This document shows, piece by piece, positions 1 to 64,000 of a DNA stretch of 64,000 bases. The position numbers and the translations under genes were made by a program. Source of the DNA: an uncultured Blautia sp. (GTDB lineage: Bacteria > Bacillota > Clostridia > Lachnospirales > Lachnospiraceae); contig NZ_CAKRNY010000010.1 in NCBI RefSeq assembly GCF_934371575.1, positions 27,850 to 91,849 of the forward strand, given 5' to 3'. Every line of letters begins with the position of its first letter. The stretch's first letter is position 1. The notes beneath the pieces were generated by a model. It saw only the letters and a program-made list of their open reading frames with translations. It was not told the DNA's origin and searched no databases.

Positions 1-557
1 TCTATTAGCTCCGGATTCTTTTCACATGCTTCCTCCCACTGAACTCTTGTGGTACCCATACGGCTTCCTGGTGCACAGGGATCATAAATCTCATGTCCGT
101 CCTGGGTAGAACATTCCGGGTTGATCCGCAGTCCCACACTCTTTCCTGCGTTCTTTGCTTTCGCGCCAAAACGAAGGAGCTGAGACGGCGAATTAAACAC
201 TATATGATCTGCATACTGAAGCAGTTCTTCAAATTCATCGGTTCGATAACCGGCGCAGAATACATGAACCTCTTTTCCCGGCATTTCCTCTGCACCCAGT
301 CTTGCCTCAAACAGTCCACTGGCTTCTGTACCTGCAAGGTACGGCTCGAAAAATCCATAGCAGTCATAGTTACTGAAGGCTTTCTGCGCCAGGAGCATCT
401 TGCATCCTGTTCGCCTGGATACCTCACCGAGCAGTTTTGCATTTTTAATAAGAGCTTTTTCATCCAGAATATAGCAGGGTGTCTTTATATTCCGGAATTC
501 CGGCGGAATGATTCCGCCGGTTGCTGTAAATGGGGCTCTTTTATCCAATCCTTCCAT
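1..557 (-). CDS. nspC: Carboxynorspermidine/carboxyspermidine decarboxylase, 3' part missing (runs off window)
   Basis: PLP enzyme of the alanine-racemase fold that decarboxylates carboxy(nor)spermidine, the last step of the aspartate-semialdehyde route to spermidine or norspermidine. The first 185 codons are visible and open to the window edge. The N-terminus reads TPCYILDEKALIKN, and LAQKAFSNYDCYGFF carries the expected PLP lysine; FCAGYRTDE and LRINPECS follow as in the family. The ATG at 557 shares its A with the TGA of the upstream dehydrogenase (TGATG), which points to translational coupling and supports this start. It is the last visible gene of the polyamine operon. The family is confident; preference for the spermidine or norspermidine precursor cannot be told from sequence. 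Confidence 0.9.
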   Translation of the reverse strand, partial: MEGLDKRAPFTATGGIIPPEFRNIKTPCYILDEKALIKNAKLLGEVSRRTGCKMLLAQKAFSNYDCYGFFEPYLAGTEASGLFEARLGAEEMPGKEVHVFCAGYRTDEFEELLQYADHIVFNSPSQLLRFGAKAKNAGKSVGLRINPECSTQDGHEIYDPCAPGSRMGTTRVQWEEACEKNPELI

Positions 558-1816
558 CAGTCTACCAGCTTCGGATCATGGCTTTCGCTGCGTGGCAGGC
601 CATACTGGTCAAGGGCATTCAGGAACGGATCCGGATCAAATTCTTCTACAGTGTATACACCTGGTTTGATCCATTTTCCGGTGAGCATCATAAGTGCACC
701 GCACATTGCCGGAACACCTGTTGTGTAGCTGATTGCCTGACTTCCAACCTCATGATAGCATTCCTGATGATCGCACACGTTGTAAATATAATATGTCTTT
801 TCTTTTCCGTCCTTCACGCCTGTAAAGATACAGCCAATGTTTGTTTTACCTTTTGTACGTGGTCCAAGGCTTGCAGGATCCGGAAGCAGTGCCTTCAGGA
901 ACTGGATTGGGACAATCTCCTGTCCATTGTACTGGATTGGTGTTGTGGAAAGCATTCCCACATCCTCAAGACAACGCATATGATCCAGATAGCTCTGTCC
1001 AAATGTCATAAAGAAGCGAATCCGTTTTACTCCTGGGATTGTGTTTGCAAGAGACTCGATCTCCTCATGGTGAAGCAGGTACATATCCTTATCTCCTACC
1101 TTATCAAAGTTATATTCTCTCTTAATGGTCATCGGAGGGATTTCCACCCAATGTCCGTTTTCCCAGTAGCTTCCCGGTGCACTTACCTCACGGAGATTGA
1201 TTTCCGGATTAAAGTTTGTGGCAAATGCATATCCATGGTCTCCGCCATTGCAGTCCAGAATGTCAATGGTATCAATCTGGTCAAATTCGTGCTTTAATGC
1301 ATAGGCACAGTATGCCTGTGTAACACCTGGATCGAATCCGCATCCAAGCAGTGCTGTAAGTCCTGCATCTTCAAATTTTTTACGATATGCCCACTGCCAG
1401 GAATAATCAAAGTAAGCGGAAAAGCCCTCTTCTTTGCAGCGTTTTTCATAAATAGCACGCCACTTCGGATCATCAGTATCCTCCGGCTCATAGTTTGCAG
1501 TATCCATATAATTTACACCACAGGCCAGACATGCATCCATGATTGTCAGATCCTGATAAGGAAGGGCAATGTTCATTACAAGATCTGGTTTGTAGTTATT
1601 GATCAGATCGATCAGCTGATTCACATCGTCCGCATCAACCTTGGCTGTGGTAATAACAGTCTTTGTCTTTCCCTTTAATTTTTCTGCGAGTGCATCACAT
1701 TTTTCCTTTGTGCGGCTTGCGATACACAGTTCTGTAAATACCTCATCTGCCTGACAACATTTCTGAATTGCTACACTGGCTACACCTCCGCAGCCGATTA
1801 CAAGTACTCTGCTCAT
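557..1816 (-). CDS. Carboxynorspermidine/carboxyspermidine dehydrogenase (saccharopine dehydrogenase family)
   Basis: NAD(P)H-dependent enzyme that joins aspartate semialdehyde to putrescine or diaminopropane, giving the carboxylated polyamine used by the next gene. The 419 residues open with a Rossmann motif, VLVIGCGGVASVAIQKC, and continue with the family blocks GCGFDPGVTQAY (about 158-169) and YTVEEFDPDPFLNALD near the C-terminus. Length is normal for the group. Annotated homologues are often called saccharopine dehydrogenase or Lys1, but coupling to nspC and the decarboxylase/agmatinase context make the polyamine role much more likely. Its start lies 39 nt after speB. The ATG at 1816 has an AAAAGGAGAAG ribosome site upstream. 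Confidence 0.9.
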   Translation of the reverse strand: MSRVLVIGCGGVASVAIQKCCQADEVFTELCIASRTKEKCDALAEKLKGKTKTVITTAKVDADDVNQLIDLINNYKPDLVMNIALPYQDLTIMDACLACGVNYMDTANYEPEDTDDPKWRAIYEKRCKEEGFSAYFDYSWQWAYRKKFEDAGLTALLGCGFDPGVTQAYCAYALKHEFDQIDTIDILDCNGGDHGYAFATNFNPEINLREVSAPGSYWENGHWVEIPPMTIKREYNFDKVGDKDMYLLHHEEIESLANTIPGVKRIRFFMTFGQSYLDHMRCLEDVGMLSTTPIQYNGQEIVPIQFLKALLPDPASLGPRTKGKTNIGCIFTGVKDGKEKTYYIYNVCDHQECYHEVGSQAISYTTGVPAMCGALMMLTGKWIKPGVYTVEEFDPDPFLNALDQYGLPRSESHDPKLVD

Positions 1817-1855
1817 GATTCTTCTCCTTTTTATGTTGATTTTTAATTTTTTTAG

Positions 1856-2713
1856 TTATTTTGCAATCGCCAGAAGCAGTTCTCGAAGAACCTTACATGC
1901 AGTTGCAGTTGAAACACCGCTTGCATCCAGCATAGGTGCCAGTTCATTGACGTCTGCCCCTACTACATTTGCCTGAGAAACAGTGCGGATTGCATCAAGG
2001 AGTTCCAGAAAGCTCACACCTCCAGCTTCCGGGGTTCCTGTTCCCGGAAATACAGATGGATCCAGACAGTCCAGATCAATTGTAAAATATACAGGAACCT
2101 GTTTCTCTTTCAATTCTCTTACAGTCTCTTTCAGCCCCTCAAAAGTAAATGGATAAAAATCTGTATGCTGTGCGGCAAACTGAAATTCCTCTCTCTCACC
2201 GCTTCTGATACAAAACTGATGAATACGATTATCTCCCAAAAGCTCATGGCATCTGCGCAGTACACAGGCATGGCTCAATTTTGCTCCAAGATAATCATCC
2301 CTTAAATCTGCATGAGCATCAAAATGAATAATATGAAGATCCGGATATTTATGAAAAACCGCACGTACCGCAGCTAATGTTACAAGATGTTCTCCACCTA
2401 ACAGCAGTGGGAATTTGCCTGCATTTAATATTTCTTTCGCTCTTTTTTCAATATCCAAAAGAGCCATTTCACTGCTTCCAAAGCAAAGCTCCAGATCTCC
2501 GCTGTCAAACACCCTGATATCCATAAGATCTCTGTCCTGATACGGGCTGTAGGTCTCCAGTCCAAAGCTCTCATGACGCATGGCAGCAGGACCAAACCTG
2601 GCACCTGGACGAAAGCTTGTAGTGGAATCAAAGGGCGCACCATAAAGAACAACAGATGCTTCCTCAAAACTGCTTTCGCATCCAATAAAAGTCTCTACAT
2701 TCGGTAAAAGCAT
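1856..2713 (-). CDS. speB: Agmatinase, ureohydrolase family
   Basis: Mn-dependent hydrolase converting agmatine to putrescine and urea. At 285 residues it has the ureohydrolase metal ligands: GGEHLVTLAAV, HFDAHADLRDDY (DAHAD) and FTIDLDCLDPSVFPGTGTPE (DxDxxDP). The gene begins 3 nt after the speE stop, so the two are certainly co-transcribed. Presence of an agmatinase suggests that the upstream decarboxylase acts on arginine, at least in part. Arginase or formiminoglutamase activity cannot be excluded from motifs alone, but the operon context argues for agmatinase. Confidence 0.93.
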   Translation of the reverse strand: MLLPNVETFIGCESSFEEASVVLYGAPFDSTTSFRPGARFGPAAMRHESFGLETYSPYQDRDLMDIRVFDSGDLELCFGSSEMALLDIEKRAKEILNAGKFPLLLGGEHLVTLAAVRAVFHKYPDLHIIHFDAHADLRDDYLGAKLSHACVLRRCHELLGDNRIHQFCIRSGEREEFQFAAQHTDFYPFTFEGLKETVRELKEKQVPVYFTIDLDCLDPSVFPGTGTPEAGGVSFLELLDAIRTVSQANVVGADVNELAPMLDASGVSTATACKVLRELLLAIAK

Positions 2714-2716
2714 GAA

Positions 2717-3571
2717 TTATTCCTCCACTTCTTTCAGCATCTCTTCCAGAAATGCCGGAAGATAAAAGGCCCCTTTATGAAGTCTTGTTGTATAGTAACG
2801 TGTCCGAAGATTTAATGCTGTCCAGGCTTCCGAATCCAGATCATCAACAGGATGATATTTTTTACTTGCAAATCCAAATAACCAGTATCCTGCAGCGAAT
2901 GTCGGGATATGTGCCTGATAAACACGGCTGATCTGGAATGTACTTGCAATTTTCTTATGGCTGCGCTGCATGGCATGTGCATCTTCGGTATAAAATGGAC
3001 TTCCCTGCTGATTGACCATAATTCCGTCATCCTTCAGTGCGTTATAACAGTTTCCATAAAATTCACGGGTAAACAGTCCTTCAGAAGGACCGAAGGGATC
3101 CGAAGAGTCTACAATGATAAGGTCATATTTTCCCTCGCACCGTCGGATAAATTTCAGTGCATTTTCGTAATGAAGATGTACTCTTCTGTCATCCAGCCGG
3201 CAGGCATTTTCCGGGAGATATGCGCGGCAGGCTTCCACAACCATGGGGTCCATTTCTACCAGATCAATACGTCTGACCCTGTCATATCTGGTCAGTTCAC
3301 GGACAACACCGCCATCTCCGGCACCAATCACAAGAATATCTTTTGCCTCTTTATGGATCGCCATGGGTACGTGAGTGATCATTTCATCATAAATAAATTC
3401 GTCTCTCTCTGTCAGCATTACATTTCCATCCAAAGTCAGCACACGGCCAAATTCAGGTGTCTCAAAAATATCAATTCTCTGATAATCACTTTGTTTCGAA
3501 TAAAGCTGACGGTTCACACGGATACTGTGCTTCACATCCGGTGTATGAAATTCTGAAAACCACATTTCCAT
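2717..3571 (-). CDS. speE: Polyamine aminopropyltransferase (spermidine synthase)
   Basis: Transfers an aminopropyl group from decarboxylated S-adenosylmethionine to putrescine or a related amine. The 284-residue protein has the N-terminal beta domain (MEMWFSEFHTPDVKHS), a Rossmann methyltransferase-like core with VIGAGDGGVVREL (about 82-94) and LVEMDPMVVEAC, and the conserved VDSSDPFGPSEGLFTREF active-site loop. It lies 5 nt after speA. The enzyme needs a SAM decarboxylase (speD) partner and none is present in the window. Together with the dehydrogenase/NspC route the operon seems to encode two ways of adding an aminopropyl group, which is noted as a finding. Confidence 0.92.
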   Translation of the reverse strand: MEMWFSEFHTPDVKHSIRVNRQLYSKQSDYQRIDIFETPEFGRVLTLDGNVMLTERDEFIYDEMITHVPMAIHKEAKDILVIGAGDGGVVRELTRYDRVRRIDLVEMDPMVVEACRAYLPENACRLDDRRVHLHYENALKFIRRCEGKYDLIIVDSSDPFGPSEGLFTREFYGNCYNALKDDGIMVNQQGSPFYTEDAHAMQRSHKKIASTFQISRVYQAHIPTFAAGYWLFGFASKKYHPVDDLDSEAWTALNLRTRYYTTRLHKGAFYLPAFLEEMLKEVEE

Positions 3572-3576
3572 TGCTT

Positions 3577-5043
3577 TTACCTCCCTGTCAGAACATTCAG
3601 TTTCAAAATATCCGGATCCTCAGGTCCTGTCATATTACAGCCCTTTGCCTTGGCATATTCAATATAATCCAGGATTTCTGCCGTAATCCGCTCTCCTGGT
3701 GCCAGAATGGGAATTCCTGGCGGATAACACATTACAAATTCACTGCAGACTTTCCCTTCTGTTTCCCGAAGAGGCAGGCTGCATTTATCCGCATAAAAAG
3801 CTTCCTGTGGACTGGTCACCACCTGAGGGTCAATATATTCCTGGCTCAAAAGCCCGGATCCATCTGTCTGAAAGCGTCTGCGGATTTCTGCAAGTGCGCT
3901 CACAAGCCGTTCCACTTCCTGGGCACGGTCACCAATGGAAAGATAGGCAAGAATATTCCCAATATCACCGAATTCAATCTGGATATCGTATTCATCCCGC
4001 AGAATATCATAAACTTCGATTCCTGCCAATCCGATGTCCAGCGTATGTACACTTAATTTTGTAATATCAAAATCAAAAACAGAGTTTCCATTTACCAGTT
4101 CTTTTCCAAATGCATAATAGCCGCCGATGGCATTGATTTCCTCCCGGGCATATTCTGCCATATCTGCTACCTGATGAAAGATCTGGCGTCCACGCTGCGC
4201 AAGATTTCTTCTTGAAATATCAAGACTGGACATCAGAAGGTAGCTTCCCGAGGTGGTCTGTGTCAGATTAATAATCTGGCGCACATAACCTGCATGTACA
4301 GCCGGACCTGTAAGGAGAAGGCTTGACTGTGTAAGGCTTCCGCCGCTTTTATGCATGGATACAGCTGCCATATCTGCACCTGCCGCCATGGCAGAAACCG
4401 GCAGTCCCCCGCCAAAATAAAAATGGGTTCCATGGGCTTCATCTGCCAGACACAGCATTCCTGCATCATGTGCCATTTTGACAATCGCACGTAAATCACT
4501 GCATATTCCATAATAGGTCGGATTATTTACCAGTACCGCAACTGCTTTCGGATGTTCTTTTATGGCTTTTTCAACCTGTTCCCTGCGCATTCCCAGAGAA
4601 ATTCCAAGTTTCCGGTCTACTTCCGGATTTACATAAACAGGAATTGCGCCGCACAAAACAAGTGCATTTAAAACACTCCTGTGGACATTACGGGGCAATA
4701 TGATTTCATCTCCGCGCTTACAGGCAGTCAATACCATTGTCTGAACAGAGCTTGTTGTACCACCTACCATCAGAAATGCATGTGCCGCCCCAAAAGCATC
4801 TGCCGCCAGTTCTTCTGCTTCCTGTATTACAGATACCGGATGACAGAGGTTGTCCAGTGGTTTCATGCTGTTGACATCCACCCCGACACATTTTTGTCCC
4901 AAAAATTCTGTCAGTTCAGGATTGCCTCTTCCTCGTTTATGTCCAGGGACATCAAATGGTACAACTCTCATTCGACGGAAAGTCTCCAGAGCTTCATGTA
5001 TGGGTGCATGATTCTGGTTTAACTTAAAACGACTTCCTTTCAT
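3577..5043 (-). CDS. speA: Orn/Lys/Arg decarboxylase, fold III (probable biosynthetic arginine decarboxylase)
   Basis: PLP decarboxylase of the ornithine/lysine/arginine aspartate-aminotransferase fold, about 488 residues, the short Firmicute form. Visible motifs are VPFDVPGHKRG, HAFLMVGGTTSS, the cofactor aspartate in LADEAHGTHF, and the PLP lysine in SMHKSGGSLTQSS. Downstream agmatinase suggests arginine as substrate, but lysine or ornithine use is possible. Start choice: the longest frame begins at a TTG (5082) with no ribosome site, while GGAGG at 5052-5048 lies just before two ATGs at 5046 and 5043; I took 5043. First gene of the polyamine operon, directly behind the structured leader and terminator. 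Confidence 0.92.
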   Translation of the reverse strand: MKGSRFKLNQNHAPIHEALETFRRMRVVPFDVPGHKRGRGNPELTEFLGQKCVGVDVNSMKPLDNLCHPVSVIQEAEELAADAFGAAHAFLMVGGTTSSVQTMVLTACKRGDEIILPRNVHRSVLNALVLCGAIPVYVNPEVDRKLGISLGMRREQVEKAIKEHPKAVAVLVNNPTYYGICSDLRAIVKMAHDAGMLCLADEAHGTHFYFGGGLPVSAMAAGADMAAVSMHKSGGSLTQSSLLLTGPAVHAGYVRQIINLTQTTSGSYLLMSSLDISRRNLAQRGRQIFHQVADMAEYAREEINAIGGYYAFGKELVNGNSVFDFDITKLSVHTLDIGLAGIEVYDILRDEYDIQIEFGDIGNILAYLSIGDRAQEVERLVSALAEIRRRFQTDGSGLLSQEYIDPQVVTSPQEAFYADKCSLPLRETEGKVCSEFVMCYPPGIPILAPGERITAEILDYIEYAKAKGCNMTGPEDPDILKLNVLTGR

Positions 5044-5103
5044 CATTCCTCCATTTCCAGTTTCCTTTGCTTCAACCCTCAATCAGTAATTTTCTATTAC
5101 ACG

Positions 5104-5166
5104 CAAAAAAACGCAGATAAGGGCACACTTAGCCACAAACCTGCGTTTCGATCTGTATTTATCTGC
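5104..5166 (-). terminator. Terminator with competing antiterminator before speA
   Basis: AAACGCAG (5148-5141) pairs with CTGCGTTT (5116-5109), which runs into a T tract at 5111-5105. The same 3' strand, TTATCTGC (5120-5113), can instead pair 8/8 with GCAGATAA (5166-5159). The two pairings share CTGC and exclude each other, as in a transcription-attenuation switch. Confidence 0.7.
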
Positions 5167-5494
5167 TCTGTTTCCAACCCTAAAAGAGAATACGTTACTT
5201 TCTCTCAGGAACAAAAACAAAACTTCTGGATCATGCGTGTCAGAGTCTATATAGCAATCATACTTTTACTACTCTTATTGACCGTTTCACAAGTCTGCGC
5301 TTCTGGCGCATCGCGGTTATCAAAGGAACCTACTTATAAAATTTGAGCTTTTAACTCAATCAATAAGGTAACCAAAGTTACCATAATCGGCAGTGGACCC
5401 GGCTGTCCGTATGGCCTTAACCCTGACGGGTGGTCCAAAACAATTGCTTTGAAAAGACTCTGTCTGTTACTCTGCATCTTCGTCTTTCAAAATC
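5104..5494 (-). ncRNA. Long structured leader RNA of the polyamine operon, candidate riboswitch/attenuator
   Basis: Non-coding stretch of about 390 nt between a strong promoter and speA. Visible helices (forward-strand coordinates): CAGAGTC 5462-5456 with GACTCTG 5247-5241, closing a ~220-nt core; GGACC 5436-5432 with GGTCC 5399-5395; GGTAAC/GTTACC hairpin 5367-5382; TTATTGA 5366-5360 with TCAATAA 5281-5275; hairpins TTGAG/CTCAA 5343-5359 and TGCGC/GCGCA 5296-5310; ACCG/CGGT 5317-5281. The 3' end has an intrinsic terminator. It does not match the T-box, lysine, SAM, cobalamin or THF riboswitch consensus I know. It could also be a free-standing ncRNA (for example raiA- or 6S-type) that only happens to precede speA. 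Confidence 0.6.
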
Positions 5495-5500
5495 GGGTTC

Positions 5501-5529
5501 ATAATACCATGTTAAAAATAATCTGTCAA
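5501..5529 (-). promoter_or_regulatory. Sigma-A promoter of the leader RNA / polyamine operon
   Basis: TTGACA (5529-5524), a 17-bp spacer, then TATTAT (5506-5501). Transcription should start near 5494. It is a near-consensus promoter placed just after the MATE gene terminator. Confidence 0.8.
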
Positions 5530-5535
5530 TAATAA

Positions 5536-5588
5536 AATATAAAAATAAGCCATTCAGTTAGAAACATATCCAACCAAATGGCTTTTAT
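5536..5588 (-). terminator. Terminator after the MATE gene
   Basis: AAGCCATT and AATGGCTT arms with GTT/AAC inside, followed on the minus strand by ATTTTTAT. It separates the MATE operon from the polyamine leader promoter. Confidence 0.7.
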
Positions 5589-5590
5589 TC

Positions 5591-6952
5591 TTATCTTCTA
5601 TCCAGGATTTTATCAAACCTTCTGAAGAAAGTTGAAGTTGTAATGATTGCTGCAACGATATCGCTGATTGGCTCAGCCAGAAAGACGGCAAATACCTTAT
5701 TCTGAATGAAAAGCGGCAGAATAAAAATCAGCGGAATCAACAGGATCAGTTTTCTTAAACAGGCAAGGAGCAGACTGACCTTCGCCTGTCCCAATGCCAT
5801 AAAGCTCTGCTGGCAGGAAACCTGGAATCCCAGTGAAAAGATACCAGCCATATAGATTCTCAGTGCCCATGCGGTATACGTGATCAGATCTGTATCATTG
5901 GAGAAAATACCTGCAAAAAGCTTTGGAAACAGAAGCATGATCAGCCAGAAGCAGCCGGTAAAGATCGTACAGACTGTAAACTGTGTGAAAAATGCTTTTT
6001 TTACACGCTCTTTATTGCCGGCACCGAAATTGTAACTCATAATCGGCTGACCGCCCTGACAGATTCCCTGCAGCGGTAAGGTTGCAAGCTGGCTGACACT
6101 TGTGATAATAGTCATGGCTCCAACAGCAAGATCCCCGCCATATCTTGAAAGACTGGAAGTAAAACTGATGGACAGAATACTTTCTGTGGACAACATAACA
6201 AAAGTAGAGATTCCAAGCCCTAGACAGGGTAAAATAATATCTTTTTGCAATTTGAAATTTTCTTTTCTGAGATGGAGAATGGTCTTTTTCCCTGACAGAA
6301 AACGAAGAATCCAGATTGCGCCAACAGCCTGACTCAAAACAGTGGCAATCGCTGCACCGCTTACTCCCAGATCAAATACAAAAATAAAAATGGGATCCAG
6401 AATAATATTGATCACTGCACCGATCACAGTAGTCATCATACTGATCTTTGCAAATCCCTGTGTAGTGATAAAGGGATTCATTCCCATTACGATCAGGACA
6501 AAAATACTTCCCAGTATGTAGATTCTTGCGTATGCCACTCCATAAGGAAGGGTCTTTTCACTGGCGCCAAACAGTGTCAGAAGCTGTGGAGCAAAAGCGA
6601 AAAAAATCACCGTAAGGACTACGGCCATAAGAATGAGAAGTGAGAAGCAGTTTCCCAGAATCTTTTCAGCCGTCGTATTGTCTTTTTTTCCCATGGAGAT
6701 TGCTGCACGGGGAGCACCTCCTGATCCAGCAAGCATGGCAAAGGCATTGATCAGCATAAGAATTGGCGTGAATAATCCCACGCCGGTTAACGCTGCCGCT
6801 CCAACACCGGGAATATGTCCAATATAAATACGGTCTACAATGTTATACAAAAGATTGATAATCTGAGCCACAACAGCAGGAATTGCAAGCTGCGCCAAAA
6901 GACGTGGAATTTTTTCCGTTTCCATGGCCTGTGTGTTAGATTTACTGCTCAT
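5591..6952 (-). CDS. MATE family multidrug/cation antiporter
   Basis: Integral membrane exporter of the MATE (multi antimicrobial extrusion) family, 453 residues with about 12 hydrophobic segments in two homologous halves. The opening IPRLLAQLAIPAVVAQIINL and NIVDRIYIGHIPGVGAAALT match the DinF/NorM-type consensus, and the second half repeats it in GICQGGQPIMSYNFGAGN. Substrate unknown. It starts 15 nt after the upstream hybrid histidine kinase, so the two form an operon and the kinase may control or sense the transported compound. A kinase-MATE pair recurs at 22886-27935. Confidence 0.9.
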   Translation of the reverse strand: MSSKSNTQAMETEKIPRLLAQLAIPAVVAQIINLLYNIVDRIYIGHIPGVGAAALTGVGLFTPILMLINAFAMLAGSGGAPRAAISMGKKDNTTAEKILGNCFSLLILMAVVLTVIFFAFAPQLLTLFGASEKTLPYGVAYARIYILGSIFVLIVMGMNPFITTQGFAKISMMTTVIGAVINIILDPIFIFVFDLGVSGAAIATVLSQAVGAIWILRFLSGKKTILHLRKENFKLQKDIILPCLGLGISTFVMLSTESILSISFTSSLSRYGGDLAVGAMTIITSVSQLATLPLQGICQGGQPIMSYNFGAGNKERVKKAFFTQFTVCTIFTGCFWLIMLLFPKLFAGIFSNDTDLITYTAWALRIYMAGIFSLGFQVSCQQSFMALGQAKVSLLLACLRKLILLIPLIFILPLFIQNKVFAVFLAEPISDIVAAIITTSTFFRRFDKILDRR

Positions 6953-6967
6953 ATAGTTCCTCCTTTT

Positions 6968-9034
6968 TTACCTCTCTGTATTCATTACTTTCGCAATCAC
7001 CGCCATCAACACCTTCATATCAATGGGCTTGGCAACGTGGTCATTCATCCCCGCATCCAGAGCAGCCTGCTTATCCTCTGAAAAAGCATTGGCTGTCATG
7101 GCAATGATTGGAATGTTTGCTTTTTTCTGATCCTTCATCTTTCTTATTTTCGCAGCTGTCTCATAGCCATCCAGGCCGGGCATCTGAATATCCATAAGAA
7201 TCAGATCATAATAACCAGCCTCAGCTTTCGTCAGCATATGACAGCAAATTAAACCGTCAGCTGCATGCTCCACCAGAAATCCTTTCTCCTGAAGCAGTTC
7301 CTTCGCAATTTCAGCATTCAGCTCATTATCCTCTGCAAGAAGAATACGCATACCTTCTGCCTTCTCAGAACTCGGCAGCTGCAGTTCCTGTTTTTCATAC
7401 ACATCTTCCTCAGATGCAATTTCAAGAGAAAGTACGACTGTAAATTTAGTTCCCACTCCCTGGTCGCTTTCCACCTGAATTTTACCTCCCATCAGTTCGA
7501 TCAGAGTTTTTACGATTGAAAGCCCAAGTCCGGTACCGACCACTTTATTCTCCGTGGTTGTGTGTTCTCTGGAAAATTCATCAAACAAATGGGGAAGATA
7601 CTCTTTACTCATACCTATTCCTGTATCTTCACAGATAAAAATATACTGCGCTTTACCCGCTTCATCAGATATCGTTTCGTTGATCGATACGTGAACAGAA
7701 TGACCGGCAGGTGTATATTTAATTGCATTGCTCACAATATTCAGGTAAATTTCCTGAAGCTTGGTTTTGTCACATACTGCATATTTATGCTGAACCTTCG
7801 TATTTACGAAAAACTGAATTCCTTTGTTTCTGACATCTGATTCAAACACTGTATTCACAGAATGAAACAATTCTCCCAGATCTTCCGCTTTCTGATTCAA
7901 TACAGCAGCACCGCTTTCAATACGTGCCATCTCCAGAACCTGATTGATGATTGTCATCAGTAAGTTCCCGGAGGACTGGATTTTTTCTAAATATTCTTTG
8001 GCTTTCTTCTCATTTTTTAAATTCTTCTCCAACAGATAGGAAAATCCCATTATAGCATTCATAGGAGTACGAATATCATGACTCATGTTAAACAGAAATC
8101 TTGTCTTTGCTTCATTTGCGCTTTTTGCCTGTTCTGCTGACCTCTGCAATTCTTCGGCATATTGCTTCTCCCGATATTTTTTACTGAATATCTGATAGAA
8201 TATTATAGCTATCATGAGTGAAAAAATATAAGAACCGGCAATGTAAACAAGCCACCCGGATAGAAGAATCCAACCGCCGGAAGGTATAATATCAACGTAC
8301 CATGTACAATTGGGAATCTCAAATTCTACAGTCAGACTGTCCTTCGGCATACTTTCCTGACCTTTTGCAAGAACAATACGTTCATCGGTTTTGTTGTCCT
8401 TTGTCCAGATCTCATAGCAATAAGATGCTTCACTTAGCTTATCAATTCCTATTTCCTCTATAAATTTATCCCAGTCGATAACAAGGATCACAAAGCCCCA
8501 GAATTTACTGTTCCCGTCATCATCTGTCTGATAAACCGGATTTAACAGTAAGGCACCTGTACCTCCCTGCTTTAACTGATAAGGTCCACCCAGCGTATAT
8601 TTCCCGGTTTCTTTTGCAAGATTCGCATCATATTTACGTTCATGCTCTGACAGCATATTAAGGCCCACAGCCGCTTCATTCCCCTGTTCTGGAAAAACAG
8701 TGGTGATAACGCCCTCTGGTGCCAGCTCAAAAGCCTTTACCACTTCCATCTCATTAGGAATCATTTTCACAAATTCTGAAAATTCATCCTCAGAAAAATC
8801 GTATCCTTCATCAATCACATTTTCAATAAGATCCGAGATCATTACATATTTATCCAACTGTGATTTAATTCTTTTCGCAGCATTATGTGCTGTGTAAGCT
8901 GCGCTTATTTTTTCTTCCTTTTCCGTATAACCAATAATTATCCATCCAAATAAAAGTGCTCCCAGAAAAGAAAGAAATCCGGCAACAAAACAGTATTTTC
9001 TTATTTCTTTAGCTATATTACTATTTTTATCCAT
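6968..9034 (-). CDS. Membrane-bound hybrid histidine kinase/response regulator with CHASE-like sensor
   Basis: 688-residue sensor. A transmembrane helix (about 14-36) and a second (about 255-281) flank an extracellular domain whose [16 protein letters not shown] resembles the CHASE sensor consensus. Next come HisKA with the phospho-acceptor His at about 319 ([14 protein letters not shown]), the ATPase domain ([18 protein letters not shown]) and a receiver with the phosphorylation site in [15 protein letters not shown]. No HPt or separate DNA-binding regulator is next to it, so output is unclear. Located 15 nt before the MATE gene. CHASE assignment is by eye. Confidence 0.9.
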
Positions 9035-9220
9035 TTATTCTACTGCCGCCCCTTATCATCAAACCTGTCACTCACACAGTTATGAAATATCATCCAACAT
9101 TTATCCAAAAGAAAAAGCACTGTCTTTTCAGACAATGCATCCTGAACGTTACATATATTATACATTTATTATGCATAAATGTCTATTAATTTGTTTCATT
9201 TCTTAAAAAGAAAATTTAAA

Positions 9221-9285
9221 CAAAGCGAACAAGCCCGCTTCAACCACCCTGAATTCTCAGGCTTTGAGGGACTTGTTACGCTTTG
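9221..9285 (-). terminator. Long terminator hairpin after the GH112 gene
   Basis: CAAAGCG...ACAAG and CTTGT...CGCTTTG arms with an inner CCTGA/TCAGG hairpin; on the minus strand a T-rich tail follows (TTTAAATTTTCTTTTT). The rest of 9035-9322 shows only a weak hairpin near 9120 and AT-rich promoter-like sequence. Confidence 0.6.
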
Positions 9286-9322
9286 CGCATCAGATGCATT
9301 CTGCTTTTACAGACAGTTTCCG

Positions 9323-11485
9323 TCAGATCTGATACCACCTGATCTCATTTGCTTCCATATGTAATTCAAAGCTGCTGCCGTCACCTTTGTATACCACAGT
9401 ATCCTGGGGCTCATAGGTGTTATTTACGACACAGTACTTTCCGTTCTTCACATAAGCGTGAACCTCTACATTGTAGTTGGAAGAATACCAGCGGTTCAGC
9501 TCCTCTTCAGCAGAAGCGGACCAGAGAACTGCACGGTAAAGTACACGACTGTTCTTAAAGCTGTATGGAAGTCCGCTGATATAAACGCCACGGCCTTTTC
9601 CAAAGGTTTTTACAGCCATCTGTACCTCCTGATCATTCTGGATCAGGATGCAGGTATCCGGGAGGGCAAAGATGTTTTTCTTTCCTTCTCCAAAGTCCAC
9701 TTCACCGTCTGCATCCGCAAGAATAAAGTGATCCTTATGCTCTTCCCAGTTATATTTGTCAGTATTTAAATTAAATCCTCTTTCTTCCTCTACACCGAGC
9801 ACATCATCCAGCTGGAAGAATTTTCCCTGCCACTGATGGGCTGCCGGCTCACCAACTCCGATAAAGCCGCCGCCATTATAAACAAACTCTTTAACAGCAG
9901 TGATAATTGTCTCATTTACCCAGTACTCACCGCCGCTCTGTGCTGTGTCTGCATCTCCCACATTGATCACAACGTCAAATTTCTTCAGCAGATCTCTGTC
10001 TTCCAGAATATCATCAAAGCTGATAAATGAAACATCAAATGGCGCACCGCTTAACGCCTCGATAATTCCGAAATAGGAATAGTTCTGTTTATGGTAAATT
10101 GCATGATGTACCATATGATTTCCCCAGGAGCGCATCCGTCCCCAGCAGTTTAATACGGCAACACGTTTCACACAATATGGTGTTACACCCTGAATATTGT
10201 CGTACAGTGTACGGAACTCCTGGCAGACTTCCTTGATGTACTGTACAAAATCCGGGAACTGAAGTGCCAGCTTCAAATATCCGCCATAACCGATTCTCTG
10301 GATTGGGCTTCTCAGAATGGCACGTCTTGCAGTCACCCAGTTTACCTTTGCCTCTTTCACCGGATCTCCGCCTTCATGGAAGGTATCCGGGAAAAAGTAA
10401 GGAAGGAAACGTCCCTCTGTGTATTTTACATTCTTAATATCACTAAAAAGACGTAATGTAGCACCATTTCCAACACTTCCAACAACTGCATCCAGTCCGA
10501 TGGATGCGAACTCATCCATAAACGGCTCCATACCAATCCAGTGATCTCCCATGAACATCATGGCTTCTTTGCCATATTCATGGACAATATCTACCATTTC
10601 TTTTGCAAGTCTGGCAACCTCACGGCGCTGGAATGCCTGGAAATCCTTAAATTCTTTAGAAGGGATGCGATAGGTATTGTTCATATATCCCTGATCAATA
10701 ATATATTCCGGACGGAATGGATAGCCCACCTCTTTTTCAAACTGCTCCAGTATATACGGGCTTACAGAAGCAGAATAGCCAAACCAGTCTACATATTTTT
10801 CTCTTGCAAGTTCATCAAAGATCAGAGTAAACTGATGGAAAAATGTGGTAAAACGAACCACATTCACATACGGATGGGTGTCAAGGAACCTGCGGAGACG
10901 TTCCATGGAATGTGCTCTTGTCTTCGGCTGACGCACATCAAAGGTGATCTGCGGCTCCACATCCTTCCATTCATTAACCACTGCATTATACATATGTACC
11001 GGGTCCCACATGATATATGCCAGAAAGCTGACCGTATATTCATGAAAAAGCTTCGCAGATGTGATCACCACATTTCCACTCTCTTCCTCATATGACCACT
11101 GGCTGACCGGAACCACCTCACCGGTCGTACGGTCAATAACCTCCCACCATCTGGTGATATCGTCACGGGTATTCACCTTCAGCATATCCGGGTACAGATG
11201 ATCCATAAGATGGATTTCAAGCTTGTCCGATGTTGCGGTATGGAAAGAACTCATAATGTACATCTGCTGAATCTCATCCGGGTTTGCCTTTGCCCATTCA
11301 TTGTCTTTTCTGGTGGTGTAATAAGTAGCGTAGATTTTTGCTCCGGTATCCTTCAGTTCCTGAGGAAACTCAGTTCCATCACAGTCACGGATCGCATCTG
11401 CTCCCCACTCTTTCATAATATCCAGAGTTTCCTTTACTACATCAAGATTGGTAGGGATAGTAACTCTTCCTTTTGTCTGCTCCAT
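9323..11485 (-). CDS. GH112 1,3-beta-galactosyl-N-acetylhexosamine phosphorylase
   Basis: Cytoplasmic phosphorylase that cleaves lacto-N-biose or galacto-N-biose with phosphate to galactose 1-phosphate and the N-acetylhexosamine, used on human-milk and mucin glycans. The 720 residues match the family length, and the typical N-terminus is seen (KGRVTIPTNLDVVKETLDIM, GADAIRDCDGTEFP, YYTTRKDNEWAK), as are a TIM-barrel core and a C-terminal beta domain. No signal peptide. ATG at 11485 with GAGG upstream. Specificity (LNB, GNB or D-galactosyl-rhamnose) cannot be set from sequence. The divergent sugar importer at 13619-16705 is a plausible partner, though three unrelated genes lie between. Confidence 0.92.
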   Translation of the reverse strand: MEQTKGRVTIPTNLDVVKETLDIMKEWGADAIRDCDGTEFPQELKDTGAKIYATYYTTRKDNEWAKANPDEIQQMYIMSSFHTATSDKLEIHLMDHLYPDMLKVNTRDDITRWWEVIDRTTGEVVPVSQWSYEEESGNVVITSAKLFHEYTVSFLAYIMWDPVHMYNAVVNEWKDVEPQITFDVRQPKTRAHSMERLRRFLDTHPYVNVVRFTTFFHQFTLIFDELAREKYVDWFGYSASVSPYILEQFEKEVGYPFRPEYIIDQGYMNNTYRIPSKEFKDFQAFQRREVARLAKEMVDIVHEYGKEAMMFMGDHWIGMEPFMDEFASIGLDAVVGSVGNGATLRLFSDIKNVKYTEGRFLPYFFPDTFHEGGDPVKEAKVNWVTARRAILRSPIQRIGYGGYLKLALQFPDFVQYIKEVCQEFRTLYDNIQGVTPYCVKRVAVLNCWGRMRSWGNHMVHHAIYHKQNYSYFGIIEALSGAPFDVSFISFDDILEDRDLLKKFDVVINVGDADTAQSGGEYWVNETIITAVKEFVYNGGGFIGVGEPAAHQWQGKFFQLDDVLGVEEERGFNLNTDKYNWEEHKDHFILADADGEVDFGEGKKNIFALPDTCILIQNDQEVQMAVKTFGKGRGVYISGLPYSFKNSRVLYRAVLWSASAEEELNRWYSSNYNVEVHAYVKNGKYCVVNNTYEPQDTVVYKGDGSSFELHMEANEIRWYQI

Positions 11486-11555
11486 TTTGCGACCTCACTT
11501 TATCTTTTATAATGTTCGTCTTTGCAGTTTTCCTGATTCTTTTACCTGTAGTATA

Positions 11556-11584
11556 AGAATACGTTTTTGGAGACTGTTTTTCAA
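11556..11584 (-). promoter_or_regulatory. Probable promoter of the GH112 gene
   Basis: TTGAAA (11584-11579), 17-bp spacer, TATTCT (11561-11556), in the 119-nt gap before the gene. Confidence 0.5.
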
Positions 11585-11604
11585 CCGGGTTTTTGCTATG
11601 GTTT

Positions 11605-12387
11605 TTAGAAATCTTGCTTTTCTTTTAACTTGTTTTTTAACTTATCTGCCAACACGAGAACAGATACCCCCAATGCCGGTATTATGATCACCAGAGTCTC
11701 AAAAATCTTTAATCCTGTATGCACCGGTTCCTCATAAAATGTGCGCATGCTTTCCCGGAGACATTCATACATGATTATCCGGTCCATAAAATCTATCATC
11801 TGCGATTCTGTCTGATCTGTTTCAAAAACAGTTCGATACACATCAGTATACAGCTTTTCAATAAAGCTAATACTCTTTCGGTCTGTATATCCCGTTCCTA
11901 TCGGATTCCCGTCTCCATCGTACAACACTCTTCCATTATCGGAAATGAAATAGGGAAGCTCTGATCCGTCTGTATCCATAAAAACAAAATATCCATCTGG
12001 ATCATCCTCCTTACCCACATAGCGTTGCTGGGCATATCCAAGGCAATTGTCATCCTTATCATAGTAGCCGTATATAGTACCGGTGGCAAATTCTTCCACA
12101 TCATTGACAGGAGCATCTGTCACATAATCTATATGAAACCATTCCTCGTTATCCAGATAGACTGTGTTCCCCTGCATATATCCTGCCACTTTTCCATCTG
12201 CCAGAATTTCTGTTTTGCGGCTGCCGGAATACAGATCCGAATAGATGACAATGGTTTCAGCTGAATTTAAGGCTTCCTTTGCCTCATCTGCGTTGTCAAA
12301 TTCCATTTGTGGCGCTTTGACGCAGCCGGAAAGCCAAAAGGTTCCGGCAAAGAAAAAAAGTGTGATTCCTTTTACTGCTTTTTTCAC
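11605..12387 (-). CDS. Putative lipoprotein with a C-terminal membrane anchor, unknown function
   Basis: 260 residues, not recognised. A lipoprotein signal is clear: positively charged MKKAVKG, hydrophobic stretch and lipobox LSGC. The middle is acidic and rich in Tyr/Gly/Asp turns (YGYYDKDDNCLGY, LYDGDGNPIGTGY), suggesting beta repeats. A second hydrophobic helix (about 225-248) sits near the C-terminus, followed by a Lys-rich tail, so the protein may be tethered at both ends. GTG start one base after the stop of the preceding gene, with GGAG 7 nt upstream. Forms a two-gene operon with 12389-12970. Confidence 0.8.
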   Translation of the reverse strand: MKKAVKGITLFFFAGTFWLSGCVKAPQMEFDNADEAKEALNSAETIVIYSDLYSGSRKTEILADGKVAGYMQGNTVYLDNEEWFHIDYVTDAPVNDVEEFATGTIYGYYDKDDNCLGYAQQRYVGKEDDPDGYFVFMDTDGSELPYFISDNGRVLYDGDGNPIGTGYTDRKSISFIEKLYTDVYRTVFETDQTESQMIDFMDRIIMYECLRESMRTFYEEPVHTGLKIFETLVIIIPALGVSVLVLADKLKNKLKEKQDF

Positions 12388-12388
12388 G

Positions 12389-12970
12389 TCACTTCTCCTT
12401 TACAAATTTCCCGGAAAAAGGAAGTACTTTGCCTGTCTTGATATAATACTCAATATTCCCCTTCATTTCTTTCTGAAGATCTGTGATCCAGAAGGAATTT
12501 TCTTCCTGGTTTACCGCATTCTCCTTTGCCGGGATTACAGGACTGGTAAGCTGCTTACGGATGAAATTATCCAGATTGGAATACCCAAGATAACCAATCT
12601 TGCCATTTTTTGTCAGCCAGAAATATAAATACTCTCCCTGGGCATTTGGTCCGAATACCATGGCTTTCTGCCTCATTGTATAGAATTTTCCAAGCCATGC
12701 AGAGCCCAGCGGTGTTTCCACATTTTTATAGGCTTCATAAATGTCTTCGATTTTTTTCGGCTGTCCCATGCCAATCATCATCACGGCATCTGAAGATACC
12801 GAATTGTAGCTTTCCGGAGTAGAAGTTACCCAGATTGAAACGCCAGCAATAATAAGAATTGTAGCAATTGTGATCAGGATTGTGGATTCATATCCTCTAA
12901 GCAGCACATATCCTCCAAACAGCGCCACAATCGTTCCGACAATGCGAAATGCCCATTTTCTTACTTCCAT
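12389..12970 (-). CDS. Conserved hypothetical protein with two N-terminal membrane helices
   Basis: 193 residues, not recognised. Two hydrophobic helices (about 8-25 and 29-48) follow a short cytoplasmic start; the remaining ~140 residues are soluble, with YFWLTKNGKIGYLGYSNLDNFIRKQL as a notable aromatic block. ATG at 12970 is preceded by AGGAGG at 10 nt. Partner of the following lipoprotein gene (1-nt gap), so both probably serve one envelope function. Confidence 0.75.
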   Translation of the reverse strand: MEVRKWAFRIVGTIVALFGGYVLLRGYESTILITIATILIIAGVSIWVTSTPESYNSVSSDAVMMIGMGQPKKIEDIYEAYKNVETPLGSAWLGKFYTMRQKAMVFGPNAQGEYLYFWLTKNGKIGYLGYSNLDNFIRKQLTSPVIPAKENAVNQEENSFWITDLQKEMKGNIEYYIKTGKVLPFSGKFVKEK

Positions 12971-13023
12971 ACTCCATATTCCTCCTTCCCATTTTCAGTA
13001 TTTTCCTATTAAATGTGTTTTTC

Positions 13024-13281
13024 TCAACTGTCAAAATCAGTCTCAAACACGCCTTCCGGTGTACGCATAGTAAGCACACCAAGATTAAAGTCATCCTCCA
13101 TTATGGTGATATGATACTCAAAGATCACATCATCCTCAAACTTGGAAAGCAGAATATAGCTTCCATTTTCTTTCCCCTCGATCTGGTCGCAGATATCATC
13201 ATACACATCTGCCCCGGAAATTTTACGGGGATATCCGGATTCCTTTATTTTTTTCTCAATAGCAGCATATAATTCGTCCAT
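13024..13281 (-). CDS. Small conserved hypothetical protein
   Basis: About 85 residues, acidic, alpha/beta, no membrane segment (MDELYAAIEKKIKESG start, C-terminal GVLTMRTPEGVFETDFDS). I chose the ATG at 13281, with GGGAG about 10 nt upstream; the frame is open up to 13347 but the extra residues lack a ribosome site. Function unknown. A 53-nt gap separates it from 12970. Confidence 0.6.
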   Translation of the reverse strand: MDELYAAIEKKIKESGYPRKISGADVYDDICDQIEGKENGSYILLSKFEDDVIFEYHITIMEDDFNLGVLTMRTPEGVFETDFDS

Positions 13282-13479
13282 CAGCTGCACACTCCCTTCT
13301 TTTGTTATTTGATTGTAATTGTATAATATCTGCATATAGTATGTCAAACCACGTTTTACAACTAAACGCTCTCTTCATAACTTATCTGCGTTCAAAAAAC
13401 AACATTTTTATTTTTTGTTTTTGTGGTTTTACACTTTAGCTTTGTGCATTATGTTAGTTTATTTCTCTTTTTTTATGAT

Positions 13480-13589
13480 ATTAGTTGTTTTTTTGACTAA
13501 TTCATGTTGACATTCTGTTGTTTTTATTGTATGCTATTTTCCATAGAGAGGCATTCCGCCAGATCTTTATATGCAGATTGCAGAATGCC
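13480..13589 (+). promoter_or_regulatory. Promoter and inverted repeats before the sugar ABC operon
   Basis: TTGACA (13507-13512), 17-bp spacer, TATGCT (13530-13535). An inverted repeat ATTAGT/ACTAAT lies just upstream (about 13480-13501), a possible operator. In the 5' UTR, GGCATTC (13550-13556) pairs with GAATGCC (13583-13589). Nothing else stands out in 13282-13618. Confidence 0.55.
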
Positions 13590-13618
13590 CAGCTCGTATC
13601 TAAAGGGAGGTATTTTAT

Positions 13619-14848
13619 ATGAAAATGAAACAGGTTTTAACTGCAGGTGTAGCTTTATCAATGGCTCTCTCCATGGCTCCGGTCACCGTATCCGCCGCAG
13701 ACAAGGTTGACATTAATGTCATCGCTGCACAGTACGGTCAGCAGACCGCTGACTGGTGGGCGAACTTCGTGACAGAATTTAATGAGGCAAACCCGGACAT
13801 TAACCTGAACGTAGAAGTTGTTTCCTGGAACGACATCTATACCGTAGTAAACACCCGTATCGCTAACGGCGAGGCACCAGATGTACTGAATATCGATGTA
13901 TTCGCTGATTATCAGGCAGATGATCTTCTCCTTCCGATTCAGGACGTTGTATCAGAAGAGACATACAGTAAAATGTATGATGCCTTCCTTGCACAGTCTG
14001 AAGTAGATGGAACTGTATGGGCAATCCCGGACCTTGCATCCGCACGTGCTATGTACTATAACAAAGATATCCTTGATGCAGCAGGCGTTGAAGTTCCTAC
14101 TACATGGGAGGAACTGAAAGCTGCATGTGAAGCTCTCAAGGCTTATGACGACAGCATTTATCCATGGGGCATCGATATGACAACTGACGAAGGTCAGGCA
14201 GCTTTCGCATACTATACCTGGAATAATGGCGGCGGCTTCGTTGACGACGAAGGAAACTGGACACTGAACAGCGATAAGAACGTGGAAGCAATCCAGTACG
14301 CAATTGATCTTGTAAATTCCGGTTACACAAACACCGATCCTGCTAACGATACCCGTTACGACCTGCAGGATATGTTCGGCGCTGGCAAAGTAGCTATGCT
14401 GATCGCACCGAACAGCTTACCGACTTATATCGCTACAGGCGGAAATGAAGTTAACTATGGTGTAGCTTCTATTCCTTCTAACACAGGCGAGTCTGTTTCT
14501 GCTGGTGTTATGGACCGTTTCATGTGCTTCGACAATGATTACTCAGATGATGAGAAGGCTGCTATCTCTACATTCTTTGATTATTTCTATGATGATGCCC
14601 GTTATACAGAGTGGGTTGACATGGAAGGCTTCCTTCCTGCAACAAAGACTGGCGGCGAGGCTCTTGCAGCAGCAAACGAAGATATGGCAAGCTGGATCGA
14701 CATTTTAGACAGCTGTAAATTCTATCCGACAGCAAAGGCTGAATGGGCAGATGTAAAACAGGGTGTTATCAATGTTGAGCAGAACGCTCTTCTTGGCGGC
14801 GACGTTCAGCAATTACTGGATGACCTTCAGGCAGAAATCGCCGGCTAA
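13619..14848 (+). CDS. Sugar ABC transporter substrate-binding protein (family 1)
   Basis: Extracellular solute receptor of a carbohydrate importer, 409 residues. It has an N-terminal signal (residues 1-27, ending TVSAAD), then the two-lobe binding fold: FVTEFNEANPDINLNVE, GEAPDVLNID, PTTWEELKAAC and GAGKVAMLI. The signal has no lipobox cysteine, unusual for a Gram-positive binding protein, so it may be secreted or retained by another means. ATG at 13619 with GGGAGG 8 nt upstream. First gene of a three-gene operon without its own ATPase; a shared MsiK-type ATPase elsewhere is likely. Ligand unknown; LNB/GNB is suggested only by the GH112 gene nearby. Confidence 0.9.
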   Translation: MKMKQVLTAGVALSMALSMAPVTVSAADKVDINVIAAQYGQQTADWWANFVTEFNEANPDINLNVEVVSWNDIYTVVNTRIANGEAPDVLNIDVFADYQADDLLLPIQDVVSEETYSKMYDAFLAQSEVDGTVWAIPDLASARAMYYNKDILDAAGVEVPTTWEELKAACEALKAYDDSIYPWGIDMTTDEGQAAFAYYTWNNGGGFVDDEGNWTLNSDKNVEAIQYAIDLVNSGYTNTDPANDTRYDLQDMFGAGKVAMLIAPNSLPTYIATGGNEVNYGVASIPSNTGESVSAGVMDRFMCFDNDYSDDEKAAISTFFDYFYDDARYTEWVDMEGFLPATKTGGEALAAANEDMASWIDILDSCKFYPTAKAEWADVKQGVINVEQNALLGGDVQQLLDDLQAEIAG

Positions 14849-14866
14849 TTTTAATCCAAAGGATTC

Positions 14867-14915
14867 CCATTACGAGGAAGATAATGGGCCGGACTTACAG
14901 GTCCGGTCCATTTTT
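14867..14915 (+). terminator. Intercistronic tandem hairpins (partial terminator)
   Basis: CCCATTA/TAATGGG hairpin (14867-14889) overlaps a GC-rich stem GGGCCGGAC (14886-14894) with GTCCGGTCC (14901-14909), followed by ATTTTT. It probably lets most transcripts stop after the binding-protein gene, giving more receptor than permease. Confidence 0.75.
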
Positions 14916-14961
14916 AAGTTTGCGAAGCAAGCGCCACTTTACAAAAAAGAGAGGTATCCCT

Positions 14962-15840
14962 GTGAAGAAAAAATTCAAAAAAGTGGAACCATATGTATGG
15001 ATCCTGCCAAGTGTCCTTCTCATGGCAATTTTCATTCTGGTTCCTATTATCTTTGTATTCCGTATGGCCTTAAGCGACGTCAGCAAAGCTGGTCTGATCA
15101 AAGGCTTCGCCGGTCTGGAAAACTTCCGCAAGGTAACAAGCACTCCTGTTTTTGGTATGGTCCTGAAGAACACACTTGTATGGACCGTTGCCGTTGTTGG
15201 TATCTCCACTCTGCTCGGCTTCATCCTTGCAATCCTTCTCAACAATGAGTTTAAAGGACGTAAGCTGGCTCGTGCCGTTATTGTTTTCCCATGGGCCACA
15301 ACCCTGATCGTTCAGGCGAGCATCTGGAAATTCATCATTGACACAGATTACGGTACTTTAAATACCCTGCTGATGAAGCTTGGTATTATCGATCATGCTG
15401 TCAACTGGACTCCTACTGCCGGAGCCTATTTCGCATGGGAGATTGCCTGCGGTATTTTCGTTACCATTCCATTTGTAACCTTTACTGTACTTTCCGGTCT
15501 GCAGAGCATTGATGCCAGCTACTATGAGGCCGCAGCTGTGGACGGTGCCACATACTGGCAGAAAATGTTCCAGATCACTATCCCGCTGGTACGTCCCAAC
15601 CTTACTATCAGCACCATTTTGAACATTATCTACGTATTTAACTCTTTTCCGATCATATGGACCATTACCAAGGGTGACCCTGCTAACCGTACCGACACCC
15701 TGGTTACCTATCTGTACAAACTGGCTTTCTATAACGGAAAACAGGGACAGGCAGCAGCCGTATCTGTTATCGGCTTCCTGATCCTTCTTTTCTGCGCCAG
15801 CCTGTACATGGTTTCCGTACTGAAGAAAGGAGACGACTGA
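14962..15840 (+). CDS. Sugar ABC transporter permease 1 (MalF type)
   Basis: 292-residue integral membrane subunit with six hydrophobic segments; the EAA loop, which docks to the ATPase, is seen as YYEAAAVDGATYWQKMFQIT. I chose the GTG at 14962 (VKKKFKKVEPYVWILPS) because AGAGAGG lies 7 nt before it; the frame is open further upstream but would run through the terminator hairpin. One base separates its stop from the next permease. Confidence 0.92.
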   Translation: MKKKFKKVEPYVWILPSVLLMAIFILVPIIFVFRMALSDVSKAGLIKGFAGLENFRKVTSTPVFGMVLKNTLVWTVAVVGISTLLGFILAILLNNEFKGRKLARAVIVFPWATTLIVQASIWKFIIDTDYGTLNTLLMKLGIIDHAVNWTPTAGAYFAWEIACGIFVTIPFVTFTVLSGLQSIDASYYEAAAVDGATYWQKMFQITIPLVRPNLTISTILNIIYVFNSFPIIWTITKGDPANRTDTLVTYLYKLAFYNGKQGQAAAVSVIGFLILLFCASLYMVSVLKKGDD

Positions 15841-15841
15841 T

Positions 15842-16705
15842 ATGGCAAGCACCAACGTTTCAGCTAAGAAAAAGAATACCAAAAACACAGTTTTGCGTGT
15901 ATTGCTCTATGTAGTAATCATCGCCATCTGTCTGATAACTTTGTACCCGTATTTTGTAACTGTATGTACTGCTCTTAAAAGCCGTGCGGAAATCTTCTCC
16001 ATGAACGGAACTATTTTCCCCATTAAGGCAATCTGGTCCAACTTTACAGACGTATGGAAGCTGGCACCTATGAGCAGCTATATGCTGAACTCCATTGTGA
16101 TCGCAGGAGGCTCCACTCTTCTGGCCATGCTCTGCGGTATCCCTGCTGCTTATGCCCTGTCCAGAATGAAATTCAAAGGTCAGACTGCATTTCTGGGATT
16201 TGTTATTGTTTCCCAGATGTTTGCGCCGGTTGTACTTCTCATCGGTATTTATAAGGTCATGATGGCATTCCACCTGACCAACAGCATTATCGGCCTGATC
16301 TTTATCAATGCAGCATTTAACCAGGCATTCGCCATCTGGCTGCTCCGTGGTACCTTCCTGAGCATTTCCCCGGAGATGGAGCAGGCTGCCACAATTGACG
16401 GCTGCAACCGAGTACACGCCCTTTTAAAGATTCTTCTGCCTGTTGCCGCACCTGGTATCGTTACAGCGCTTATTTTCGTATTTATCAACGCATGGAACGA
16501 ATATACCGTGGCACTCACACTGATCTCCACAGATACCTTCAAGCCTCTGACAGTTGGTATCAATATTTTCAACGGCTACAACATGATCGAGTGGCAGTAT
16601 CTGTTTGCTGCTTCCCTCTATGCAATTGTTCCGGTTGTTATTCTGTTCGTTGGAATCGAAAAAAATCTGGTTGGCGGACTGACTTCCGGTGGTGTCAAGG
16701 GTTGA
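15842..16705 (+). CDS. Sugar ABC transporter permease 2 (MalG type)
   Basis: 287 residues, six membrane segments, EAA loop EMEQAATIDGCNRVHALLKI followed by LPVAAPGIVTALIF, as in MalG-family permeases. It pairs with the preceding permease. Last gene of the importer operon; a hairpin terminator follows. Confidence 0.92.
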   Translation: MASTNVSAKKKNTKNTVLRVLLYVVIIAICLITLYPYFVTVCTALKSRAEIFSMNGTIFPIKAIWSNFTDVWKLAPMSSYMLNSIVIAGGSTLLAMLCGIPAAYALSRMKFKGQTAFLGFVIVSQMFAPVVLLIGIYKVMMAFHLTNSIIGLIFINAAFNQAFAIWLLRGTFLSISPEMEQAATIDGCNRVHALLKILLPVAAPGIVTALIFVFINAWNEYTVALTLISTDTFKPLTVGINIFNGYNMIEWQYLFAASLYAIVPVVILFVGIEKNLVGGLTSGGVKG

Positions 16706-16750
16706 TTTTTATTTTTTTCAAAGTATAATAGAAAAAGATGCGGACATATT

Positions 16751-16775
16751 AAAGGGTTGCCCATGGCAGCCCTTT
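16751..16775 (+). terminator. Terminator after the ABC operon
   Basis: AAAGGGTTGCC and GGCAGCCCTTT arms around CAT, with a short T-rich tail. Confidence 0.5.
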
Positions 16776-16912
16776 GTTCATGCCCTCTTACGAAATACAG
16801 GGCAAAACTATACTCAGTTTCTGCACTTCAGCCAAAAACATATTGCAAGTATTTTTTACATAGAAAAAATTTCAGCACATTTCACAGTTTTTTAAATTCA
16901 CAGTTTTTCACC

Positions 16913-16995
16913 TTGACTTTTCTGTGAAATACTGTAATATTGTAAGTGCACAATATCTAGTATGTATTTAAGATAATAAACACAATATATGGAGG
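16913..16995 (+). promoter_or_regulatory. nrdDG promoter with tandem NrdR boxes
   Basis: TTGACT (16913-16918), 16-bp spacer, TAATAT (16935-16940). Two copies resembling the NrdR box ACACWATATMTWGTGT follow: GCACAATATCTAGTAT at 16948-16963 (14/16) and ACACAATATATGGAGG at 16980-16995 (13/16). Their starts are 32 bp apart, the three-turn spacing typical of NrdR sites. Confidence 0.75.
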
Positions 16996-17006
16996 GATTT
17001 TGAAAT

Positions 17007-19196
17007 ATGAGCACTGAGGTCAATGCAAACGTCATTAAACGAAATGGCGTGGAAGTTATATTTGATAAGGCGAAGATCATCAACGCCGTAGAAAAAGCGA
17101 ATGAGGAGGTTTCCAAGCTTCACAGGCTGAGTCATTACCAGATCACGGCACTGGCTGATACAATTGCCAACCGTGCCCTTGAATCCTCCCATGCCGTAAA
17201 TGTAGAAGACATTCAGGATATGGTTGAGACCGGCATTATGGAGATGCGCGGATATGAGGTAGCACAGAAATATGTGCGCTACCGCTACAAGAGAGAGCTT
17301 ACCCGCAAGTCCAATACCACAGACGACAGTATCCTTGCTCTTCTTGATCAGATCAATGAGAATGCCAAGCAGGAGAACTCCAATAAGAACCCTACCATCA
17401 ACTCCACCCAGCGTGACTACATGGCAGGCGAGGTCAGCAAGGATCTGACCATGCGTGTTCTTCTTCCTGAAGAGATCGTAAGAGCTCATGACGAAGGAAT
17501 CATTCACTTCCACGATTCCGATTACTATGCACAGCGTGAGCACAACTGTGATCTGATCAACCTGCAGGATATGCTTCAGAATGGCACTGTTATCAGCCAG
17601 ACACTGATCGAGAAGCCACACAGCTTCTTTACCGCATGTAACGTCACCACACAGATCGTTGCACAGGTAGCCAGCAATCAGTACGGAGGCCAGTCCTTCT
17701 CTCTTGCCCACCTGGCTCCTTTTGTGGACATCAGCCGTCAGAAGATCCGTAATAAGGTAATTGAGGAGCGTAAAGCCTGCGGCGAACCACTTGACGAAGA
17801 GATCATCCGTAAGGTATCCGAGCGCAGACTGATGGATGAGATCCAGAGTGGTATCCAGACCATCCAGTACCAGCTGATCACTCTTATGACCTGTAACGGT
17901 CAGGCTCCGTTCGTAACTATTTTCATGTACCTTGATGAAGTTCCGGAGGGACGTACCCGTGATGACCTGGCACTGATCATTGAGGAAGTTATGAAGCAGC
18001 GTATGCAGGGTGTTAAGAACGAGCGCGGCGCTTGGATCACACCGGCATTCCCGAAACTGATCTATGTTCTGGATGAGGATAATATCCACGAGGATTCCAA
18101 GTACTGGTATCTTACTGAGCTTGCTGCCAAATGTACTGCCAAACGTATGGTTCCGGATTACATCTCCGCCAAGATCATGCGTCAGTTAAAGAATGGCAAT
18201 GTTTACACCTGTATGGGATGCCGTTCCTTCCTTACCGTTGAGGAGAAACAGAAGAACCCTGACGGTTCTTACAAGTTCTACGGCCGTTTCAACCAGGGTG
18301 TTGTTACCATCAACCTTGTTGATGTAGCATGCTCTTCAGAGGGTAATTTCGATAAATTCTGGGAGATTCTGGAAGAGCGTCTGGAGCTTTGCCACAGAGC
18401 CCTTCGCTGCAGACATGAGCGCCTTCTCGGCACTGTTTCCGATGTGGCCCCGATCCTGTGGCAGTATGGTGCTCTTGCCCGTCTTAAGAAAGGCGAAACC
18501 ATTGACAAGCTTCTCTATGACGGATATTCCACTATCTCACTTGGATATGCAGGACTTCACGAAATGTGCATGAGAATGTACGGTAAGCCTCATACAGATC
18601 CTGAGGTTCGTCCATTTGCACTGCAGGTAATGCAGCGCCTCAATGACAAATGTGCACAGTGGAAGGCAGCTGAGAACATCAGCTATTCTGTATACGGCAC
18701 TCCCATGGAGTCCACCACATACAGATTTTCCAAGTGTCTTCAGAAGCGTTTTGGCATTATTCCGGGAGTTACCGATAAGAACTATATTACAAACAGCTAC
18801 CATGTTCACGTTACAGAGGAGATCGATGCATTCTCCAAGCTGAAATTCGAATCTGAATTCCAGAAGCTTTCTCCAGGTGGAGCCATCAGCTACGTAGAGG
18901 TTCCAAACATGAAGCAGAACATTCCGGCAGTTCTCTCTGTTATGAAATTTATCTATGACAATATTATGTATGCAGAGCTGAATACAAAGAGTGATTTCTG
19001 TGATGTATGCGGATATGACGGTGAAATTCAGATCAAAGAGGACGAGAACGGCAAGCTGATCTGGGAATGCCCAAACTGCGGCAACCGTAATCAGGACAAA
19101 ATGAGTGTTGCCAGAAGAACCTGCGGCTACATCGGTACCCAGTTCTGGAATCAGGGACGTACCCAGGAGATCAAGGACCGCGTGTTACATCTGTAA
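17007..19196 (+). CDS. nrdD: Anaerobic (class III) ribonucleoside-triphosphate reductase
   Basis: Glycyl-radical enzyme that reduces ribonucleotides to deoxyribonucleotides without oxygen. 729 residues: N-terminal ATP-cone (NVIKRNGVEVIFDKAKIINA), a 10-stranded barrel core (ITTLMTCNGQAPF-type block at about 291-303), a zinc site of two cysteine pairs (CDVCGYDG and CPNCG), and the C-terminal radical loop RRTCGYIGTQFW with the radical glycine near 707. ATG at 17007 with GGAGGG upstream. Transcribed with nrdG, which loads the radical. Confidence 0.97.
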   Translation: MSTEVNANVIKRNGVEVIFDKAKIINAVEKANEEVSKLHRLSHYQITALADTIANRALESSHAVNVEDIQDMVETGIMEMRGYEVAQKYVRYRYKRELTRKSNTTDDSILALLDQINENAKQENSNKNPTINSTQRDYMAGEVSKDLTMRVLLPEEIVRAHDEGIIHFHDSDYYAQREHNCDLINLQDMLQNGTVISQTLIEKPHSFFTACNVTTQIVAQVASNQYGGQSFSLAHLAPFVDISRQKIRNKVIEERKACGEPLDEEIIRKVSERRLMDEIQSGIQTIQYQLITLMTCNGQAPFVTIFMYLDEVPEGRTRDDLALIIEEVMKQRMQGVKNERGAWITPAFPKLIYVLDEDNIHEDSKYWYLTELAAKCTAKRMVPDYISAKIMRQLKNGNVYTCMGCRSFLTVEEKQKNPDGSYKFYGRFNQGVVTINLVDVACSSEGNFDKFWEILEERLELCHRALRCRHERLLGTVSDVAPILWQYGALARLKKGETIDKLLYDGYSTISLGYAGLHEMCMRMYGKPHTDPEVRPFALQVMQRLNDKCAQWKAAENISYSVYGTPMESTTYRFSKCLQKRFGIIPGVTDKNYITNSYHVHVTEEIDAFSKLKFESEFQKLSPGGAISYVEVPNMKQNIPAVLSVMKFIYDNIMYAELNTKSDFCDVCGYDGEIQIKEDENGKLIWECPNCGNRNQDKMSVARRTCGYIGTQFWNQGRTQEIKDRVLHL

Positions 19197-19226
19197 TACA
19201 GAATAAATCCGGCGAGGAAATCAGCT

Positions 19227-19736
19227 ATGAATTATGGAAACATTAAATCCTATGATATTGCAGACGGGACAGGGGTTCGTGTAAGCCTGTTCGTATCCGG
19301 CTGCAGACATCACTGTAAAGGCTGTTTTAATGCCACTACCTGGGATTTTAACTATGGCAAACCATTCACCAGGGAAACCCAGGATCAGATTCTGGAACTG
19401 CTCTCTCCCTCTTATATTGAAGGCTTCTCTCTCCTTGGAGGGGAGCCCTTCGAGCCGGAGAACCAGCCGGTACTGGCAGAGCTTCTGGAAGAGATCCGGC
19501 GTACCTACCCCGAAAAATCCATCTGGTGTTATTCCGGATACCTTTTTGATCAGGATATGGTGCCGGGCGGTAAGGTTTATACCCCTTTCACAGAGCGCAT
19601 GCTCTCCTGCATTGACATTCTGGTAGATGGCGAGTTTATCCAGGAATTAAAGGATATTTCCCTTCAGTTTCGCGGAAGCAGCAACCAGAGGATCCTGCAG
19701 CTTAAGAATGGAAAGCTTGTAAAAGAAGGATTATAA
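19227..19736 (+). CDS. nrdG: Anaerobic ribonucleotide reductase activating protein (radical SAM)
   Basis: Radical SAM activase for NrdD, 169 residues. The [4Fe-4S] motif CxxxCxxC is seen in GCRHHCKGCFNATTW, followed by FSLLGGEPFEPENQ, the SAM-binding GGE motif. It begins 30 nt after nrdD. Size is typical. Confidence 0.96.
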   Translation: MNYGNIKSYDIADGTGVRVSLFVSGCRHHCKGCFNATTWDFNYGKPFTRETQDQILELLSPSYIEGFSLLGGEPFEPENQPVLAELLEEIRRTYPEKSIWCYSGYLFDQDMVPGGKVYTPFTERMLSCIDILVDGEFIQELKDISLQFRGSSNQRILQLKNGKLVKEGL

Positions 19737-19752
19737 TTTCATTAAAAAACAA

Positions 19753-19808
19753 AGGAGAACCAGCCACCATATGGTGCCCCTCAAGGGAACTGGTTCTCCT
19801 TTATTTTA
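19753..19808. terminator. Bidirectional terminator between nrdG and the exonuclease gene
   Basis: GGAGAACCAG and CTGGTTCTCC arms enclose an ACCATATGGT palindrome; A tract on one side and TTTATTTTATTTT on the other, serving both convergent genes. Confidence 0.8.
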
Positions 19809-19811
19809 TTT

Positions 19812-20864
19812 TCAGGGCTGGCTTCTCAATTTCTCCACCTCTGACAAAATACTGTTCATTTCATATGCCTTCAGCTGCTTCACCAGTTCCTCCATATTAA
19901 TGTTCAGCCGCATATCCTCCAGGCTTTCCCTGATTTCGATATCTCGCTTCATGGTGGCAAGCTGTTCACTTAAATAAACCATCTCTTTATTGGTTTTCAG
20001 CGCCTTCAATGGGCTTCTGCCAATTCCAAGGCTTTCCTTCCAGAATGTGCTCAGTTCTTTTTCTTTCTTGGCAACTCCCTCACAATCTTCGATCACTCCA
20101 TAGATTTCATCCAACGTCTTATACTCTTCTACCAGCGGTGCTGCAGCAGATGAAACACCCTTGCATCCGGGAATACCGTCTCCCGGGTCCCCTGTGATGG
20201 CAAGAAGGGCCGGAATCTGCTCCGGATAGACGCCTTCTTCGGAATATACGATCTCCGGGGTATATTCAAACACATTGGGCGGAAGAGCCTCATAGGCATC
20301 CTTTCCAAAAAGACCATACGCGTCCTTTAAAACCTCCAGCCTGTCTTTCGTAACCACTCTCCACATACGGGTGTAGGGGCTTACAAGCTGAAAATAATCG
20401 TGATCCTTGGTAAGCACATAGGTCTGCAGCTCCGGTCCCTGAAACTTCTCCACAAGGGAGGCAGCATAGTCGTCTGCTTCATAATTAGGGCTCATAAATA
20501 CAGGGCAGCCTATCACCTTCAGAAATTCTTCCATCTGCACAAACTGCTCCTTCAAGGGCTGCGCCGTCTCCTTCCGATTCGCCTTATAGAAATCAGCGCC
20601 AAGCTGGGTACGGCGGAAGGTATCTCTTGACATATCGAAAGTAAATGCCACATATTCCGGCTTTACTTTCTTATAGACTGCCAGAAGGGTGCGAAGCATG
20701 GTAAACATGGCATTGGTATATTTCCCATCGGAGGTATGCAGGATCTCCGGGTAATGTCTCTCCTTCTCTTCGTCTGTCTTTGCGAAAAGGATGGATTTCG
20801 GCAGGTTTCCATAGTAGGATGTAGACAACATGGAAGAACCATCTATGATCAGAAATTTCGGCAT
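19812..20864 (-). CDS. Stand-alone 5'-3' exonuclease (FEN-like, PolA N-domain family)
   Basis: 350 residues related to the flap-endonuclease domain of DNA polymerase I, acting on RNA primers or DNA flaps. Metal-binding blocks are visible: LIIDGSSML at the start, AFTFDMSRDTFRR (about 73-85), YEADDYAASLVEKF, LTKDHDYFQL, and the helix-hairpin-helix segment ITGDPGDGIPGCKGVSS. There is no polymerase part. The ~50-residue C-terminal tail is charged and helical. It may support PolA or act in repair. Convergent to nrdG. Confidence 0.88.
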   Translation of the reverse strand: MPKFLIIDGSSMLSTSYYGNLPKSILFAKTDEEKERHYPEILHTSDGKYTNAMFTMLRTLLAVYKKVKPEYVAFTFDMSRDTFRRTQLGADFYKANRKETAQPLKEQFVQMEEFLKVIGCPVFMSPNYEADDYAASLVEKFQGPELQTYVLTKDHDYFQLVSPYTRMWRVVTKDRLEVLKDAYGLFGKDAYEALPPNVFEYTPEIVYSEEGVYPEQIPALLAITGDPGDGIPGCKGVSSAAAPLVEEYKTLDEIYGVIEDCEGVAKKEKELSTFWKESLGIGRSPLKALKTNKEMVYLSEQLATMKRDIEIRESLEDMRLNINMEELVKQLKAYEMNSILSEVEKLRSQP

Positions 20865-21048
20865 TACAATTCTCCTTTTTTCATATACTCAGATCATTAT
20901 ACCATATATTTTCAACAAATCTGAATAAAATTAAAAAAAGTTTCAAATTTCGTGTTATTTCTGCCTCTGGTTTTCGTATATATAGTGAAGGGAGCAAGAA
21001 ATAAAATTATTTTGCATCCCACTTCTACGTAGAATGAGGAGGTCCTTA

Positions 21049-21450
21049 ATGAAAAGAATAATTTTAACACTGTTCGGTATTGTCTTTGTGATATTTACCG
21101 GATGCTCGCTGCTGATCTGTATGATGAGCGGAATTCCGACTTTTGAGCAGCCAGCTGCAACCTTTTATCTGGCAAAAGCTATAATTCTGTCCTTTGGTTT
21201 TCCGGCAATTGCTTTTGGTTTCTTCGCAAACACCTTATACTTGCGTAAAAAATTAGAAAAGAAGAACCAGCTGATCCGGGATTTCAGGAATAGCGTTGTG
21301 GCATACCAGAAATCCAGCTGCAGGGACTCTCTGGAAGCTTCCAAGGAGTTCAAAAATTCTCTTACCTGTCTGTTTTGTGCCTTTGCTGAGGATGGAAATC
21401 TCAGCGCGGATGAGCAAAAAGACTTGCTAGATTTTATAGACAAATTTTAG
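21049..21450 (+). CDS. Small two-helix membrane protein, unknown
   Basis: 133 residues, not recognised. Two hydrophobic segments (about 5-25 and 40-62) precede a cytoplasmic helical part with charged and cysteine residues (SLTCLFCAFAEDGNLSADEQ). The ATG at 21049 is 6 nt after AGGAGG; a slightly longer frame from 21034 would place the ribosome site inside the gene. It ends 48 nt before the M56 gene and is probably co-expressed, in the position where BlaI-type repressors are often found, but it has no DNA-binding motif. Confidence 0.7.
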   Translation: MKRIILTLFGIVFVIFTGCSLLICMMSGIPTFEQPAATFYLAKAIILSFGFPAIAFGFFANTLYLRKKLEKKNQLIRDFRNSVVAYQKSSCRDSLEASKEFKNSLTCLFCAFAEDGNLSADEQKDLLDFIDKF

Positions 21451-21498
21451 TTACTGGACACGAAATGCACAGTAACAAGTTTTAAGAGGGGAATTTGC

Positions 21499-22758
21499 AT
21501 GCTTTTAATCTGTATGAGTATAGCAGGCACTCTGCCACTTGTGCTCTGTGTTCTGCTTATGATTGTAAAACGGAAAAACTTTTCATACCGGCTTGGCCGA
21601 GTATTGATATTTGTGAGTCTGGCCGGGTATTTGATACCCTTTCAGATGGTGAAGTATTACCTGCCATTACAGGTATTGGAGAATACAAATTCTCTGAATG
21701 CCATTGCAGACTTTGTCAATTTCGACAATAAAGAAGCTGTTTCTTACCACGGAATCTCTGTTTGGATGTCTGACTGGGCTTTTATAATTATGCTCTGCTG
21801 GCTGTTCTTTGTAACAGGCTTCAGTATTTATCAGTTCATAAAATACCTTCAGCTCACGCGAAAGCTTAAAAGAATTACCGAAAAGAAATCCTGCTTCCTG
21901 CCTGGAATTGGAAATGTGGAATACCGCATTTCCCCACAGATCGGCTCTCCGTATACCATAGGTTTCATAAAGCCTTTTATCGTGGTTCCGAAAAGTCTTG
22001 AGCATTCCAGGCTGTCAGAAATGATCCTGCGGCATGAATACTCCCACCTTCACTGCCATGACTCCCTTGTAAAATTGCTTTGCCTGTTAACCATTTGCCT
22101 TCATTTTTATAACCCGTTAACAGTTCTTACACTTTTACTTTACAAGAGGTTTTCCGAATACATTGCAGATGAAACCGCTACCATGGGTTATACCCTGGAA
22201 GAACGCAAAGCTTATGCATCTGCACTCGTCACTCATTCCGGCAAAACCAGACAGGTCCCTGTAGTCTGGAGAAACAATTTTTGGGGAGAGAAAAAAGTTA
22301 TAAGAAGGAGAGTGGAACTGATTATGATTAAGAAGAGAAAGGTGTCTAAGATTGGAACTGTTGCGGCAGTTCTTGGTTCTGTGATTCTGAGTGGAAGCAC
22401 TGTGTTTGCATATGCACCTGCTCAGACAACAGAAACTCAAACTCAGGCATCAACTGAATCCATTGATTCTTTAGGTTTTAGTACCAACAGTGCAGATCAT
22501 AATATATGGAACGATTCTCAGATTCGTTTCAAATATCCAGACGGAACAATCCTACTAATTGATAATGCATCCATTGAAACCAGAGCGATTCTGTGTACAC
22601 ATGTGTTTGAAAGCGGTTATGCAGATACCCACACCTCAAAAAGTGATGGTGGCTGTATTGTAAAAACATATAATGCCAAACGTTGCAAAAAGTGTAACCA
22701 CATTGTTCTTCAAGAATTAATCGGAACCGTTAACTATCCAAAATGTCCACACAAATAA
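21499..22758 (+). CDS. BlaR1/MecR1-like M56 family metallopeptidase
   Basis: 419-residue membrane zinc peptidase. Hydrophobic helices at about 1-20, 33-50 and 93-113 lead to the catalytic HEYSH motif (179-183) and the downstream acidic ligand in SEYIADETA. Another helix (about 285-303) precedes an extracellular C-terminal domain of ~110 residues with threonine-rich linker and a CxxC plus CPHK ending that may bind metal. It lacks the penicillin-binding sensor domain of BlaR1, and no BlaI repressor lies next to it, so the signal and target are unknown. Confidence 0.8.
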   Translation: MLLICMSIAGTLPLVLCVLLMIVKRKNFSYRLGRVLIFVSLAGYLIPFQMVKYYLPLQVLENTNSLNAIADFVNFDNKEAVSYHGISVWMSDWAFIIMLCWLFFVTGFSIYQFIKYLQLTRKLKRITEKKSCFLPGIGNVEYRISPQIGSPYTIGFIKPFIVVPKSLEHSRLSEMILRHEYSHLHCHDSLVKLLCLLTICLHFYNPLTVLTLLLYKRFSEYIADETATMGYTLEERKAYASALVTHSGKTRQVPVVWRNNFWGEKKVIRRRVELIMIKKRKVSKIGTVAAVLGSVILSGSTVFAYAPAQTTETQTQASTESIDSLGFSTNSADHNIWNDSQIRFKYPDGTILLIDNASIETRAILCTHVFESGYADTHTSKSDGGCIVKTYNAKRCKKCNHIVLQELIGTVNYPKCPHK

Positions 22759-22870
22759 CCCCGAACTGCCAGCCCTACCCAGCCACCCAGTTCGAGGCAA
22801 TTTAAACAAATCATATCACACTCAATTATATCGTCATTTTTGACTAAGGTCTGAAAACCAGAGAAGAAAA

Positions 22871-22900
22871 GCCAGGGAAACCCTATCACATTTCCCTGGC
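22871..22900. terminator. Terminator overlapping the end of the second MATE gene
   Basis: GCCAGGGAAA and TTTCCCTGGC arms, perfect 10-bp stem; TTTTCTTC follows on the minus strand and TTTTGC on the plus strand. It can serve both convergent genes. Confidence 0.75.
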
Positions 22901-24262
22901 TTTTGCTGTCCCCTTCAGCCGTCCATGCACCTTCCGTCTTACAAACACAAAGCAGATCACCTGCATCACAATGGTGATTGCCCAGGAAGCCGGATAGGAA
23001 ATAAACAGCGTATACAGCGATCTGTACTGTGGAAATATTAAAAATATCCACACAATTCTGGTTCCCACAGTACCGATAATGGAAAGGATCATCGGCACAC
23101 CGGAATGTCCCATTCCACGAAGTGCTCCCGGAAAAAGATCCATAATTCCGCAAAGGAAATAAGGCACGGTTGTGATAGAGAGAATCTCCACGCCGCAGCG
23201 GATAACTTCACTGTCTTCTGTATAGATTTTCAAAATCTCACCGCCAAACAGATAAGAACCGCAGCCCAGCACAAGAGCAATCACAAAGGACAGAATTCCG
23301 CAGTCCAACAGTACACTGTCCATTCGCTTATATTTTCCCACACCATAGTTCTGGCTGGTAAAGCTCATACATGCCTGGGTAACTGCATTTACAGAGGCGT
23401 ACAGAAATCCCAGAATGTTGTTGGCAGCTGTATAACCTGCCATGGCAGTGGAGCCGAAGGAATTTACAGAAGACTGCAAAAGTGCATTGGAAAAGTTAAT
23501 AACAGTACTCTGCACTCCCGCCGGAATCCCCACCTGGAAAATCTGCACCAGATAAAATTTCTTCATACACAATCTGGAAAACCGAAGCTGATAACTGCTG
23601 TCCGTCATATACAGACATCGAAGAACCAGAATACAGGAAATCAGCTGGGAAATGATGGTTGCAACAGCGACACCTGCAACACCCAGATGGAACACGATCA
23701 CCAGAATCATATTCAGCAACGCGTTGATCACACCTGCCACGATCAGGAACATCAGCGGACGCTTGGTATCCCCTACAGCACGCAGGATAGCGGCACCATA
23801 GTTATAAAGCATAAAGAAAGGCATTCCCAGGAAATAAATCCTCATATACAAAGTGGACTGGTCAATAACATCAGCAGGTGTTCCCATAACCTCCAGTGCC
23901 CATCTTGAAAAAACAAGCCCCACAGCAGCCATCACCACGCCACTGATCAAAGCCAGTGTAACAGACGTGTGTACCGTTTCAGACATTTCCTTCGCCTTAC
24001 CTGCCGCATAGAATCTGGCAGCCAGAACATTGGCCCCCAGTGAAACACCAATAAAAAGATTAGTAAACACATTGATCAAAGCGGTAGTGGAACCAACTGC
24101 TGCCAGCGCCTGGCTGCCGGAAAACCGTCCCACCACAATAATATCCACAGCATTGAACATCAGCTGCAGAATTCCGGAAACCATCAGCGGAACAGCAAAA
24201 GAAACCAGCTTGTCCATAATGGTTCCGTTACACATATCAATTTCGTACTTATTCTTACTCAA
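22886..24262 (-). CDS. MATE family efflux transporter (second copy)
   Basis: About 458 residues, 12 membrane helices, MATE consensus in NGTIMDKLVSFAVPLMVSGIL-like opening, FNAVDIIVVGRFSGSQALAA, and VTQACMSFTSQNYGVGKYKR in the second half. Start: a TTG at 24262 has GAGGGAG 8 nt upstream; an upstream TTG at 24295 also keeps the frame open but has no ribosome site. It follows the 1210-residue kinase gene by 40 nt. Only distantly similar to the MATE protein at 5591-6952. Substrate unknown. Confidence 0.88.
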   Translation of the reverse strand: MSKNKYEIDMCNGTIMDKLVSFAVPLMVSGILQLMFNAVDIIVVGRFSGSQALAAVGSTTALINVFTNLFIGVSLGANVLAARFYAAGKAKEMSETVHTSVTLALISGVVMAAVGLVFSRWALEVMGTPADVIDQSTLYMRIYFLGMPFFMLYNYGAAILRAVGDTKRPLMFLIVAGVINALLNMILVIVFHLGVAGVAVATIISQLISCILVLRCLYMTDSSYQLRFSRLCMKKFYLVQIFQVGIPAGVQSTVINFSNALLQSSVNSFGSTAMAGYTAANNILGFLYASVNAVTQACMSFTSQNYGVGKYKRMDSVLLDCGILSFVIALVLGCGSYLFGGEILKIYTEDSEVIRCGVEILSITTVPYFLCGIMDLFPGALRGMGHSGVPMILSIIGTVGTRIVWIFLIFPQYRSLYTLFISYPASWAITIVMQVICFVFVRRKVHGRLKGTAKAREM

Positions 24263-24302
24263 CTCTATCGCTCCCTCATCCCTATTCCAACGCAACCGAC
24301 AG

Positions 24303-27300
24303 TCACTTCTGAAAATGCGTCAATTGATTATAATTCCCCGAAAGCCACTTTTCAAGCACGGAATAAATCACTTTCATATCAATAGGCTTCGTAATATAAC
24401 CGCTCATTCCACACTCTGCAGCGCGGCTTTCATCCTCCTGGAACACATTTGCGGTCATGGCGATCACAGGAATATTTTTCCAGTATTCACTTTCTCCTCC
24501 GCGAATGCGTTCTGTAGCCTCATAACCATTCATCACCGGCATCTGGATATCCATAAAAATCAGCTCATAATAGTTCTCCGGCTGGCTTTCCAGAAGCCTG
24601 ATGGCGGCCTGTCCATTCTCTGCCACATCCACGATCAGTCCTGCCTCAGCCAGAAGCTCATAAGCAATCTCCCGATTCAGCTCATTATCCTCCACCAGCA
24701 TGATTCTGTGCCCCTTCAGGAAGGTGAAATCCTTTTTACTTCTTTCAGCGATACCTGCCCCAACAGCCTCTTCTGTGTTTTTTCCGTCATCTGACAGCGT
24801 CAGCTCCAGCCGCACAACAAAGGTCGTCCCCTCACCCTGACGGCTTACCACCTCAATATTTCCACCCATCTGAGTGACGATAGACCTGGCAATGGAAAGT
24901 CCAAGTCCTGTTCCCTGAGTGGCATTTGTCAGGCTGTTATCCTCACGGGAAAAAGGCTCAAATAATTTCTTCTGAAATTCTTCGGACATGCCGATTCCAT
25001 TATCCTTCACCACAAATGTATATCCGGCTCTGCCTGGCTTCAAGCTGCGCTCTTGCACCACCTGTACCTGGATCCGGCCATACTCCGGAGTATATTTTAC
25101 CGCATTGGAGACCAGATTGATCAGAACCTGACGAAGCCGTACCGGATCTGCCAACACATGATCATCCCGAATTTCCTGTGTATCCACCTCAAAGCTCTGG
25201 TTCTTCTCCTCGGCAGCCAGGCGGCATACACCGTCAACCAGTTCCATCGTCCGTATAAGAGACAAAGGCTCCTTATGAAGCGCTGTATCTCCGCTTTCGA
25301 TTTTGGACATATCCAGAACCTCATTGATCAGCTCCAGAAGATGCCTGGAGGAATCGTCTATTCTCTGAAGACAGTACCGGATACGCTCCGGATCATTCAG
25401 ATGCTGCATTGCAATCTGTGTCATTCCAAGAATTCCATTCATAGGCGTGCGGATATCATGAGACATACTGCTCAGGAAAACACTTTTCGCCTTGTTCGCC
25501 TCCTCTGCTGACTTATAGGCAGCTTTCAGACTGTTCATCAGCTGTTCATTCCTGCTGTGGCTCTCCTGTACATCCGTGGCGATCATAGTCATCATGCTTG
25601 GCATAACACTTTCCTCATCCATGCGGATAAACTGGAAACGAACCCAGCGATAAGTATTCTTCGCCCGGATCCTGGCCTCACATTCATAGCTGCCCTCCTG
25701 CTCCAGAAAAATATGGGAAAGCTCTGACAGCCTGATTTTCAAACGCACCTTTTCCCAGTCTGAGGGCTCGCAGTTTGGAGCCAGATACTCCTTCAGAAAT
25801 TCCGAATAATATCCATCCGGAATTTTTTTGTCCAGAAGCTTCTGATTTCCACGATAAGACACTTTATATTTCCCGGACATCATATCCACCAGCAAAATAA
25901 TCTGAGAATTTCTTGCTACAGCGCGAAGAAGCTGACGGCTCTCACTGTCACTTTTGTGGAGAAAATCAAGGATCTGATCTTCATCATCTTCCCTTTGCTT
26001 TTCGCTGATAACCTCCCAGTTTGACAGATCTATGGAAAGGCTTTTTCCCTCTTTCTCTTTTGGATCCACTGCTTTTCCATAAATGGAATAGCAGGTACGG
26101 ATCCGTCCGGCTCCCATAAGATAAGTCAGATCCGCCTGCAGCTCCGGCTCTTTTTTCAGAAGCTCTACAAGCTCCGGACAGTAGACAGAGCCTTTTCCAC
26201 GCACAAGCTCTTCAAGCACCTGATCCAGCTTCTTTGCAGTCTTGTAGCTTCGTCCTATAAAATCAGTGGCTGCATCCAGGCAGTCACTGATATGTAAAAT
26301 TTCAATAAGAACACGTACATCAGATTTTGTATTGTCAAAATCAGATGGATATCCCATTTTCCCATTCCAGGATTTATGATGCCCCAAAACTGCATCCTTA
26401 TATTTACAAAGGGAAGGGATTCCCTCGATAAATTTCGCCCCATCGGTGGAATGACTGAGAATATCATCCCGCTCCTTTTTGGTCAGCTGTCTGGACTGCT
26501 TATTCACAATAGAAGCCATTCTTATCATGCCAATATCCAGAAGCTGAGCGGACTGAGAAACAAAATCCAGAATGGCTTCGCGGTTTTCCAGCACTTCCAC
26601 CACGTTTTCATATCCAAAGGTCCCAACAAGAAGCTGCGGACATTTCTCAAATACAGTCTTTAAAATGCGTCTGGCAATCTGCTCCACCATTGCACTGTGC
26701 ATGGCAGTACTCTCATCACGGCTTACCATGATCTGGGTAAGAACCAGTGTATTTACCTCATCTCCTGTAAGATACTTCAGAACGTCCCCAAGTGAACGCC
26801 ACACTACGTCATTTACAAACGTATCGTTTTCCGTCCTGGACAGACGGCGAATGGCATGGACATAATTGGATACACAAAAATCCAGAAGATCCGGCGCCCC
26901 ATGATACTGCTCCTGATATTTCTCCAGCAGTTCCAGAATGGTAGGCAGGTGATTGACTGCCACCTGAAAATAACGGCTGTCGGAAAAAAATACCCCTTCC
27001 TGACTGTCCAGATCATCATGCTCCATGGTGTACTCACAGAATCTCCTGTAATCCTCAAGAAACTCTGTACAGGTAATCTTCCCCTGATAAAACAGGCAGG
27101 ATTTATAATTGCAGTATATTTCATCCCGCATTTCATATAGATCAGGTTTTTTCTCAAGCTCGCGCTGATAATATTCCCCCAATACCTCAGATGCCCTGGA
27201 AAGAAGTGTCTGATCAATTTCCTGCACTGAAAATCTCAGAATGGAATTTCCAAGCAGATCATAATTCAGCTCTTCGATCAGCTCTTCAAAATCAAACCTG

Positions 27301-27935
27301 TCTCCATCCAGCTCCCTGATCTTCTCATTGCGGTAAAATTCCAGTGCCTCGTCTATATACTGCAAAAGCTCCTTTGCAGTACAGAGATTAAAATTGGCGA
27401 TTACTATTGGAAAATTATAATAAGAATAAAGAATACGTTTTCTTACATCAAAATCCTCAATTTCAAAATAATGGGAAGAAAGCCCACGGATTCTGTTAAA
27501 ATATGCTGCCCCTTTCTTTCCATCCTCCACACTGAACGGCCGGTTATAAAAATTCCCCAGAAGGTTCAGCGTCCAGATATAAGAGTCCAGATCATCGCTT
27601 TCCTGAAAATACTGATCCAGAAGCTCCAAAACCTCTCTCATGGCAAGGGTATCCTCATATCCCTCGTCATCAGCCAGCCGGATCTGGTGAAGGAATTCTT
27701 TCGCAAGGGTATGGCTCAGTTTCGCTTCCCCCTCCAGAAAAGGACGGATATACAGATTCAGAAGAGCCTCATTTTCAATATAAAGACGACGCATCACCCT
27801 GGATTTATTCTTCAGATTCTCGATCCATGCTTCCTGGTCATCTGCCTTTAAAAGATTTTCCTGAATACGGTCTTCCAGATTCAGATTTTCTTTATATTTG
27901 GTATAAAAATGAATAATATTTTCTTCTGTGATCAT
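24303..27935 (-). CDS. Large cytoplasmic hybrid histidine kinase with degenerate HD-GYP domain
   Basis: 1210 residues without membrane helices. Domains by eye: helical TPR-like region (1-400); HD-GYP-like domain (about 405-590) with H413, LLDIGMI where the consensus is LHDIGKI, HHKSWNGKMGYP instead of HHExxDGxGYP, and SDCLDAA for ADxFDAL; a PAS-like region (about 660-790); HisKA with His826 in [13 protein letters not shown]; ATPase ([18 protein letters not shown]); receiver with LIFMDIQMPVMNGYE. The HD dyad has lost its histidine, so phosphodiesterase activity is doubtful. Overlaps the upstream GGDEF gene by 4 nt (ATGA). Confidence 0.88.
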   Translation of the reverse strand: MITEENIIHFYTKYKENLNLEDRIQENLLKADDQEAWIENLKNKSRVMRRLYIENEALLNLYIRPFLEGEAKLSHTLAKEFLHQIRLADDEGYEDTLAMREVLELLDQYFQESDDLDSYIWTLNLLGNFYNRPFSVEDGKKGAAYFNRIRGLSSHYFEIEDFDVRKRILYSYYNFPIVIANFNLCTAKELLQYIDEALEFYRNEKIRELDGDRFDFEELIEELNYDLLGNSILRFSVQEIDQTLLSRASEVLGEYYQRELEKKPDLYEMRDEIYCNYKSCLFYQGKITCTEFLEDYRRFCEYTMEHDDLDSQEGVFFSDSRYFQVAVNHLPTILELLEKYQEQYHGAPDLLDFCVSNYVHAIRRLSRTENDTFVNDVVWRSLGDVLKYLTGDEVNTLVLTQIMVSRDESTAMHSAMVEQIARRILKTVFEKCPQLLVGTFGYENVVEVLENREAILDFVSQSAQLLDIGMIRMASIVNKQSRQLTKKERDDILSHSTDGAKFIEGIPSLCKYKDAVLGHHKSWNGKMGYPSDFDNTKSDVRVLIEILHISDCLDAATDFIGRSYKTAKKLDQVLEELVRGKGSVYCPELVELLKKEPELQADLTYLMGAGRIRTCYSIYGKAVDPKEKEGKSLSIDLSNWEVISEKQREDDEDQILDFLHKSDSESRQLLRAVARNSQIILLVDMMSGKYKVSYRGNQKLLDKKIPDGYYSEFLKEYLAPNCEPSDWEKVRLKIRLSELSHIFLEQEGSYECEARIRAKNTYRWVRFQFIRMDEESVMPSMMTMIATDVQESHSRNEQLMNSLKAAYKSAEEANKAKSVFLSSMSHDIRTPMNGILGMTQIAMQHLNDPERIRYCLQRIDDSSRHLLELINEVLDMSKIESGDTALHKEPLSLIRTMELVDGVCRLAAEEKNQSFEVDTQEIRDDHVLADPVRLRQVLINLVSNAVKYTPEYGRIQVQVVQERSLKPGRAGYTFVVKDNGIGMSEEFQKKLFEPFSREDNSLTNATQGTGLGLSIARSIVTQMGGNIEVVSRQGEGTTFVVRLELTLSDDGKNTEEAVGAGIAERSKKDFTFLKGHRIMLVEDNELNREIAYELLAEAGLIVDVAENGQAAIRLLESQPENYYELIFMDIQMPVMNGYEATERIRGGESEYWKNIPVIAMTANVFQEDESRAAECGMSGYITKPIDMKVIYSVLEKWLSGNYNQLTHFQK

Positions 27936-29509
27936 TCAGCTGTGCCCCTCTCAGAAATACGCCTGTGATTCCGGCTCTTACACAGATACATTCTGTGGTC
28001 AGCTTCCTTTACCAGTTCTGTGATTTCCCCGTCTTTTTCCTCAAATGCTACAACACCATAGGAAAAGCTGATGCGGCGTGTCTCTCCATTAATCTGAAAA
28101 CGAATCGGTTTCGTCTCCAGAATTTCATTTAGCTGCTTTCCTATCTCCTCTGCTCCAAGAGTAGACAGAATTAGGAACTCATCTCCTGCATATCGATATA
28201 AAATGTCATGCTTATCAATGACACGTTTCACATTTGATGAAAAATGAATCAGATACTGATCACCGTTTTCGTGTCCGTAACTGTCATTGATCTCTTTGAG
28301 ATAATCCAGGTCAATAAATACAAGGCTGCCCTTCTGATGGTTCCGGATGAACCGCCTGCTGTTACGGTCAAATGCCGCACGGTTCAGACAGTCAGTAAGC
28401 GTATCCTTCTCCATGTCATTCTTCATCCGCTCGATCCGAAGCTCTTCTTTCGCAAGGAGACGCACCATCTGAGTGTAGTTTTCCTTCTCTTTCTCCAGTG
28501 TCTCCAGATACAATTTCTCATATTCCGGTACTTTTCCACGGATTTCTTCCTTATCGCTTCTGCTGGCAGCCGTTCTCATCAGCCTGTAAACAGGACAAAA
28601 GCTTCCGCTGAAATTTCTGGCATTTCTGATATAGTCTCCAATTCGTATAATATCATCCCAACGCTCTTCCTCTGCCATCACCTGAAGGAATTCCGCAAAA
28701 TGGTTGACACAGTAGCTTAACGTATCCCTGGCGCCTTCCCCTGCCTCTATTTTCTTCATATAAGCATTAAATTCTTCCGCAATTGCTGCCTTGTCCTTAT
28801 ACTGATGAAGCCTAAGATACAGCTCGGAAAACTCCTTCTGAAGCAGAAAAAAAGCCCGTCCATCCTCCGGAATTTCCTTCTGTTCGAGAACAGTCTGCAT
28901 ATCCCGGGCAGCCTGCTCTGCCCCTGCAACATCTCCCATTCCCAGACTCACGTAAATCTTGCTGTCATAATAAACAAGCTCATTCAGCCTGTCCGAATCC
29001 CAGAAATTCACATCACTGTCACAGGGATCCATTCTGGAAATATCCATCATTTTTTCCAGATAAATATCTGCCTCCTGAAACAGTCCACAATCTGTAAAAG
29101 CTGCAGAAATGGTATTGTAAACCGATTTCAGCGAATTTCTTACGAAAAAACCGGAATTCGCATATTTCAGTCCGTATTCCACGATTTTCGGCGGAAATCC
29201 AAGGCAGAAATACAGTCTTACCAGTGCAAGATACATCCTTGCCTTTTCTTTGGAACGCTCCAGGCGAAACCCTGTTTCACGGCAGATTTCAATCAGCGAA
29301 TCTGCGTATTCCTGGAAATTGTAGGCAAAAACACCGTAACATACTACATAGATTTCTTCTGTATATGCCGTAAGATCCTGCATCTGCTTCCATTCCCTGA
29401 TGCAGCCCGCTGTATCCTCTTTTGTCCATGTTCCTGCTTTTATTCTCTCTCTCATTTCCTCTAGCTTATACATACAAGTCCGACTCTCCTGCTCATCACT
29501 GTTATTCAA
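27932..29509 (-). CDS. GGDEF diguanylate cyclase with TPR-like N-terminal region
   Basis: 525 residues. The first ~330 are helical repeats resembling TPR; a coiled coil (about 335-360) joins a C-terminal GGDEF domain with LTDCLNRAAFD, FIDLDYLKEINDSYGHENGD and active-site AGDEF (about 441-445). The RxxD inhibitory site is absent (DKHD). It should make cyclic di-GMP in the cytoplasm. The start is a TTG at 29509; an ATG at 29473 is possible with AGGAG 12 nt upstream. Translationally coupled to the hybrid kinase gene. Confidence 0.85.
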   Translation of the reverse strand: MNNSDEQESRTCMYKLEEMRERIKAGTWTKEDTAGCIREWKQMQDLTAYTEEIYVVCYGVFAYNFQEYADSLIEICRETGFRLERSKEKARMYLALVRLYFCLGFPPKIVEYGLKYANSGFFVRNSLKSVYNTISAAFTDCGLFQEADIYLEKMMDISRMDPCDSDVNFWDSDRLNELVYYDSKIYVSLGMGDVAGAEQAARDMQTVLEQKEIPEDGRAFFLLQKEFSELYLRLHQYKDKAAIAEEFNAYMKKIEAGEGARDTLSYCVNHFAEFLQVMAEEERWDDIIRIGDYIRNARNFSGSFCPVYRLMRTAASRSDKEEIRGKVPEYEKLYLETLEKEKENYTQMVRLLAKEELRIERMKNDMEKDTLTDCLNRAAFDRNSRRFIRNHQKGSLVFIDLDYLKEINDSYGHENGDQYLIHFSSNVKRVIDKHDILYRYAGDEFLILSTLGAEEIGKQLNEILETKPIRFQINGETRRISFSYGVVAFEEKDGEITELVKEADHRMYLCKSRNHRRISERGTAE

Positions 29510-29549
29510 TCGCTTTCACACCAGATATTCGACAAAAGACCAGGTGAAT

Positions 29550-30638
29550 TTAATATATCACCCGATCTCTTCCCTGTTCTTTTCCTATATAAAGTTTATG
29601 ATCCACATTCTTCAAAAGCGTATCCATACTGGATTTGAAATCATTCTCTTCCACGCCAAAGGTCATGGTAATGGGAATCCATTCGCCCCTCCAGTCAAAG
29701 AGATCATTACTCAGCTTTATCCGAAGATCGTTAAAAATAAGGCAAACCTCATCCCCATTCATTCTTGGGAAAAAGAAAATAAACTCTTCTCCGCCCCAGC
29801 GGCATAGCCTGGCATACTCAGACAATTCTCTGCTCATAAACCTGGTAAGCCATACCAGAACGGCATCTCCGCAGTCATGCCCCCAGTGGTCATTAATTTT
29901 TTTGAAAAAATCGATATCGCCCATACCAATAGTAAAAGCCACATCCGGGTACCTGTCACGCTGCTCTGTAATGTACTGCAGCATCTGACGCCTGTTCCAG
30001 AGACCGGTCAGTGGATCTGTCCCTGCCTGCTTCTTCAGCTTCTCATTATAGAGCACCAGCTTCTTCTCAGCAGATTCCACATTGGAGCTGAACATGCTGC
30101 AGGCTACAGCCATAAGAACAAATGTAATGATCGTATTAATGATCTGCAGAACAACTGTGGCTGTCTCTGACAGTTCAAGTACGGATACGTTCATCCTGCA
30201 GTATATAAAGAGACTAAACCGCACTGCAAACAGAAATACTGTGTATATAATTTTATATCCCACTGAATTATAAACTGCAAAATATACCAGCACCATCATT
30301 TCAAACATCAGATGCTGAATACCACAATCCCATCCATACAAAACGACAAAAGCAATTACCCACAAAAGCTGCAGACCGGTACATATAAGTACACTGGTAT
30401 GCACTTTCGTGCGATAGGTTGCGCAAAATGCAGCGACCGCCAGTAACGCAAATATATCCCCTGTCCATACCTGCCTCTCCTGTCCTACCAGATACAGCAC
30501 AAACGGAATGAGCAGAAAATAAGCCCCGAGAATCAGTAAAATAACTCTGAGAAGAAACAGGATACTCTGGGGCTCATTCTCATGAATTGCTTCTTTTTTT
30601 AATAATGAGAGAAACTTCTTCCATATTCCTCCACACAT
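29550..30638 (-). CDS. Membrane diguanylate cyclase (GGDEF)
   Basis: About 362 residues: six hydrophobic segments in the first ~190, of no named sensor type, a short coiled coil, then a GGDEF domain with DPLTGLWNRRQM, GDIDFFKKINDHWGHDCGD and active-site GGEEF. No RxxD inhibitory site is seen. ATG at 30638 has GGCGG 7 nt upstream; the frame is open to 30668. Likely first gene of a run DGC-DGC-kinase-MATE with gaps of 40 nt or less. The last codons form part of a weak hairpin. Confidence 0.87.
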   Translation of the reverse strand: MCGGIWKKFLSLLKKEAIHENEPQSILFLLRVILLILGAYFLLIPFVLYLVGQERQVWTGDIFALLAVAAFCATYRTKVHTSVLICTGLQLLWVIAFVVLYGWDCGIQHLMFEMMVLVYFAVYNSVGYKIIYTVFLFAVRFSLFIYCRMNVSVLELSETATVVLQIINTIITFVLMAVACSMFSSNVESAEKKLVLYNEKLKKQAGTDPLTGLWNRRQMLQYITEQRDRYPDVAFTIGMGDIDFFKKINDHWGHDCGDAVLVWLTRFMSRELSEYARLCRWGGEEFIFFFPRMNGDEVCLIFNDLRIKLSNDLFDWRGEWIPITMTFGVEENDFKSSMDTLLKNVDHKLYIGKEQGRDRVIY

Positions 30639-30732
30639 ACAAATGCCGCCTTTCCCACGAGCGTTCAATGTATTAATTGTGCACTATTTTCGAGAAAATT
30701 GCAACCTTTTTATATGATTTTTCAATAAATAA

Positions 30733-32175
30733 TCAGACTCTTGTACCCATGTAATAAAAGCCCTTGCAGGTATCCAGGCGCACATTTATATATTTTCCAA
30801 GAAGCTCCTTTGTACCGGAGAAATGAACCAGAAGATTATACTGGGTTCTTCCTGTAAAAATCCCCTTCTCTTTGCTTTCTGTCTCAACAAGTACTTCCTG
30901 AACCTCTCCCTGAAATCTGGAGGAAGCAGCTCTTCCTTTATCCTGAACCAGCTTTAAAAGACGGTCAAAACGATCCTTCACCACATCCTCCGGAACCTGA
31001 TCCTCCATCTTCGCTGCCGGAGTACCGCTTCTTCTGGAATAGATGAATGTAAAAGCAGTATCAAAGCCACATTTCTCAACTACATCCAGAGTCTCCTGGA
31101 AATCCTCTTCTGTCTCTCCCGGAAAACCGACAATAATATCTGTTGTCAGAGAGATATCCGGCACTGCCTTTCGGATTTTCGCAACCAGTTCAAGATACTG
31201 CTCTTTGTCATAATGACGATTCATAATCTTCAGGATACGGCTGCTGCCGGACTGCATTGGAAGATGCAGGTGATGGCATACCTTCTTGCTTTTACCCATA
31301 TATGCGATCAGCTCATCAGAAAGATCCTTGGGATGGGAGGTCATAAAGCGGATTCTCTTTAACCCCTGGATCTGTTCCACTTTCTCAAGCAATTCTGCAA
31401 ATGTCACCGGATTCTTCAGCGTCTTTCCGTAAGAGTTTACATTCTGTCCAAGAAGCATAACCTCTGTGACACCGTCTGCCACCAGAGCCTCAATTTCCTT
31501 CACAATTGCCTCCGGCTCACGGCTTCTCTCACGTCCTCTTACATAAGGCACGATACAATAGCTGCAGAAATTATTACAGCCAAACATGATATTTACACCG
31601 GACTTAAAAGAATAGCTGCGTTCTGTAGGAAGCTCCTCCACAATCTTGTCAGTCCCATCCCAGATGTCGATCAGCTGGCTGTCGCGGTTCTCCATTTCAT
31701 AAAACAGCTCTGCAAACTTGAAAATATTATGGGTTCCAAACACCAGATTAACAAAAGGATAATCCTTCTGAATTTTTTCCACCACCTGTTTCTCCTGCAT
31801 CATGCAGCCAAACAGGACGATTCGCATTTCCGGATTGGATTTCTTCAGACTGTGCAGCTTGCCAAGGCGTCCGTACACCTTCAGATTGGCATTCTCGCGG
31901 ACTGTACAGGTATTGTAGATCACAACATCCGCATCCTCAGTCTCCTGTCTCTCAAATCCGATCTCATCCATAATTCCTGCCACTACCTCAGACTGCTTCT
32001 CGTTCATCTGGCATCCAAATGTCTGAAGACAATAGGTGACAGGTCGTCCCAGCTCCTGCTTCTTCAGCGCTGTCATAGTGGCGAGCTTCGCCATATAATA
32101 GTACTGGCGGTCTGTGTCGTCCTGGGGCGGTGTGATGCTGGTATCTATTTTACTGAAATCAATTTCATTAAACAT
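30733..32175 (-). CDS. miaB: tRNA-2-methylthio-N6-dimethylallyladenosine synthase
   Basis: Radical SAM methylthiotransferase acting on i6A37 of tRNAs. 480 residues with the three parts expected: N-terminal MTTase domain with cluster cysteines (QTFGCQMNEKQS, NTCTVRENA, FGCMMQEK), the radical SAM motif in FGCNNFCSYCIVPYVRGRE, and a C-terminal TRAM domain (VLVETESKEKGIFTGRTQYN). An N-terminal extension of ~45 residues is usual in clostridia. AAAGGG upstream of the ATG at 32175. Confidence 0.97.
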   Translation of the reverse strand: MFNEIDFSKIDTSITPPQDDTDRQYYYMAKLATMTALKKQELGRPVTYCLQTFGCQMNEKQSEVVAGIMDEIGFERQETEDADVVIYNTCTVRENANLKVYGRLGKLHSLKKSNPEMRIVLFGCMMQEKQVVEKIQKDYPFVNLVFGTHNIFKFAELFYEMENRDSQLIDIWDGTDKIVEELPTERSYSFKSGVNIMFGCNNFCSYCIVPYVRGRERSREPEAIVKEIEALVADGVTEVMLLGQNVNSYGKTLKNPVTFAELLEKVEQIQGLKRIRFMTSHPKDLSDELIAYMGKSKKVCHHLHLPMQSGSSRILKIMNRHYDKEQYLELVAKIRKAVPDISLTTDIIVGFPGETEEDFQETLDVVEKCGFDTAFTFIYSRRSGTPAAKMEDQVPEDVVKDRFDRLLKLVQDKGRAASSRFQGEVQEVLVETESKEKGIFTGRTQYNLLVHFSGTKELLGKYINVRLDTCKGFYYMGTRV

Positions 32176-32189
32176 AGCTTTTCCCTTTC

Positions 32190-32211
32190 ATAAAAAGAAC
32201 CCCTGAATTGT
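32190..32211 (-). terminator. Hairpin with T tract just upstream of miaB
   Basis: AACCCC and GGGGTT arms followed by CTTTTT on the minus strand, ending beside the miaB ribosome site; a read-through stop or attenuator. Confidence 0.55.
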
Positions 32212-32324
32212 GGGGTTATCCTGATTTAAATATTTTATCGTATTTGCTATCTTTTGTCCAGCAATTTATTTTCTCAGACTGCTTTTCACAACCGACCCAG
32301 GTGACTTACTTGATTCGGTTAAAA

Positions 32325-32366
32325 AAGGACTCCGGAAACCTGTTCGCACAGATTCCCGAAGCCCTT
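32325..32366 (-). terminator. Terminator after the Ala/Lys-rich protein gene
   Basis: CTTCGGGAATCTGT and ACAGGTTTCCGGAG arms with GCGA loop, then TCCTTTTTT on the minus strand. Confidence 0.75.
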
Positions 32367-32379
32367 TATATAGGGGAAA

Positions 32380-32865
32380 TTACAGCTCGATGTAATGTCC
32401 CTCAGCTTCACCGTTTACTACATAATATGCCTTATTCTCTTCTGTCTTAACGTAAACTTTAATATCCTGGATATCTTCTTCTTTCTTGCCTGTCATCTCT
32501 GTCCAAGCTTTCTTTACCTCAGATACCAGATCCTTTGTTGTGAATTCCTTACCTGCATACTGAAGGAAAACTTCCTCAGTTACTACAGCTTTTCTTGTTC
32601 TTCTTGTAGCAGGTTTCTTAGCCTCTGCTTTCGGAGCAGCAGCTTTAGCCGGAGCCTTAACAGTCTCTTTAGCGGCTTCCTTAGCTGTCTCTTTAACGGT
32701 CTCAGTAGCTGCCTTAACTGTCTCTGTAGCAGCTTTTACAGTCTCAACAACAGCAGCTTTAACAGCTTCTGCCTTGGATGGCTCAGCCTTTACCTCTGCT
32801 GCACTCTTAGCTGCCTTCTTGGCTGCCATTGTTTCTGCCTTTTTTGTAGTTCTCTTTGTAGCCAT
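32380..32865 (-). CDS. Ala/Lys-rich protein with C-terminal DUF6465-like domain
   Basis: 161 residues. The first ~95 are a low-complexity, histone-H1-like stretch of Ala, Lys, Glu, Thr and Val with repeats of VKAATETVKAATET type; the last ~65 form a compact domain (EVFLQYAGKEFTTKDLVSEV...YVVNGEAEGHYIEL) as in DUF6465 proteins of Lachnospiraceae. The charge pattern suggests nucleic-acid or nucleoid binding, but no activity is known to me. Own promoter and terminator, so it is monocistronic. Confidence 0.75.
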   Translation of the reverse strand: MATKRTTKKAETMAAKKAAKSAAEVKAEPSKAEAVKAAVVETVKAATETVKAATETVKETAKEAAKETVKAPAKAAAPKAEAKKPATRRTRKAVVTEEVFLQYAGKEFTTKDLVSEVKKAWTEMTGKKEEDIQDIKVYVKTEENKAYYVVNGEAEGHYIEL

Positions 32866-32916
32866 TATAATAGCCTCCTTGACGGTGAAAATATTCTTCG
32901 ATTTCGCTTCTATGAT

Positions 32917-32945
32917 AGAATACTACGAATTGAATTTTTTTGCAA
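32917..32945 (-). promoter_or_regulatory. Promoter of the Ala/Lys-rich protein gene
   Basis: TTGCAA (32945-32940), 17-bp spacer, TATTCT (32922-32917). The remaining 32946-33140 is AT-rich without further signals that I could identify. Confidence 0.6.
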
Positions 32946-33140
32946 GTTTTGACAAATCAGCGCTTGACAAGCTTTTTTCGCAGCTTCATAGGTAAAAATA
33001 CACAAACAAAGCCTTTTAATTTCATAAAATCCACAGATGCAATTCTAAAAAACCTGATAATTTTAGTTCGCTGCCACAGTTATTGCCAAATTTTTCCTGA
33101 TTTTTTCAGTGTTTTTCGTTATTTATTTCCCTGCACAACA

Positions 33141-35195
33141 CTATAGTCCCAGGTTCTCAAGGTCATATTTCATATAAGCATTTAATCTTTCCCGCAACTT
33201 TTCGTGCTGCGGCAGTGTCAGCTCCCGGTCAAGCTCCAGAAGTCCTCCTGCCGCATCGCTTGCAGCCTTCAGCACATCTGAATCCTGATAAATATCGCCA
33301 ATCCGAAACTCCAGCTGACCACTCTGACGGATTCCAAACAGATCTCCGGGACCGCGAAGCTTCAGATCCTCCCCTGCAATAAAAAATCCGTCATTGGATT
33401 TATTCAAAATCTCCAGACGTTTGGAAGTCTCTTCCTCTTCATTTCCCTGCATAAAAATACAATAAGACTGGTGTTCTCCACGTCCCACGCGGCCTCTTAG
33501 CTGATGAAGCTGTGCCAGCCCGAACCGTTCTGCATTTTCCACCATCATAACGGTGGCATTTGGCACATTCACGCCTACCTCCACTACTGTGGTGGATACC
33601 AGCACCTGAAGTTCGCCCCTTGCAAACTGCTCCATAATCTCATTTTTTTCCCTGGGCTTCATTTTTCCATGAAGCATTCCAACGGCAATATCAGATGGAA
33701 AAATCTCCTTCAGCCGTGCTGTATAATCGGTCACATTCTCTCCATCCGCACCTTCACTTTCTTCTACCATCGGACAGATAATATATGCCTGTCGTCCTTC
33801 CCGCACCTGTTTTTCAATAAAGGAATAGGCCTTTGGGCGATAAGATGTGCCAACCACGCAGTTCCGGATGGGAAGACGCGTTGCCGGAAGCTCATCAATA
33901 ATGGAAATATCAAGATCCCCATATATAATGATCGCAAGAGTCCGGGGAATAGGTGTCGCGCTCATAACCAGCACATGAGGCACATTTCCCCTGGTTGTCA
34001 GGGCTTCTCTTTGTTTCACACCAAAACGATGCTGCTCATCTGTGATAACAAGACCAAGATTTTCATACACTACCTTTTCCTGGATCAGTGCATGGGTACC
34101 GATGATAACATTTGCCTCCCCGGCAGCAATCTCCCCGTAAATTCTTCTTTTCTCCTTCTGTGTGGTGGATCCTGTAAGAAGAACAGGATGACAGGAATGG
34201 ACTTTCTGCTCCTCCAACAGCTTTGTAAAAGCTTCAAAATGCTGATTGGCAAGAACCTCTGTCGGCACCATCAGGGCTGCCTGATAGCCGTTTTCCGCAG
34301 TGAGAACCATGGCCAGAAAAGCAAGAATGGTTTTTCCGCTTCCCACATCACCCTGAACCAGCCTGGACATAAGTGTGTGTCCGCAAAGATCCCGTTCTAT
34401 CTCGTGCCATGCATTTAGCTGTGCCCCTGTAAGGCGGTAAGGAAGGCCTTCCATGATCTGCTCTGTAGTCCATACAGGCTTCATGGGAAACGCATCCGGA
34501 GCCTCTTCTGTTTTCCCCTTTAATATCTGTACAGCCAGAATAAACAGCAGAAATTCATCAAACACAAGACGCTTTCTTGCCACAAGAAGCTCCTGCATGT
34601 TTGCAGGAAAATGTATGGTGGAGATTGCGTAATTATCATCTGCAAGGTGGTAGAATTCTTTTATTTCATCCGGCAGGAATTCTGTCTGCAGACCCTGTTC
34701 ATCCAGAACCTGATGCATCAGCCTGGTGATCAGCTTATTGGTAATTCCGGCTGTAAGTCCATAGATTGGCTGCATACTGTGAAGAACTTCCTCATATGCC
34801 GCCGGCGTAAAGATTTCCGGATGCTCCATTTCCAGCCGGCCTTTTTTTCTGGATATTTTACCGCGGAGAATGAAACAGCTGCCTTTTTTCAAAGTATTTT
34901 TCAGATAGGGCGCATTGAACCACACCACAGGCAGTCTGCCAGTGGCATCTGCGACAGTGATGGAAATGATCTGCAGATTGCGAACCCTGTTTACATAGAC
35001 TCCTGTGGCAACCGTTCCACGAACAGCTGCCACAGTATTCTCCTTCAGAGCACTGATTTCCTCCGGTGCCTCATATTCGTCATAATTTCTCGGATAATAG
35101 TGCAAAAGATCGTCTGTGGCGGTAATGCCGATTTTCTGAAACAGCTTTTCTGTTTTCTCTCCAACACCCTTTAGTTCCCGAAGCAGTTTTGTCAC
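33141..35195 (-). CDS. recG: ATP-dependent DNA helicase RecG
   Basis: Branch-migrating helicase that remodels stalled forks and recombination intermediates. 684 residues: N-terminal wedge/OB domain (GVGEKTEKLFQKIGI, VADATGRLPVVWFN), Walker A GDVGSGKT (282-289), DEQHRFG box, motif VMSATPIPRT, and C-terminal helicase motifs TTVVEVGVNVPNA and QLRGRVGRGEHQSYC. GTG start at 35195 with GAGGAG 7 nt upstream. It follows the FakA-like gene after a terminator. Confidence 0.97.
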   Translation of the reverse strand: MTKLLRELKGVGEKTEKLFQKIGITATDDLLHYYPRNYDEYEAPEEISALKENTVAAVRGTVATGVYVNRVRNLQIISITVADATGRLPVVWFNAPYLKNTLKKGSCFILRGKISRKKGRLEMEHPEIFTPAAYEEVLHSMQPIYGLTAGITNKLITRLMHQVLDEQGLQTEFLPDEIKEFYHLADDNYAISTIHFPANMQELLVARKRLVFDEFLLFILAVQILKGKTEEAPDAFPMKPVWTTEQIMEGLPYRLTGAQLNAWHEIERDLCGHTLMSRLVQGDVGSGKTILAFLAMVLTAENGYQAALMVPTEVLANQHFEAFTKLLEEQKVHSCHPVLLTGSTTQKEKRRIYGEIAAGEANVIIGTHALIQEKVVYENLGLVITDEQHRFGVKQREALTTRGNVPHVLVMSATPIPRTLAIIIYGDLDISIIDELPATRLPIRNCVVGTSYRPKAYSFIEKQVREGRQAYIICPMVEESEGADGENVTDYTARLKEIFPSDIAVGMLHGKMKPREKNEIMEQFARGELQVLVSTTVVEVGVNVPNATVMMVENAERFGLAQLHQLRGRVGRGEHQSYCIFMQGNEEEETSKRLEILNKSNDGFFIAGEDLKLRGPGDLFGIRQSGQLEFRIGDIYQDSDVLKAASDAAGGLLELDRELTLPQHEKLRERLNAYMKYDLENLGL

Positions 35196-35221
35196 TGTTT
35201 TTCTCCTCTTTCCAATCAGAA

Positions 35222-35246
35222 AAAGGGCAGGAAACTCCCGCCCTCA
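35222..35246 (-). terminator. Terminator between the FakA-like gene and recG
   Basis: GGGCGGGA and TCCTGCCC arms followed by TTTTTC on the minus strand. Confidence 0.75.
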
Positions 35247-35259
35247 TTTCATCTTATGA

Positions 35260-36948
35260 TTATTCAACAGAAATAATATAGTAATAGATCGGCTGTCCGC
35301 CCATGTTCACCTCTACCTCGCAGTCCGGATATGCTTCTTCCAGTTCTTCTGCAAGTTTTTCGGCATCTTCCTCAGATGTCTCAGCACCATAATAGATACT
35401 GATCACTTCTGAATCCTCGTCAACCATAGCTGCCACCATTTCTTTGGCAACGTTCTCACAGCCTTTGCCTACTGCAAGAATTCCATGGTCACCGATTCCC
35501 ATGATATCGCCTTCGTGGATTTCTTTCTCATCCAGTCTGGTATCACGCACTGCGTAAGTAACCTGTCCGGTCTTCACCATGGATACAGCCTCCATCATGG
35601 CTTCCAGATTCTCTTCTCCGTTCATCTCCGGCTGGAAACTTATAAGTGCTGTAATTCCCTGCGGAATTGTCTTGGTCGGAACCACCACAATCTCTTTTTC
35701 CTCTGTAAGATCCCTTGCCTGATTTGCAGCAAGTACAATATTCTTATTATTCGGGAAAATGTAAATTGTATCTGCATTTACCTCATCGATAGCGTTAAGC
35801 ATGTCCTCAGTACTTGGATTCATGGTCTGACCGCCTTCGATAATATAATCTACATTCAGTTCTTTAAACAGTGCAGAAAGCCCTTCTCCCACGGAAACAC
35901 TGATAAAGCCGTATTTCTTACGCTCTCTGGATGCTCTGGCTGCAGCTTCCTTCTTCTCCTGCTCTTCCTGCTCCATGGCAAGCTTCTGCGCATCCTTGAT
36001 CAGTTTCTCCTGGTGTTCTTCACGCATGTTATCGATTTTCATACGGGAAAGAGCACCGTAGGTAAGTGCCTTCTCAAACGCCTGGCCAGGATGATTGGTG
36101 TGTACATGAACCTTAACGATCTCGTCATCTGCTACCAGAACAACGGAATCACCAATAGACATCAGGAATTCCTTAAAGCTGTGTACCTCTTCATCCGGAA
36201 GCGGCTTGTCCAGAAGAATAATAAACTCTGTACAGTATCCGAATTTAATATCTGCCTCAGCCTGCGGAGAAATCTTCGTAACAGCAGGCGCTTGGGAGGT
36301 CTTCTCAAATGCAGAATAGTCGATCTCCTTACCAAGGTATCCGTCGAATGCTCCGCGGAAAACCTCCAGAAGGCCCTGTCCGCCGGAGTCTACCACTCCT
36401 GCTTCTTTCAGAACAGGAAGCATCTCAGGTGTACGGGCAAGTGTCTTCTCTGCATGCTCGAAAACAGCACGGAAGAAAAGTTCCAGATTCGCTGACTCCT
36501 CTGCAATCTCGGCAGCCTTCACCGCAGCTTCACGAGCCACAGTGAGGATTGTTCCCTCCTTCGGCTTCATAACAGCCTTGTATGCCGTCTCCACACCTTT
36601 CTCCATAGCAGCTGCGATCACAACAGCATCCATCTCTTTATGTCCTTTGGTTCCCTTGGTAAAGCCTCTGAGAAGCTGGGAAAGGATAACACCTGAATTT
36701 CCTCTGGCTCCACGCAGAGAACCGGAAGAAATAGCTCTGGCAAGTGTCTCCATATCCGGGTCTGCAAGACTGCTTACTTCTGATGCAGCTGACATGATCG
36801 TCATAGTCATATTCGTACCGGTATCCCCATCCGGAACCGGGAATACATTCAGCTCGTTGATCCATTCTTTCTTCGCTTCCAGATTCTTGGCTCCTGCCAG
36901 AAACATTCTGGAAAGTATCTTGGCGTCTATGGTCTGTCTATCCACCAC
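35260..36948 (-). CDS. yloV: DAK2/DegV-domain protein, FakA/YloV-like
   Basis: 562 residues. The N-terminal DhaL-type nucleotide-binding domain has NVFPVPDGDTGTNM, GSLRGARGNSGVILSQLLRG and VVDSGGQGLLEVF; the C-terminal half is the FakA-type middle and DegV-like region. In Staphylococcus, FakA phosphorylates fatty acids delivered by FakB (DegV) proteins. Its place next to a Gls24/Asp23 gene is the conserved yloU-yloV pair. GTG start at 36948 with AGGAGG upstream. Kinase activity is inferred from the family. Confidence 0.9.
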   Translation of the reverse strand: MVDRQTIDAKILSRMFLAGAKNLEAKKEWINELNVFPVPDGDTGTNMTMTIMSAASEVSSLADPDMETLARAISSGSLRGARGNSGVILSQLLRGFTKGTKGHKEMDAVVIAAAMEKGVETAYKAVMKPKEGTILTVAREAAVKAAEIAEESANLELFFRAVFEHAEKTLARTPEMLPVLKEAGVVDSGGQGLLEVFRGAFDGYLGKEIDYSAFEKTSQAPAVTKISPQAEADIKFGYCTEFIILLDKPLPDEEVHSFKEFLMSIGDSVVLVADDEIVKVHVHTNHPGQAFEKALTYGALSRMKIDNMREEHQEKLIKDAQKLAMEQEEQEKKEAAARASRERKKYGFISVSVGEGLSALFKELNVDYIIEGGQTMNPSTEDMLNAIDEVNADTIYIFPNNKNIVLAANQARDLTEEKEIVVVPTKTIPQGITALISFQPEMNGEENLEAMMEAVSMVKTGQVTYAVRDTRLDEKEIHEGDIMGIGDHGILAVGKGCENVAKEMVAAMVDEDSEVISIYYGAETSEEDAEKLAEELEEAYPDCEVEVNMGGQPIYYYIISVE

Positions 36949-36966
36949 AAGTTTCCTCCTCTATTC

Positions 36967-37326
36967 CTAATCTATTGCACGAACACCTTCTACATAAATG
37001 TTGATCTTCTCAATCTCCATTCCTGTAAAAGCCTCGACTTTATATTTCACATTATTAACAAGATTATCTGCAATCGTGCTGATGTTCACCCCATATGCCA
37101 CGATCACGTGGAAATCAAGGCGGATTTTATTATCCTCTGTAATCTTGACATTTATACCATGCTGCAGAGAATCTCTCCTGAGCAGCTTTACAAGACCGTC
37201 CTTCATACTTACGGCAGCCATACCGATAATACCAAAACATTCTACTGCAACGCTTCCTGCATAGGTCGCAATTACATCTGTATCAATAATGATCTGACCA
37301 AGGCCGGAATCTATACGTCCCTTCAT
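36967..37326 (-). CDS. yloU: Asp23/Gls24 family envelope stress protein
   Basis: 119 residues, full-length Asp23/Gls24 domain (IDTDVIATYAGSVAVECFGI, YGVNISTIADNLVNNVKYKVE). In relatives it sits at the membrane and affects envelope stress. ATG at 37326 with GGAGG 8 nt upstream; upstream in-frame ATGs lack a ribosome site. First gene of the yloU-yloV operon, behind its own promoter. Confidence 0.92.
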   Translation of the reverse strand: MKGRIDSGLGQIIIDTDVIATYAGSVAVECFGIIGMAAVSMKDGLVKLLRRDSLQHGINVKITEDNKIRLDFHVIVAYGVNISTIADNLVNNVKYKVEAFTGMEIEKINIYVEGVRAID

Positions 37327-37370
37327 ATGGTTTACCTCCATTAATCTGTTTTTCAAAATGTATATACCAT

Positions 37371-37399
37371 ATTATACCCTTTTTTTTCTCATAACACAA
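37371..37399 (-). promoter_or_regulatory. Promoter of the yloU-yloV operon
   Basis: TTGTGT (37399-37394), 17-bp spacer, consensus TATAAT (37376-37371). Confidence 0.7.
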
Positions 37400-37473
37400 T
37401 GTCCAATTTTAGCATGCATTTAAGCAAATAGCAAATTTATTTTGAAATTGTTTTAAAATTTTCCTTTTTTTGC

Positions 37474-37502
37474 TTGCAAAATGTAATTTCATCTGTTAGA
37501 AT
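37474..37502 (+). promoter_or_regulatory. Promoter of rpmB
   Basis: TTGCAA (37474-37479), 17-bp spacer, TAGAAT (37497-37502). Confidence 0.7.
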
Positions 37503-37538
37503 ATGACTGTTGAAAAAAAGCGTCAAGGAGGTGCTATC

Positions 37539-37724
37539 ATGGCTAAATGCGCAATTTGTGAAAAAGGTGCTCATTTCGGAAACAATGTGAGTCATTCCCA
37601 TAGAAGATCCAATAAGATGTGGAAATCAAACGTGAAATCCGTTAAAGTTAAAACTGAAGGCGGAGCTAAGAAAATGTACGTATGTACTTCCTGCTTAAGA
37701 TCCGGAAACGTTGAAAGAGCCTAA
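37539..37724 (+). CDS. rpmB: Ribosomal protein L28
   Basis: 61-residue large-subunit protein. Opens MAKCAICEKGAHFGNNVSHS and has two CxxC pairs (CAIC, CTSC), the zinc-binding C+ form, so a zinc-free paralogue under zinc control may exist elsewhere. ATG at 37539 with AAGGAGG 7 nt upstream; the frame is open from 37503 but without a ribosome site. Single-gene unit with its own promoter and terminator. Confidence 0.97.
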   Translation: MAKCAICEKGAHFGNNVSHSHRRSNKMWKSNVKSVKVKTEGGAKKMYVCTSCLRSGNVERA

Positions 37725-37733
37725 GAAACACCT

Positions 37734-37765
37734 GCCCTCACAGCTATGTGAGGGCTATTTTTTTG
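37734..37765 (+). terminator. rpmB terminator
   Basis: GCCCTCAC/GTGAGGGC type hairpin (37734-37755) followed by seven T. Confidence 0.85.
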
Positions 37766-37873
37766 CTTTTCTATAAGAAAGTCACAATAAAAAAGTCACA
37801 TCTGCGTGATGAAAATCTGTTCCCCAAACAAAAATAGGTATGAAAAGATCGTCCTGACCCTCTCATACCCATC

Positions 37874-38011
37874 TTATTTGCAAAATAAATGATATCCGCA
37901 CATCATGCACAGGGCAGCTGCGATCAGCAGCGCCATGGTCTCCGTGACCAGAAGTCCGATCACCATCCCAACTCCGATGAAAAACAACATAAAACCAAGA
38001 GCTTTTCCCAT
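37874..38011 (-). CDS. Very small hydrophobic protein, 45 residues
   Basis: ORF of 45 codons on the minus strand: MGKALGFMLFFIGVGMVIGL start, then LLVTETMALLIAAALCMM and CGYHLFCK end. Two membrane stretches separated by ETM are likely. It lies 55 nt after ytfJ on the same strand, and an AAGG is about 11 nt before the ATG. Codon and hydrophobic pattern look real, and it may belong to the ytfI-ytfJ operon. Function unknown. Confidence 0.55.
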   Translation of the reverse strand: MGKALGFMLFFIGVGMVIGLLVTETMALLIAAALCMMCGYHLFCK

Positions 38012-38066
38012 AATGCTTACAGCCTTGCCTCTTTGGTTTAATATAGTTTATGCAGAATCTCTAAAA

Positions 38067-38441
38067 TCATTCTTCGGAATCCACGGTCTCCTCTTCTGTA
38101 TCTTTTCCACCTGGTGCAAAGCGGTTCACGAAATCCGGAACCATGTCCAGAACTTTCGTCAGACCATCCTGATTCTTCACATTAACAAGCTTGGTAGTGC
38201 CGTTCTGAATCACAAGAACTGCACATGGAGTCATCTTTCCGGCAAGACCGCCGCCTCCATTGTTCTTCTTCTCACCTGCAAATGCACCTGCACCTACGCC
38301 AAAAGATACATCTACCAGTGGAAGTATAATGGTATCTCCTACATGAATTGCGTCTCCCACTACTGTCTTGGCAGATACAAAGCCATCCATCCCCTTAAAC
38401 AGGGAGCTTACGGTTTCTTTGAAGTTATTTTCGTTTTCCAT
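38067..38441 (-). CDS. ytfJ: GerW/YtfJ family sporulation protein
   Basis: 124 residues. Conserved core DAIHVGDTIILPLVDVSFGVGAG, glycine-rich loop and KMTPCAVLVIQNG are typical of YtfJ/GerW, a forespore protein needed for proper germination in Bacillus. The acidic tail is common. It follows ytfI with a 2-nt gap, the same pair as in Bacillus subtilis. Confidence 0.93.
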   Translation of the reverse strand: MENENNFKETVSSLFKGMDGFVSAKTVVGDAIHVGDTIILPLVDVSFGVGAGAFAGEKKNNGGGGLAGKMTPCAVLVIQNGTTKLVNVKNQDGLTKVLDMVPDFVNRFAPGGKDTEEETVDSEE

Positions 38442-38443
38442 TT

Positions 38444-39454
38444 TTAGTCCTCCTTATGCTTCCATCGGTTGATAACGTATTTTATATTTTTATTAAAATA
38501 AATCTCTATTGCTGCCTTCACAAACACGACACCGTAAATACGGCCTTTCAGAAATACATTTCCTGTAAGCTGGTTCTCTCCGTCAAAAAGCGGAGTAACC
38601 TGAATCCGGTTCTTATGAAATGGAAATGTCATTCCCAGAACTGCCAGAGCCGCACCTGTAACAGAGGGATCTTCACATCCAAAGGTGACCTGCCCTTCCA
38701 CTTTCGTCGGAAACATATGACGTATCAGTCCCTTTCCATCCTTCCATAGAAGGGAAAGTGCCGCCTTCGTCCGCTGGTTCGTGAGAAACTCCTTCCACCA
38801 GCCAATCCTGTCTGTAATCTCAGAAACTGTTTTCTTTATATTCTTAATTTTTTTAACAGTACCTTTTATAAGTGAAATAATCTTATTCCAGAGATTTCCC
38901 GGAAGCCTGATTATTTTATATAGTATTCCCCGAATGCGGACAAATAAACTGCCCTTGGCCGCAGGCTTCTTATGTGCCTTCTTCTCCCCGGAAACTTCTT
39001 CTGTCTTCGGTGTTATGACTGGTCTTTCATCCTTCTGTACTGTTTTCTCTTCCTGTACTGATTCCTTATGAACAGTTTCCTTCTCTGGTACAATATCCTT
39101 TTTCTGTACGGTTTCCTTTACACGATCCGGCAGTTCTTCCTTCTGAACTTTTTTCTTTCTGCTGTCTTTTTTCTTAAACCAGCCTTTAATAGTCTCCAAC
39201 GAAACTCCAAAAAGTGTAATCGCCAGCTTTCTTTCACCATTATGAACAGATATTCCTGCACCAACTGCGTGAAACAGCCAGGTGGCTCTGGCTTCCAGCT
39301 TTACATCCTTAAAGCTGTCATTTTCTTTAACAGCCAGCGCCCGATAGCGCACCGGGCAAAAAAGCAGAAGAAGCACCGCCAAAAGCGCAAGTCCCAGCAG
39401 AATTCCCAGTATGATCAATATAAACTTTATGAGGATCCACAGTATTTGTAACAT
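38444..39454 (-). CDS. ytfI: DUF2953 family protein (YtfI-like)
   Basis: 336 residues. One N-terminal membrane helix (about 5-32) ending in LFCPVRYRA, a Lys/Glu-rich linker with repeated VQKE/VPEKE units (about 120-165), and the DUF2953 C-terminal part (LLWKDGKGLIRHMFPTKVEG...DPSVTGAALAVLG). Partner of ytfJ; probably a sporulation or envelope protein. It begins 4 nt after the stop of the preceding small gene. Confidence 0.88.
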   Translation of the reverse strand: MLQILWILIKFILIILGILLGLALLAVLLLLFCPVRYRALAVKENDSFKDVKLEARATWLFHAVGAGISVHNGERKLAITLFGVSLETIKGWFKKKDSRKKKVQKEELPDRVKETVQKKDIVPEKETVHKESVQEEKTVQKDERPVITPKTEEVSGEKKAHKKPAAKGSLFVRIRGILYKIIRLPGNLWNKIISLIKGTVKKIKNIKKTVSEITDRIGWWKEFLTNQRTKAALSLLWKDGKGLIRHMFPTKVEGQVTFGCEDPSVTGAALAVLGMTFPFHKNRIQVTPLFDGENQLTGNVFLKGRIYGVVFVKAAIEIYFNKNIKYVINRWKHKED

Positions 39455-39458
39455 GCGC

Positions 39459-39779
39459 TCACCTGTTCTTAAAATATTCTTTTACTTGAAAAGCTCCAGT
39501 CTCACCGTAAATATTCTTCACAATATCCACAGCCATATCAATGGCTTCCTCTTTCCCCTTGGCCATTCCGATGATCTCCGGACATCTGGTATAATAGCTC
39601 TTCTGAACCAGCATATAAGAAGGTACGATTTCCAGAAGATTTCCCGGATTCTCAGACAAAGTAACAAGATACACTCCAAACGCTATCCTGCCCGCATCAA
39701 TTCGCTTCCGTGCTTTTGCTGCGTCCCTGATCCCCTCACCTACATAATAATCTTCCCGCCATTTCAGCATATTCGGCAC
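39459..39779 (-). CDS. Conserved hypothetical protein, 106 residues
   Basis: Not recognised. Soluble, alpha/beta, basic N-terminal half (AAKARKRIDAGRIAFGVYLVTL) and acidic middle. GTG start with AAAGGAG 4 nt upstream; an ATG three codons later is the alternative. First gene before ytfI-ytfJ, with a 4-nt gap to ytfI, so it may also be linked to sporulation. Confidence 0.7.
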   Translation of the reverse strand: MPNMLKWREDYYVGEGIRDAAKARKRIDAGRIAFGVYLVTLSENPGNLLEIVPSYMLVQKSYYTRCPEIIGMAKGKEEAIDMAVDIVKNIYGETGAFQVKEYFKNR

Positions 39780-39810
39780 AACACTCCTTTGAATTTACCT
39801 TAATACTAAA

Positions 39811-39840
39811 TAAAGGCTGCGCAAATCAGCTACGCAGCCC
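39811..39840 (-). terminator. Terminator after the NUDIX gene
   Basis: GGCTGCG and CGCAGCC arms, loop of 11 nt, then TTTATTT on the minus strand. Confidence 0.7.
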
Positions 39841-39858
39841 TTATCCTTTCCACATGAA

Positions 39859-40314
39859 TCAGAAATGCTTCTGCTGCCTGTCCCATAATCCGGCACTTCG
39901 CAGTTCCAGATATTCCTGGTACGCTTTCTCAACAATCTGCTTCTCGTTGGCAAAACGAAGCAGATGATAGACCTCGTGGAACTTGTAATATCCGGAATCC
40001 ACGAAAAATTCCTCTCTTTGAGGCTTGCTATGATAATTATCCGCCGTCATCAGATACCAATGTACCTCTTTGTTGACCATATCCTCCGGCACTGTGAAAT
40101 TATACTGGCTTTTCCCAACATACTTCACAATGGAGGCTCTCACATCAGCTTCCTCCTTCACTTCCCGCAATGCGGTCTGCTCATGAGTCTCTCCAGGCTC
40201 TACGGTTCCCTTCGGTAAAACCCAGCCTTCGTAACGGTTTTTGTAAGATTTATATAATGCAAGAATCTTACCTCGATGAATTACCACACCGCCACAGCTC
40301 GTTGCTTCTATCAT
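39859..40314 (-). CDS. NUDIX hydrolase
   Basis: 151 residues with an intact Nudix box, GTVEPGETHEQTALREVKEEADV in two adjoining parts (G-x5-E-x7-REVKEE). The start MIEATSCGGVVIHRGKILALY resembles Ap4A- or nucleotide-sugar-type hydrolases. Substrate not defined. Single gene with a terminator behind. Confidence 0.9.
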   Translation of the reverse strand: MIEATSCGGVVIHRGKILALYKSYKNRYEGWVLPKGTVEPGETHEQTALREVKEEADVRASIVKYVGKSQYNFTVPEDMVNKEVHWYLMTADNYHSKPQREEFFVDSGYYKFHEVYHLLRFANEKQIVEKAYQEYLELRSAGLWDRQQKHF

Positions 40315-40398
40315 GCTGCAATCCTCCTGTAATGCGTGTGTTTTCTAAACTGTGTATAGTATACCTCTTTTTCAGAAAACTCGCAACAGGGAATCTGC

Positions 40399-41880
40399 TT
40401 AATTAGAATAATACGCATCAAAAATCTGCCCTGCAATAGGAACAGCTGACTCACTTCCCGAGCCTCCATTCTCAACAATTACCGCAACCACCAGATCCGG
40501 ATCGTCCACATTGGAATAACCGATAAACCAGGAATGGCTGTGTCCTTCCTCATCAAACTCTGCAGAACCTGTTTTGCCCGCCACAGTATAGCTTCTGCCG
40601 GAAAGTGCGGAGGCTGTACCGGAATCTACGACCTGCTTCATAAGCTTGCCAAGAAGATTTGCCTCATTCGAGCTCATCAGCCTTTTATAAGCTACAGGTT
40701 CTGTAGTCTTCACAGTATCACCGTTGTCATTAACCACCTTATCGATCAGATAAGGCTTCATCAGTACTCCGTCATTTGCAACTGCACAGGTAATAAGTGC
40801 CATATGCATAGGGGAAACCAGAGTATTTCCCTGACCAATAGATGTCTGCATGGTCAGCGGAATTCCGGAATTTTTATCCAGAGAAAAACTGCTGGTCCGA
40901 TAGGAATTAAGCGGAAGATTTCTGTTAAACAGAAGATCCTCAGCCGTCTCCCGAAGCGATGCTCCCCCAAGATCAACTCCAATATTTGCAAATGCACAGT
41001 TACAGGAATTGGCAAAAGCGGAATAGAAATTCTCCTGTCCATGAACTGTATTGTGATAACAATGGATTGTGTGATCCTCCAGGGTAATACTTCCCTCACA
41101 CTGATAATTATAACCTTCAAAAGTTCCCTTTTTGCGGAAATAATCCAGCGCAGTCACTACCTTAAATGTAGAACCAGGCGGATATGCACCATTGGTAGCT
41201 CTGTTCAGAAGACTGCTGTCATTCTCATCATTTACAAGATACTGCCAGTTATCCGCAATGGTATTCGGATCAAAATCCGGCTTGCTTACTTCCACAAGCC
41301 GTTTGCCTGTAGAAGGTTCAATTACCACAACAGCACCTCTTCTGTCCCCCAGTGCATTGTAGGCAACGCTCTGAAGATTGGCATTTAAGGTAGAGATCAC
41401 AGTATCTCCTGTATTTTTCTCACTGCGGAACTGATTCTTCATCTGAGTAAGGAAAAAGGAATGGGATGTCAGAAGAGTAAAATTCGCCTCTGATTCCAGA
41501 CCGCTTTTTCCATTGGAATCATATCCCACAACATGAGAAAACATGTTGGAATAAGGATAATTGCGTGTCTCAACCCCATCCTCACTTACATTCGTCTGCG
41601 CCAGAACCTGACCATCTGAAGACAGGATCTTACCTCGTACCACGCGGTCAGAAAAAGAATCCTGTCTGGTATTGTAAGGACTGTTAATAAAATCATCACT
41701 TTTAAAGCCATCAAAATAAATCAGATACCCGATCATACTGATGAAAATGATTCCAAAGAAAATGGAAACAAAGGTATATTCTTTATTTCTGGCTTTGCGC
41801 TTTTTAGTAATCTCTTTCTGACGCTGCCTCAACAGCTCTCTGTCTCGCTCTCTTTGCCGCCTCTCGTCGATGTCTCTCAA
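40399..41880 (-). CDS. Class B penicillin-binding protein (transpeptidase)
   Basis: 493 residues: charged cytoplasmic start, one membrane helix (about 36-55), a short N-terminal domain, and a transpeptidase domain with the catalytic SxxK (STFK, 237-240), SCN motif near 292 and KTG in AGKTGSAEF (about 434). Cross-links septal or lateral wall peptidoglycan with the SEDS protein just upstream. Only non-ATG starts exist before the membrane helix; the TTG at 41880 gives a 77-nt overlap with the SEDS gene, and a TTG about 48 nt further in is possible. Confidence 0.92.
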   Translation of the reverse strand: MRDIDERRQRERDRELLRQRQKEITKKRKARNKEYTFVSIFFGIIFISMIGYLIYFDGFKSDDFINSPYNTRQDSFSDRVVRGKILSSDGQVLAQTNVSEDGVETRNYPYSNMFSHVVGYDSNGKSGLESEANFTLLTSHSFFLTQMKNQFRSEKNTGDTVISTLNANLQSVAYNALGDRRGAVVVIEPSTGKRLVEVSKPDFDPNTIADNWQYLVNDENDSSLLNRATNGAYPPGSTFKVVTALDYFRKKGTFEGYNYQCEGSITLEDHTIHCYHNTVHGQENFYSAFANSCNCAFANIGVDLGGASLRETAEDLLFNRNLPLNSYRTSSFSLDKNSGIPLTMQTSIGQGNTLVSPMHMALITCAVANDGVLMKPYLIDKVVNDNGDTVKTTEPVAYKRLMSSNEANLLGKLMKQVVDSGTASALSGRSYTVAGKTGSAEFDEEGHSHSWFIGYSNVDDPDLVVAVIVENGGSGSESAVPIAGQIFDAYYSN

Positions 41881-43177
41881 TTTCTTCGTCCTCGTCCTCT
41901 CTATAAATATACAAGCCCTGAATAATGGCGATCATCAGAATCATACACATAATGGAACTTCCTCCATAGCTTACAAGGGGAAGGGTTACACCTGTCATAG
42001 GTATGAATTTGGTAGCACCTCCAACAGTAAGGAATACCTGAAATGCATATTCTGTGCCAAGACCAATGGCGATCAGTTTATAAAACGGATTCTTGATCTG
42101 CAGCGCGATCTCCACAATAGTAAGGAAAAAACTCATGCACACAAGGATCAGGCAAATTGCAAAAATGCCACCCAGTTCCTCACAGATAGCGCTGAAAATA
42201 AAGTCATTCTTAACAACCGGAATCTTCTCCGGTGATCCCTGGCAAATCCCCATTCCAAACCACCCGCCTGTACCGATGGCAAACAGGGACTGCACGATCT
42301 GATACCCCTCATTCTGATAAACAGCCATCGGATTCTTCCACGCACTGACACGCTGCCTTACATGACCAAACAGATGATATGCCACTACCGCACCTGCTGC
42401 ACCACCAGCAAGACCAATGCCAAGATATGCCGGTTTCCTGGTGGATACATAGATCAGTACCAGATATGCCACAAAAAAGATCACGGCACTTCCTAAATCC
42501 CTGGAAAGTACCAGAATCCCAACATGAAGACCTGCCACAACCGTAGCCAGCACAACCTTCTTAAAAGTCACTTCTCTTGCAAGAAGGGACGCCATAAAAA
42601 ATACAAAGGTAAGCTTGATCACCTCTGACGGCTGTATTCCCATCAGGGAAAGCTTGGCACCATAACTGGTCTGTGCGAGAACGAGAACTGCTCCCAGAAG
42701 AACTACTCCAAGTCCTGCGTAAACCCAGGTCAGATCCTTAAGGAATTTCATTTTCCGGATCATAACCGGAATCACAAGCGCCACTATACTTCCGCAGGCT
42801 ACGATCAGAAGCTGTTTATTTGCAGAAGCGATATCCAGTCTGCAGAGCATGATAAACCCAACGCTGAGCAGCATACACATGTTATTTAAAAGCAGCATGG
42901 AGGCGTTCTTATAAATCCTGCGGTACAGAATCAGGATAACAGCAAAGTATACCATCATCTCCGCATAAAAAATAACCGCTTTAAAATCAAAGGTTTTTAA
43001 AAATATTACAAGAAACGCTGTAAAATCCAGGAAAAAGGTTAATGTGATCTGGCTTCTGAGAAGCCCCTTCCTGTTTGAGGTATTTTTTCCAGACACCAGA
43101 TAGTAGCACAGAGCTGTATATATGAGCATCAGTGTCAGGATCACATATTTGGATAATTCAACAACAATATTAATCAT
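41804..43177 (-). CDS. SEDS-family peptidoglycan glycosyltransferase (FtsW/RodA/SpoVE)
   Basis: 457 residues with about 10 membrane helices. Family blocks seen: GIQPSEVIKLTFVFFMA, RDLGSAVIFFVAYLVLIYV and GVTLPLVSYGGSSIMCMIL. Polymerises lipid II; its partner is the class B PBP encoded next. The C-terminus is a highly charged cytoplasmic tail (EDEDEEIERHRREAAKRARQ) whose coding region overlaps the PBP start. FtsW, RodA and SpoVE cannot be told apart by eye. Confidence 0.93.
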   Translation of the reverse strand: MINIVVELSKYVILTLMLIYTALCYYLVSGKNTSNRKGLLRSQITLTFFLDFTAFLVIFLKTFDFKAVIFYAEMMVYFAVILILYRRIYKNASMLLLNNMCMLLSVGFIMLCRLDIASANKQLLIVACGSIVALVIPVMIRKMKFLKDLTWVYAGLGVVLLGAVLVLAQTSYGAKLSLMGIQPSEVIKLTFVFFMASLLAREVTFKKVVLATVVAGLHVGILVLSRDLGSAVIFFVAYLVLIYVSTRKPAYLGIGLAGGAAGAVVAYHLFGHVRQRVSAWKNPMAVYQNEGYQIVQSLFAIGTGGWFGMGICQGSPEKIPVVKNDFIFSAICEELGGIFAICLILVCMSFFLTIVEIALQIKNPFYKLIAIGLGTEYAFQVFLTVGGATKFIPMTGVTLPLVSYGGSSIMCMILMIAIIQGLYIYREDEDEEIERHRREAAKRARQRAVEAASERDY

Positions 43178-43183
43178 ACGCCC

Positions 43184-45391
43184 TTACTCGGCTCCTCTTT
43201 TAAAATGACCTTTTGTAAACTCATATTCGCCGGACATCCTGCCTTTATGATAGGCAGCCACAAAATTCTCTGCAATCTCAGCCGTCTTTTCTCCACTTTC
43301 AACAGTAAAAGACAGCCGCACAGACGAAACTCCAAGACTCTTCACCCTGGCAGCCTCCTTCAGAAGACCATACGGAAGACTGTTGTAAATGATATTATAA
43401 CAAGGACCTGCTGCCTTTGTATTTCCCGTTTTCCATGGATCACAATAGCAGACTGCCGGAAATTCTTTATCATAACGGTCGCGTAAAACAAGTCTGTCCT
43501 CTCTGTGATTACAGCCGAAGGTATTTTTGCGAACGCACTGGGCGCTGTGCATCAGCGGCAGCAATCCGTAAACAACCATTTCACTGCCTGTATTTTCCCT
43601 GTGACGAAGCTCCTTCTCATTCAGCTCCAATGGAACTGTATTTCGAAGGATTTTCTGGTCTTTCCAGAAATGAATTGCTTCATCATTCCATGTATATAAG
43701 GAATGATCCAGCACACATTTATCAGCCAGTCCCAACTGTGCCAGCGCACTGTAGGATTCCAGATTCCGCACAAGAAATCCTGTCATGCCGGCTTCCAGCC
43801 ATTTCTCGGCCTGTTCTGCAAAGCCTTCCGGTGGATTTCCTCTCGTAATATGAGGCAGGGAAAGATACATTTCCTTTCCATTGGCAAGACCTGTCTGCAG
43901 ATATTTTTCCATTAATGCATATGGCAGGTAAACGCCATAGATTCCTGCCTTTCGACAGAGAACTTCTGCCGCTTCCTCATTTTCACAGGATGCATAAACC
44001 GGAATATAGTCCTCTTTTCCAAGAGAAACATTGTCACAGAGCAGGGTGTCGCCGATTTTTGGCTGAGGGTCAAATGCAATTCGTCGGATCCATTCCCCTT
44101 TTGCATCTCTTCTGTATTTCTTTACAAGGTTTTCTGTCAGCTCCTTTATTGCCTGATGACGCACCTCATTCAAGATCTTCATCGGGACAAAAACATCATC
44201 ATTCATCTGAATATCCAGATTTTCCCATGTAAAAACAGTATTTCCAAGCTTGTCCATCTGCGAAAGCACACGTTCCTTCGTTACAGGCTGATTCTTTGCA
44301 CACTGCACTTCACCGGCGTAAGCCATCGCTTCTGCACCCTTGCAGGATACATGGAGAAGGGCAGGAAGGCCAGACGTAAGACTTAATTCCCCTTTTATTG
44401 GCACCTTCAAAGGCTTCGGTTCCAGAGAAACCTCACCTGTTTTCTTCTCATTGGAAAACGCCATCATCTCAGGTCCGTTTCCCATCTGATAATAGCCTGT
44501 ACAGGAACCACCTCTGTTAAACAGATCCAGAAGATATTTTTTATCTTTTTCTGTGACACAGTAATTCTCCGGACCTTTTTCAAATAAAAGATCCAGATAT
44601 TTCCGATACATGCCTGTAACACCTGCAGTATAAGCCGGCTGTTTCATCCTGCCTTCAATTTTCAGGGAAGTAACTCCTGCCGCGATAATCTCCGGCAAAA
44701 TCTCAATGGTACAGATATCCTTCAGACTTAATGGGCAAAAATCCCCTTTTCCATATTCTTTGGTCTTGAAATTCTTCACCTGATAAGGAAGCCGGCAAGG
44801 CTGTGCGCAGCGTCCTCTGTTTCCGCTTCTTCCTCCAATGAGGCTGCTCATCAGACACTGCCCGGAATAGCTGTAGCAAAGGGCACCGTGTACAAATGCT
44901 TCTATCTCAATAGGACAGGCTTCATGCATACGGGAAAACTCTTCCAGAGAGAGTTCTCTTGCAGCAACTACACGGGAAGCGCCCTGATCTGCCAGAAATT
45001 TCATCCCTTCCGGACCAGTCACGGTCATCTGTGTACTGGCATGAAGGTGAAGCCCCGGAAATTCCTTTTTCAAAAGGGAAAATACTCCCATATCCTGAAC
45101 AATCACTGCATCCAGGCCTGCATTATAATAAGGTTCCAGATAGGAAATCAGATTGTCCTTCAATTCTCTGTTTTTCAGCAGGGTGTTGACTGTAAGATAC
45201 AGCTTTTTCCCATAAATATGTGCCACATCAATAGCCCGAAGAAGCTCTTCTTCATCAAAATTCCGTGCGTATGCCCTGGCTCCGAACATTGCACCACCTA
45301 CATACACGGCATCTGCCCCAGCTCCAAGGGCTGCTTCAAAGCCCTCGTAAGAGCCGGCCGGTGCCAGCAGTTCTATATTGTTCCGCTTCAA
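43184..45391 (-). CDS. U32 family peptidase (RlhA/YdcP-like)
   Basis: About 735 residues. Starts KRNNIELLAPAGS and has AALGAGADAVYVGG, the U32 signature (EAFVHGALCYSYSGQCLMSS) and the cysteine cluster of SGNRGRCAQPCRLPY, followed by a DUF3656-type middle domain. Escherichia coli RlhA, of similar layout, acts in 23S rRNA hydroxylation; others were described as collagenases. I set the start at a TTG (45391) 7 nt after GGAGG; a GTG at 45445 with AGGAGG 10 nt upstream would add 18 residues not seen in typical homologues. Confidence 0.88.
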   Translation of the reverse strand: MKRNNIELLAPAGSYEGFEAALGAGADAVYVGGAMFGARAYARNFDEEELLRAIDVAHIYGKKLYLTVNTLLKNRELKDNLISYLEPYYNAGLDAVIVQDMGVFSLLKKEFPGLHLHASTQMTVTGPEGMKFLADQGASRVVAARELSLEEFSRMHEACPIEIEAFVHGALCYSYSGQCLMSSLIGGRSGNRGRCAQPCRLPYQVKNFKTKEYGKGDFCPLSLKDICTIEILPEIIAAGVTSLKIEGRMKQPAYTAGVTGMYRKYLDLLFEKGPENYCVTEKDKKYLLDLFNRGGSCTGYYQMGNGPEMMAFSNEKKTGEVSLEPKPLKVPIKGELSLTSGLPALLHVSCKGAEAMAYAGEVQCAKNQPVTKERVLSQMDKLGNTVFTWENLDIQMNDDVFVPMKILNEVRHQAIKELTENLVKKYRRDAKGEWIRRIAFDPQPKIGDTLLCDNVSLGKEDYIPVYASCENEEAAEVLCRKAGIYGVYLPYALMEKYLQTGLANGKEMYLSLPHITRGNPPEGFAEQAEKWLEAGMTGFLVRNLESYSALAQLGLADKCVLDHSLYTWNDEAIHFWKDQKILRNTVPLELNEKELRHRENTGSEMVVYGLLPLMHSAQCVRKNTFGCNHREDRLVLRDRYDKEFPAVCYCDPWKTGNTKAAGPCYNIIYNSLPYGLLKEAARVKSLGVSSVRLSFTVESGEKTAEIAENFVAAYHKGRMSGEYEFTKGHFKRGAE

Positions 45392-45465
45392 AGTATGTCC
45401 TCCAAATTCATTCGATAAACTCCTGGAAATGAAAAGAGGAATCACCTAGGCAATCCCTCCTGCTT

Positions 45466-45873
45466 TTATTTCAGCATTTCATCCAGTTCTTTTTCCAGTT
45501 CCTTTACTTTACCATCCAGAAGATTCTTCTCGTCCAGAGCCTCCTGCTCATTCTTCTGTGCTTCTTCTATCTGCATACGAAGGGAAATAAGCTCATGCTT
45601 CAGGTCGTACATCTCCTGATCCTTCTGCTGCAGATCAAGCTCGTAAGTCTCAACCTGCTTCTTCGCCTTGAAATAATCGTCTGTAATATTCAGGCTGAGA
45701 AGCATATGCTTGGTCTCCATAGGCTGTCTGCCGTATCCTGGCACAGTCTCCAGCTCTCCTATCTTCTTATTCATATATGACGCTACCTGCTGGAAATATT
45801 CCTCTGATTCATATCCTCCAAGAGTAATGATCTTACCCCCGATGATCACCTGTGCTGTATTCTTGACCGCCAT
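45466..45873 (-). CDS. zapA: Cell division protein ZapA
   Basis: 135 residues: ZapA N-terminal domain (TAQVIIGGKIITLGGYESEEYFQQVASYMNKK in parts) followed by a long coiled coil (about 65-135). Stabilises FtsZ filaments. ATG at 45873 with AGGAGG 9 nt upstream. In related genomes zapA follows ruvAB directly; here the mobile element separates them. Confidence 0.92.
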   Translation of the reverse strand: MAVKNTAQVIIGGKIITLGGYESEEYFQQVASYMNKKIGELETVPGYGRQPMETKHMLLSLNITDDYFKAKKQVETYELDLQQKDQEMYDLKHELISLRMQIEEAQKNEQEALDEKNLLDGKVKELEKELDEMLK

Positions 45874-46010
45874 TCGTTCAAGCCTCCTGTATCTTATACT
45901 GTACAATCCCGTATTCTCCGCTGCCAGCAGTCTGACAAAATCCGGGCTGTTCCTGTTTTATTTTCGTATCATAATTATGTAAGCACTCCTATTATAATCG
46001 AAAATTGTAG

Positions 46011-46020
46011 AAAAGTATAG
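46011..46020 (+). repeat. Candidate attachment core, left copy
   Basis: AAAAGTATAG followed by GATTTTTTACAAAATTAT; the right copy at 57352-57361 is followed by CTTTTTTTAAAATTAT. The perfect match is short, so the exact crossover point is uncertain. Confidence 0.4.
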
Positions 46021-46082
46021 GATTTTTTACAAAATTATGAAAAGTACCTGTTTTACAGGGGTTCCCGGACTTTGGTTTATTA

Positions 46083-46103
46083 TTTACCCCACTTTTTACC
46101 CCA
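46083..46103 (+). repeat. Integrase arm-type repeats, left end (2 copies)
   Basis: TTTACCCCA at 46083-46091 and 46095-46103, 12 bp apart, 31 bp past the integrase stop codon, same motif and orientation as at the right end. Confidence 0.65.
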
Positions 46104-46133
46104 ATCCGTTTATTTTATGGAAAAAGGCAGCAG

Positions 46134-47282
46134 TTATAAAACTGCCACCTCATGAAATGCACCCTCTATCTGTTTCATTTCCTGCTGTTTCGTATTGGGA
46201 AGAACATGAGCATACAGATCCGCAGTCATGGCAAGGGAACTATGCCCCAGAATCATCTGCAGAGTCTTCATGTTTCCACCCTCTTCTATGTACCGGGTTG
46301 CAAATGTATCCCGGAAAGCATGATGAGTAAATCTCTCAATCTCCGTTCCCTGCTGCCGGAGCTGTCCCAGAACTTTGTCTATGGAATAACTCACTGTGTG
46401 GGATGCAATCGCCTTGGATCCATTGCTCCCCAGGAAGATGTTATTGCTCAGTTTTCTTGAGAAAATGTCCCCGTAGAAAATCGCAATCTTATCCTTTTGC
46501 ATTTGCAGAATCTTTTTTATTGTATCATTCATGGGAATATCTCGCTTGCTGGTCCCGGATTTTGGTGTTGTTTCCTCGATTCCTCCGCCTTTCTTCCGGG
46601 AAACTGTCTTAGTGACGTGGATCACGTTGTTTATGTAATCTATATCTCCCCACTTCAAAGCATTAATCTCGTTAATTCTCATACCGGTACAAAGGGAAAA
46701 GCAAAAGAACTCATACAGCCATTCATTCCTTGCGCCCTGTAGAAACGTCTGCTGCTCTTCCCTGGTCAATGCCCGGTGAATGGTCTCACTTGCATCTGGC
46801 CTGTCGTCTGTCCGAAGTGGCTTTATACCGGCAACAGGATTCTTGATAATAATCTCATCTCTGACAGCTTCATTCAACACGGATTTCAGCACAACCAGAA
46901 TCCCATTTACTGTTGAAGCGCAAAGCTTCCCAGACAATTCCTGTTGAAGCTTCACCACTGCACGCTTTTCAATTTTCTGCACTTTTGTCTTTCCCAGTAC
47001 CGGTTTGATATGATTGTCATATCTTGACCGTATTTCTTTAATGCTGCTATTCTTCACCACCCCGCCCCTGGATTTTTCCCATTCATCAAAATAAGCATCC
47101 AGAGTAAGGTTTTTATTTTCGTTATACAGGCCTGCCTTTATTGTCTCACGCAGCTCTGTTTCATTCTCTGCACATTCTTTTACGGTATGGCCATAGGCGC
47201 TGTATCGCTTTCCATTCACAGTAAAACGCTTCTCAAATAGGCCGTTTTCCTTTTTTCGCATTCCCGACGGAATTCTTGCCAT
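46134..47282 (-). CDS. int: Tyrosine recombinase (integrase)
   Basis: 382-residue phage/ICE-type integrase. N-terminal arm-binding domain (about 1-55: RKKENGLFEKRFTVNGKRYS), SAM-like core-binding domain (about 58-150), catalytic domain with R202 (CTGMRINEINALKWG), K241, H321-x-x-R324 (HAFRDTF), H347 (ILGHSSLAMTADLY) and nucleophile Y357. All active-site residues are present, so it should be functional. It lies at the zapA-side end of the element. Confidence 0.95.
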   Translation of the reverse strand: MARIPSGMRKKENGLFEKRFTVNGKRYSAYGHTVKECAENETELRETIKAGLYNENKNLTLDAYFDEWEKSRGGVVKNSSIKEIRSRYDNHIKPVLGKTKVQKIEKRAVVKLQQELSGKLCASTVNGILVVLKSVLNEAVRDEIIIKNPVAGIKPLRTDDRPDASETIHRALTREEQQTFLQGARNEWLYEFFCFSLCTGMRINEINALKWGDIDYINNVIHVTKTVSRKKGGGIEETTPKSGTSKRDIPMNDTIKKILQMQKDKIAIFYGDIFSRKLSNNIFLGSNGSKAIASHTVSYSIDKVLGQLRQQGTEIERFTHHAFRDTFATRYIEEGGNMKTLQMILGHSSLAMTADLYAHVLPNTKQQEMKQIEGAFHEVAVL

Positions 47283-47306
47283 TATACATCACTCCTTCCC
47301 GGCGAT

Positions 47307-47579
47307 CTAGTAACTCACCAGGGTATTTCTCCACGCTCTTTTAGTATCTTTATCCCTCTGCTGTTCCTGATCAGACTGTTGGCGTAGCATTTCAGAAATC
47401 GGCAGCAGGACCGCACCGACTCCTGGATTCCGTTTCCAGGAGTTGCGCCGGCGCAATTTGCTGAAAATATGTATCAACTTCGGTTTTCGTGAAAGTATTG
47501 CACTTTTGCAGATATTATTGTAAAATTTATCCAATGAGAGAAGTGATACCTGACCCCCACTTTTGGGTTGGGCCATCAT
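47307..47579 (-). CDS. Doubtful small ORF over a palindrome-rich segment
   Basis: 90-codon open frame with no recognisable domain and only a weak AGAG before its ATG. It covers two adjacent inverted repeats, so the segment may rather be regulatory. Basic, Arg/Lys/Gln-rich C-terminus (QQSDQEQQRDKDTKRAWRN). Kept because nothing else fills the gap between the integrase and 47612. Confidence 0.3.
   Translation of the reverse strand: MMAQPKSGGQVSLLSLDKFYNNICKSAILSRKPKLIHIFSKLRRRNSWKRNPGVGAVLLPISEMLRQQSDQEQQRDKDTKRAWRNTLVSY
47419..47456. repeat. Two adjacent inverted repeats
   Basis: ACTCCTGG/CCAGGAGT (47419-47443) directly followed by the 14-bp perfect palindrome TTGCGCCGGCGCAA (47443-47456), about 160 bp upstream of the integrase start. 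Confidence 0.7.
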
Positions 47580-47611
47580 TTCTCTTTTTTTGCAAAACGG
47601 ATATCACATTT

Positions 47612-47800
47612 TTATTTCATTTCAAGCAGCTGCGGTCTTTTCTCTTCCGCCAGGAGAAACACCTTCTGCAAAAAAATTTCTACCTGTGGATGCCGCATAG
47701 CTGACAACATCATCAATTTTATCTGCAGATAATCTTCTGGGGTTGCCTTTGACAATTCAAGAATAAACTCTGCTGCCAGTCGGGTGATCTGCGTTGTCAT
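47612..47800 (-). CDS. Small element protein, 62 residues
   Basis: Helical, soluble, not recognised (TRLAAEFILELSKATPEDYL). ATG overlaps the stop of the preceding gene by 4 nt (ATGA), the mark of a real operon gene. Confidence 0.65.
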   Translation of the reverse strand: MTTQITRLAAEFILELSKATPEDYLQIKLMMLSAMRHPQVEIFLQKVFLLAEEKRPQLLEMK

Positions 47801-48111
47801 TGCTCCTGCCCTCCTGGCGCTTCCTTAATTGCTTCTGGAGCCTTCTTTACTTCCTGTTCCCATAATGTGTTAAAAGCATTTCTTACCGCTCTTAGCTTCT
47901 TTTCCGTTTCAACCATATAATCGAGTAAAATTTCTGACATAATACGACCGTTCTTCCAGTCATACACTTTCTGAAATTCTGTTTTCTCTGTTGAAAAATC
48001 ATTATATAACTGAACACTCTGAAATTTACCTTTCTCTATGGCGCATTCAGCTTCAGTCAAATTGTTATCCATATCAAACAGGATTTTTTTAATACTTTTT
48101 AAATTTTCCAA
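47797..48111 (-). CDS. Small element protein, 104 residues, coiled coil
   Basis: Not recognised; predicted mostly helical, with heptad-like spacing through EKKLRAVRNAFNTLWEQEV. TTG start at 48111, 8 nt after AGAGGG. Coupled to the 62-residue gene. A hairpin ACCAGAT/ATCTGGT (48145-48176) lies upstream. Confidence 0.65.
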   Translation of the reverse strand: MENLKSIKKILFDMDNNLTEAECAIEKGKFQSVQLYNDFSTEKTEFQKVYDWKNGRIMSEILLDYMVETEKKLRAVRNAFNTLWEQEVKKAPEAIKEAPGGQEQ

Positions 48112-48132
48112 TGGTCTTACCCTCTTTTTCTC

Positions 48133-48162
48133 TTGATTTTGAAGACCAGATTCCTGTATAAT
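48133..48162 (+). promoter_or_regulatory. Plus-strand promoter inside the element
   Basis: TTGATT (48133-48138), 18-bp spacer, consensus TATAAT (48157-48162), reading towards the 48201-48244 terminator. Confidence 0.55.
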
Positions 48163-48168
48163 GACAGA

Positions 48169-48244
48169 GATCTGGTTAATTCGTGGTTGCCGGGTTACTC
48201 GCCCCTGTCAGTGTTGGTAGCGCTGGCAAGGGCATTTTTATTTG
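48169..48244 (+). ncRNA. Candidate ~75-nt small RNA, antisense to the 24- and 59-codon transcript
   Basis: Lies between a TATAAT promoter and a strong plus-strand terminator: stem GCCCCTGTCAGTG (48201-48213) with CGCTGGCAAGGGC (48221-48233), one mismatch, then ATTTTTATTT. It is fully complementary to the minus-strand transcript downstream of the 59-codon membrane protein. Alternative: the hairpin only terminates read-through. Confidence 0.45.
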
Positions 48245-48250
48245 GTCCAT
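48176..48250 (-). CDS. 24-residue peptide ORF
   Basis: ATG at 48250 with AGAGAGG 7 nt upstream; reads MDQIKMPLPALPTLTG and then ASNPATTN. Proline/leucine-rich, 13 nt after the 59-codon ORF. Could be a leader peptide for the 104-residue gene. It overlaps the antisense RNA completely. Confidence 0.4.
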   Translation of the reverse strand: MDQIKMPLPALPTLTGASNPATTN

Positions 48251-48263
48251 GTCTGTACCTCTC

Positions 48264-48443
48264 TCAATATCCAATAAATAACCAGTGAAAGAACATTCCA
48301 AATGGCAGTCCAACAGAAATTACAATCGTAACCAGCCAGTACAGGCAGTTCATTGCTTTCTGTCTGATCAGCTTCTTGATATGCTTCTTGAAAATCACTT
48401 TCCACTGTTCATAGGTCATCAGCTCTTTTCTATGCGCTGTCAT
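48264..48443 (-). CDS. 59-residue small membrane protein, possible type I toxin
   Basis: Basic N-terminal half (MTAHRKELMTYEQWKVIFKK, HIKKLIRQKAMN) and one C-terminal membrane helix (CLYWLVTIVISVGLPFGMFF). AAAGGGG lies 9 nt before the ATG. Size and a convergent small RNA over its 3' side recall type I toxin-antitoxin pairs, although known toxins usually have the helix first. Function unproven. Confidence 0.5.
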   Translation of the reverse strand: MTAHRKELMTYEQWKVIFKKHIKKLIRQKAMNCLYWLVTIVISVGLPFGMFFHWLFIGY

Positions 48444-48560
48444 TCCCTACTGCCCCTTTCATCTTCGCACCTTCTATGATTACCAGATATTTTCCCTTTT
48501 AATTTTGCTTTATTCCCCTTTAGGCTATAAATTGTGCCTTGAAGTGGTTTTCGACGGTTT

Positions 48561-49070
48561 TTAGTCTGTTTTATCATTGCTATTACAATGTTTCTTGTTA
48601 TTCTTGCGACTAGCTAACAGTTTCTCACCAATCGTTTTTCTCTGCTCTTCTGTTAAATCCATTCCTGGTTGAATCTTGATCCATGCAGTAGGAACATGTG
48701 CGCAGATAACCTCTCCTTCACCTGGAATCTTGTTAATTGCCACAATCTCACATTCTTCAGGATACTTCTCTGCAAGCTTTTTAATCCTTGTAATGTAACG
48801 CCCCTGTGAGAATGTAACAGTTGTACGCTTCTGGTCTTTTAGAAACTCAATGCAATTTTCTGCTGTTCCATTGAAATCTGGAAGAATTACCTCCCCAAGT
48901 TTCACTCCTGCTGCCTCTGCCAATCTCTCCATTGCATCCTCAGAAGCAAAACCATTTGTCATAATCCACTGGAAAGCTCTTTCTCCCAATCCAGTACTTC
49001 TGCAGATGCTCTCCTGTGTCAGCTTCTGATCAACCATAAGCTCCTGGTATTTCTTTGTGTTGAATCTCAT
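48561..49070 (-). CDS. XRE-like helix-turn-helix regulator
   Basis: 169 residues. N-terminal HTH: YQELMVDQKLTQESICRSTG and LGERAFQWIMTNGFASEDAM, then LAEAAGVKLGEVILPDFNG; C-terminal domain of unknown role. ATG at 49070 with AAAGGAG 8 nt upstream; the frame is open to 49163 without a ribosome site. Downstream of the HIRAN gene in one unit. Probably a regulator of the element. Confidence 0.75.
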   Translation of the reverse strand: MRFNTKKYQELMVDQKLTQESICRSTGLGERAFQWIMTNGFASEDAMERLAEAAGVKLGEVILPDFNGTAENCIEFLKDQKRTTVTFSQGRYITRIKKLAEKYPEECEIVAINKIPGEGEVICAHVPTAWIKIQPGMDLTEEQRKTIGEKLLASRKNNKKHCNSNDKTD

Positions 49071-49163
49071 GTATTTCTCTCCTTTCTTTTCCCCGAAGGA
49101 GGTAGCAAGTGCCTGCCCTCGGCTATTTACTGAAAATATGTATCTCCTTGAAAAATCAAACAT

Positions 49164-49601
49164 TTATATTTTGATATCCAATAAGCAACCATAACTTTCC
49201 TTGTAGCTGTAGCCGCCCAGTATCTGCAGTAATTCCGCTTTGACCTGAATGCCTGCATCCATGACTGCTGCCAAGCCTGCCGCAAGTCCTCTTGGAACAT
49301 AACCAATAACAGTCTTGCGATTAATAGCTCGTAAATGGATTATGATCTGGATTGCATTCTTATCAAAACGATTTTCAGGATCTCTCACAAGCTCTGCCTG
49401 CATGGTCTCAACTGGAAACTGCTTCATGAATCCAAGTCTTTCCTGGATATTTCCAAATGTGGTACCAGCTGCACGAATTATCATAGATTCCTTGACCCGT
49501 TTCCATGCTTTCCGGAATGCCTGGGATAAAGAATACCCTTCCTTTCTCAGTTCATTTCCCATTGTACAAACCGCTTTCCTGATACTGGTTATCTGCTTCA
49601 T
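49164..49601 (-). CDS. HIRAN-domain protein
   Basis: 145 residues. The HIRAN fold is seen from about 42 onward: RAAGTTFGNIQERLGFMKQ, ELVRDPENRFDKNAIQI, VIGYVPRGLAAGLAAVMD. HIRAN binds 3' DNA ends at damaged or stalled DNA in larger proteins; stand-alone forms are common on mobile elements. Start at 49601 follows a promoter containing a palindromic operator. Confidence 0.8.
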   Translation of the reverse strand: MKQITSIRKAVCTMGNELRKEGYSLSQAFRKAWKRVKESMIIRAAGTTFGNIQERLGFMKQFPVETMQAELVRDPENRFDKNAIQIIIHLRAINRKTVIGYVPRGLAAGLAAVMDAGIQVKAELLQILGGYSYKESYGCLLDIKI

Positions 49602-49633
49602 GTTTTCCTTGCCTCCTTTCCTTTGATGATTAT

Positions 49634-49721
49634 ATTATAGCACATGTACATGTATATTCAATTCACATAATGCACAAACATGTACATATATTTTGATTTA
49701 TTTTGTACATGTACATACATT
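49634..49721. promoter_or_regulatory. Divergent control region with three TGTACA-type operators
   Basis: Minus promoter TTGAAT (49661-49656), 16-bp spacer, TATAAT (49639-49634). Palindromes ACATGTACATGT (49642-49653, inside the spacer), ACATGTACAT (49678-49687) and TGTACATGTACAT (49704-49716). The sites lie between the HIRAN gene and the RHH-Uma2 genes and probably bind one autorepressor. Confidence 0.7.
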
Positions 49722-49809
49722 GTTATTTGTGTTATACTTACAGTAAGGTGGAGAAGGTCAATCCATATCTGGCCGCTCCTCGTATTAGTCAACAGAAAGA
49801 AGGTGTATT

Positions 49810-49998
49810 ATGCCATTATCCGAAAGCCAAAAACAGGCGCGTTATAATTATGCAAAAAAAAGTTTGAAACGTATTCCCCTGGACGTCCAGAAAGAAAAGT
49901 ATGAGGAAATCAAGACTGCTGCCACTGCTGCCGGTGAATCCGTAAACGGCTACATCAAGAAAGCAGTAGATCAACGAATGGAACGTGACAATGCATAA
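49810..49998 (+). CDS. Ribbon-helix-helix (Arc-type) small protein
   Basis: 62 residues; the pattern KRIPLDVQKEKYEEIKTAAT AAGESVNGYIKKAVDQ (strand, helix, GESVNGYI helix) is an Arc/MetJ-like DNA-binding fold. ATG at 49810 preceded by AAGAAGG. Likely autoregulator of the divergent TGTACA operators and first gene of the pair with Uma2. Antitoxin role is possible but not shown. Confidence 0.75.
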   Translation: MPLSESQKQARYNYAKKSLKRIPLDVQKEKYEEIKTAATAAGESVNGYIKKAVDQRMERDNA

Positions 49999-50043
49999 CT
50001 TTTATAACTCTGTCAACACTCTATCAAGAAAGGATGTGTTACT

Positions 50044-50586
50044 ATGCCATTACCACAGCGTGAAGATTACACTATCGAAGATATTTATGCTTTACCAGAA
50101 GGAACCAGGGCGGAGCTGATCGATGGTCAGATCTACTACATGGCGCCGCCAACCAGAAGACACCAGGATATTGTTGGCGCACTGTACCGGAAGATTGCAG
50201 ATTACATTGATTCCAAGAGAGGATCCTGTAAAACCTATGTCTCTCCATTTGCCGTATTTCTGAACGAGAATGATAAAAACTATGTAGAGCCGGACATCTC
50301 CGTGATCTGTGATCACAGCAAGCTCAACGATAAAGGGTGCACTGGTGCTCCGGACTGGATCATTGAAATTGTTTCTCCCGGCAGCAGACGAATGGATTAC
50401 TTTACCAAGCTGTTTAAGTACCGGACTGCAGGTGTCCGTGAATACTGGATTGTGGATCCAGCAAAAAATCTAATCCTGGTCTACAATTTTGATACCAGCG
50501 ATTCCGAACAATACACCTTTGCTGATACCATCAAAGCAGGCATTTATGAAGATCTGTTTATTGACTTCAGCCAACTTAATGTATAA
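50044..50586 (+). CDS. Uma2 family (DUF820) putative restriction-like endonuclease
   Basis: 180 residues, PD-(D/E)XK fold of the Uma2 family: RAELIDGQIYYMAPPTRRHQ, YVEPDISVICD and PDWIIEIVSPGSRRMDYFTK (E...D...ExV core), KYRTAGVREYWIVDPAK. The acidic and lysine positions of the nuclease core appear kept. Uma2 genes are abundant in cyanobacteria and on mobile DNA; substrate unknown. AAGGA before the ATG, 45 nt after the RHH gene; terminator follows. Confidence 0.85.
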   Translation: MPLPQREDYTIEDIYALPEGTRAELIDGQIYYMAPPTRRHQDIVGALYRKIADYIDSKRGSCKTYVSPFAVFLNENDKNYVEPDISVICDHSKLNDKGCTGAPDWIIEIVSPGSRRMDYFTKLFKYRTAGVREYWIVDPAKNLILVYNFDTSDSEQYTFADTIKAGIYEDLFIDFSQLNV

Positions 50587-50619
50587 ATCAGTGGAATCCC
50601 ATTTCAGGATCCTATCTCT

Positions 50620-50658
50620 AGCCGTTTATTGCCTTTGTAATAAGCGGCTATTTTCGTT
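50620..50658 (+). terminator. Terminator after Uma2
   Basis: AGCCGTTTATT (50620-50630) and AATAAGCGGCT (50639-50649), then ATTTTCGTTT. Confidence 0.7.
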
Positions 50659-50738
50659 TATTTCCCTTTACCCTATAAATATACCCTTAAGCCGTTTTTG
50701 CCCCGTTTTACCATTTAATCCACATCATTGCGCACCTA

Positions 50739-51410
50739 TCACGCCGTACACTGCAAATACTGCATTGCTTTCAGCCGCTCCTTGCAGTCCTGGTAGATTT
50801 CTTTGTAGTTGTGTCCTGCTGCCATACCAGTTCTTAAAGTGTGTGCTATCAGATGCTCCACCAGGGACAAATCATCCAACTGTGAGCCGGCAGCAGTTGC
50901 CTTATCTGTGATCCCCACGGTCTTATATGCAAGCCTGGTACAATTGCTGTAATAATGATCTGCATGAGTACTTCCCTGCTCTTTGGCATATTCCACAAAT
51001 TCTTTGATAGCATCTGTTTCTGCCCTCCTGGTCATTCTCTCTTCCTGATCAGAGATCCTGTAGGCAACGGTTCCCTTTTCCTGGATAAGTTTTTCCATCT
51101 GGTTGAAAGCCTTTATGTACTGCAATTTCCATTCAAGGGCATTCTTCCCGGTAAATCCCATTACCAGAAGGGAAAAGCCGTCCCGATTCATCAGATACAT
51201 GGGGTATTTCTGTTTATTTTGAGGATGTATATAGTTGTTTTTTATAAACAGGGGGGCTCCACCATTTTAAGGACACCCCTTTCCAATCAGACCGGAGTAC
51301 ATTCTCTCTATTTCAAAAATAAGTTTGTCATGTCTTTTACCAAATTTCTCAGCCACCTGCAGACTGTCACATACTGCTGCATTGTTCTTTAAATAAACAA
51401 GTTCATTCAT
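50739..51410 (-). pseudogene. Rha family phage regulatory protein, interrupted by an in-frame stop
   Basis: ATG at 51410 with GGGAG 9 nt upstream opens MNELVYLKNNAAVCDSLQVA, AEKFGKRHDKLIFEIERMYS, GLIGKGCP, then TAA at 51269-51267, after which the same frame continues NGGAPLFIKNNYIHPQNKQK, YPMYLMNRDGFSLLVMGFTG and KNALEWKLQYIKAFNQME, the complete Rha domain, and a ~110-residue C-terminal part to 50739. One substitution (AAA to TAA) explains it. A fragment could restart at the ATG at 51200, but would lack the DNA-binding half. Confidence 0.85.
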
Positions 51411-51430
51411 TCTTTTTCTCCCTTCTCCAC

Positions 51431-51695
51431 TGCTGAGTTTTCAGCACTGGAATCTCACCGCTCAATTTTGAGCAACGTTACACCAGCACTCTATTGGCAG
51501 TGGATTCCACCATTTTGTTCCTTCTGATCAGATGCCTCTGAGCGGTGAACGCAATTTTGCGTTGAGCTGCTTCTTCTTAGTTCCACCCCAAGGGAAAATT
51601 CCCTGCGCCTTTCTTATTCTGCTCTGTTGTATAAGTTGCTTCCTTAAAGAAATCGGTGAATCCAATTTTGGCTTCTCCTAACTGCGCCGGCAGTT
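51431..51695. repeat. Cluster of short palindromes, several with CAATTTTG centre
   Basis: TGCTGAGTTTTCAGCA (51431-51446), GCTCAATTTTGAGC (51460-51473), AACGCAATTTTGCGTT (51548-51563), GGGAAAATTCCC (51592-51603), CCAATTTTGG (51662-51671) and AACTGC/GCAGTT (51680-51695). No convincing ORF on either strand in this stretch. Confidence 0.6.
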
Positions 51696-51786
51696 TCAGT
51701 AACTACTGCGTTAAAAACTGGAGTTTTCTTGAGTATTCCCGGAATAACCTCCGCAAAACCTTGACATTTCTTAACATCCTGGAATC

Positions 51787-51864
51787 GCAACGTTGCGTAT
51801 TTTTATTGCAACGTTGCAATATAATTTCTTTCCGAACGTTCGCTTTTCTTTTCCGAACGCTCGC
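51787..51864. promoter_or_regulatory. Four phased palindromes centred on AACGTT
   Basis: GCAACGTTGC at 51787-51796 and 51808-51817 (21 bp apart), CCGAACGTTCGC at 51832-51843 and CCGAACGCTCGC at 51853-51864 (21 bp apart). Two-turn spacing in each pair suggests cooperative protein binding. A further near match is at 51472-51481. Confidence 0.65.
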
Positions 51865-51922
51865 TATTTTATGAAGCGTTCCATCCAGTATTTACAGGAC
51901 ATTCCGCCCTTTACATGCCACA

Positions 51923-52060
51923 GATTCGTCGATTTTAAAAACATTCGTGTTTGTTTTTAAAAAGCCTGATTCGTGTTGTTTCGTCGTTTTAAAACCTATG
52001 GACATTACAGCCTAAACCTGAGAAAACCTGACATTCTACGCGCGTATAGGAAAGATTCGT
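51923..52060. repeat. ATTCGT/TTTTAAAA repeat array downstream of the sigma gene
   Basis: ATTCGT at 51924, 51943, 51969 and 52055; the first three are each followed by TTTTAAAA within 8-25 bp. AT-rich, iteron-like, between the sigma factor and the Rha pseudogene. Confidence 0.5.
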
Positions 52061-52080
52061 TTCGTTTTGGAATTTCCATC

Positions 52081-52962
52081 CTACCATTCTTCCAGGGCAA
52101 TCCTTTCCGTACTGCTTGTCCAAGTCCGATTGAAGTGCTCTGCACCATTACCGCGAAGAGCCTGATTGTATACATAATCATCCCAGATAAAGGGTTTGAG
52201 TTCATTGCTCCTGGAAGGTTTCCGCAGTTCTCTAAGTCCCTTGCTCTGCCATTGCCTGACTGCTTCTATTGTGGTCCCTACCCTTGCAGCAGTTTCTTTC
52301 AGTGTCAGATCTTCCTGGAATCTTGCCCGGAGAACTTCTGGAGCTATTCCCGGCAGATCATCCACAAGAGTCCAAATAACCGTTTTTAACTGTTCAGCCT
52401 GTATTTTATCCAGGATCTCATTTTCGGAGCAATCTGGACACGCTACGACGTCACACAGAGTACTTTCTTCGTTTTCTCCTACTGGTACATCAAGACTCCC
52501 CATTTTATCCAAGACTGCTGCCCGCTTCAGTTTTTCCAGCTTCTCATATCCGACATCCAGATAATAGCAGAGTTCCTGATCAGTCGGTCTCCGGTTAAGC
52601 TCCGCATACATGGCAGCAGTGAATTGCTTGTATTTCGTCAACTTCCCCCGGAAATGTCTTGGCAATCTCACAATTTTTCCGCAATCTTCTATGTAGCCAT
52701 GTATACTCTGCCGGATCCAAAAAGAAGCATAGTGCAGAAAAGAAACACCGTTTTCTGGATCATACCCATTTACTGCATTGCACATTCCAAAATATCCCTG
52801 CTGGATCAAATCCTCAATTTCCTCATAAGCTGCATATTTCTTTGCAATAGATCTGATAAATCCTTGGTTCTGCTGCCAGAGCTGCAGCATGTTATCAGCA
52901 ACGTTCTCACCGGCTTTGATTCTCAACACAAGCTGCTCATTGCTCATCTTCTGGCTTGACAC
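52081..52962 (-). CDS. Sigma-70 family RNA polymerase sigma factor of the element
   Basis: 293 residues. Region 2 (GFIRSIAKKYAAYEEIEDLI, QQGYFGMCNAVNGYDPENGV, SFLHYASFWIRQSIHGYI), region 3 (RLPRHFRGKLTKYKQF..RRPTDQELCYYLDV) and region 4 (PEVLRARFQEDLTLKETAAR, VGTTIEAVRQWQSKGLRELR) are all present, followed by a ~40-residue tail. GTG start with AAGGGGG 9 nt upstream. Complete sigma factors of this type are common on clostridial integrative elements and may redirect transcription to element promoters. Confidence 0.9.
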   Translation of the reverse strand: MSSQKMSNEQLVLRIKAGENVADNMLQLWQQNQGFIRSIAKKYAAYEEIEDLIQQGYFGMCNAVNGYDPENGVSFLHYASFWIRQSIHGYIEDCGKIVRLPRHFRGKLTKYKQFTAAMYAELNRRPTDQELCYYLDVGYEKLEKLKRAAVLDKMGSLDVPVGENEESTLCDVVACPDCSENEILDKIQAEQLKTVIWTLVDDLPGIAPEVLRARFQEDLTLKETAARVGTTIEAVRQWQSKGLRELRKPSRSNELKPFIWDDYVYNQALRGNGAEHFNRTWTSSTERIALEEW

Positions 52963-53025
52963 AAGGCAACACCCCCTTTACAATAACTGCATACATTCCG
53001 GTTGCCTGCTGCCTTGTGCAGTGGG

Positions 53026-53307
53026 CTATTTTACTTTTTCCAGGTATTCCCTGGCACTTTTCAGCGCTCCCAGGGTATTATCAGCTCTGTTCTCCAAGGT
53101 TCTGATAAACTGCCTTACCTCTCTTTCATTCTCTGGCAGATAGTAACCGCCCGGAGGAATGGACGTAGAAAGAATAACAGCACCTTCCCGGCGTTCTTTC
53201 TCTACCTGTTTCTGTAATGCCCTGACTGTTCCAAGGTTCAACCTCTTTGCCAGATATTCCGGTGAAAGAGCATTGCGCTGACCTGTTTTCAAAACTTCTT
53301 CTACCAT
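53026..53307 (-). CDS. Winged-helix-like small DNA-binding protein
   Basis: 93 residues; LSPEYLAKRLNLGTVRALQK and the wing-like GAVILSTSIPPGGYYLPEN resemble the winged-helix proteins found beside replication genes on clostridial elements. AAGGAG 4 nt before the ATG. Upstream of the sigma gene on the same strand. Role unknown. Confidence 0.7.
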   Translation of the reverse strand: MVEEVLKTGQRNALSPEYLAKRLNLGTVRALQKQVEKERREGAVILSTSIPPGGYYLPENEREVRQFIRTLENRADNTLGALKSAREYLEKVK

Positions 53308-53322
53308 TGTTCTCCTTTCTCA

Positions 53323-53748
53323 CTAGTACTCCGAGGTTGAAACATCTCCGCAAATAGTAAAGACATCTCTTTCCGGAGCTTCCGTTACACAGCGAGAAAG
53401 CTTTTTCAAAGAACCACTGATAGATTCTAAATGATGATCAATATTCTTCAGCTGTTCCTCTATCGCTTCCATACTTCCCTTTTCATAATCTGGCAGCAGA
53501 CCATAGCCGTTTTCTTTGGTGATAACTTCCACATTTCTGTCTCCATAATGCTCTTTCATAACATTCACAGCCATACTTGACAAGTCATATATGTGGCTCA
53601 GCTTTTCATATCCCCCACTCTCTGGCTTTCCAACCAGAACACGCATTTCTCCGCTATAATCCTCATCCTCTTCAAACAGTGCAAGAATAAGGTTTCCAAC
53701 CTCTGCTGCCGAATCCATTGTCTTAATCCATATTTGCTGTTCTTTCAT
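53323..53748 (-). CDS. Element hypothetical protein, 141 residues
   Basis: Not recognised. Acidic alpha/beta N-terminal part and a helical segment (EAIEEQLKNIDHHLESISGS) likely to be a coiled coil. GGAG 7 nt before the ATG; overlaps the preceding gene by 26 nt. Confidence 0.65.
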   Translation of the reverse strand: MKEQQIWIKTMDSAAEVGNLILALFEEDEDYSGEMRVLVGKPESGGYEKLSHIYDLSSMAVNVMKEHYGDRNVEVITKENGYGLLPDYEKGSMEAIEEQLKNIDHHLESISGSLKKLSRCVTEAPERDVFTICGDVSTSEY

Positions 53749-53989
53749 CAGACCGCTCCTTTTGCTCTAAGTCCCATGCTTTTTTCATCAACTGTACTTC
53801 ACTACATTTCAACTTTTCAATTTCACTCTTGGCATTTTCTACTGTATCAATCAGACCGTAAAATTCTCCGCCACCCGGATCCACTCTCAACATCTTAGCT
53901 TCAGCCGATTTTATAAGATAAACATTCCGATCAATATCACGCCTGGTTTTATTTAACTGTTCTCTTAAAGCTTTAATATCCAATGTCAT
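53723..53989 (-). CDS. Element coiled-coil protein, 88 residues
   Basis: Almost wholly helical and charged (LREQLNKTRRDIDRNVYLIK, ENAKSEIEKLKCSEVQLMKK). Not recognised. ATG with AAAGG upstream. First gene of the 53989-52081 unit, directly behind the iteron region. Confidence 0.65.
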   Translation of the reverse strand: MTLDIKALREQLNKTRRDIDRNVYLIKSAEAKMLRVDPGGGEFYGLIDTVENAKSEIEKLKCSEVQLMKKAWDLEQKERSDERTANMD

Positions 53990-54139
53990 GCTACCTTTTT
54001 CCTTTCTATTGTTTTTCTTTTTGTCAATCTTCTATATAAGATTCTGTAAATTCATTTTTATTTTAAATTATTTTATATAATTCCCAAGATAATCTCTCAC
54101 TTTCACCACCTCATTTTGTCTGTGTAAAAAACACATGCT

Positions 54140-54235
54140 ACCATGCTACAACGCTACCTATCGCTCCCCATATTCCCCAATAGCATTAGTAGCATTGGTA
54201 TTATTAGTATCATCAGTAGCATTAGTAGCATTAAA
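54140..54235 (+). repeat. 9-bp iterons, candidate origin part 1
   Basis: From about 54180, six tandem 9-mers: TAGCATTAG, TAGCATTGG, TATTATTAG, TATCATCAG, TAGCATTAG, TAGCATTAA. Just upstream (about 54133-54160) three GCTAC units (ATGCTACC, ATGCTACA, ACGCTACC) give the same motif inverted. AT-rich surroundings and position after the RepA-like gene suit a replication origin. Confidence 0.65.
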
Positions 54236-54290
54236 CTTTCATTTTCTCATCTCTTTACTGTAGCACCATTCCTATATACACAGAGAAAAT

Positions 54291-54489
54291 GGTCTAGCAA
54301 AGCGCAAACCCTTTATTTATGCGGCTTCTCTTTACTGGACCAGGTGGTCTAACAAAGACTTTTCTTGCTAGTTAATACTTTCCTTTGCTAGACCACCCCC
54401 CTCTAGTAAATAGAACCCTTATAAATACTGACTTTTTCATTTACTAGACCATTTAAAAAATGGCTATAAGGAAGGGTGGTCTAGCAAAC
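54291..54489. repeat. GGTCTAGCAAAG repeats in both orientations, candidate origin part 2
   Basis: GGTCTAGCAAAG 54291-54302; TTTACTGGACC 54331-54341; GGTCTAACAAAG 54346-54357; CTTTGCTAGACC 54383-54394; TTTACTAGACC 54440-54450; GGTCTAGCAAAC 54478-54489, the last inside the 3' end of the ATPase gene. Partial copies near 54365 and 54402. Confidence 0.75.
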
Positions 54490-55645
54490 GTATTAGATAT
54501 TTCTTCTCTTCACCATAGCCAACTGACCAGTACTTTATCTTTCCCTCCTGTTTTAGGTCTGCTTTTGCTCTCTTTAGGGCAGATTTACTAATGCTCATAG
54601 CCGCTGCTGCTTCATCCAATTCTGCAACGGTTTTATCGCCTTCCTTTAGGAAATCAATAATAAACTCCTTGGCTTCTTCTCGTTGTGGTGCCTGACGTGT
54701 TGAATAATCAATAGCAGTAACAAAATCCTTATCTTTTTTGGTTGTATATCCTTTAAACTGAATTGTCTCATCCACAATGCTATAAAGTACACTTCCGCTA
54801 GTTATACCGTAATTTGACTTTTCATGTGATAAGTATCTTATACCATTTTCATTTGTTTCACCTGCCATAATTACCGATCTGCTTATGTCCCATATATCTG
54901 CACTGTCAGCAATTCTTTTTCTTCCCCATACCCCGGATTGCTTATTTGCATGTTCTACTATCAGAAAAGTAGTACCATATTTTTCACCATATCCAATCAG
55001 AGGTGATAGACAAGCCCTCATTGCGTTTCTGTCCCCCATTCTAATATCAGGCGGTACAAATGCCTGAATTGGATCGAATATACACAACGCAGGTCTATAA
55101 TGCTCTAACAGCTGTTCCAAGAATGGGCTATCAAATTTCACATCCTGGAAACGCTCATCTGCAATATCTATTGAAAGTATATTCTCTAATTTGGCTCCAT
55201 TTTTTCTTAAACGCCTTTTCAAAGTATATTCAAAAGAATCTTCCGCCGAAAAGAACATAACTTTTTCCGGATTTCCCTTAAAAGGGATTGTCCCTTTTAA
55301 TAAAAACGGAACTTCACCACTGCTAATTGCTGCTGCCAGGGCGCACCAAACGGTCGTCTTTCCGCTTCCGCCATCTCCAGCAAGAGAAGTTATCTGATAT
55401 CTTGGTATGTAATCCGCAACAAGCCAACTTGGTTCTTTTTCTTCTGCCGTATCCATTGTTACCATATCTAGGCTGTGAGATTTCAATGGTCGGGCCTTTC
55501 CCTTATCCAGGACTGCATTGCTTTTCTTTTCTGCCTCCAGAGCTGGATCCGGGCCAAGCTCTGCAAGTTCCCTTTCTACTCTGTCAAGCTCTGCAAGAGC
55601 AGCTTCTTTTTCTTTTCCAGAAGCCGTCTTCTTTTTTCCTTCCAC
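54464..55645 (-). CDS. RepA-like AAA ATPase (AAA_25, replicative helicase type)
   Basis: 393 residues. N-terminal charged region, then RecA/RepA-type ATPase: Walker A GDGGSGKTT (90-98), FFSAEDS, Walker B-like ALCIFDPIQAFVP, and HANKQSGVWGRKRIADSADI; a C-terminal winged-helix part (KTVAELDEAAAAMSISKSAL). Such proteins unwind origin DNA in plasmids and phage satellites. GTG start with AGGTGAG 8 nt upstream, 70-nt overlap with the preceding gene. Direct proximity to iterons supports self-replication of the element. Confidence 0.85.
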   Translation of the reverse strand: MEGKKKTASGKEKEAALAELDRVERELAELGPDPALEAEKKSNAVLDKGKARPLKSHSLDMVTMDTAEEKEPSWLVADYIPRYQITSLAGDGGSGKTTVWCALAAAISSGEVPFLLKGTIPFKGNPEKVMFFSAEDSFEYTLKRRLRKNGAKLENILSIDIADERFQDVKFDSPFLEQLLEHYRPALCIFDPIQAFVPPDIRMGDRNAMRACLSPLIGYGEKYGTTFLIVEHANKQSGVWGRKRIADSADIWDISRSVIMAGETNENGIRYLSHEKSNYGITSGSVLYSIVDETIQFKGYTTKKDKDFVTAIDYSTRQAPQREEAKEFIIDFLKEGDKTVAELDEAAAAMSISKSALKRAKADLKQEGKIKYWSVGYGEEKKYLIRLLDHPSL

Positions 55646-55896
55646 TCTTCGTGCTCACCTCTCTTTCTTTCGGATCTTATCCATTTGCTCAGCTCCTTTT
55701 GTCCTGGGCGGAAATACTCACAATATTCCAGATCTAATTGCTCATATTCCTCTGGCAGCAGGTTATTTCTGAGAATATTAAATATATTCACATTTGCCTG
55801 AATGATTAGGTTTCTCATCCGCTCATAAAGTTCTGATCCCCACCGATATTCTTTTGCAGCTTTCACAACCGCGTTTACTTCTTCTTGTACTGTCAT
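55576..55896 (-). CDS. Element hypothetical protein, 106 residues, basic tail
   Basis: Not recognised. Helical; extremely basic C-terminus (KRRRLLEKKKKLLLQ). Its end overlaps the ATPase start by 70 nt. Could assist replication or be a loader, but this is only positional. Confidence 0.6.
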   Translation of the reverse strand: MTVQEEVNAVVKAAKEYRWGSELYERMRNLIIQANVNIFNILRNNLLPEEYEQLDLEYCEYFRPGQKELSKWIRSERKRGEHEEWKEKRRRLLEKKKKLLLQSLTE

Positions 55897-55911
55897 TTCG
55901 CGATACCGTTT

Positions 55912-56112
55912 TTAGTTTGCCAGGCTGTCCATGTAAGCATCCACTTTTGAAAAGTTAATCAGATAACATTTACCAATCTTAATTTCTGCACCAGCTTCGC
56001 CTGCTACCTTACGCATGGTATTTTTTCCAAGTCCGTATCTTGCACATGCCTGTTCAATACGTCCAGCTTTTACCTCAGTGTGATTTTCATTACTCATTGC
56101 TCTTTTTTGCAT
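55912..56112 (-). CDS. Excisionase-like small winged-helix protein
   Basis: 66 residues; VKAGRIEQACARYGLGKNTM RKVAGEAGAEIKIGKCYLIN FSKVDAYM has the helix-turn-helix plus wing of Xis/MerR-like excisionases (DUF6462 type). AAAGGA 8 nt before the ATG. First gene of the replication unit, divergent from the XRE repressor, the place of alpA/xis in phage satellites. Confidence 0.75.
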   Translation of the reverse strand: MQKRAMSNENHTEVKAGRIEQACARYGLGKNTMRKVAGEAGAEIKIGKCYLINFSKVDAYMDSLAN

Positions 56113-56139
56113 AAAATCAATCCTTTCTTCAATTCAACA

Positions 56140-56168
56140 TTGTTTATTGTTTCTCTTCATGGTATAAT
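56140..56168 (+). promoter_or_regulatory. Promoter of the element repressor gene
   Basis: TTGTTT (56140-56145), 17-bp spacer, consensus TATAAT (56163-56168). A minus-strand promoter for the excisionase-like gene overlaps it, so the two directions probably compete. Confidence 0.65.
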
Positions 56169-56257
56169 CATAGCAGTATAAGAAAGAAATTTCCATTTCA
56201 AAAGAAGCAACAATTTTATCATTTAATTTTAAAAACAAGAAAGTTATAGAGGTTGTT

Positions 56258-56866
56258 ATGGAATTAAAAGAAAGTTTTATCAAAAATCTTTCCGAAATTG
56301 CACCAGGAATGAAGCAAAAGGAAATTGCAAGAATTATGGGATGTACAGAAGGTACCATGTCAAAATATCTAAACCCACAGAAAAAGGATTTTCCAACAGT
56401 TGAAATGCTTTATAATCTTGCCCAGTATTTCAATATTTCTATAGATTGGTTGGTTGGTCGTTCCAATCCAAACTTCCAATACAGTGAAAAACTTTCATTA
56501 CGAGATATCTGTAAAATGCTATTAACCATTTACAATGCACCATATTCCGGTTTCTTATTTGGACAGATATCTGTAAATGAGGAATGTTTCATGCCAGATC
56601 CTGAGGGACACGGAACTGACCATGTCAAAAAAAACAACACCTATCCAGCCTTATATTTTTCTGAATGGTGTAGTACAAATAAACTTGATGAAACAGAATA
56701 TGAGATAATTAGTCAAACTGGAAATGATCTACCTCGGATGATATGTATAAATACATTTCTCTCCAGATTAAATGAAATATCAGATATGAAAGAAAGGGGC
56801 AATCTTAATCAAGAAATGTACGACAGACTTTTAGAAAGCTACTTAAATGATGTTCCAGACAATTAA
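56258..56866 (+). CDS. XRE family repressor (CI/Stl-like position)
   Basis: 202 residues: N-terminal HTH (APGMKQKEIARIMGCTEGTM, SKYLNPQKKDFPTVEMLYNL AQYFNISIDWLVG) with a C-terminal domain not recognised. No Ser-Lys autoprotease signature visible. Divergent from the excisionase/replication unit, so it is the likely master repressor of the element. Confidence 0.85.
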   Translation: MELKESFIKNLSEIAPGMKQKEIARIMGCTEGTMSKYLNPQKKDFPTVEMLYNLAQYFNISIDWLVGRSNPNFQYSEKLSLRDICKMLLTIYNAPYSGFLFGQISVNEECFMPDPEGHGTDHVKKNNTYPALYFSEWCSTNKLDETEYEIISQTGNDLPRMICINTFLSRLNEISDMKERGNLNQEMYDRLLESYLNDVPDN

Positions 56867-56885
56867 TTTTCTTACGCAAAAATAC

Positions 56886-56918
56886 CACCGGCCATTTCTG
56901 GTTGGTGGTATCTCACAT
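56886..56918 (-). terminator. Terminator between the repressor and the 58-residue gene
   Basis: ATACCACC and GGTGGTAT arms; TTTTTGCG follows on the minus strand. May also stop the plus-strand repressor transcript. Confidence 0.65.
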
Positions 56919-57086
56919 CTTATTTACAACTTTTTCTTCAATTTCATCTTCTAAAACAGTTATCACCTTTTCATCAAAGCCTTTTTTCTCTACTTTGAAT
57001 ATGCAAGCTTCCCCATTTCCAGGAAGCTCCACGACTCTTCCCGTTCGGCCATCCTTGAGTCTGTATTTTTCATATAATTCAATCAA
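56913..57086 (-). CDS. Small element protein, about 57 residues
   Basis: LYEKYRLKDGRTGRVVELPG then GEACIFKVEKKGFDEKVITV; a small beta-rich domain with acidic C-terminus (EDEIEEKVVNKM), related by look to short DUF4926-like proteins, not certain. TTG at 57086 is 8 nt after AGGAGG; a GTG at 57095 directly abuts the ribosome site and is unlikely. Confidence 0.55.
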   Translation of the reverse strand: MIELYEKYRLKDGRTGRVVELPGNGEACIFKVEKKGFDEKVITVLEDEIEEKVVNKM

Positions 57087-57167
57087 CTCTCTCACCTCCT
57101 AGTCGACATGAACAGTTGTAATACGCATCTCTTGGCAAGACATCCAGATTGTTTTATCTTCGCCTTT

Positions 57168-57219
57168 TATACCCCACATTTTACCCCAATTTTTACCCCA
57201 CAAAACAGATTTTACCCCA
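57168..57219 (+). repeat. Integrase arm-type repeats, right end (4 copies)
   Basis: TATACCCCA 57168-57176, TTTACCCCA 57180-57188, 57192-57200 and 57211-57219, with 12, 12 and 19 bp between starts. Confidence 0.7.
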
Positions 57220-57281
57220 CTGACACATAATGTAACATAATGAGCAAAGATAAAACCATAATTATAAATTTCCCTAGCAAA

Positions 57282-57337
57282 ATCAAGGCTTCCCGGGTTT
57301 TCAGAACGGCGAATGACACACCCAGATAAGCCTTGAT
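57282..57337. repeat. 10-bp inverted repeat near the right end
   Basis: ATCAAGGCTT (57282-57291) and AAGCCTTGAT (57328-57337). Could be a terminator for ruvAB, a protein site for excision, or both. Confidence 0.55.
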
Positions 57338-57351
57338 AATACGTGCAAAGT

Positions 57352-57361
57352 AAAAGTATAG
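57352..57361 (+). repeat. Candidate attachment core, right copy
   Basis: AAAAGTATAG, followed by CTTTTTTTAAAATTAT; see left copy at 46011. Confidence 0.4.
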
Positions 57362-57398
57362 CTTTTTTTAAAATTATAAATTTTCCATACTTCTATGT

Positions 57399-58400
57399 TT
57401 ATATTTCAGGCACAGGAAAGCCAAGATGTTCATAGGCAAGTGCAGAAGCCATCCTGCCTCTTGGAGTGCGGTTCAGGAACCCGTTTTTCAGAAGATATGG
57501 CTCATAAACGTCTTCCAATGTACCGGAATCTTCACCGATGGCAGCTGCCAGAGTATCAAGTCCCACCGGGCCTCCTTTGAAGTTTACGATCAATGTAGTC
57601 AGAATCTGACGGTCCAGTTTATCCAGACCATACTGATCCACCTCCAGAAGATTCAGTGCAAAACAGGCCACGTCATAGGTGATTTTTCCATCGTATTTTA
57701 CCTGGGCAAAATCACGTACACGTTTCAAAAGGCGATTGGCAAGACGAGGAGTTCCACGGGAGCGCATGGCAATCTCACCGGCACCCTTTACGTCGATTTC
57801 CACTCCAAGCACCTGAGCGGAACGCATGATAATAGTGGTCAATTCTTTCTTACTGTAAAATTCCAGATGATGGATCACGCCAAAACGGTCACGTAAAGGT
57901 GCGGAGAGAAGTCCTGCCCTTGTAGTCGCTCCCACCAGGGTAAACCTTGGCAGATCCAGTCGAATGGACCTGGCAGAAGCGCCTTTTCCAATCATAATAT
58001 CTATGGCAAAATCCTCCATAGCGGGGTAAAGCACCTCTTCCACCTGACGGTTCAAACGGTGAATCTCATCTACAAAAAGAATATCTCCTTCCTGAAGATT
58101 GTTCAGGATTGCTGCCATTTCTCCCGGCTTCTCAATTGCCGGACCTGAAGTTACCTTCATGTGTACTCCCATTTCATTGGCAATGATTCCTGACAAAGTA
58201 GTCTTTCCAAGGCCAGGAGGACCATAAAAAAGCACATGATCCAGAGAATCATGGCGTTGTCTGGCAGCTTCAATATATACCTTTAACGTATTCTTGGTCT
58301 TTTCCTGACCGATGTATTCGTCCAGTGTCTGGGGGCGAAGATTTCCCTCTATGGAAAAATCCTCTTCCATAACTTCTGTGGTTATGATACGATTGTCCAT
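57399..58400 (-). CDS. ruvB: Holliday junction branch migration helicase RuvB
   Basis: 333-residue AAA+ motor. N-terminal [20 protein letters not shown], Walker [10 protein letters not shown] (60-68), Walker [10 protein letters not shown], sensor [18 protein letters not shown], and C-terminal winged helix ([20 protein letters not shown], [16 protein letters not shown]). Transcribed after ruvA with an 87-nt gap. Its usual neighbour zapA lies beyond the inserted element. Confidence 0.97.
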
Positions 58401-58487
58401 TTTTTACCTCTTGAAATTAATGTTTGCATTTATATACCGGGATGCATTCCATTCACGATGGCACCCTTTTCGAAAAATTAATAGAAT

Positions 58488-59102
58488 CTAGAAATTCTTC
58501 AATGCAGCCTTCAGAATTCCCTCCACATCTATCGGATCCACATCTGTCACCTTCCGTACAGCGCGCAGGGCATCTGTACTGCTGTAGCCAAGTGCTACCA
58601 ATGCTTCTACTGCTTCCTGTCTGGCATCTGTCATTCCCACTCCGGCTGCTGTCACAACAGCCTGCGCCTGTTCATTGGCAAGCTTCTGTTCGAAAGCTTC
58701 TTCCAGGCTCAGCTTATCTTTCAGTTCCAGGATCAGCTTCTGGGCGGTCTTCTTCCCGATTCCAGGAGCCTTTGATAAAGTTTTCACATCATCAGAAAGA
58801 ACCGCAAAACGAAGCTCGTCCGCAGTAATTCCTGCAAGCACGCCAAGAGCTGCCTTCGGTCCAACTCCATTGACGCCAAGAAGAAGCCTGAACACCTGCA
58901 GGTCATCTTTATTAAAAAAGCCATAGAGAACCATAGCGTCCTCTCTTACCTGAAAATAGGTGTGAAGCTTCACTTCCTGTCCAATATGAAGCTGCGCCAG
59001 GGCGTTCCCTGTCATATTTATTTCAAATCCGATACAATTTGATTCTATGATTGCAGAACTCTCGGTAAGGTCTGCTACTGTTCCTCTGATGAACGAGATC
59101 AT
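58488..59102 (-). CDS. ruvA: Holliday junction DNA-binding protein RuvA
   Basis: 204 residues: OB fold (MISFIRGTVADLTESSAIIE), two helix-hairpin-helix motifs (GVNGVGPKAALGVLAG and APGIGKKTAQKLILEL), and the C-terminal RuvB-binding domain (EAVEALVALGYSSTDALRAV). AGGAGG 8 nt before the ATG. Confidence 0.97.
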   Translation of the reverse strand: MISFIRGTVADLTESSAIIESNCIGFEINMTGNALAQLHIGQEVKLHTYFQVREDAMVLYGFFNKDDLQVFRLLLGVNGVGPKAALGVLAGITADELRFAVLSDDVKTLSKAPGIGKKTAQKLILELKDKLSLEEAFEQKLANEQAQAVVTAAGVGMTDARQEAVEALVALGYSSTDALRAVRKVTDVDPIDVEGILKAALKNF

Positions 59103-59219
59103 GGGGAGGACCTCCTGTTTTATCTATTGTAAAGAGTTATATTCAAAATTCTTTGTCATCATACCATATCCTACTGAAAAAAGCAAACATTCATTCGGGT
59201 ATTTTTTCAAAAGGGACGC

Positions 59220-59285
59220 GTTGGGGCTGATCATATTCCACGCGGCACGCCCTGGCGCTCCGCGTGGAATATGACCAGCCCCAAC
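59220..59285. repeat. 66-nt near-perfect palindrome (REP-like)
   Basis: GTTGGGGCTG-A-TCATATTCCACGCGG and CCGCGTGGAATATGA-C-CAGCCCCAAC: 26-base arms with one mismatch, 14-base loop. GC-rich against AT-rich flanks, no T tract directly behind either arm. The rest of 59103-59333 shows nothing else. Confidence 0.85.
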
Positions 59286-59333
59286 ACTGTTAGTCGATGA
59301 AAACTAATCTTTTCCTGAACAGTCATAAAATAA

Positions 59334-60503
59334 TCAACTGTCCTTTTTCACAATTTTCCCATGATAAAGAACCGTACAAATAAGAACCGTCAACGGAACT
59401 GAGAGCACAATTCCGAAGCTTCCGGCCAGTCCTTGCATAATGGCAATTCCAATATTATTGGAGTTAATGATCTGCTGGTAAGGAAGATCGTAAGCATAAT
59501 CCAGGAGCAGCATGCTTACACTGCTTCCTGCAAAAGCCAGAATCAGAGTATTGCTGTCTGTACCCATCATGTCACGGGCTACATGCATTCCGGCTTTGAA
59601 CAGGTCGGTGCGGCTCATGGCCAGGTTTTGATTATAGATTTCGTACATGGAGCTGCAGACAGACATTGCCACATCCATCACGGCGCCCAGACAGGAAATA
59701 AGAAGTCCTGAGAAAAGGAGACCGCCCACCTGGATTCCATTTGTGTTCCATAAGGTCATCAGCGTCTCAATATCGGAAACATTGTAGCCTGTGATTCCGG
59801 ATGCCATACTGAAAAGCCAGGCGGAAATTCCGGCGATCACTACACCAGCCACAGTTCCTGCCGTGGCTGCTACGGTTTTCCTGGTGGCTCCGCCGATCAT
59901 GTACATCGTCACCAAAGTGGTGATAAAGCACACAAACACCGCTGACCCGAAAGGTGAAATATTTCGGTAAATCATAGGCAGGTAAACGAAAATCACACAG
60001 AAAAAGGTAAACACAAGTCCGATACATCCTTTTATACCCTGGCGTCCGCCTATAGCGCACAGTGCCAGGAGATAAAGTGCTGCAAAAATGTAGATCACCC
60101 ATTCCCGGTCCTGGGTGTACACACTGGCGATGGTGGTATTTCCTGCCACACTTTGCATCACGATCACTTTCATTCCAACTTTACATGTAGCGCCGAACAG
60201 GTAACCGGAGCTGCTGGTTATTTCAAGTTCCTCTCCTTTTCGGACACCGGTCAGCATACGCACACGAACCTTTTGCTCTCCCACACGGGTTCCGTTGTCC
60301 TCCAGATTATCCTGAAGAATTTCTGTCACTTCTGCTTTTTCAAAGGTCTGCCCTGTACGAACAACCAGTTCTGTTTTGTCCACCTGGTTCAGTTGGTAAA
60401 CAAAAACTCCAAATAATACAATTATTACGCCTAAGATACAGCGCCAGACTGCTTTTTTGGAAAAGCGAAGTCCGGCGTTGTTTTTATTTTGCATCTGATT
60501 CAT
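59334..60503 (-). CDS. YibE/F family membrane protein
   Basis: About 389 residues. One N-terminal membrane helix, an extracellular beta domain (VTEILQDNLEDNGTRVGEQK), and seven or more further helices with the YibE/F core (GLLISCLGAVMDVAMSVCSS, LAFAGSSVSMLLLDYAYDLP). Transport function is assumed but substrate unknown. ATG at 60503, 5 nt after GGAG, starting 13 nt past the phosphatase stop; the frame is open to 60554 inside that gene. Confidence 0.85.
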   Translation of the reverse strand: MNQMQNKNNAGLRFSKKAVWRCILGVIIVLFGVFVYQLNQVDKTELVVRTGQTFEKAEVTEILQDNLEDNGTRVGEQKVRVRMLTGVRKGEELEITSSSGYLFGATCKVGMKVIVMQSVAGNTTIASVYTQDREWVIYIFAALYLLALCAIGGRQGIKGCIGLVFTFFCVIFVYLPMIYRNISPFGSAVFVCFITTLVTMYMIGGATRKTVAATAGTVAGVVIAGISAWLFSMASGITGYNVSDIETLMTLWNTNGIQVGGLLFSGLLISCLGAVMDVAMSVCSSMYEIYNQNLAMSRTDLFKAGMHVARDMMGTDSNTLILAFAGSSVSMLLLDYAYDLPYQQIINSNNIGIAIMQGLAGSFGIVLSVPLTVLICTVLYHGKIVKKDS

Positions 60504-60516
60504 TTTTGCTCCAAAT

Positions 60517-62079
60517 TTATTTCGCAGTTTTCTCAATTGTAAAGGTATCATCAATTGCCTCTACACTTCCGTCATCTGTGATCTGATAAGTATCAATGGT
60601 AAATTTCTCTGCATCCATTGTGATAATGGAATAGCTTGGAAGCCAGTTCTGGCTGCGGGCTGCAATGTAATCCTGCTGTGTGGAAACAAGCTCATAGTAT
60701 TTGGAACCGGAAGCAGAGTTTGCAGTCATGTAAAGAGTTCCCTGTGGATCTGTTACGGTATTTCCGTCTACATCTTCAATGGTGTAGCACTGGTTGTCCT
60801 CTTTGAATGCGTCAAGTGCAGCCTTCGCTTCCTCGTCGCCGTCCTCCGGATTTAAAGTGATCTGCTCGCCAGTCTCAACATTTGCAGCGTGATCCCAGTC
60901 ATAATCAGTTCCATCTGCATTTAACTGGAACTCATAGCTCTGGTGAGTCTGTCCGTCACCATAGAGAAGTTTGGAACGGCTGTATGTATGGTCATGTCCC
61001 TGAAGTACTACATCAATGTCATTTGCATCAAATACAGGAGTCAGCTGTGTACGAAGGATCATTCCGTCTGTGTCAGAATGGTCAAGTCCTGATCCGTAAA
61101 TATCCTGATGGATGGTTACAATACGCCATTTTGCATCCGGATAAGCCTTTACAGCCTCTTCAATGGTGTTCTGATGCTCTGCAACATTGTAATTGTTGGT
61201 ATTCAGAACAATGAAAAGTCCCTCACCATAGCTGTAATAATAGTCTCCGCCAGCTGCTGTTTTTCCATTTTCTGTGTTGTTCGGGTTATTGAAATGATAT
61301 GCGTAGTCTGGATTCAGGGAATCATGGTTTCCAATGGTAGTTGCTACCGGAAGGCTTGCAAGTGCATCTGCGCTAAGATAAGAAGCATACTCTTCCTCTT
61401 TTGCAGCACCGGTTTTGTTTACCTGGTCACCGGCAGAGATTACAAAGTTTACGTCCGGGTTTTCTGCAAGTGCAGTATTTAAGGTACGATTCCAGGAAAA
61501 TCCGTCATTTCTGGCTGCTGTGTTTGCTGCCCCATCATCTGGAACCAGTTCAGCACCATCCTGTGTCTGACCTTTGGAAGCGCCTACCTGCGGGTCACCA
61601 ACATAGATCATTTTTACTGTATCAGTGCCCTTTGTTGTATATTCAACAGGCTCGCTCTGCTCACCATTTTTCTCAACTGTGTAGTAATATGTGGTGTTTG
61701 GCTCAAGACCTGTAACGGTTACATGATTGTATTCATATGCTTTATCGCCGGTAAGATCCTGGTCCACATCTCCAGCCTCGCCCTCGAAGGTATCCAGATT
61801 CTCTTTGTCTGTTCCAAAATGAACAACCGGTGTAGCAGCTGCATCTGTTTTTTCACTGTACCATGCAAAGTTCAGTTCAGTGTCATCTTTTCCTGGGGTA
61901 AGAGAAACCTTAGTAAAATCCGTGGCAGTTGCATCCCAGTTTGCCACCCATTCGTCCCAGCCATTTTCAGCGCCAACTACACTGCTGTCGGTATAATGTT
62001 CAGTAGCACCAAAGGCTGTGGAACAAACAGTTGTCATTGCAAAAACAGTTAAAATTGCGGCGATATATTTTCTTTTCAT
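60517..62079 (-). CDS. Secreted purple-acid-type metallophosphoesterase
   Basis: 520 residues with signal peptide (1-24, cleavage after AFGA), an FN3-like N-terminal domain as in purple acid phosphatases (YNHVTVTGLEPNTTYYYTVE), and the calcineurin-like catalytic domain with all metal blocks: IYVGDPQVG, ISAGDQVNKTG, TIGNHDSLN, VTIHQDIYG and LQGHDHTYSRS. Highly acidic, as in exported enzymes. Probably releases phosphate outside the cell. AAAGGAG 12 nt before the ATG. Operon with YibE/F. Confidence 0.9.
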   Translation of the reverse strand: MKRKYIAAILTVFAMTTVCSTAFGATEHYTDSSVVGAENGWDEWVANWDATATDFTKVSLTPGKDDTELNFAWYSEKTDAAATPVVHFGTDKENLDTFEGEAGDVDQDLTGDKAYEYNHVTVTGLEPNTTYYYTVEKNGEQSEPVEYTTKGTDTVKMIYVGDPQVGASKGQTQDGAELVPDDGAANTAARNDGFSWNRTLNTALAENPDVNFVISAGDQVNKTGAAKEEEYASYLSADALASLPVATTIGNHDSLNPDYAYHFNNPNNTENGKTAAGGDYYYSYGEGLFIVLNTNNYNVAEHQNTIEEAVKAYPDAKWRIVTIHQDIYGSGLDHSDTDGMILRTQLTPVFDANDIDVVLQGHDHTYSRSKLLYGDGQTHQSYEFQLNADGTDYDWDHAANVETGEQITLNPEDGDEEAKAALDAFKEDNQCYTIEDVDGNTVTDPQGTLYMTANSASGSKYYELVSTQQDYIAARSQNWLPSYSIITMDAEKFTIDTYQITDDGSVEAIDDTFTIEKTAK

Positions 62080-62314
62080 AATAATAAAATACTCCTTTCA
62101 GATGTAGGAAGGAAACTTGCGGGCCCTTATTTCCTTGTCCGAAAGGAGTATAACATTCTAATTTTCAGAAAACAATAGTGTTTTCTGTCTTTTGACGCAT
62201 ATTTAACAGTATTATCACATGTGCATTCTGTTCTTTTTTTAATTCTTTACACAGTTTACATTGTTTTTACAGTTTATACTTTTATTTGGATTTAGCACGT
62301 GTTTCAAAAAGGTT

Positions 62315-63601
62315 CTAATCCACTTTTTTCGCTTTCGGATATACCTGTGCCATCCGTCCATCATCAAAGTGTTCGTCCACCCAGCTTTCAAAACCATTTG
62401 CCGCTTCCATGCCATTACTTCTGGCGTTATAACGCGCCAGTGCAGCGCTGGATACAATTCCGTCTGCAAGCATAAATACGATCAGAAGCCAGGTAATGAT
62501 TTTTCCAATTTTTACCGGAACCCTCTCGATCATTCTGGAAACAGGCGGATAGAATATTTTAAACCATGCCACAGCTGCAAATCCCCAGAAGAAACAGTAC
62601 AGAAGATTAATTCTTCCACCAAGGTTAAACGGGATATCGCTGTAATCCCAGAATACAGTTCCAAACACGATTTCTGTGAAAACACTGCAGATATATTCAT
62701 AGGCACCGCCAAGAAATGTACCCATCCAGAAAAGGAACTGCTGAGAGCGGTTTCTGTATTTATAAAGAAGGGCTGTAACCGCTGCAATGGCAAGTCCCCA
62801 CACAATACTGAAATCTCCCCATACCACACTGCTGCGGCTCATCCAATATCCGGCTGTGATCCTGCAGAAAATAGTCTCTGTAATGTCTCCAAGAAATGCG
62901 CCGATAAAAAACAGCAGCACGATTTTATAAAAGCTGCAGCCATAGGCAAAAATCTCCGGGTGCGCCTCTTCCTTCTCCGTGTGCTGCTTCTGAGGATAGG
63001 CTTTGTTAATTCGGCGATTTACAACATCATCAATTTTTGCCCCAAGCTTCTTTGTTACAGAGTCAATATCCCGGTCAGCAGCGATCCATCTTTCAGGATT
63101 CTTGCTGTGTCCAAAAAGAATGGTCAGTGTTGCAATGGCATCCACTGCAAGGAAGCCCAGAAGAACCAGTATGATAATTCTGCTTATAAGACCTGGAAGC
63201 ATGCCATATAAGGACATACAAAGCCCGTTTCCAATTTTGATCACAAATACGCCAAGAAGACCCCAGACACAGGAGGTTGGAACACTGACATATCCATCCA
63301 GATTCCACTTGATCTTCCGGTAATCCCACCATCTTTCGTGGTACCACATTTCAATTAAATGTCCGGCGATCCACTCAAGCAGGGAGGCTACAATGGCACA
63401 GCCAAGAAATAGCCAGATGCCGGTCAGTTCTCTTGTAAATGCGGTAATGAAAAATCCGCCAAATCCATAGATCAGACAGAATGGGCCATTGATAATACCT
63501 CTGTTTGCAAATTTTTTCTGTTTCAGGGAAGCAAGAACTGTCTCAAGAACCCATCCTGCAAAGGAATAGATGAGAAACAGCCAAAGTAATTTCCAGATCA
63601 T
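62315..63601 (-). CDS. Duplicated CmpB-like putative ABC transporter permease (PF06541 type)
   Basis: About 428 residues, around ten membrane helices, two copies of the same domain: GPFCLIYGFGGFF / MWYHERWWDYRKIKWNLDGY in the first half and GDFSIVWGLAIAA / TVFWDYSDIPFNLGGRINLL in the second. A soluble linker (about 185-225) is charged. ATG at 63601 with GAGGAG 8 nt upstream; an earlier ATG at 63607 is too close to the ribosome site. Transport role is only a database-style inference. Confidence 0.8.
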   Translation of the reverse strand: MIWKLLWLFLIYSFAGWVLETVLASLKQKKFANRGIINGPFCLIYGFGGFFITAFTRELTGIWLFLGCAIVASLLEWIAGHLIEMWYHERWWDYRKIKWNLDGYVSVPTSCVWGLLGVFVIKIGNGLCMSLYGMLPGLISRIIILVLLGFLAVDAIATLTILFGHSKNPERWIAADRDIDSVTKKLGAKIDDVVNRRINKAYPQKQHTEKEEAHPEIFAYGCSFYKIVLLFFIGAFLGDITETIFCRITAGYWMSRSSVVWGDFSIVWGLAIAAVTALLYKYRNRSQQFLFWMGTFLGGAYEYICSVFTEIVFGTVFWDYSDIPFNLGGRINLLYCFFWGFAAVAWFKIFYPPVSRMIERVPVKIGKIITWLLIVFMLADGIVSSAALARYNARSNGMEAANGFESWVDEHFDDGRMAQVYPKAKKVD

Positions 63602-63687
63602 ATGCATGTCTCCTCTTTTGTTTGTCGAAATATAAAAGCCTTCCGGGAAAACCCGATTAAAACATCATAGCACATTACCCCTAAGAA

Positions 63688-63770
63688 AAAAAGCCTGTAT
63701 TCCAGCTGCTGGTTCTCATAAAATTTACATTCCATACCAACAGTCTGAAAATACAGGCTTTTCATTTTTA
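63688..63770 (-). terminator. Terminator after rnfB
   Basis: AAAGCCTGTATT and AATACAGGCTTT arms with a ~50-nt loop, then TTTTTTTC on the minus strand. Confidence 0.65.
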
Positions 63771-63772
63771 TT

Positions 63773-64000
63773 TTATGCCTCCCGGATAACCCCTCTCGGA
63801 CAAGCTTCCTTGCAGGCTCCGCATCCTGTACACTTCTCATAGTCAATATGTGCACAGAAATCTTCAACGGTAATCGCACCGTTTGGACATGTTTTTTCGC
63901 ACTTCTTACAGCCGATACAGCCTATCTCACAGGCGGCCATGACCTGTTTGCCCTTGTCATGAGAACTGCAATCCACAGCCACTTTCTGATCGTACGGAAT
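63773..64000 (-). CDS. rnfB: Rnf electron transport complex subunit B, C-terminal part
   Basis: Only the last ~75 codons are inside the window, open to the right edge (IPYDQKVAVDCSSHDKGKQV upstream). Two [4Fe-4S] ferredoxin motifs are complete: CIGCKKCEKTCPNGAI and CTGCGACKEACPRGVI. The VDCSSHDKG segment is typical of RnfB. Rnf couples ferredoxin oxidation to NAD reduction and ion pumping. The long terminator that follows marks it as the last gene of its operon. Confidence 0.88.
   Translation of the reverse strand: MPYDQKVAVDCSSHDKGKQVMAACEIGCIGCKKCEKTCPNGAITVEDFCAHIDYEKCTGCGACKEACPRGVIREA

Follow-up and report, generated by a model that had tools for sequence, protein, structure and literature searches.

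A large and widespread leader RNA of polyamine genes, known in Rfam as a 54-nt fragment, is probably a riboswitch-like transcription attenuator

The analysed stretch of DNA from an uncultured Blautia sp. (64,000 nt; hereafter the window) carries on its minus strand a polyamine operon, in which speA is followed by speE, speB, and a gene resembling carboxynorspermidine synthase (Table 1). The likely start codon of speA is the ATG at position 5043, located after a GGAGG sequence in a frame that is open from a TTG at position 5082. The nearest relative found among named genomes is Blautia sp. MSJ-9 (SpeA 99%, SpeE 98%; locus L088). Directly upstream of speA lies a long leader, as stated in an earlier note made from the sequence alone. 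The region 5088-5500 folds better than each of 100 dinucleotide-shuffled sequences (z -4.58), and the conserved RNA in it spans about 5241-5462 (~220 nt). The elements described in that note, a closing helix CAGAGTC/GACTCTG (5456-5462 with 5241-5247), multiple other helices, of which several were confirmed, a terminator hairpin with a T tract, and a near-consensus promoter, are present on the minus strand. Promoter-like sites are equally frequent in shuffled sequences (two found versus 1.6 expected in the same scan), and the site is therefore no evidence by itself. Just upstream of this site lies the end of a terminator-like hairpin (5547-5584, minus strand) that follows the MATE transporter gene (5591-6952).

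Table 1. Features of the polyamine operon and its leader in the window
Feature	Position	Strand	Evidence
Promoter-like site TTGACA-17-TATTAT, 11/12 consensus plus TG	5501..5529	-	Consensus match only
Long-range helix P1, 5' strand: P1a CAGAGTC (5456-5462), P1b AGCAATTGT (5440-5448)	5437..5462	-	Species-matched pairing with 3' end
P2 domain = RF02440/SpF59/ldcC RNA (GACC..GGUC, hairpin, AAGGCCAUACGGACAGCCGGGUC, then UGCCGA)	5387..5436	-	Infernal, 68.9 bits
Conserved 3' scaffold P3, P5, P4, P6, P6a, P6b, P7 (model R1)	5241..5395	-	R1 match and covariation
P6 5' strand UUUUAUAAGU	5332..5341	-	Covariation alignment
P6b/P6 3' strand; contains antiterminator 5' strand CGCAGACUUGUG (5288-5299)	5285..5302	-	P6 pairs
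P7 local hairpin AGAGU.AGUA / UGCU..ACUCU; 3' half alternatively pairs with P1	5242..5275	-	
Intrinsic terminator, 20-nt loop; 5' arm CGCAGGUUUGUG (5134-5145) is the antiterminator partner	5105..5147	-	
speA, arginine/lysine/ornithine decarboxylase family (PF01276)	3577..5043	-	Pfam match; likely start codon
speE, spermidine synthase	2717..3571	-	TIGR00417, 302.8 bits, over cut-off
speB, agmatinase	1856..2713	-	TIGR01230, 281.4 bits, over cut-off
Carboxy(nor)spermidine-synthase-like gene	557..1816	-	NF043000, 409.6 bits, below its cut-off of 800; PF16653 and PF03435 (saccharopine-dehydrogenase Pfam domains)

The leader had been suggested to be possibly undescribed, with no known RNA family that fits. 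The Rfam search with Infernal, named in the same place as a check, identified RF02440, "SpF59 sRNA (ldcC RNA)", in the P2 domain, which matches all 54 positions of the model (1-54) with an E value of 3e-12 and a score well over the gathering score of 37.2 bits. Because of this match, the description of the RNA as "undescribed" fails for the 5' domain. The family itself is tied to speA-type genes, and the match therefore does not refute a polyamine role. No second Rfam family reaches its gathering score anywhere in the window, and weak matches to miRNA families and TeloSII_ncR30 in a low-threshold search, all far below gathering scores, were ignored. The leader is real and important, and it is not wholly undescribed.

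The 54-nt entry bears the name of the ldcC RNA motif, which was reportedly proposed by Weinberg et al. in 2017 as a possible cis-regulator upstream of decarboxylase genes in Firmicutes. In Rfam it is filed as "Gene; sRNA", not as a cis-regulator, and its model covers only about one quarter of the conserved RNA: it ends before P3, whereas the RNA extends ~145 nt further and also includes an upstream 5' strand. All of the 3' scaffold except its first 9 nt (5387-5395) falls outside the Rfam model. The evidence here speaks for reading this entry as part of a cis-regulatory leader of roughly four times its length. Among the matches listed in a literature search, which had most subscription papers outside its reach, neither the extended RNA, nor the P6 antiterminator, nor the RF02440 number is described, which does not prove their absence.

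An exact 20-mer of the RF02440 domain occurs in at least 118 stretches of species genomes, and the matches listed come from Oscillospiraceae, Lachnospiraceae, Paenibacillus, Bacillus and relatives, Acidaminococcus, and Synergistaceae. When 11 loci cut by contig ends were dropped, the flanks of the matches listed were found to be conserved over ~220 nt, often letter for letter. A nucleotide profile search covered the loci found by RF02440 or fetched for it. The match reaches deep into the 3' scaffold in all 68 of L119-L186, five of which duplicate earlier loci, and L187 is truncated by its contig end. In genome samples that partly overlap, RF02440 was detected in 35 of 291 genomes of the class of the Blautia (34 over the cut-off), 24 of 299 genomes of the class of the Neobacillus locus, 7 of 119 of the phylum of the Acidaminococcus locus, and 4 of 61 of the phylum of the Synergistaceae locus. 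An origin from mobile elements was rejected, as the leader RNA is unmatched among 50,697 phage records and no viral contig has the exact 18-mer; one Paenibacillus replicon of 2.7 Mb with a match is listed as a plasmid.

For the 3' part, a model named R1 was made from 41 of 66 representative sequences (153 positions, 41 pairs; P6b left out); the remaining 25 were omitted for length, long inserts, or poor ends, and many of them return in the covariation alignment A2. R1 shares with RF02440 only the last 9 unpaired positions of the latter (window 5387-5395). Since the window is one of the 41 seeds, its R1 score of 152.5 bits is a match by construction. In the class of the Blautia, R1 matches 27 of 196 genomes, at least seven of which also supplied seeds; 22 of the 27 carry RF02440, and the other five, none of them a seed, lack it even at E up to 1. 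The P2 region of these five members is degenerate or missing, and they still precede speA or speD. At closer range, R1 matches 23 of 60 genomes of the genus and 39 of 150 of the family, and 9 of the 48 genus/family loci with an R1 match have no RF02440 match. In Bacilli-class genomes it was found in all nine RF02440-positive genomes (one of them a seed) and in none of the 19 RF02440-negative genomes tested.

The genes downstream of the RNA form a consistent set. Among 269 located sequences, which include the window and repeated loci, the first polyamine gene encodes SpeA in 97, SpeD in 67, carboxyspermidine dehydrogenase (CASDH) in 61, and PotA in 38 cases, with one other gene and five sequences that were too short. 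The earlier note had proposed to look for the leader before homologous operons, and a polyamine gene on the same strand indeed follows shortly in 263 of the 264 loci with room, with the estimated gene start 24-435 nt 3' of R1. Placement before decarboxylase or polyamine genes, the reported context of the ldcC RNA, is found both for speA in the window and for these loci. The sole exception with room, L260 (R1 match at 1501-1628, minus strand), has a secreted peptidase-like protein downstream, as judged by eye. The 233 located sequences that match in full and contain no N yield 185 distinct RNAs (SpeA 70, SpeD 52, CASDH 39, PotA 21, three without class). Examples of downstream genes in NCBIfam and Pfam include AdoMet decarboxylase, NspC, and a carboxynorspermidine synthase-like gene below the cut-off, and, for transport, spermidine/putrescine PotA over the cut-off and PotB-D-like genes below it; PotB is within reach in 20 of the 38 PotA loci. 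Two loci have another known RNA nearby: a ZMP/ZTP riboswitch close to the ldcC-type RNA (L241:873-958, minus strand), and a Clostridiales-1 RNA (RF01699; L267:2839-2984, plus strand) ~1.2 kb from an RF02440-less R1 match preceding a CASDH gene.

Covariation, another of the checks named earlier, was analysed in alignment A2, which comprises 100 chosen loci, all matched by R1, and is itself fitted to R1. In A2, 97.2% of cells pair, compared with 33.5-43.6% when the partners are slid, and 23 of the 41 pairs change on both sides, compared with 8.3 in shuffles, none of 500 of which reaches 23. Most of the covariation is carried by P3, P4, and P6a, and most pairs of P5, P6, and P7 vary too little to covary and lend little support of this kind. 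RNAalifold alone recovers 18 pairs from A2, 12 of them with double changes, and P6 and P7 are absent from its fold. Overall the covariation is strong, and the 5' leader has a conserved covarying structure, as is expected of a riboswitch.

Helices P1a and P1b lie outside R1 and were tested by permutation of partners, a procedure that does not fully remove relatedness: own partners score -8.56 versus -6.13 for permuted ones in P1b (90 loci) and -11.06 versus -8.87 in P1a (80 loci), with 0 of 2000 permutations reaching the own value in either case, and both signals hold for permutation within gene class. In a cruder test of a P1b-type helix, own partners were better than swapped ones in only 65 of 87 loci. 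P1b is directly visible in clade variants such as GCAAATATT/AATATTTGC (L249), CACAATG/CATTGTG (L149), and GAACTACTT/AAGTAGTTC (L179). The 3' letters UUGCU..GACUCU can pair in either P7 or P1, and this competition suggests a strand exchange between the two. In several Bacillaceae and Paenibacillaceae (L100, L099, L118, and others), inspection by eye of the matches listed revealed an upstream 5' hairpin GGAAAG/CTTTCC that shares letters with the P1a strand, and, 3' of the RNA, a conserved ATATTTTGAATATTAA..GCTTTC; the two are possibly another alternative pairing.

The P2 domain shows variation of its own. The double change from GGC/GCC to GCC/GGC was found in eight distinct members by regular expression and in two more by eye; the variant GCC..GGC (for instance AAGCCCAUACGGACAGGCGGG) is seen in L165, L168, L241, L242, L249, L254, L264, L265, L269, and L270, and it may mark a specificity variant. 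Of seven "CC" rows inspected by eye, four have GGCC..GCC, L182 has GGCC..GCU, and L183 and L261 have AGCC..GCU. In L236, L253, L257, L258, and L263 (about 1500-1665), located before speA or speD, P2 and with it RF02440 is gone, and the P1b strand abuts P3 (by eye in L236). The existence of natural members without P2 means that P2 is not essential to every member.

Terminators scoring at least 14 were found in 166 of 182 distinct RNAs, compared with 25 of 546 shuffled linkers, in scans that reach 40 nt past the estimated gene start (minimum 120 nt, maximum 420 nt). They are located between the RNA and the gene or at the estimated gene start, and are distributed over all gene classes (SpeA 67/70, SpeD 48/52, PotA 21/21, CASDH 30/39); 16 of the 182 RNAs, nine of them before CASDH, have no terminator at the threshold score. 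The terminator of the window was missing from the list of the first scan, which allowed loops of 3-8 nt, because of its 20-nt loop; in the later scan it scores 17.5, lower than most relatives.

When each RNA was scanned along its length against the 5' arm of its own terminator, one sharp peak of about -14 kcal/mol appeared at the P6b/P6 3' strand, compared with means of -3.9 to -10 elsewhere in the RNA. Of 166 loci, 125 pair better with their own arm than with swapped partners on average, and 121 do so when the swaps stay within gene class. In a permutation sample of 96 of 103 representatives, the own antiterminator has a mean of -16.56 kcal/mol, compared with -12.42 (sd 0.27) for permuted partners and -12.85 (sd 0.30) for partners permuted within gene class, each value unmatched in 2000 permutations. 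In the window, CGCAGACUUGUG forms 12 contiguous pairs with CGCAGGUUUGUG (-17.2 kcal/mol), and in other members both strands have changed together: CGACATTTGTG with CGCAAATGTTG in L259, GTGGTACAC with GTGTACCAC in L204, GGTACACACTTGTG with CACGGGTGTGTTGCC in L184, and CTGTG with TACAG in L024. The pairing is weak (above -10 kcal/mol) in seven of the 96, namely L062, L096, L173, L175, L251, L258, and L270. A different antiterminator, GCAGATAA with TTATCTGC, had been proposed for the window. The window has its letters, but inspection by eye of L088, L227, L228, and L229 showed no 8/8 pairing; L229 has a different 6-nt one, CAGATC/GATCTG. We rejected the proposed antiterminator as unconserved in close relatives, the conserved antiterminator being the one that uses the P6b/P6 3' strand.

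The comparisons suggest an expression platform coupled to the conserved core, although the energy model does not favour the antiterminator. Under the nearest-neighbour model, the P6 core state is more stable than the antiterminator by a median of 6.8 kcal/mol (91 loci), and the predicted minimum-energy state is the antiterminator in 11 of these loci. In the window, P6 remained paired whichever of four transcript lengths was folded. Such models omit pseudoknots and kinetics. Since the P6 state is favoured, the energy model gives no support that the antiterminated state is reached.

In our view, polyamine genes are preceded by a real, large, and widespread attenuator RNA, of which Rfam has only a 54-nt fragment; it is very probably riboswitch-like, with a ligand that is as yet a candidate. 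Comparison of the sequences shows a conserved fold P1-P7, in nearly every case a nearby polyamine gene, a terminator near the gene start, and a species-matched pairing of the P6b/P6 3' strand with the terminator arm. We consider the leader to be probably a full-length ldcC-type RNA of ~220 nt, which would act in cis as a riboswitch-like attenuator of transcription and control genes of polyamine synthesis and uptake. The earlier proposal of an attenuator or riboswitch-like leader tied to the polyamine operon is in this respect borne out by structure, covariation, and gene context, and had to be given up as regards the "undescribed" status and the particular antiterminator.

In the proposed mechanism, P6 and P6b of the folded core would hold the P6b/P6 3' strand, letting the terminator form and keeping the operon off; if nothing holds the core, this strand would pair with the terminator 5' arm and transcription would proceed into speA. 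The core would be held by a polyamine, most likely spermidine, as it is the common product of the regulated pathways and an expected substrate of the regulated transporter. Long-range P1 and local P7 would represent a second pair of alternatives, which may couple ligand binding at the junction to P6. By feedback logic, the RNA probably stops transcription when polyamines are plentiful.

The same attenuation could respond to another signal, such as a precursor (arginine, lysine, or ornithine), agmatine, decarboxylated SAM, or Mg2+. Many members indeed precede speA or speD, which encode enzymes near the pathway start, but the potA-type and carboxyspermidine dehydrogenase/decarboxylase contexts share spermidine-type compounds, not one precursor, and we regard such a signal as rather unlikely. 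Somewhat less probable still is a protein or other macromolecule that binds the core and holds or frees P6. The large size of the RNA and its unpaired stretches, conserved letter for letter among the matches listed, would suit such a binder, which, however, would have to be as widespread as the RNA itself, found in Clostridia-, Bacilli-, and Negativicutes-type organisms and in Synergistaceae; we know of no protein binder for ldcC-type RNA. Attenuation by a leader peptide or a T-box, suggested by the arginine/lysine metabolism genes downstream, is very unlikely: no T-box covariance model of Rfam matches the window, and the short frames of its leader all have 10-27 codons and no ribosome-binding site visible by eye in front. 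The T-box was rejected for lack of a match, and a leader peptide is considered improbable.

A trans-acting small RNA, in line with the Rfam type and the pneumococcal papers on F59/srn235, is also very improbable, given that the RNA and a closely following polyamine gene share the strand in 263 of 264 loci and that the antiterminator is species-matched; a terminated leader would itself resemble a small RNA. SP0916 of the pneumococcus is the Orn/Lys/Arg decarboxylase gene. In the pneumococcal papers, F59/srn235 is listed as an sRNA between SP0915 and SP0916 (PMC3395615, PMC12323649, PMC4387999), with a length of 82 nt in a 2012 table (PMC3395615) and of 327 nt by 2025 coordinates (PMC12323649), and with a lung fitness of 0.05 in the 2012 Tn-seq table (PMC3395615, PMC12323649); these papers present it as an sRNA that affects fitness in the lung, not as a leader. 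Judging by the name, F59 would be the source of RF02440, and it may be an attenuated leader that does not act in trans.

The attenuator preferred here resembles the spermidine riboswitch, a SAM-I variant, which according to PMC10853860 controls the similar polyamine genes speE, speB, speD, and ldcC by transcription termination and turns them off with spermidine; the same paper calls the evidence for earlier claims of polyamine riboswitches unconvincing. In contrast to that aptamer, the RNA of the window has no SAM-family match, either at gathering score in the window or at E up to 5 in 4950-5700, and it is set apart by this Rfam search alone. A SAM-I/spermidine switch was rejected for this reason, in agreement with the earlier statement that T-box and SAM motifs do not fit. 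A bolder reading, which we hold only tentatively and think somewhat doubtful, is that of a new widespread class of polyamine riboswitches unrelated to the SAM-I-type spermidine switch, in which P3-P7 would be the sensing scaffold, P2 an optional module whose loss or change marks an altered specificity or set point, and the P1/P7 and P6/antiterminator exchanges a two-step switch.

Validated bacterial polyamine riboswitches are few. With this analysis, what had been a 54-nt "sRNA" entry becomes a complete regulatory RNA whose borders are defined, whose regulon is consistent, and whose switching mechanism can be tested. A construct for assays of binding and termination can be designed exactly from the sequence, and the members that lack P2 or have a changed P2 are ready natural comparisons. 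For the bacteria that carry it, the regulon of this RNA would comprise three contexts of polyamine synthesis and an uptake system.
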